Positions 1 through 20,047 of a stretch of 20,047 nucleotides of DNA are shown in pieces. The notes below the pieces were generated by a model. That model saw only the letters and a list, made by a program, of their open reading frames with translations. It ran no database searches and was not told the DNA's origin. Made by a program: the position numbers and the translations under genes. The stretch is from positions 1 to 20,047 of the IMG/VR virus record IMGVR_UViG_3300044638_003436; one strand, written 5' to 3'. The DNA comes from a virus. Every line of letters starts with the position of its first letter. Within the stretch, counting starts at the first letter, position 1.

Positions 1-1
1 T

Positions 2-739
2 AAGCTCAGAAACTGTCATGTTCGCATTGGGACTACAGGAACGCTTGATAATATCCAGGTACATAAACTAGTTCTTGAAGGACTATTTGGCCCACCGATT
101 CGTGTTACAAGCACAAAAGATCTAATCAATAATAAAGTGCTTTCTAATCTTGATATCAATTGCATTCAATTGAAGTACGCAAAAGAAGAATGCGATAGCA
201 TGAAGAAAAAAACATATCAAGAAGAAATAGATTACATTATATCACATGAGAGAAGAAATAAAGTTGCAGAAAAACTTTGCGCTTCTCTCAAAGGAAATAC
301 TTTAGTTTTATTCTCACAAGTTCAGAAGCACGGTCTTCCTTTCTTCGAATCAATACAAAAGACTTGCACAGATAAGAAGAGCTATTTTATTTCTGGAATG
401 ACTGATGCTGAAGATAGAGAAAAGATTCGTAAAATTGTTGATAAGTCAGAAAATTCTATTCTTGTTGCATCTTATGGAACTTGCAGTACGGGCATAAATA
501 TCAAGAACATTCACAACATTATATTTCTTCATCCGTCAAAATCTGTTGTGCGTGTTCTTCAGTCTATTGGTCGTGGTTTGAGAATGTCAGAAACAAAAGA
601 TCGTGTAATAATTTTTGATTTAGTAGATGATTTAAGACATAAGAAATATCGAAATCATGCATTCAATCATTTTCTTGAGCGAATAAAAATTTACGAAAGC
701 GAATCTTTTTCTTTTAAGTTAGCTCCTATAGATCTTTGA
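2..739 (+). CDS. uvsW: UvsW-type RNA-DNA helicase, C-terminal part (5' end outside window)
   Basis: This is the second RecA-like half of a superfamily 2 helicase. The frame is open from base 2, so the gene starts upstream; the GTG at 137 is an internal valine codon, not a start. Visible landmarks are IGTTGTLD and LEGLFGPP near the left edge, as in UvsW. Next come TLVLFSQVQKHG (motif IV area), a motif V region ending STGINIKN, and motif VI VLQSIGRGLRM with its arginine finger. In T4, UvsW unwinds R-loops and branched DNA, helping the switch from origin- to recombination-dependent replication. The stop is 15 bases before the next start. Assignment to UvsW over another phage SF2 helicase rests on these motifs and on the adjacent T4 core genes. 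Confidence 0.9.
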   Translation, partial: KLRNCHVRIGTTGTLDNIQVHKLVLEGLFGPPIRVTSTKDLINNKVLSNLDINCIQLKYAKEECDSMKKKTYQEEIDYIISHERRNKVAEKLCASLKGNTLVLFSQVQKHGLPFFESIQKTCTDKKSYFISGMTDAEDREKIRKIVDKSENSILVASYGTCSTGINIKNIHNIIFLHPSKSVVRVLQSIGRGLRMSETKDRVIIFDLVDDLRHKKYRNHAFNHFLERIKIYESESFSFKLAPIDL

Positions 740-754
740 AAGGATAAATAATAT

Positions 755-1483
755 ATGGAAACTACTTGCAGATTGTTTAAGCTGAGAAGTGGTGAAGAAG
801 TTCTCGGATTATTATCTGGAGAAAATGATTCTACCATTAGTATTCTAAAACCAATGGTTATTAAAACTCATATATCTCCAGATTCTTTTGGGGTTACAAG
901 AGAAATAACTCTACTTAGAAACTGGCTTGAATTTACTGATGAAACCCGTATAGATCTTCCTAGAGATCATATTGCTTCTGTTTTGATGCCATCAGAAAGC
1001 ACGGTAATTCTTTATCAAAAGTCTTTAAAAACAGAAGAAAAATATAAAGAATCAATAAAAGAAAAAGAAGAAAAAGCAAAAGAAATACTAGAAAATCCAG
1101 AAGGATTGCAGGATATGCTAAATTCTTTATTCAATGATATAATTGATGGCGATATTCAAACAGCAGAGCCAAAAAATCCAATAACAAAAATTCCTCAAAT
1201 GCCTTTTCCTTTCATAAATCCAAATACGAGTGTTGGAATGTTTTTTTCTATTCCTCCTGATATATTCGAAGAAATGGTAGAAAATGGTATTTTAGATTTT
1301 GATTTCTTTAGTGGAAAAGATGAAGACGATAAAGACGATGAAAATGATGTTTTAATTCCAGAAATGGAAATGATGACTGACAAAGAAAAAGATCGTCTAA
1401 AAAGAAAAGGAATTGACTTGGATCAATTCCCAGATAATCCTCAGAAGTATATTGAAGAGGATTTAGATAATACTAGTGAGTAA
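755..1483 (+). CDS. Acidic protein with an N-terminal Sm/LSM-like domain, conserved-type hypothetical
   Basis: A 242-aa protein of unproven function. Residues 5-40 (LFKLRSGEEVLGLLSG, then ISILKPMVIK) follow the Sm1 pattern of LSM/Hfq-like small beta-barrels, in which a GEEV turn is followed by strands ending in a 'P-M/L-V-I' segment. The barrel probably extends to about residue 90 (STVILYQKSL). A Lys/Glu-rich helix follows at about 92-120, then a proline-rich stretch, then a very acidic tail (DEDDKDDENDV). The start is supported by GAAAGGA at 737-743. Similar Sm-like proteins are, as I recall, common in marine T4-like phages, but none has an established role known to me. Its place directly before the late sigma gene makes an RNA- or polymerase-linked job possible, which is inference. 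The AT content is higher than in the clamp genes. Confidence 0.75.
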   Translation: METTCRLFKLRSGEEVLGLLSGENDSTISILKPMVIKTHISPDSFGVTREITLLRNWLEFTDETRIDLPRDHIASVLMPSESTVILYQKSLKTEEKYKESIKEKEEKAKEILENPEGLQDMLNSLFNDIIDGDIQTAEPKNPITKIPQMPFPFINPNTSVGMFFSIPPDIFEEMVENGILDFDFFSGKDEDDKDDENDVLIPEMEMMTDKEKDRLKRKGIDLDQFPDNPQKYIEEDLDNTSE

Positions 1484-1505
1484 TATATAAACCTAGATTT
1501 TCTTA

Positions 1506-1548
1506 TTGATCGCCTACACAGCGAAGTGTATCAACAAGACTATTTTTT
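1506..1548 (+). terminator. Possible weak terminator or structured 3' end
   Basis: After the stop of the Sm-like gene, TTGA (1506-1509) pairs with TCAA (1531-1534), and TACAC (1515-1519) pairs with GTGTA (1526-1530) around the loop AGCGAA. The 5' side has a five-base bulge, TCGCC. A T6 run follows at 1543-1548, about nine bases after the stem. The stem is weak and the U-run is not immediate, so this could be an mRNA-processing structure or chance. It does sit between two transcription units if the promoter at 1555-1582 is real. Confidence 0.3.
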
Positions 1549-1554
1549 GTCAAC

Positions 1555-1582
1555 TTGATTTTTTTAAAAAAAGTGGTACAAT
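1555..1582 (+). promoter_or_regulatory. Sigma70-like promoter directly upstream of gene 55
   Basis: TTGATT (1555-1560), a 16-base spacer and TACAAT (1577-1582) make a credible -35/-10 pair. The ATG of gene 55 is at 1589, so transcription would begin at or within a base or two of the start codon, giving a leaderless or near-leaderless mRNA. No Shine-Dalgarno sequence is visible in the 20 bases before that ATG. The same arrangement recurs at 16426-16453. No transcript data are available. Confidence 0.45.
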
Positions 1583-1588
1583 AACCAC
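1573..1588. promoter_or_regulatory. Inverted repeat overlapping the -10 box and abutting the gene 55 ATG
   Basis: GTGGT-ACAATA-ACCAC is a perfect five-base inverted repeat around a six-base centre that contains most of the -10 hexamer, ending one base before the ATG. As DNA it could be an operator. As RNA it could only form if transcription started upstream of the promoter described here, in which case the hairpin would mask the start region. It is short enough to be chance. Confidence 0.35.
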
Positions 1589-2185
1589 ATGAAGAAAAAA
1601 AAGAAAAAAGACGTAGAAGACGATATAATAAATGACGATTTATTTCCAATAATTAAAGAAGAAGAAGAAAAATCTCATTACGTTGATAATAAAGAATTTT
1701 TGAAGGAAATGATAAAGTGGAAAGCCAAGTATGACTCAGCAGAGTCATCTGGAAGAAAAACTCCACCAGTATCGAGCTACATAGCAGAATCTTTTCTGAA
1801 GATAGCAGAACATCTTTCTTATAGACCAAATTTTATGAATTATCCTTACCGAGAAGAAATGGTGGGAGATGGTATAGAAAATTGTTTAATGTATGCTCAT
1901 AATTTTGATCCAAGCAAATCAAAAAACCCCTTTTCTTATTTTACCCAAATAATATACTTTGCATTTCTAAGACGCATAGAAAAGGAAAAGAAGCAGTCTT
2001 ATATTAAATATAAGATTATGGAAGATAATGCCGATGAAAAATTTCATAGATGGTTCAAAGAAAATTACTTCGCAAAAGATAGTTCAGCCAGCTTCAGAGA
2101 AATTTTTAATCTTTCTGAAAATGACGTAAATAAATTTGAAGATACAAAAGTAAAAAAGAAAAAGAAAACTAAGAAGCGCAAATGA
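1589..2185 (+). CDS. 55: Late-transcription sigma factor gp55
   Basis: A 198-aa member of the T4 gp55 family, the sigma-like protein that directs host RNA polymerase to late promoters and works with the gp45 clamp as transcriptional activator. Diagnostic segments are SGRKTPPVSSYIAESFLKIA (about residues 54-73), the YREEMVGDGIENCL helix and FDPSKSKNPFSYFTQIIYFAFLRRI, which corresponds to the conserved sigma region 2-like core, followed by EKEKKQSYIK. T4 gp55 is 185 aa, so the length fits. Both ends are lysine runs (MKKKKKKD at the start, KVKKKKKTKKRK at the end), written in near-pure A/G DNA. The stop overlaps the start of gene 47 by four bases (ATGA). No Shine-Dalgarno is seen at the start; see the promoter entry. 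Confidence 0.93.
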   Translation: MKKKKKKDVEDDIINDDLFPIIKEEEEKSHYVDNKEFLKEMIKWKAKYDSAESSGRKTPPVSSYIAESFLKIAEHLSYRPNFMNYPYREEMVGDGIENCLMYAHNFDPSKSKNPFSYFTQIIYFAFLRRIEKEKKQSYIKYKIMEDNADEKFHRWFKENYFAKDSSASFREIFNLSENDVNKFEDTKVKKKKKTKKRK

Positions 2186-3234
2186 AGATAGCCATAATAA
2201 ATGATACTCACTTTGGCGCAAAAAATGATTCATCGGTTCTTTTAGAACACTTTATTCAGTTTTTTGAAAACCAATTTTTTCCATATTGCATAAAAAATAA
2301 TATTGAGCATGTAATACACTTGGGCGATTTTTTTGATCGTCGTAAGTATATTAACTTTAATACTCTGAACCAGGTTCGTACTAGGGTAATTGAGCCTATG
2401 GAAAAGATGGGCATGTCAATGAAGATTATCATTGGCAATCATGATACCTATTTCAGGAATACGAATAAGACAAATTCTCCGCAGGAACTTCTTGAAAAGT
2501 ATTTTCATATTGAAGTGGTAAATGAACCAAAGGAACTTGCTTATCCAAATGTCTCTATTGGTGCTGTTCCCTGGATGTGTGAAGACAATATGGATGCTTG
2601 TGTAGAATTTATAAAGAATACAAAGGCTCATATTCTGTTAGGTCACTTTGAGATTGTTGGATTTGAAGTTCTTCGTGGAGTGTATCACGATACTGGACTT
2701 CAGAGAGAAATGTTTGATAAGTTTGAAACTGTTATGTCTGGACATTTTCATCTGAAATCAAGACACAAGAATATCGAATATCTTGGCACTCAATATCAAA
2801 TGGGATTTACAGATGTCAATGAACGAAAAGGTTTTCATGTCTTTGATACCAAGACTAGAGATCTAGAATTTATCCAGAACACAGAAGAGCTATTTCATAG
2901 AATCGTTTATGATGATTCTCTCCCAGAAGATCTTGAGAAACTTGACTTCCCCAGTTTCAAGGATAAGTATGTACGACTGATTGTTCAGAGAAGAAACAAG
3001 CCAGTCTTTTACGAAAAGTTCATGACAAAGCTAAACGAAGCCAAGCCATATGATGTAACTGTGGTGGATGAAGAAATTGAAATGAATTATTCGTCTATTG
3101 ATATTGATATGAATATGGATACAATAACGATGATCTGCAAAGAGATAGATGATCTATCTGAGATCACGAACAAGGACGATATCAAGAACATCATTAAAGA
3201 TCTTTATCAAGAATCCCTTACCCTAGATGATTAA
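2182..3234 (+). CDS. 47: gp47, SbcD/Mre11-type recombination nuclease subunit
   Basis: A 350-aa calcineurin-like metallophosphoesterase with the full Mre11 metal-binding set: D8 and H10 in NDTHFG, D49 in LGDFFDRR, N86-H87-D88 in GNHD, H155 in LGHFE, and H188/H190 in SGHFH. In T4, gp47 with gp46 resects double-strand ends to start recombination-dependent replication and helps degrade host DNA. T4 gp47 is 339 aa. Translation is probably coupled to gene 55 through the ATGA overlap. The C-terminal 100 residues (LPEDLEKLDF onwards) match the capping and gp46-binding part expected for the family. Gene 46 overlaps its end by eight bases, which fits stoichiometric production of the complex. Confidence 0.95.
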   Translation: MKIAIINDTHFGAKNDSSVLLEHFIQFFENQFFPYCIKNNIEHVIHLGDFFDRRKYINFNTLNQVRTRVIEPMEKMGMSMKIIIGNHDTYFRNTNKTNSPQELLEKYFHIEVVNEPKELAYPNVSIGAVPWMCEDNMDACVEFIKNTKAHILLGHFEIVGFEVLRGVYHDTGLQREMFDKFETVMSGHFHLKSRHKNIEYLGTQYQMGFTDVNERKGFHVFDTKTRDLEFIQNTEELFHRIVYDDSLPEDLEKLDFPSFKDKYVRLIVQRRNKPVFYEKFMTKLNEAKPYDVTVVDEEIEMNYSSIDIDMNMDTITMICKEIDDLSEITNKDDIKNIIKDLYQESLTLDD

Positions 3235-4942
3235 CTTCAAAAAGATTAAATTCAAGAACTTTGGCTCATTCGGAAACACTTTTTCTGAGATTGATTTCCA
3301 AAAGAGTCAGACTACGCTTGTCAGTGGATCAAACGGAAACGGTAAGTCGTTTGCGTTTCTTGATGCAATTACATTTGCCCTCTTCGGCAATCCCTTTAGA
3401 AACATCAACATACCGCAACTTGTAAATAGCGTAAACAAAGGTAAGTGCCTAGTCGAACTAGAATTTGAGATCAATAAGACTGAGTACATGATTCGGCGCG
3501 GTCTTGCCCCGAAGGTCTTTGAGATCTATAAGAACGGGGAGATGATAGAGCAAGCAGCCAAGACCAAAGATTACCAAGACATGCTTGAGAATCAGATACT
3601 CAAGATGAACAGAAAGACTTTCATGCAAGTCATCATTCTTGGTAAGTCTTCGTTCGTTCCTTTCATGGAATTACCCCCGGCTGATCGCCGCCAGGTTATC
3701 GAAACGATCCTAGATATTGATGTCTTCTCGTCAATGAACTTGATCCTAAAGGGCAAGCTTTCACAGATAAGGGAGAGTATTAAGATTAATAAGCTTGACC
3801 AAAGAGTTATAGACGAAAAGATAAAACTTTATGAAACTAATCTCAAAAATTTACAATCCAGTATGGAGAAGAGCCTTGAAGTGTTGGAGAATAAAATTAA
3901 AGAGGCGACTGAAGAGATTGATGGATCTAAACGAAAAATTAAGATTCTAAACAAAGAAATCCTTCAGGAAGGTAAGAAGCTAGAACAATATAAGATTACA
4001 GACGAAGATTTGGCTCTTCTGAGAGAAAAAAAAGCCGATCTTACTGTTAGCATCAATACAATAAATGAAGAGCTAGAATTCTTTAACGACAATGAGACTT
4101 GTCCAACTTGTAAGCAAGCCATTGAAGAATCTCATAAGTGTTCTATTGTTTCGGCCAAGAAGAATAAGTTAGCCAAACTAGAAACCAATACCGAAGAGAT
4201 TATTAATTCTATAGCTTGGCATAATGATATTCTAACCAAGAGCAAAGAGGTTCAAGAGAGAATCAAAGAGCTTGTTAGAGAGGTCAAATCCCTGGAACGC
4301 GAAGTGGTCAGCCTAGAAAAAGTAAAGGCAGGCTACGAAGCCGATAAGCATTCGGTCAACGAGGATCAAATCCGCACAACTAAAGAAGAACTAGAATCTG
4401 TTAGAGTTGAGAAAAAAATAAAAGAAACTGCTTTGATCTCTCTTGAAAAACAGCAAAATGATCACGAAATTGTAGTAGATCTTTTAAAAGATAGTGGAAT
4501 CAAGGGAAAAATTATAAATCACTATCTTCCGATTATAAATAAGTTAGTGAATAAGAATCTCAGTAACATGGGATTCTTTGTGAAGTTCAATCTTGACGGT
4601 GAATTTAACGAAAAGATTGAAAGTAGGCATCGTGACGAATTTTCGTATTTGAGTTTCAGTGAAGGAGAAAAGATGAGAATAGACATTTCTCTACTCCTAG
4701 CATGGCGAGAAGTTGCAAGAATGAAGAACAGTCTTCACTGCAACCTACTCATCCTTGACGAAGTATTTGATTCTTCGCTGGATTCTATCGGAACCGATGA
4801 ACTTATGAAGTTGCTCAACGGCCTGAAGAAGGGTTGTAATGTCTTTGTAATCAGCCACAAGACAGATCAACTACACGACAAGTTCAAGAATACGGTTACT
4901 CTAGAAAAGAAAAACAACTTTAGCAAACTGGTACAAAACTAA
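3227..4942 (+). CDS. 46: gp46, SbcC/Rad50-type ATPase subunit
   Basis: A 571-aa Rad50-like SMC ATPase (T4 gp46 is 560 aa). The Walker A region is GSNGNGKS at residues 34-41, followed by a DAITFALFG helix. A long coiled coil runs from about residue 180 to 430, broken by a zinc-hook motif CPTCK with C292 and C295. The ABC signature is FSEGEKMRID, with SEGEK at 478-482, a Glu where many ABC proteins have Gly. Walker B is LLILDEVFD with D511-E512, and the switch histidine is in VISHK near the C-terminus. It partners gp47 in end resection. It starts eight bases before the gene 47 stop. Its own stop (TAA) shares one base with the next ATG. Confidence 0.95.
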   Translation: MINFKKIKFKNFGSFGNTFSEIDFQKSQTTLVSGSNGNGKSFAFLDAITFALFGNPFRNINIPQLVNSVNKGKCLVELEFEINKTEYMIRRGLAPKVFEIYKNGEMIEQAAKTKDYQDMLENQILKMNRKTFMQVIILGKSSFVPFMELPPADRRQVIETILDIDVFSSMNLILKGKLSQIRESIKINKLDQRVIDEKIKLYETNLKNLQSSMEKSLEVLENKIKEATEEIDGSKRKIKILNKEILQEGKKLEQYKITDEDLALLREKKADLTVSINTINEELEFFNDNETCPTCKQAIEESHKCSIVSAKKNKLAKLETNTEEIINSIAWHNDILTKSKEVQERIKELVREVKSLEREVVSLEKVKAGYEADKHSVNEDQIRTTKEELESVRVEKKIKETALISLEKQQNDHEIVVDLLKDSGIKGKIINHYLPIINKLVNKNLSNMGFFVKFNLDGEFNEKIESRHRDEFSYLSFSEGEKMRIDISLLLAWREVARMKNSLHCNLLILDEVFDSSLDSIGTDELMKLLNGLKKGCNVFVISHKTDQLHDKFKNTVTLEKKNNFSKLVQN

Positions 4943-5247
4943 TGGATCTCAATTTTAAAGGAAAATTTAAGATTGCTAATCCTGACGGTACACTCAAGGT
5001 ATACGAGTACGGGAGCATTGTAGAGAAAGAGGGCAAGTATTATGTTGCATCTTTTGAAACAAGTGGATTTTCTCCCGAACACGGCGAAAAAAGGGGCTGG
5101 AGGCTTCTCAACTCAGCAGGAGTTCATGTTGGAGCTTCCGCCCCCTACGAGCCAGTTGTTGGTCAGAGATGGTTTAATACAACGATTGGTATGTTGTATG
5201 AATATGTCTATGACAACAACTCGTATTCTTGGGTAGGTATCTTATGA
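4942..5247 (+). CDS. Small protein with a CBM-like N-terminus and a fibre-type WFNTTIG module
   Basis: A 101-aa protein lodged between genes 46 and 45. Residues about 20-56 (VYEYGSIVEKEGKYYVAS, a G-F-S-P turn, GWRLL) recall the layout of CBM5/12-type carbohydrate-binding domains: a 'G-x-V-x-x-x-G-K-x-Y-x-A' strand pair and a closing tryptophan. Residues about 68-99 (PYEPVVGQRWFNTTIGMLYEYV, split here as PYEP..G.RWFNTT..LYEYV, then YSWVGIL) match the short module often found in phage tail-fibre proteins. The fibre at the right edge of this window ends in the same style (NPGDRWYN). It may therefore be a virion decoration or sugar-binding protein, but this is inference. It starts on the last base of gene 46, so it is co-transcribed with replication genes. 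Confidence 0.7.
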   Translation: MDLNFKGKFKIANPDGTLKVYEYGSIVEKEGKYYVASFETSGFSPEHGEKRGWRLLNSAGVHVGASAPYEPVVGQRWFNTTIGMLYEYVYDNNSYSWVGIL

Positions 5248-5405
5248 AAAAACATCCACTTTGGAAAATCATTCGGGCCAGGAAACTCGCAAGATTCTTT
5301 AGAAAGAAAAAACTTCGTGATTTGCGTCATGCCACGAAGAAATTAATGCATGATTTGCGTGACGGAAGCCTTGACTTTTTTGACTATTTGCAGGACAATA
5401 CCTGA
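5244..5405 (+). CDS. Small basic hypothetical protein, 53 aa
   Basis: A short frame, MKKHPLWKIIRARKLARFF to FDYLQDNT, starting with an ATGA overlap on the stop of the preceding gene and ending 21 bases before the gp45 start. The first 35 residues are rich in Lys and Arg (RFFRKKKLRDLRH) and look like one or two amphipathic helices. The last 15 are acidic and aromatic (DGSLDFFDYLQD). No family is recognised. The upstream GGTAGG (5232-5237) gives a modest ribosome-binding site. Its overlap and tight packing favour a real gene. Nucleic-acid binding is possible from charge alone. Confidence 0.6.
   Translation: MKKHPLWKIIRARKLARFFRKKKLRDLRHATKKLMHDLRDGSLDFFDYLQDNT
5371..5399 (+). promoter_or_regulatory. 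Candidate sigma70-like promoter for gene 45
   Basis: TTGACT (5371-5376), a 17-base spacer and GACAAT (5394-5399) lie inside the end of the 53-aa frame. The predicted start is near 5406, giving a leader of about 20 bases that includes the AAAGGTGA ribosome-binding site (5409-5416). The clamp is needed in large amounts and has its own promoter in T4, which makes a separate start plausible. The -10 box has two mismatches to consensus. Confidence 0.4.
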
Positions 5406-5426
5406 TCGAAAGGTGAATTTTATATT

Positions 5427-6137
5427 ATGAAAACTACATCCAAACTAACTCTCAGCAAGCCCACTCTTCAGATCCTGAAGAACTTCTCAACGATCAATAG
5501 CAATCTATTGATCCGTCCCGGAAACAAGCTTGCTACAATGTCTTCTTATAAAAACATCGTGGCCGAAGCCACGGTAGAGGAGACATTTGACCAGGAATTT
5601 GGTATCTGGGATCTATCCCAGTTCCTAGGTATTCTGTCGCTATTTGAAAACCCGGAACTGGAGTTCCATGATAAGTATCTTGAAATTTCGAACGATACCG
5701 GATCTTCGGTCAAGTACTTCTACTGTGAACCAAAGCTAATCACCAGCAACCCGCCAAAAGCCCTTACGATGCCTTCTGTGGTCCTAGAGTTCAGCCTCTC
5801 GGATAAGAAGCTGAACGAGCTTCAGAAGGCTTCTGGAGTCCTTCAGGTCGCTGATATGTCGATCTACGCTGAGGACGGGGAGGTATTTGCCAAGGTCTGT
5901 GATGTCAAGGACAACACGACAAATACCTACTCAATCAGCCTCGGAAGCACCGAAGACTGCCTAGACTCGGATTTTGATGACGATTTTGAGTTCCGTTTAA
6001 AGATGGAAAATCTCAAGATGATTCCCGGCTCTTACGATGTCCAAATCGGAAGCAAGGTTATCAGCAAGTTTACTTCAAAGAATCTAAATCTCACCTATTG
6101 GATCGCCCTAGAATCTAGCAGCAACAGCGGGAGCTAA
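5427..6137 (+). CDS. 45: gp45 sliding clamp
   Basis: A 236-aa DNA sliding clamp of the T4 gp45/PCNA fold (T4 gp45 is 228 aa). As a trimer it tethers the DNA polymerase to DNA, and it acts with gp55 to activate late transcription. Recognisable segments are TLQILKNFSTINSNLLIRPGN near the start, split by the family's first helix, WDLSQFLGILSLFENPELEF in the first domain, and EFSLSDKKLNELQKAS in the second. The end TYWIALESS forms the last strand. The start is supported by AAAGGTGA at 5409-5416. Gene 44 begins two bases after the stop. The G+C content is the highest of the window: 32 of 60 bases at 5761-5820 by hand count. Confidence 0.93.
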   Translation: MKTTSKLTLSKPTLQILKNFSTINSNLLIRPGNKLATMSSYKNIVAEATVEETFDQEFGIWDLSQFLGILSLFENPELEFHDKYLEISNDTGSSVKYFYCEPKLITSNPPKALTMPSVVLEFSLSDKKLNELQKASGVLQVADMSIYAEDGEVFAKVCDVKDNTTNTYSISLGSTEDCLDSDFDDDFEFRLKMENLKMIPGSYDVQIGSKVISKFTSKNLNLTYWIALESSSNSGS

Positions 6138-6139
6138 TC

Positions 6140-7090
6140 ATGACAACTGACCAGTACCTGTGGGTCGAGAAGTATCGACCCCAGACGCTATCCGATTGTG
6201 TTCTTCCAAAGGAACTAAAAGCCACCTTTAGTGAAATGATTAAGGGTGGTGAATTGCAGAACATGATGTTTGTCGGTAAGCCTGGGTGCGGTAAGACTAC
6301 CGTTGCCAAGGCTCTCTGCAATGATTTAGGCTGCGATTACATTCTTATCAACTGCTCAGAAGATGGGAATATTGATACTCTGCGAACAAAGATTCGTGGC
6401 TTTGCTAGCACTGTATCATTGACCAATGCCAAGAAGGTAGTGATTCTGGACGAGTTCGATTACTCCAATGCCCAGAGCATTCAGCCTGCTCTGCGCGGGG
6501 CCATTGAGGAATTTGCAGCCAACTGCCGATTCATCATGACCTGTAACTGGAAGTATCGAATCATTGAACCTCTTCACTCTCGCTGTACAGAGATCAACTT
6601 CAATATTCAATCGGGAGAAAACTCCACGCTCGGTCTTGAAATGTACAAGCGAGCTTGCAAAATTCTAACTGCTGAAAATATTGAATACAATGACGGTGCA
6701 GTTAGACAACTCGTAATCAAGCATTTTCCGGACTTCAGGCGAATTATCAATGAACTTCAGCGATATTCTGTGTCTGGAAAGATCGACATCGGAATTCTAT
6801 CTGAGGTTAAGGATGTTGATGTTGCCAAGCTAATTGGTTTCATGGCTCAAAAAAACTTCAAGTCTGTTCGTGAATGGATTGTGAAGAACCTGGATAATAG
6901 CACGGATATCTTTCGTAAGATCTACGACAATCTACAGGAGATGCTAGTCCCAAGCAGCATTCCGCAAGCAATTACCATCATTGCCGAGTATCAATACAAG
7001 TCTGCTTTTGTGGCCGATCAGGAGATCAATCTGACAGCCATGATGGTTGAGATCATGATGAACTGCGAGTTTAAGGGCATCGGCAAATGA
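6140..7090 (+). CDS. 44: gp44 clamp-loader ATPase subunit
   Basis: A 316-aa AAA+ ATPase, the large subunit of the T4-type clamp loader (T4 gp44 is 319 aa). With gp62 it opens the gp45 ring and loads it at primer-template junctions. It carries WVEKYRPQTL near the N-terminus (RFC box II type), Walker A GKPGCGKTT at residues 46-54, Walker B VVILDEFD at 100-107, a TCNW sensor 1 segment and the SRC motif at 147-149, which provides the arginine finger in trans. The lid and collar domain follows (FPDFRRIINELQRYS, with the sensor 2 arginines). GGGAG just upstream of the ATG is the ribosome-binding site. Its stop overlaps the gp62 start (ATGA), suggesting coupled translation. Confidence 0.95.
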   Translation: MTTDQYLWVEKYRPQTLSDCVLPKELKATFSEMIKGGELQNMMFVGKPGCGKTTVAKALCNDLGCDYILINCSEDGNIDTLRTKIRGFASTVSLTNAKKVVILDEFDYSNAQSIQPALRGAIEEFAANCRFIMTCNWKYRIIEPLHSRCTEINFNIQSGENSTLGLEMYKRACKILTAENIEYNDGAVRQLVIKHFPDFRRIINELQRYSVSGKIDIGILSEVKDVDVAKLIGFMAQKNFKSVREWIVKNLDNSTDIFRKIYDNLQEMLVPSSIPQAITIIAEYQYKSAFVADQEINLTAMMVEIMMNCEFKGIGK

Positions 7091-7455
7091 ATCTAGGAAA
7101 GGTTCTAGAATCCATCAACTATACTAAGGAAGATATTCTCGACCAAGATGGCCGGGATTATGTTCCTTTTATAGTCAACAAATCTCTCTCTTATTTCATG
7201 GATACCGTGGCCTATGCCAACGAAATGAACAAGTACCCATTCCTAGACAAGAGAATGCAGTACGATTACTACAGATTGGCTGTCCGTAAGCGAAAGCGGT
7301 TCAGCGGATGGGCTAAGAAGGATAAGAGCGATGTAATTCAGGCTATTATCAAGTATTACGATGTCTCCTATCGTAAAGCATGCGAATATGAGGTTCTTTT
7401 GACCCAGGAACAAAAGGATGCTATTGTAAAGCATGTAGAAGAATACAAAATTTAA
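7087..7455 (+). CDS. 62: gp62 clamp-loader small subunit
   Basis: A 122-aa protein at the exact position of T4 gene 62. Typical features are PFIVNKSLSYFMDTVAYANEMN (split as PFIVNKSLSYF and ANEMN) and LDKRMQYDYYRLAVRKRKRFSGW, which match the gp62 core of T4-like phages. T4 gp62 is 187 aa, so this is a short form lacking most of the C-terminal part. Short gp62 proteins also occur, as far as I recall, in cyanophages. It has no ATPase motifs and bridges the gp44 subunits in the loader. The overlap with gene 44 fits the fixed 4:1 stoichiometry known in T4. Confidence 0.88.
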   Translation: MNLGKVLESINYTKEDILDQDGRDYVPFIVNKSLSYFMDTVAYANEMNKYPFLDKRMQYDYYRLAVRKRKRFSGWAKKDKSDVIQAIIKYYDVSYRKACEYEVLLTQEQKDAIVKHVEEYKI

Positions 7456-7470
7456 TAAATATCCTTGTAT

Positions 7471-7474
7471 GGAG
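7471..7474 (+). promoter_or_regulatory. Ribosome-binding site that sets the regA start
   Basis: GGAG lies five bases before the ATG at 7480, with no comparable site before the in-frame TTG at 7465. This favours the 136-residue product. In T4, RegA represses its own translation by binding near its start region; the binding site here is not identified. Confidence 0.6.
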
Positions 7475-7479
7475 ATATT

Positions 7480-7890
7480 ATGAGCGCAGTTGACGAGGAT
7501 ATTTTTCAAGGTTTAGGTGTAGAAATAAAGCTAAAGTCCGAACAGGACTTTCTGAAGGTTAAGGAAACATTAACCCGTATAGGCGTTTCTTCGAAACAAG
7601 AAAAGAAGCTTTATCAATCATGTCACATTTTGCACAAGAGAGGAAGATATGCAATCATGCACTTCAAGGAGATGTTTGTTCTTGATGGTCTTGATAGCAA
7701 TATGGATAGCAATGATCTTGGCAGAAGAAACATTATAGTAAAGTTGCTAAAAGAATGGGGATTAATAGATCCAATTAATGAGAATAAATATAAGGAACCT
7801 CAATTGGGGTTAAACCAAATTAAAATAATTCCTCATTCAGAAAAGAAAAATTGGCAGCTTATTCAAAAGTATCATATTGGTAAAAAATAA
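7480..7890 (+). CDS. regA: RegA translational repressor
   Basis: A 136-aa homologue of T4 RegA (122 aa), an RNA-binding protein that blocks ribosome access to many early phage mRNAs. Residues from EIKLKSEQDFLKVKETLTRI through KKLYQSCHILHKRG, YAIMHFKEMFVLDG and LLKEWGLIDP align closely with the T4 protein, and the end WQLIQKYHIGKK matches its KYTIG ending. About ten N-terminal residues (MSAVDEDIFQ) are extra, and a short insertion precedes LGRRNIIVK. The start chosen is the ATG at 7480, which has GGAG in front. In T4 the polymerase gene follows; here the glycan island starts on the last base of the stop codon. Confidence 0.95.
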   Translation: MSAVDEDIFQGLGVEIKLKSEQDFLKVKETLTRIGVSSKQEKKLYQSCHILHKRGRYAIMHFKEMFVLDGLDSNMDSNDLGRRNIIVKLLKEWGLIDPINENKYKEPQLGLNQIKIIPHSEKKNWQLIQKYHIGKK

Positions 7891-8198
7891 TGTATATTTA
7901 CAATGAAGATTTTATTCCTCTTGATATAAGAGATTATGTTTACAACTTTTTACAAGTGAGAAGCTTAAATAAACCTGTAGAAGTATTTTGGGGTAATGGT
8001 ATTGGTGATGCTGTATTTTTATACCCAAAAGAAAAAACAAGAATTAATTTAGCTTTTATAGATGATGAAAGAATGACAAAATTTGCTGTAGATAATATAG
8101 CAGAAATTGAATCTAGGTTTGATTACATCTTGACTAACAGCGAATATTTGCTAGAATATTCTAATAAATTTATTAATTATGAAAATAGATCTTCGTGA
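7890..8198 (+). CDS. Unrecognised 102-aa protein, possibly an N-terminal remnant of a glycosyltransferase
   Basis: The start ATG shares a base with the regA stop (TAATG). The product contains VEVFWGNGIGDAVFLYP and then FDYILTNSEYLLEYSNKFIN. That last element resembles FDHIVTCHKKFNFLSNAIII of the GT10 protein encoded at 9569, where it is the end of the N-terminal half. Here the chain stops right after it, at the point where the catalytic half would begin. The next gene overlaps by 20 bases. I read it as either a complete small protein of unknown function or a truncated enzyme whose 3' part was replaced. The codons are very AT-rich, like the rest of the island. No catalytic motif is present. 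Confidence 0.5.
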   Translation: MYIYNEDFIPLDIRDYVYNFLQVRSLNKPVEVFWGNGIGDAVFLYPKEKTRINLAFIDDERMTKFAVDNIAEIESRFDYILTNSEYLLEYSNKFINYENRSS

Positions 8199-8805
8199 AA
8201 TACCAGTATACTGGATTAATTTAGACTCTGCCATAAAAAATGCAGAAAGAATGACTAAGATGTTTGAGAAGCTAGGCTTCAAGAACACCGTTAGGAAGTC
8301 TGCTAGAGTAATACCAGCACCGCCAGATACGATTCCAAGTAATAAGCATTATGTCGGTTGTGCTCAATCGCATATTGACATATTTGAAATTGCAGATCTC
8401 AAGACACCATTTTTAATTCTTGAAGATGATGTTGAAGTCATTGAAGAAAATTTTAATCCTGTATTGGAAATTCCAGACGAAACAGCTGCTTTATATTTGG
8501 GAATAAGCACAGGTAATATGTTTTATAATTGCATTAAATACAATGAAAATTATAAAAGAATAGCTGGTATTTTGGCAACACATGCTATTTTATATACAAG
8601 TCAACGGTATAGAGAAGAAGTAAAAAATATGTCAAAAGATCTTGTGTATAATAGACGCACTCCGTTTGATATTGGTTGTGCGTATTTGCAGAAATTTTTT
8701 CAAGTATTGACACCAAATAAACCAGTATTTTATCAGGCAGATTTGGCAGAAAGTTCAAACAAGTGGGAACATTTGACAAAATGCGAATTGGAGGTAAAAG
8801 GATGA
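8179..8805 (+). CDS. GT25-like glycosyltransferase (first copy)
   Basis: A 208-aa protein with the pattern of family 25 (LPS galactosyltransferase / collagen galactosyltransferase type) enzymes. VYWINLDSAIKNAERM at residues 10-25 is the typical opening. VGCAQSHIDIFE at about 59-70 matches the 'GC..SH' signature. FLILEDDVEV at 78-87 supplies the acidic sugar-nucleotide site. A catalytic partner acidic residue may be in RRTPFDIG. The usual donor in the family is UDP-galactose, but it cannot be read from sequence. It overlaps the preceding frame by 20 bases and ends with an ATGA overlap on the GT11 gene. It is shorter than many members (about 240-260 aa). Confidence 0.75.
   Translation: MKIDLREIPVYWINLDSAIKNAERMTKMFEKLGFKNTVRKSARVIPAPPDTIPSNKHYVGCAQSHIDIFEIADLKTPFLILEDDVEVIEENFNPVLEIPDETAALYLGISTGNMFYNCIKYNENYKRIAGILATHAILYTSQRYREEVKNMSKDLVYNRRTPFDIGCAYLQKFFQVLTPNKPVFYQADLAESSNKWEHLTKCELEVKG
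8790..8795 (+). promoter_or_regulatory. Strong Shine-Dalgarno deciding the GT11 start
   Basis: GGAGGT is a full anti-SD match six bases before the ATG at 8802. In-frame ATGs at 8763 and 8781 lie before this site and are therefore unlikely starts. It is the only strong ribosome-binding site within the AT-rich island. Confidence 0.65.
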
Positions 8806-9572
8806 TTACTTTTAAAAATTTAGGAAATATGGGAAGATTGGGCAATCAAATGTTTCAATTTGCTTTCATATACAATGTAGCTAAACATAAAAATTTAGAA
8901 ATAGGTTATGATTATATTCATAAACCATTAATAACAAAAATTTTTGATCTTCCGTTAAAAGATTCTACTCAAATAGCACAAAAAAATACTCTAGTACAAC
9001 TTAATGATTGTGCTTATATTGATACTTCTACTATAGAAGATAATACCGATTGTTATGGGTATTTTCAAAATAGTAAATATGTTTATGATATAGAATATGA
9101 ATTAAAAAATTTATTTGTTTTTAAAAAAGACATGATGGATGTTTGTTTTAAATTTATAAAAGAACTTAAAGATAAAGTAAAAAAAGAATTAGTATCTGTT
9201 CATGTAAGAAGAAGTGATTATTTATTACCAAATTCCATCCATACAGTTTGTGATGATAATTACTTTAAAAAAGCAATGGATAAATTTGGAAATGATTATT
9301 TTTATGTTATTTTTACAGACGATAAAGAATTTTGTAAAAATAAGTTTAAAAATATACCAAATATAATAATGGATAATTCACCTGAAGTTGATTTAGCTCT
9401 TATGTCGCTATGTGATCATAATATACTTTCAAATAGCTCTTATTCGTGGTGGGGATCGTGGTTGAATGAAAATTTAAATAAAAAAGTTATTGTACCTAAT
9501 AGATGGTATAATAATAATGGTGGACCAAAAAATTGGGAAAAAATATACCGCAGTGATATGGTTCTCTTATGA
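8802..9572 (+). CDS. GT11 family fucosyltransferase (alpha-1,2 type)
   Basis: A 256-aa enzyme of glycosyltransferase family 11, which transfers fucose from GDP-fucose, usually to galactose O-2. GRLGNQMFQFAF at residues 11-22 is the family's opening motif. HVRRSDY at 134-140 is the HxRRxD/Y GDP-fucose-binding motif. IFTDDKEF and the C-terminal block LMSLCDHNILSNSSYSWWG, followed by PNRWY and WEKIY, complete the set. The length is somewhat below H. pylori FutC (about 300 aa). There is no signal peptide or membrane segment, so it acts in the cytoplasm. It overlaps the GT25 stop (ATGA) and the following GT10 start. No GDP-fucose synthesis genes are in the window, so the donor must come from the host or from phage genes elsewhere. 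Confidence 0.9.
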   Translation: MITFKNLGNMGRLGNQMFQFAFIYNVAKHKNLEIGYDYIHKPLITKIFDLPLKDSTQIAQKNTLVQLNDCAYIDTSTIEDNTDCYGYFQNSKYVYDIEYELKNLFVFKKDMMDVCFKFIKELKDKVKKELVSVHVRRSDYLLPNSIHTVCDDNYFKKAMDKFGNDYFYVIFTDDKEFCKNKFKNIPNIIMDNSPEVDLALMSLCDHNILSNSSYSWWGSWLNENLNKKVIVPNRWYNNNGGPKNWEKIYRSDMVLL

Positions 9573-10372
9573 TTAAAATTTATATTGTAGAATCTTTAAT
9601 AGATTCAATAACTTGGAAAAATTTTAAATTTATTGGTAATAAATTTATTAAAGTTGATAACATGGAAGAAGCAGATTGTTATCTATTTGTAGATAATAAC
9701 AAAATAATAAAAGATTCTACTAAGAAAAAAATATTATATTTTTCGGAACCATACGGAATTATTCCTTCATGTTATGAACTATTAAATGATATAAATTATA
9801 CTAAAAAATTTGATCATATTGTAACTTGTCATAAAAAATTTAATTTTTTATCAAATGCTATTATAATTCCACCGAATGCAGGAACATCTTTATCTAAAAA
9901 TTGTTTCACCACAAATAAAACAAAATTAGCTTCAATGATTTTTTCTGAAAAAAACTATTCAGAAGGACATAAATTAAGACACCGTTTAAAAATATTGATA
10001 AAGCCCGGTACAATAGATGGTTATGGTAAATTATTTAATAATCCAATTAAAAATAAAGAAGACGGATTAGTAAATTATTGTTTTAATTTTGCAATAGAAA
10101 ATTGTAGAGAATCTGGTTATTACACAGAAAAAATAAATGATTGTATGCTATCTGGAACAATACCAATATATTGGGGAGATCCAGATATAGCCAATATATA
10201 TGATTCAAGAGGAATCATTGATATAGCAGAAATAGACAATTTAAGTTTTTCTTTATACGAAAGTAAAAAAGAATATATTTTTAAAAATTATGAAATTGCA
10301 CAAAAAATTGTAAAACAAAATACTGTAGAAAATTGCATAGACTCATTTTTAAATAAAATTTATTATGGTTAA
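9569..10372 (+). CDS. GT10 family fucosyltransferase (alpha-1,3/4 type)
   Basis: A 267-aa protein with the hallmark GT10 donor-binding block: CFNFAIENCRESGYYTEKIN (171-190), then DCMLSGTIPIYWGDPDI (191-207). The family usually reads 'FxLAFENS...GYVTEK..DAL..G.IPIYWG.P'. The N-terminal half (LYFSEPYG, FDHIVTCHKKF) corresponds to the acceptor-binding domain. Bacterial members such as H. pylori FutA add fucose to GlcNAc in LacNAc chains; mimivirus and phage members act on unknown acceptors. It starts on the last four bases of the GT11 gene (ATGA) and overlaps the next gene by eight bases, so the two fucosyltransferase genes are physically and probably functionally linked. It is short relative to vertebrate enzymes and has no membrane anchor. 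Confidence 0.9.
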   Translation: MIKIYIVESLIDSITWKNFKFIGNKFIKVDNMEEADCYLFVDNNKIIKDSTKKKILYFSEPYGIIPSCYELLNDINYTKKFDHIVTCHKKFNFLSNAIIIPPNAGTSLSKNCFTTNKTKLASMIFSEKNYSEGHKLRHRLKILIKPGTIDGYGKLFNNPIKNKEDGLVNYCFNFAIENCRESGYYTEKINDCMLSGTIPIYWGDPDIANIYDSRGIIDIAEIDNLSFSLYESKKEYIFKNYEIAQKIVKQNTVENCIDSFLNKIYYG

Positions 10373-11126
10373 TACTACATTTATAATACCAATAAAAATA
10401 GATTCTGATATCAGATATAATAATATACACAATTGTATTAAATTTTTATTAGAAAATACCAATGGTAATATAATAATAACAGAATCTGATAATGATCAAA
10501 AATTAAAAATACAATCTTCTGCTAGATTGGAATATTATTTTATAAAAAATAATACAAATTATTTTTATAGAACAAAATTATTAAATCAAATGTTAAATTG
10601 CGTCTTAACGCCCATAACAGTAAATTATGATGCTGATGTTTTTTTATTACCAGAAACATATAAATTGGCAGAAAGAGAAATATTAGAAAATAAAGTTGAT
10701 TTATATTATCCTTTTGGTCTTCAAAAAATGCATCAAATCAGATTGTATCCAGAAAGAGATGATGTAATAGAATTTAAAAAAGACTTTAATTTTTCTAAAT
10801 TAAAAGTAAACCAGAGCGATTATCATTGGACGATGTATGGTCATTGTCAATTTTTTAATACGGAATCTTATAGGAAAGGTTTTATGGAAAACGAAAACTA
10901 TGTTGACTGGGGACCAGAAGATGCGGAAAGAGCTATAAGATTTCAAAAATTAGGATATAATGTAAAATGGGGAAATAATTTAGTATTTCACCAAGAACAT
11001 CCACCATCAATTAGAAAAAAATTATACGAACATAATGTTTTATATCATGAAAAACTTATAAATATGACGAAAGAAGAATTGTTAAATTACTATAACAATG
11101 AAGAATATTGGAAAAAATACAAATGA
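10365..11126 (+). CDS. GT-A glycosyltransferase with galactosyltransferase-like C-terminus
   Basis: A 253-aa GT-A-fold protein. The N-terminus (TTFIIPIKIDSDIRYNNI) is GT2-like. VNYDADVFLLP, with DAD at about 89-91, is the metal-binding motif. GHCQFFNTESYRKGFMENE and DWGPEDAERAIRFQKLGYNVKW (split here) reproduce the C-terminal domain seen in beta-1,4-galactosyltransferases and chondroitin-type polymerases (G-x-x-x-F ... G-W-G-x-E-D-x-x). WGPED at 181-185 would hold the catalytic acidic residue. A hexose or N-acetylhexosamine donor is likely, but specificity is not readable. It starts eight bases inside the GT10 gene without a clear ribosome-binding site, so translation is probably coupled. Confidence 0.75.
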   Translation: MVNTTFIIPIKIDSDIRYNNIHNCIKFLLENTNGNIIITESDNDQKLKIQSSARLEYYFIKNNTNYFYRTKLLNQMLNCVLTPITVNYDADVFLLPETYKLAEREILENKVDLYYPFGLQKMHQIRLYPERDDVIEFKKDFNFSKLKVNQSDYHWTMYGHCQFFNTESYRKGFMENENYVDWGPEDAERAIRFQKLGYNVKWGNNLVFHQEHPPSIRKKLYEHNVLYHEKLINMTKEELLNYYNNEEYWKKYK

Positions 11127-11857
11127 ATCATTATTTAAAATACGCTAAAAATATTTTTAGTCAAAACGGCGAAGATGGAATAATAGAATATTTATTAAAT
11201 TTGCTAGAAATTAAGGAAGGTATATTATGTGAATTTGGATCTTGGGACGGAATTTACTTGAGCAATACAGCAAATTTGTTTATTTTTAATAAAAATTATA
11301 AAGCAATTTTAATTGAAGCTGATACGCAAAAATATGAAGAATCTAAAAATATTTTTAAAAATTTTGATACAGTAGAAATATTTAATTGTAAAATAGATTC
11401 TAATTCAAATAGTCCAAACAGTATAAACAACATATTAAAAAGATCAAAATTTGAAATTAATAATGATAATTTTGTTTTAATATCTATAGATGTAGATTCT
11501 ATTGATTATCATATTTTTGAATCTTTAACAGAGTATAATCCAAAAATTGTAATCGTAGAAACAAATTCTTCTTATACTGAAGAAGTCGTATCAATTGGAG
11601 GATCTTCTTTAAAAAGTCTAACTAAATTAGCAAATAGAAAAAATTATACTCTAATTTGTAGTACTGGAAATGCTTTTTTTATCAGAAATGATTTAATATC
11701 TAAACTTCCTATTATAGATGACAATATTACTATGAATCAAGATGGAGTAGACCAATTAACAAAAATAAATTCAAATGGTATAAAAATCGACAACCTATAT
11801 TTTTTAACTAAAGAATATAATGATTTTTTAAATAAAATAAAACGTGATTTATCATGA
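11123..11857 (+). CDS. FkbM-family methyltransferase
   Basis: A 244-aa SAM-dependent methyltransferase of the FkbM (Methyltransf_21) type, enzymes that usually O-methylate sugar hydroxyls. FSQNGEDGIIEYLL at 12-25 is a typical opening. LCEFGSWDGIYLSNT at 35-49 is the glycine-rich SAM loop. AILIEADTQKYEE at 61-73 carries the acidic residue for the ribose. VLISIDVDSIDYHIFE at 118-133 and IVIVETN complete the core. The ATG at 11123 forms an ATGA overlap with the previous stop; an in-frame TTG at 11108 is an alternative. A tightly packed position among glycosyltransferases suggests that it caps or decorates the glycan. Confidence 0.82.
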   Translation: MNHYLKYAKNIFSQNGEDGIIEYLLNLLEIKEGILCEFGSWDGIYLSNTANLFIFNKNYKAILIEADTQKYEESKNIFKNFDTVEIFNCKIDSNSNSPNSINNILKRSKFEINNDNFVLISIDVDSIDYHIFESLTEYNPKIVIVETNSSYTEEVVSIGGSSLKSLTKLANRKNYTLICSTGNAFFIRNDLISKLPIIDDNITMNQDGVDQLTKINSNGIKIDNLYFLTKEYNDFLNKIKRDLS

Positions 11858-12657
11858 TGCATAGTATAATATTGACAGTACATAATAAAGATTTTTTATT
11901 AGAAAAGGTATTGAATGGTATTAAAGAAAATACTTTAGGCTTGTATGAATTAAATATTATTCTTGATGGATGTACTGACAATTCAGAAAAAATTGTAGAG
12001 CAAAATAAACAAAAATTTGATAAAATTAACATTTATTATGCTAATAATATTTTTGAAACAAAAGCAAACAATATAGGTCTTAAAAATAGTTCTGGAGAGT
12101 ACTGTACAATAGTTCAAGATGATATGATCATAAAAGAATATGGTTGGAACGAAAGAATGTTAAAACCATTTCAGTTCAGCGATGTATTTGCTGTAACATC
12201 AAGAACTGCTCATAATTGGGAATTTAATCCAAAAACTAAACATTTATATCTCAAAGAAAATTTAGATAATTGTTGGTGTGATATTTTGAATCATGTAGAT
12301 CATGCTAACTGCCAGAATACGCCTAGGAATGTTTTTGCAATAAGAAGTTCTGTTAATAGAGGACCACTTATGCTTAAGCACGAAGATATTAATTCTTTAA
12401 ATTATTTAGATGAAAATTTTGCTCCACAAGATATGGACGACCACGATCTTTGTTATAGAGCTAAAACAAAATTAGGAAAAGTATGTGGATGTTATTGGAT
12501 AGATTATGAATCCAAAGATTCTTGGGGTGGAACCAGAATCAATGGATCCACAGCTCCTTGGTTATTACAGGCTAATCACAAAAATACAAAATTATTTTTA
12601 AGTAACCATAAAGAATTAATAATAAAATATAGGATAAAAGAAGAAAGAATTCTATGA
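11854..12657 (+). CDS. GT2 family glycosyltransferase
   Basis: A 267-aa inverting GT-A transferase of family 2 type. SIILTVHNKDFLLEKVL at residues 4-20 and LNIILDGCTDNSEKIV are the nucleotide-binding start. TKANNIGLKNSSGEYCTIVQDDM at about 69-91 (split in function: N-x-G-L and the QDD metal site at 88-90) is typical. LDENFAPQDMDDHDLCYRAK supplies the 'ED' catalytic-base region. ATGATG at 11854 allows either of two adjacent starts. The product may extend or branch the glycan; donor unknown. It overlaps both neighbours by four bases, in the same coupled layout as the rest of the island. Confidence 0.85.
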   Translation: MMHSIILTVHNKDFLLEKVLNGIKENTLGLYELNIILDGCTDNSEKIVEQNKQKFDKINIYYANNIFETKANNIGLKNSSGEYCTIVQDDMIIKEYGWNERMLKPFQFSDVFAVTSRTAHNWEFNPKTKHLYLKENLDNCWCDILNHVDHANCQNTPRNVFAIRSSVNRGPLMLKHEDINSLNYLDENFAPQDMDDHDLCYRAKTKLGKVCGCYWIDYESKDSWGGTRINGSTAPWLLQANHKNTKLFLSNHKELIIKYRIKEERIL

Positions 12658-13355
12658 AAATAATAGATATTCCAACATTTATTATCCATAATAAAGGCTG
12701 TAATGAAAGAGCTAAAAATATATACGAACAAATAAAAAAAAATGTTTTTAAAAAAATAAATATTTTTGATGCAATAGTCCCAGGTACTTTAAAAAATTAT
12801 AAAAAATATTATAATAAATATAAATCTGATTATTATAATTATGAACCAAAAAATAATGAAGAATTATATGATGTTAAAAATTTATGCCTAATGATGTCGC
12901 ATTTAGAAATAGTTAAACATGCAAATAAGAAAAAATATAATAATGTTTTAATTTTTGAAAATGATTTTAATATTAAAGATCCAGATTCTATAAAAAAAAT
13001 ATTCGTAGATTTTAATTTTGATTTTCTCCACATTGGAGGATATTATATGGAAGATTGGCTAATTCCCTATAAATCAAATATAAGTAAAATTAAAGAATGT
13101 AATGGATCTTTTGCTTATATTGTAAATAAAAATTTTTACAAAAATTATATTAATATTATAGAAAATAATTTTTGTAATAAAGTTGGTTTAAATGGAGTAG
13201 ATGGATTTTTTGCAAGAAAATTTTACGAAACAAATAACTGTTTTGCTTTTATACCTCCACTAATTAATACAATTCCGTCGCAATCGACTCTAAGAGAAAA
13301 ATCTTATACAGATCATTACAGTTATTTCAATAAATTATCAACTAAAAATATTTAA
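12654..13355 (+). CDS. GT25-like glycosyltransferase (second copy)
   Basis: A 233-aa protein that appears related in layout to the gene at 8179. It opens with PTFIIHNKGCNERAKNIYEQ (the 'IN-L-x-R' element is degenerate here). MMSHLEIVKHA at about 80-90 contains the SH signature, and NNVLIFENDFNI at 96-107 has the acidic cluster. The C-terminal part (GSFAYIVNKNFYKNYI, VDGFFARKF) matches the acceptor region in which family 25 proteins have 'G..AY.....A'. Sequence similarity to the first copy is low, so it is not a recent duplication. The composition is extreme: 10 G or C in the 60 bases at 12721-12780 by hand count. The product is very rich in Asn and Lys as a result. Confidence 0.68.
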   Translation: MKIIDIPTFIIHNKGCNERAKNIYEQIKKNVFKKINIFDAIVPGTLKNYKKYYNKYKSDYYNYEPKNNEELYDVKNLCLMMSHLEIVKHANKKKYNNVLIFENDFNIKDPDSIKKIFVDFNFDFLHIGGYYMEDWLIPYKSNISKIKECNGSFAYIVNKNFYKNYINIIENNFCNKVGLNGVDGFFARKFYETNNCFAFIPPLINTIPSQSTLREKSYTDHYSYFNKLSTKNI

Positions 13356-13365
13356 TACAAATAAA

Positions 13366-13995
13366 ATGAATTTTTTAAATTTTTATAAATCTGAAATTTA
13401 CCAAAAACTTTTAATTCCAGGTCATCCAAAAAATCCTATAAGAAATAGAGCAGATTCTTTTCTTAAAGTATTTGAAATATTATGTTCTAATAGTAATAAT
13501 AAGGATTATTTTTTAGTAGAAACTGGTTGTATGAGAGCGGATCATGGAACTATAGCTTTTGGTGATGATGGAGCTAGCACTTTTATCTTTGATAAATTTA
13601 TCCAATCAGTAAATGGAAAATTTTATTCTGTGGATATTTCTCAGAATAATGTGGATCATGCCAAAAAATTTGTAAGCGACAAAACAAAAATATTTTGTTC
13701 GGATTCTGTAAAATTTTTATGGAATATACCACAAGAAATTAAGATAGATTTTTTATATCTAGATTCTTATGATATAGAAAAAAATAATCCACACCCATCT
13801 CAATTGCATCATTTAAAAGAACTATGTGCAGCTACTAAAAATTTAAAATCAGGTTCTATAGTTTTAGTAGATGATCATGATGCTTTTTTTACTCAAGGAA
13901 AAATAGGAAAAGGAACTTATGTTAAAGAATTTATGGAATCTATCGGAGCAGAAAAATTATTTGAAAGTTATCAGATAGGATGGTTAATCAAATGA
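13366..13995 (+). CDS. Class I SAM-dependent methyltransferase
   Basis: A 209-aa protein of the Methyltransf_24-like group. FLVETGCMRADHGTIAFGDD at residues 49-68 is the SAM-binding glycine/acid loop. GKFYSVDISQNN at 84-95 supplies the acidic residue after the second strand. DFLYLDSYD and SIVLVDDHDAFF are the later metal/acceptor-side strands, as in catechol O-methyltransferase-like sugar methylases. The N-terminus (YQKLLIPGHPKNPIRNRADS) is a family-type lead-in. It lies ten bases after the previous stop with no visible ribosome-binding site. A sugar or glycan acceptor is inferred from context only. Confidence 0.78.
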   Translation: MNFLNFYKSEIYQKLLIPGHPKNPIRNRADSFLKVFEILCSNSNNKDYFLVETGCMRADHGTIAFGDDGASTFIFDKFIQSVNGKFYSVDISQNNVDHAKKFVSDKTKIFCSDSVKFLWNIPQEIKIDFLYLDSYDIEKNNPHPSQLHHLKELCAATKNLKSGSIVLVDDHDAFFTQGKIGKGTYVKEFMESIGAEKLFESYQIGWLIK

Positions 13996-14816
13996 AAAAT
14001 TGTATAGTTTATTTGGTAAATCATAGAGAACAAGAAATAAAAGATTTTTTAAAAAGTTTATTATTATTAGAAAAACATTTTTTAAAAACACATGCCGTAG
14101 ACGTTATTGTTTTTCATGAAAAAGAATTTAATATTCATATAGAAAATATAAAAAATATTTTTCCAAACATATTATTTAAATTCCAAGAATTAAATTTTAC
14201 TTTAGATTACAGTAAAGAAATTTTAAATAAAATACCAGAATATTTTCCACATCCTACACATGGAAATGGCCCGATAGCATGGGGGCATCCAGGATTTACA
14301 ATTGGTTATAGGCATATGTGTAATTTTTTTGCCGGAGAAATTTATAATCAAAAAATATTAGAAAATTATGATTACTATATGCGTCTTGATACTGACTCCT
14401 TTATATTAAGAGAAGTTCAAGAAAATATTTTTGATAAAATGAAAAAATTAAATTCTTTTTATGGCTTTATTGGAGAAGCGATTCAGTTAGATAATCCAAA
14501 AGTTACCATTGGTTTATATAATTTTATTAAAAATTATATAGAAACTAATAAAATAGAAACTTTAACTACTATTTCGAATATAAAAGAAAATGGTATGTTT
14601 TATAATAATTTTGAAATTGGTAAAATATCTTGGTTTAAAGAATCAAAATATATGCAATTTTATGAAGAAATTAAAAAATTTGGAGGAATCTACACCAATA
14701 GATGGGGCGATGCTCCTATAAGATATTTAATACTAAATCTAATAATGCCTCAAAAAAATTTCCTAAATATAACTGAAATTGCATATCAACATGGAGCAAT
14801 TTATAATTTAAAATGA
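13992..14816 (+). CDS. GT15-like alpha-1,2-mannosyltransferase (Kre2/Mnt1 type)
   Basis: A 274-aa protein with the unmistakable arrangement of fungal GT15 enzymes, which add alpha-1,2-mannose from GDP-mannose. GYRHMCNFFAGEIYN at 105-119 corresponds to the 'SYRHMCRF.SG' motif. YDYYMRLDTDSFI at 126-138 corresponds to 'YDYYWRVEPDV'. MFYNNFEIGKISWFKE at 202-217 matches 'YN.CHFWSNFEIG', whose glutamate is the proposed catalytic residue in yeast Kre2. GGIYTNRWGDAPIRYL at 231-246 matches 'GGFYYERWGDAPVHS'. IAYQHGAIYN closes the chain. The yeast enzymes have an N-terminal membrane anchor and stem; this protein lacks both and is only the catalytic domain. The start at 13992 gives an ATGA overlap; the ATG at 13980 is an alternative. 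Confidence 0.82.
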   Translation: MKNCIVYLVNHREQEIKDFLKSLLLLEKHFLKTHAVDVIVFHEKEFNIHIENIKNIFPNILFKFQELNFTLDYSKEILNKIPEYFPHPTHGNGPIAWGHPGFTIGYRHMCNFFAGEIYNQKILENYDYYMRLDTDSFILREVQENIFDKMKKLNSFYGFIGEAIQLDNPKVTIGLYNFIKNYIETNKIETLTTISNIKENGMFYNNFEIGKISWFKESKYMQFYEEIKKFGGIYTNRWGDAPIRYLILNLIMPQKNFLNITEIAYQHGAIYNLK

Positions 14817-14839
14817 AAAAAAATTTACTTAATTAAAAT

Positions 14840-15529
14840 ATGAACAATTTTCACCTTTTAATGTTTTCTGATAAACTGTATGAAAAATTTAAAAATGATA
14901 CAGTTAAAGATTTGGCAAAATTTAAAATTTTTAACGATTTTCATATTTTTAATGAAATCGATTTATATAAAACAAAATTTTATTCAAAAAATAAACACAT
15001 TTTAGATCAAAAAAAAGGTTTTGGATATTGTTTATGGAAACCTTATTATATTTTAGAAATTTTAAATTTAATACCTGAAAATGAAACTTTAATCTATATG
15101 GATAGTGCTGATATTATTTTTAATCCGCCTCTGTTTATAGATTGCGTAACCGATGCAATAAATTCGCAAGATGCAATGTTTATTGGTGGTGGTTTTAAGC
15201 AAAGTCAATATACAAAGTATGATTGCTTTTATAAAATGAATTGTTTAGATGAAAAATATAGAAATCAAATTCAATTAGAAGCAGGAGTAGTTGCTTTTAA
15301 AAATACATCTAAAAATAAAGAATTTGTTAATAAATGGTTAGAATTTTGCAAAGATGAAAATATTGTAACTGATATGCCAAATGTTTATGGGAATAATTTT
15401 CCAGAGTTTATCGATCATAGATACGATCAGAGTGTACTAACAAATCTTTTTGTAGATTTTGATTGTAAAGAATTCGAAATGGGTTCTCCAATAAGAAATA
15501 CTTTTGCGTGTAATCACTTTAAGATATAA
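14840..15529 (+). CDS. Putative GT-A-like glycosyltransferase of an uncharacterised family
   Basis: A 229-aa protein that I do not assign to a numbered family. KKGFGYCLWKPYYILEIL at residues 58-75 and ETLIYMDSADIIFNPP at 82-97 follow a pattern recurrent in bacterial and viral polysaccharide proteins ('G-x-G-Y-x-x-W-K-P ... L-x-Y-x-D-x-G'). IYMDSAD is a DXD-like metal site. QLEAGVVAFKNTSKNKEFVNKW and EFIDHRYDQSVLTNL (a histidine-aspartate-glutamine motif) complete the same pattern. It is 23 bases downstream of the GT15 gene with an A/T-only leader and no ribosome-binding site. A sugar transferase role is likely from motif and neighbourhood; donor and acceptor are unknown. Confidence 0.65.
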   Translation: MNNFHLLMFSDKLYEKFKNDTVKDLAKFKIFNDFHIFNEIDLYKTKFYSKNKHILDQKKGFGYCLWKPYYILEILNLIPENETLIYMDSADIIFNPPLFIDCVTDAINSQDAMFIGGGFKQSQYTKYDCFYKMNCLDEKYRNQIQLEAGVVAFKNTSKNKEFVNKWLEFCKDENIVTDMPNVYGNNFPEFIDHRYDQSVLTNLFVDFDCKEFEMGSPIRNTFACNHFKI

Positions 15530-15535
15530 AATAAA

Positions 15536-16429
15536 ATGAAATACTTAGTAACTGGCGGTTGTGGATTTATTGGTTCTAATTTGGTTGATCGTCTTATAGC
15601 AGACGGCCACGAAGTAAATGTAATTGATAATCTTTCATCAGATGCTCATAACGAATTTTACTTCAATAAAAAAGCAAAATATAATCATCACTGCGTAACT
15701 GATTATGTCATGACAAGTGACATGTATAATCATGTTGATGTAGTGTTTCATCTGGCAGCAGAGGCGAGAATACAGAATTGCATAGAAGATCCTCTCAAGG
15801 CAATAGAAGTCAATGTTCTTGGCACGGGAACGGTTCTTCAGTTAGCACGAAAACACCGAGTAAAAAAAGTTCTTCTTTCGTCAACTTCCGCAATTTATGG
15901 TAATAGTGGAAAGAGCAATGAAGCAGCTCCACCAGATTGTCTAAATGCGTATTCTGTAACTAAACAAAATGCGGAAGAATTATGCAAATTGTATTCCAAA
16001 ATGCATGGTCTGGAAACACACATTTTTAGATATTTCAATGTCTTTGGAGAACGGCAACCAGTAAAGGGACAATATGCACCTGTAATTGGTATCTTTGGAA
16101 GACAGAAGGCAGCTGGAGAACCACTTACAATTGTCGGTGACGGAGAACAAAGAAGGGATTTTGTTCATGTTTCTGATGTGGTTGAAGCAAACATTCTTTT
16201 AGCCAACCACGATTATGGTGATACCAAGTTACTAACTAGAACATTAAATGTTGGAACCGGAAAAAATTATTCGGTAAACGAAATAGCAAAAATGGTTGGT
16301 GGACCAACCAAGTATTTGCCCCCAAGAGAGGGAGAAGCTAAATCAACTTTAGCAAATGTAGAACAAATAAACCATCTAGGATGGAAGCCAAAGATAGATG
16401 TGGAAATTTGGATCAAGAATAACACTTGA
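15536..16429 (+). CDS. NAD-dependent UDP-sugar 4-epimerase (GalE/WbpP-like)
   Basis: A 297-aa extended short-chain dehydrogenase. GGCGFIG at residues 7-13 is the NAD-binding loop, and VIDNLSS follows the second strand with its ribose-binding aspartate. FHLAAEARIQNCIEDP is the AA-x-x-x-V-type helix. SSTSAIYG with YSVTK (Y139, K143) forms the catalytic triad, and FRYFNVFGERQ and GDGEQRRDFVHVSDV bind the UDP-sugar. This set fits UDP-glucose or UDP-GlcNAc 4-epimerases, giving UDP-Gal or UDP-GalNAc. The chain is about 40 residues shorter than typical GalE. Base composition returns toward the core average, unlike the genes before it. It may supply donors for the galactosyl-type transferases upstream. 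Confidence 0.85.
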   Translation: MKYLVTGGCGFIGSNLVDRLIADGHEVNVIDNLSSDAHNEFYFNKKAKYNHHCVTDYVMTSDMYNHVDVVFHLAAEARIQNCIEDPLKAIEVNVLGTGTVLQLARKHRVKKVLLSSTSAIYGNSGKSNEAAPPDCLNAYSVTKQNAEELCKLYSKMHGLETHIFRYFNVFGERQPVKGQYAPVIGIFGRQKAAGEPLTIVGDGEQRRDFVHVSDVVEANILLANHDYGDTKLLTRTLNVGTGKNYSVNEIAKMVGGPTKYLPPREGEAKSTLANVEQINHLGWKPKIDVEIWIKNNT

Positions 16430-16453
16430 TTTTATCGCTCCAAAATGTAGAAT
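16426..16453 (+). promoter_or_regulatory. Sigma70-like promoter before the GT2-TPR gene
   Basis: TTGATT (16426-16431), a 16-base spacer and TAGAAT (16448-16453) repeat the arrangement found before gene 55, with the same -35 and the same spacing. The ATG is at 16463, so the leader would be only a few bases and carries no Shine-Dalgarno. TACAAT also occurs at 16457-16462. The -35 overlaps the epimerase stop codon. Confidence 0.42.
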
Positions 16454-16462
16454 AGATACAAT

Positions 16463-17680
16463 ATGAAACCAACAATTACACTATGCATGATCGTGAAGAA
16501 TGAAACTCACGTTATTCTTCGCTGTTTAGAATCTCTTTATAAGTATATCGACCGTTACGACATCACAGATACTGGTTCTACTGATGGGACTCAGGATATG
16601 ATTCGTAAGTTCTTTGCTGAGAAGAATATTCCAGGAGAAATTTATCAATCTGACTGGAAGGGATTCGGTAATCATGGTACGACCATTGGTTCTCGTACAG
16701 AGGCATTCCAGAATGCCAAAGGCAAGGCAGACTATGCTTGGGTCATAGACGCAGATGACTTCCTACACGGCGAATTGGTGCTACCAGAAAATGCAAGTGC
16801 AGATGCTTATACCTTGCAGTTCAAGAGAGGTGAATTTTCTTGGTGGAGAACACAGCTATTCAAGAACGATAGGGATTGGAAATACGTCGGAATTCTTCAC
16901 GAATATCCAGACTCTGAACCAAAGCCATACAAGATAGAAAAGCTATCTGGGAACTATTGCATAGAAGCTAGAACAGAAGGTGCAAGAAACGTAGGTATCG
17001 ATCCGAAGGAAAAGTATGCCAGAGATGCAGAAGTTCTAGAAAAGGCAATTTTAGAAGATCCGACAAATACAAGATATCATTTTTATCTTGCACAAAGCTA
17101 TTTTGATTCTTTCCAATTTGAAAAAGCTCTTGAGGCGTATAGAAAGAGATCTGAACTTGGTGGTTGGGAAGAAGAGATATTTTTCTCTATCTACAGAATG
17201 GCAATTTGTAAGGTCTTCCTACAACATCCTTGGAATGAAATCTATGACATGTTCATGAGATCATACGAAGCAAGACCAACAAGAGCAGAGCCACTGTATC
17301 AATTAGCAAGACTCTGTAGAATGAATGACAGGCCAAAGGCAGCATACATTTATGCGCGCATGGCATTGGAAATTCCAAGACCAGTAATGGACGATTTATT
17401 CGTAGAAGAAATTCCATACTCATGGGGCATTCTTGATGAATTGGGTGCAGTTGCCCACTCAGTAGGAAAATTCCACTTGGGAATGCAAATTTGCCATAAG
17501 CTTCTTTGCGAAAATAAATTTCCAGAAGAACATAGACAAAGAATTCAAAATAACTTCAATTCTTACAAGCAGATTGTAGCAAAGATTCAAGATGAAAGAG
17601 CTATAGCTGAAATGGTAGAGAAGCAAAAAGAAAAGGAAAAAAAGAAGATAAATAAAAAGAAGAAGAAAGCTAGAATATGA
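16463..17680 (+). CDS. GT2 glycosyltransferase fused to a TPR region
   Basis: A 405-aa protein. The N-terminal 180 residues are a GT2 domain: TITLCMIVKNETHVILRCLES (split at the N-E motif), ITDTGSTDGTQD, then VIDADDF with DADD at 96-99, and a WRTQLFKND ... GILHEYP segment typical of this subgroup. Residues about 185-330 form tetratricopeptide-like helices (TRYHFYLAQSYFDSFQFEKALEAYRKR is split over one repeat, and AEPLYQLARLCR another), which usually bind protein partners. The last 30 residues are a Lys/Glu helix ending INKKKKKARI. This GT2-TPR form is frequent in marine T4-like phages as I recall; its substrate is unknown. The TPR suggests a protein acceptor (inference). The stop overlaps the next ATG. 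Confidence 0.87.
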   Translation: MKPTITLCMIVKNETHVILRCLESLYKYIDRYDITDTGSTDGTQDMIRKFFAEKNIPGEIYQSDWKGFGNHGTTIGSRTEAFQNAKGKADYAWVIDADDFLHGELVLPENASADAYTLQFKRGEFSWWRTQLFKNDRDWKYVGILHEYPDSEPKPYKIEKLSGNYCIEARTEGARNVGIDPKEKYARDAEVLEKAILEDPTNTRYHFYLAQSYFDSFQFEKALEAYRKRSELGGWEEEIFFSIYRMAICKVFLQHPWNEIYDMFMRSYEARPTRAEPLYQLARLCRMNDRPKAAYIYARMALEIPRPVMDDLFVEEIPYSWGILDELGAVAHSVGKFHLGMQICHKLLCENKFPEEHRQRIQNNFNSYKQIVAKIQDERAIAEMVEKQKEKEKKKINKKKKKARI

Positions 17681-18105
17681 CTCCACAAAAAGATCTTGAA
17701 GGCATAAAGGGAAACAATTTTAATTTTCATGTAACTTATTACGATGAAAATGATGCTGCTATCTCTGCAACATTCGATAAAGTTACCTTTAGCGTTTTCA
17801 GAGCTTTACCGATGGATGAGCATACTCTAATAATTGCTGGTGTAACTGGAGTCACCTATTATGTTCCTACCGGAACTGGAGGATTGACTCACAATTCTTC
17901 AAGATCTTTTGTTTATAGAAATAAAGACGAAAATCTTGCCTCTCTAACTGGTGGAATTTATGTTAGCATAGATTCGGATATTATGGGAAGTATTCCTAGT
18001 GGAAGACATTTTTATTCTTTGGAAATTTTTAATGGCAACACTTTCTCAGATACATTGTTGAGAGGAAGATTTGAATTATCAAATGAAGATGGTGGTTTAC
18101 TATGA
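17677..18105 (+). CDS. Probable fibre or baseplate accessory protein, beta-rich
   Basis: A 142-aa protein of likely virion function. The opening LEGIKGNNFNFHVTYYDENDAAISA resembles the N-terminal immunoglobulin-like domain of BppU-type baseplate proteins ('G.d..f.v...d.dG...d'). GGIYVSIDSDIMGSIPSGRHFYSLEIF then reads like its closing strands. It is almost entirely beta with Gly/Ser turns and has no signal peptide or transmembrane segment. It starts with an ATGA overlap on the GT2-TPR gene and ends with an ATGA overlap on a small frame that precedes the fibre gene. Family identity is tentative. Confidence 0.6.
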   Translation: MTPQKDLEGIKGNNFNFHVTYYDENDAAISATFDKVTFSVFRALPMDEHTLIIAGVTGVTYYVPTGTGGLTHNSSRSFVYRNKDENLASLTGGIYVSIDSDIMGSIPSGRHFYSLEIFNGNTFSDTLLRGRFELSNEDGGLL

Positions 18106-18227
18106 AGTTAAAGATTAAAAAATTTTCAAAGATAGCCACCGATAGGCAAAAAACAAGAACAGTAAGAGGTATTGTTTCCAAAGTAAAGATTAAGAAAGAC
18201 TCTACTGTAGAAGTATATTACAGGTGA
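18102..18227 (+). CDS. Small basic peptide, 41 aa
   Basis: The frame MKLKIKKFSKIATDRQKTRT to VEVYYR starts within the stop of the preceding gene (ATGA) and ends three bases before the fibre ATG. About a third of its residues are Lys or Arg. The region VRGIVSKVKIKKDSTVEVYYR looks like two beta strands. No family is recognised. Spacing on both sides fits a translated gene, but it might also be just a coupling frame for the fibre. Confidence 0.5.
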   Translation: MKLKIKKFSKIATDRQKTRTVRGIVSKVKIKKDSTVEVYYR

Positions 18228-18230
18228 TAA

Positions 18231-20047
18231 ATGAAAAATAGTTTTGCGCCTGGAACAAAAATAGTATTAAAAAACAATATACAGGACCTTAAAAAGGGTT
18301 CTGTATATGAATGCGTTCCTACACAATGGTACGAAAAAGAATATAAATTAGGCGGATCAAAGAATTATTTTCTAAAAGATGAAACTGGAGAAATATTGCT
18401 TATCAAAAGCAATGACAGTTTGATTACAGAAAATTTTCAAACACTCCCAAAGATACAACAAAAATTTACTATTATACCATCAAAGTCTGCTCCTCTCAAT
18501 ATTTTTGAGGAACCAGAAACTGTAATAGAAGCTGCACCTAGTGTTGGATCTCCTGGAATGCAGGGTCCAGCGGGTCCAAGGGGGTTGCAGGGAATAAGAG
18601 GGGATCCAGGATCCGATGGTCTTCCAGGATCCGATGGCAAGGACGGTAAGGACGGCGAACCAGGTTCAATGGGTCCCGCTGGTCCAGTAGGTCCAGCTGG
18701 GCCAATGGGTCCCCGTGGAGTGCAAGGAGATAAGGGAGAACCTGGTTCTGCTGGCCCTAAAGGACCAAAGGGACCTAAAGGGGACAAGGGAGATAAAGGA
18801 GATGCAGGAGAACCAGGACCACAAGGCCCACAGGGGCTTAAAGGCGATGATGGTTTAGCTGGAGAAATAGGACCACAAGGCCCACAGGGGGATGTTGGTC
18901 CAGAGGGTCCACAAGGTCCTAGAGGACCACAAGGGTCGCAAGGAATACAAGGAGAACAGGGTCCTGAAGGATTGCAGGGTCCTAAAGGCGATAAGGGTGA
19001 TCAAGGAGACACTGGCCTTTTATCTGCTTCTTATCCTTTAGTTTATGATAAAAACAAAAAAAGCATTTCTGTCGATATAAAATTATTTGACGAAAAAATC
19101 TCAAAACTTACTTCAGATCCTCTTTTTGCCAGCGGAGGTAGCGGTTTAGGTGTAAGAAGTAAAGGAAGTATAGTAGTTAGAACTGGTGTGGGCGTAATAG
19201 ATTTCGGTGACAATCTAAATGTAACCAGAATAGGTTCTAATGTAAGAGTTGATGCTGTTGGTGGAGGAGGATCGGTTTCACAAGCGGTATTGACTGCAAA
19301 TGGATTTACTGGTGGAGTAACCTGGTCAGCAGGCTCTGGAATAGGTGTAACTTATTCTAACAATACTATAACCTATTCTAATACTGGAGTCCTATCAATT
19401 GCCGGAACAGACGGAATAACAGTTTCTCCATCAGGCGGAACTGGTAATGTTACTGTTTCTATTGATTCTGGTTATAAGTTATTAAGATCATTTCCCAATG
19501 TAACAGCTTTACAAGCATCTCCGAATCCAGAAGATGGTGATTTAGCCTGGGTTGTCAATAGCGGTGATGGTAATGGTGCATATTATTATTATACAACTGC
19601 AACTAATCCAGATGCTTGGGTAAAAATAACTTTATTGACAAATGGATTACTTGGAGATGTAAATTTAGATGGAACCGTAAATGGTGCAGATCTTGCCGTT
19701 CTTCTTGCTAATTGGGGATTGCTTGGCCAATCACCGGAATTACGTTTTGGTATTTCTGACGGAATAACAAACGCATTTAAAATTTTTGCTTATGGTTTTA
19801 CTGCTGGTAAAAAGTCTGATATACTTCAAATAGCAACTGAAAATGCTCTATCGACTGTAAACATCAATTCTTCAACTTTAGATATTGATGCTTTTACTAG
19901 CATAAGCGGAAATGGTTCTATTTCTCTTGAGCTTACGAATGGTGGATTACAATTTCCTGACGGAAGTATACAAAATTATGCTTGTATTTTCACCGAGGGT
20001 TTAACCGCACCAGCATCTTCAAACCCAGGTGATAGATGGTACAACAC
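18231..20047 (+). CDS. Collagen-like phage fibre protein, 3' end outside window
   Basis: An open frame of 605 codons to the window edge. Residues 1-105 are a non-repetitive head ([29 protein letters not shown]), possibly for attachment. Residues 106-264 are 53 perfect Gly-X-Y triplets, a collagen-like triple helix rich in GPQ, GPK, GDK and GEP, with charged KGD/KGE contacts that stabilise helices lacking hydroxyproline. After it come beta-rich Gly/Ser/Thr segments, a module with [17 protein letters not shown] and [16 protein letters not shown], a dockerin-like loop at 474-496, and a further segment ending in [13 protein letters not shown] and [13 protein letters not shown], a fibre motif. AGGTGA (18222-18227) precedes the ATG. 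Collagen-like repeats occur in many phage tail fibres; the receptor is unknown. Confidence 0.85.
18546..19022 (+). repeat. 53 Gly-X-Y codon triplets
   Basis: Every ninth base starts a glycine codon without interruption. Nine triplets have Lys in the Y position (for example GPK three times in a row, then GDK twice) and two have Lys in X. A 22-base exact direct repeat lies within it, at 18815-18836 and 18869-18890, spaced by six triplets, showing recent internal duplication or slippage. Confidence 0.95.
19650..19718 (+). other. Dockerin-like EF-hand loop within the fibre gene
   Basis: These codons encode [20 protein letters not shown] followed by ANWG. The loop [12 protein letters not shown] satisfies the dockerin calcium pattern DxNxDGxxNxxD at every ligand position, and the [11 protein letters not shown] helix has the form common in bacterial dockerin-type repeats. 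Only one repeat is present, whereas cellulosomal dockerins have two. Confidence 0.75.

Follow-up and report, generated by a model that had tools for sequence, protein, structure and literature searches.

Two overlapping genes of the fucosyltransferase families GT11 and GT10 in a phage genome raise the question of whether both enzymes act on the same glycan and, if so, what this glycan is and where it would be attached. The genes are located on a 20-kb IMG/VR fragment (IMGVR_UViG_3300044638_003436, 20,047 nt), which was analyzed over its full length and is referred to as the window. In humans, the H and Lewis blood-group antigens receive their fucose from enzymes of these two families, GT11 members carrying out alpha-1,2 fucosyl transfer from GDP-fucose and GT10 members alpha-1,3/4 fucosyl transfer. 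In the Lewis system of Helicobacter pylori, the GT10 enzymes FutA/B and the GT11 enzyme FutC work on one glycan, and a sequence-only reading of the window had proposed that the phage pair could similarly form a difucosylated LacNAc-like structure. The window stems from a T4-like phage, as it carries part of uvsW and the genes for a gp55-like sigma factor, gp47, gp46, gp45, gp44, RegA and a gene at the gp62 position. Its gp46 is about 44% identical to cyanophage gp46, and psbA was absent from nine related records (78 kb at most), a result that has no bearing either way on a cyanobacterial host. Rfam and tRNA searches of the window gave no match.

The pair lies within a glycan island (positions 8179–15529) that is AT-rich, with a G+C content of 22–31% vs. 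30–44% elsewhere in the window, and whose sugar genes are tightly packed and for the most part overlapping (Table 1). The GT25 gene at the left edge, GT25a, is 79–83% identical to the copies in the related loci L004–L008, with an EDD motif retained, and GT25 identity over the relatives as a whole spans 50–83%; a PDB search by sequence found no solved relative. The gene directly following the pair (the GT-A gene) had been described as galactosyltransferase-like. It is 26% identical (2e-24) to a gene of cyanophage Sf-FS3 annotated as ‘galactosyltransferase C-terminal domain’, and its predicted structure is nearest to the heparosan and chondroitin enzymes given in Table 1; GT7 beta-4-galactosyltransferases were absent among the matches listed for the model. 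A role as hexosyltransferase is plausible. GT15, to which another island gene is related, is the family of the yeast KRE2/MNT alpha-mannosyltransferases. The UDP-sugar 4-epimerase named earlier corresponds to the SDR protein, which is nearest to UDP-glucose 4-epimerases and 96–97% identical in L004 and L008. The tail-fibre gene further downstream reaches only 47–51% identity to relatives whose core identity is about 97%. It also bears a dockerin-like motif.

Table 1. Genes of the glycan island and its right flank, and viral loci encoding GT2-GT11-GT10 fusions.
Feature	Record	Position	Strand	Evidence and remarks
GT25 family gene (GT25a)	window	8179–8805	+	PF01755 5e-6, above cut-off; left edge of island
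GT11 family (alpha-1,2-fucosyltransferase family) gene	window	8802–9572	+	256 aa; PF01531 E 2e-27; PHROG 2644 E 2e-57
GT10 family (alpha-1,3/4-fucosyltransferase family) gene	window	9569–10372	+	267 aa; PF00852 E 2e-8
GT-A fold glycosyltransferase	window	10365–11126	+	weak PF00535; predicted structure closest to heparosan synthase 2 and K4 chondroitin polymerase
Island ORF	window	11108–11857	+	no family match; by eye like FkbM-type methyltransferase
GT2 glycosyltransferase	window	11854–12657	+	PF00535 8e-15
GT25-like gene, weak	window	12654–13355	+	PF01755 6e-4, 20.1 bits, below Pfam cut-off of 24
Methyltransferase-like gene	window	13366–13995	+	PF13578 0.001 (below cut-off); phrog_24975 4e-50
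GT15-like (alpha-mannosyltransferase family) gene	window	13980–14816	+	PF01793 4e-26
Island ORF	window	14840–15529	+	no Pfam or PHROG match
NDP-sugar 4-epimerase-like SDR	window	15536–16429	+	PDB 4zrm E 4e-49; right edge of variable part
GT2 + TPR protein	window	16463–17680	+	PF00535 7e-11; conserved right flank, 79–82% identical in relatives
Collagen-like tail-fibre gene	window	18231–20045	+	runs off window; PF01391 3e-26; PHROG tail fibre 1e-36
GT2-GT11-GT10 fusion	L122	8288–10684
GT2-GT11-GT10 fusion	L098	8300–10711
GT2-GT11-GT10 fusion	L112	7341–9707
GT2-GT11-GT10 fusion	L251	10001–12391
GT2-GT11-GT10 fusion	L252
GT2-GT11-GT10 fusion	L253	10001–12424
GT2-GT11-GT10 fusion	L254

The overlapping GT11 and GT10 genes at 8802–10372 could be confirmed with intact signatures, and the family matches together with the signatures place both predicted assignments far beyond chance. 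The ATG of the GT11 gene overlaps the stop of GT25a in ATGA style, and this start is consistent with the starts in five relatives. GT11 contains HVRRSDYL, including the HxRRxD motif, as well as FTDD and SNSSYSWWGSW; across the GT11 proteins of six phages, HVRR(S/T/G)D and SNSSYSWW are retained. It is 57–61% identical to the homologues in five relatives (L004–L008), in which the motifs are invariant. Compared to the nearest relative, L003, 23 synonymous and 8 nonsynonymous changes were counted (dS 0.21, dN 0.014, dN/dS about 0.07), a ratio indicating that GT11 is under purifying selection. A PDB search by sequence with the GT11 profile did not identify any solved relative.

GT10, which overlaps GT11 by an ATGA at 9569–9572, matches PF00852 with 34.7 bits (cut-off 23.9) and carries the signature IENCRESGYYTEK...TIPIYWGDP with the EN...YxTEK motif. 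It is 34–48% identical to the homologues in L004–L008. A single-protein query with GT10 found only one relative in viral contigs, and alignment-based queries found more. The closest solved sequence is H. pylori FucT (8e-18, or 5e-25 with a deeper profile). The predicted structure (pLDDT 94.7) has a GT-B fold, and its 11 best Foldseek matches are all fucosyltransferases of the GT10 family. Its closest fold is human FUT9 (Z 16.5, rmsd 3.6, 242 residues aligned), followed by 8d0w, FUT9 with H type 2; the best matches also include FucTs from plants and from H. pylori. For GT10, the earlier comparison with H. pylori thus held. R137, N178, Y184, E187 and K188 align to H. pylori R195, N240, Y246, E249 and K250, residues with known roles in the donor site (PMC7826918), and belong to 11 invariant residues that 16 phage GT10s have in common. 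E60 in the N-terminal domain is likewise invariant across these 16 proteins and may correspond to the catalytic base Glu95 of H. pylori FucT. In L022 (10338–12048), L025 (11913–13732) and L026 (11720–13347), divergent GT10 genes occur in tandem after GT11, which suggests two different GT10 steps.

The pair sits within a hypervariable glycan island yet persists. The gp44, gp45, gp46 and gp47 proteins of the relatives are 79–99% identical to those of the window, but most island genes of the window have no counterpart there and the neighbours of the pair are replaced; at the right border (epimerase and GT2-TPR protein), identity climbs again to 79–97% in L004, L008 and others. GT11 and GT10 are both present, mostly adjacent, in all nine relatives with a readable island (L004, L005, L006, L007, L008, L013, L022/L023, L024 and L025; L003 stops inside GT11). 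The 8.4-kb right halves of L005 and L006 share 94% nucleotide identity while the gene order at the left differs, a sign of recombination. In L007, genes for a GHMP kinase and a SIS isomerase and one more gene, resembling a heptose pathway, are located between GT25 and GT11 (7761–10014). An extra ORF, possibly a homing endonuclease, occurs between gp44 and gp62 in L006 (4426–5049) and L007 (5334–5867).

The association extends beyond these relatives. GT11 was found within 10 kb in 56 of 80 viral loci chosen by GT10 compared to 24 of 80 chosen by the epimerase (Fisher p 7e-7, an optimistic value as the compared loci are phylogenetically related), and in 41 of the 56 it lies within two ORFs of GT10. 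When only loci of at least 15 kb were considered, the counts were 44/55 and 16/37, respectively. Inside the epimerase-chosen set alone, the GT10-GT11 association was not significant (3/5 vs. 21/75, p 0.16). In seven viral contigs, GT2, GT11 and GT10 are encoded in one reading frame of 788–808 amino acids, one of which ends at the contig end (Table 1), and all three domains scored above the Pfam cut-offs in each of the three fusions scanned. No phage record in INPHARED matches the fusion over 80% of its length, and the 80 best bacterial genome loci, from a scan seeded on the GT2 part, contain separate genes only. The fusions are direct evidence for a connection between the activities and, together with the conserved pairing, provide strong indirect support for both enzymes acting on the same glycan. 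As the pair persists while sugar genes around it are swapped and is fused in other phages, it is very likely that GT11 and GT10 assemble a single fucosylated chain.

With moderate confidence, we favor as the best overall explanation that GT11 and GT10 are soluble fucosyltransferases acting one after the other in a single glycan pathway encoded by the phage. The families, the fold and donor-site residues of GT10, the conserved linkage, the fusion, the donor genes of relatives and the GT6-GT11 association are computational results, and from these we infer the substrates, linkages, order, acceptor and target of the pathway as follows. GT11 would add L-fucose from GDP-fucose to a terminal hexose, resulting in an H-type Fuc(a1-2)Hex end, and GT10 would then add a second fucose to the neighbouring sugar. 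The acceptor would be supplied by the GT25 gene upstream and/or the GT-A gene downstream of the pair, and GDP-fucose by the host or by phage genes beyond the window. The product would be a difucosylated H/Lewis-like end, which related phages may extend by a capping GT6 sugar, in analogy to ABO antigens. Transfer would take place in the cytoplasm, with a virion protein as a slightly likelier target than host envelope precursors; the first candidate carrier would be the adjacent collagen-like tail fibre.

With regard to the target, no membrane segments were predicted in 75 of the 76 island proteins scanned, the remaining protein containing one weak stretch, and no multi-pass protein was found. 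Flippase, polymerase, ligase or initiating phosphoglycosyltransferase genes were not present in any island variant among the 25 of 50 Pfam families displayed. As the island encodes no such export machinery, its gene content suggests that glycan assembly is probably cytosolic. The missing membrane proteins are nevertheless compatible with a remodelling of the host surface, since flippase and ligase could come from the host, whose lipid-linked O-antigen or LPS precursors would be fucosylated on the cytoplasmic face, leading to superinfection exclusion or receptor change. Cyanophage sugar genes have been placed under host cell-wall/LPS modification, the customary reading of such ‘LPS genes’ (PMC9602691), and the island adjoins early replication genes. 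As the lack of all four export functions among the displayed families and the divergent tail-fibre gene next to the island argue against it, we consider host remodelling a possible explanation, though with clearly less than an even chance. Direct glycosylation of the virion is slightly favored over the host-LPS reading; no literature on hypervariable glycosyltransferase islands of phages with virion glycosylation was found among open-access papers.

A narrower form of the favored pathway would follow H. pylori more closely, with LacNAc carrying a Lewis Y or ABO-Lewis Y determinant. The phage and H. pylori systems use the same two families with conserved GT10 donor-site residues, and no structures are nearer to the phage GT10 than FUT9 and H. 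pylori FucT; the phage enzyme is, however, shorter than that of H. pylori and is encoded in an island without export genes. In addition, two close relatives carry a GT6 gene (L005, 12259–12996; L006, 9078–9773) a short distance behind GT11, GT10 and the GT-A gene, although a Pfam scan found no GT6 match in the window. Both are closer to BoGT6a and the human ABO enzymes (GTA/GTB) than to alpha-galactosyltransferase. The L006 protein is nearest to BoGT6a, an A-antigen synthase (3e-45), with the WHDE motif kept, but carries DAD instead of the NXN found in most bacterial GT6 proteins; BoGT6a acts on 2'-fucosyl-lactose (PMC3961637). Within the epimerase-chosen control set, GT11 was present in 12 of 16 loci with GT6 vs. 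12 of 64 without (p 4e-5, likewise optimistic), as predicted by an H-then-A/B order. Many further phage contigs have GT6 adjacent or close to GT11, among them L040, L041 and, from the control set, L178, L183, L193, L196 and L198. Against a Lewis Y determinant, the island contains no demonstrated LacNAc-making enzyme, be it a beta-1,4-galactosyltransferase or one that transfers GlcNAc: the best matches of the GT-A gene are heparosan and chondroitin synthases, and sequence searches gave no solved relative for GT25. The determinant appears rather unlikely. GT25a, which was missing from the sequence-only reading, is as good a candidate for making the acceptor as the GT-A gene. Of the originally proposed difucosylated LacNAc-like glycan, the joint action of the two enzymes thus finds support in the nine relatives, the fusions, the GDP-fucose genes and GT6, whereas the LacNAc acceptor and the Lewis type amount to a guess.

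At the level of sequence comparison, fucosylation of one shared glycan is well supported, but members of both families are capable of using other acceptors, and the donor could be a different GDP-6-deoxysugar. As stated before, the window lacks a GDP-fucose source: its 20 kb contain no such gene, the SDR being closest to UDP-glucose 4-epimerases. No gmd above cut-off was found in the close relatives, which counts against the consecutive-fucosyltransferase explanation. The family membership of the pair leaves the donor unfixed, and DegT-like aminotransferases, possibly perosamine synthases, occur beside gmd in fusion loci and also in L008 and L013, so that GT10 and GT11 might use, e.g., GDP-perosamine, GDP-colitose or GDP-L-galactose from the same GDP-mannose route. 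However, the L013 island encodes a true GDP-L-fucose synthase (fcl; 1bws, 1e-88), in addition to NodZ-like and second GT11-like genes with weak matches near the cut-offs; gmd and fcl are adjacent beside a GT10 in the record of L035, and a single cluster of isolate S-SRM01 combines gmd, fcl, NodZ, GT10, two GT11 and GT25. A donor other than fucose is therefore quite unlikely. The fusions of L122 and L098 are closely accompanied by an fcl-like SDR and by a gmd that shares about 58% identity with the gmd of the L035 record. Finally, that the two genes merely co-occur through a common marine pool of sugar genes and act on different glycans, as the highly mosaic islands and the frequent presence of GT11 without GT10 (102 vs. 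20 phage records) might suggest, is very unlikely given their conserved overlap or near-adjacency, the same-polypeptide fusion and the enrichment over the control set.

The proposed consecutive action of GT11 and GT10 on one glycan can be compared with other viral systems. Clusters of GT10, GT11 and GT25 are already known from sequenced cyanophages, so that the sequence-only reading overstated the rarity of the pair. S-SRM01, S-SSM7, S-SM2, Sf-FS3 and S-SCSM2R combine GT10, at least one GT11, mostly GT25, and SDR genes in one cluster as in the window, but GT10 is mostly annotated as ‘putative transferase’ and the gene order differs, GT25, GT11 and GT10 directly overlapping near regA in the window. 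The multidomain glycosyltransferase A111/114R of chlorovirus PBCV-1 also ends with a 2NZW-like FucT domain, another domain being modelled on K4CP, and its proposed role is capsid glycosylation without the help of host organelles (PMC7826918). This protein of a eukaryotic virus consists of GalT-XylT-FucT domains without GT11, and its FucT lacks an equivalent of Glu-95, to which the invariant E60 of the phage GT10s may correspond. In the open-access papers searched, we found no report of a GT2-GT11-GT10 fusion, of such a pair persisting in a hypervariable island or of a GT6-GT11 association.

The locus might function as an interchangeable ‘serotype’ locus, in which a fixed GT25-GT11-GT10 module together with hypervariable sugar genes equips the tail fibre with H, Lewis and A/B-like glycans. 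Recombination between phages that are otherwise near-identical would vary these glycans, and in some phages the module would be condensed to a trifunctional GT2-GT11-GT10 enzyme; in this full form we regard the idea as unlikely. With the fused protein, a single recombinant enzyme suffices to test the question directly, and it might also serve as a compact tool for synthesizing fucosylated oligosaccharides. If phages do make H/Lewis/ABO-like glycans and these vary between near-identical genomes, the surfaces of virions or infected cells would differ in serotype much as bacterial capsules do, which would affect adsorption, grazing and competition.
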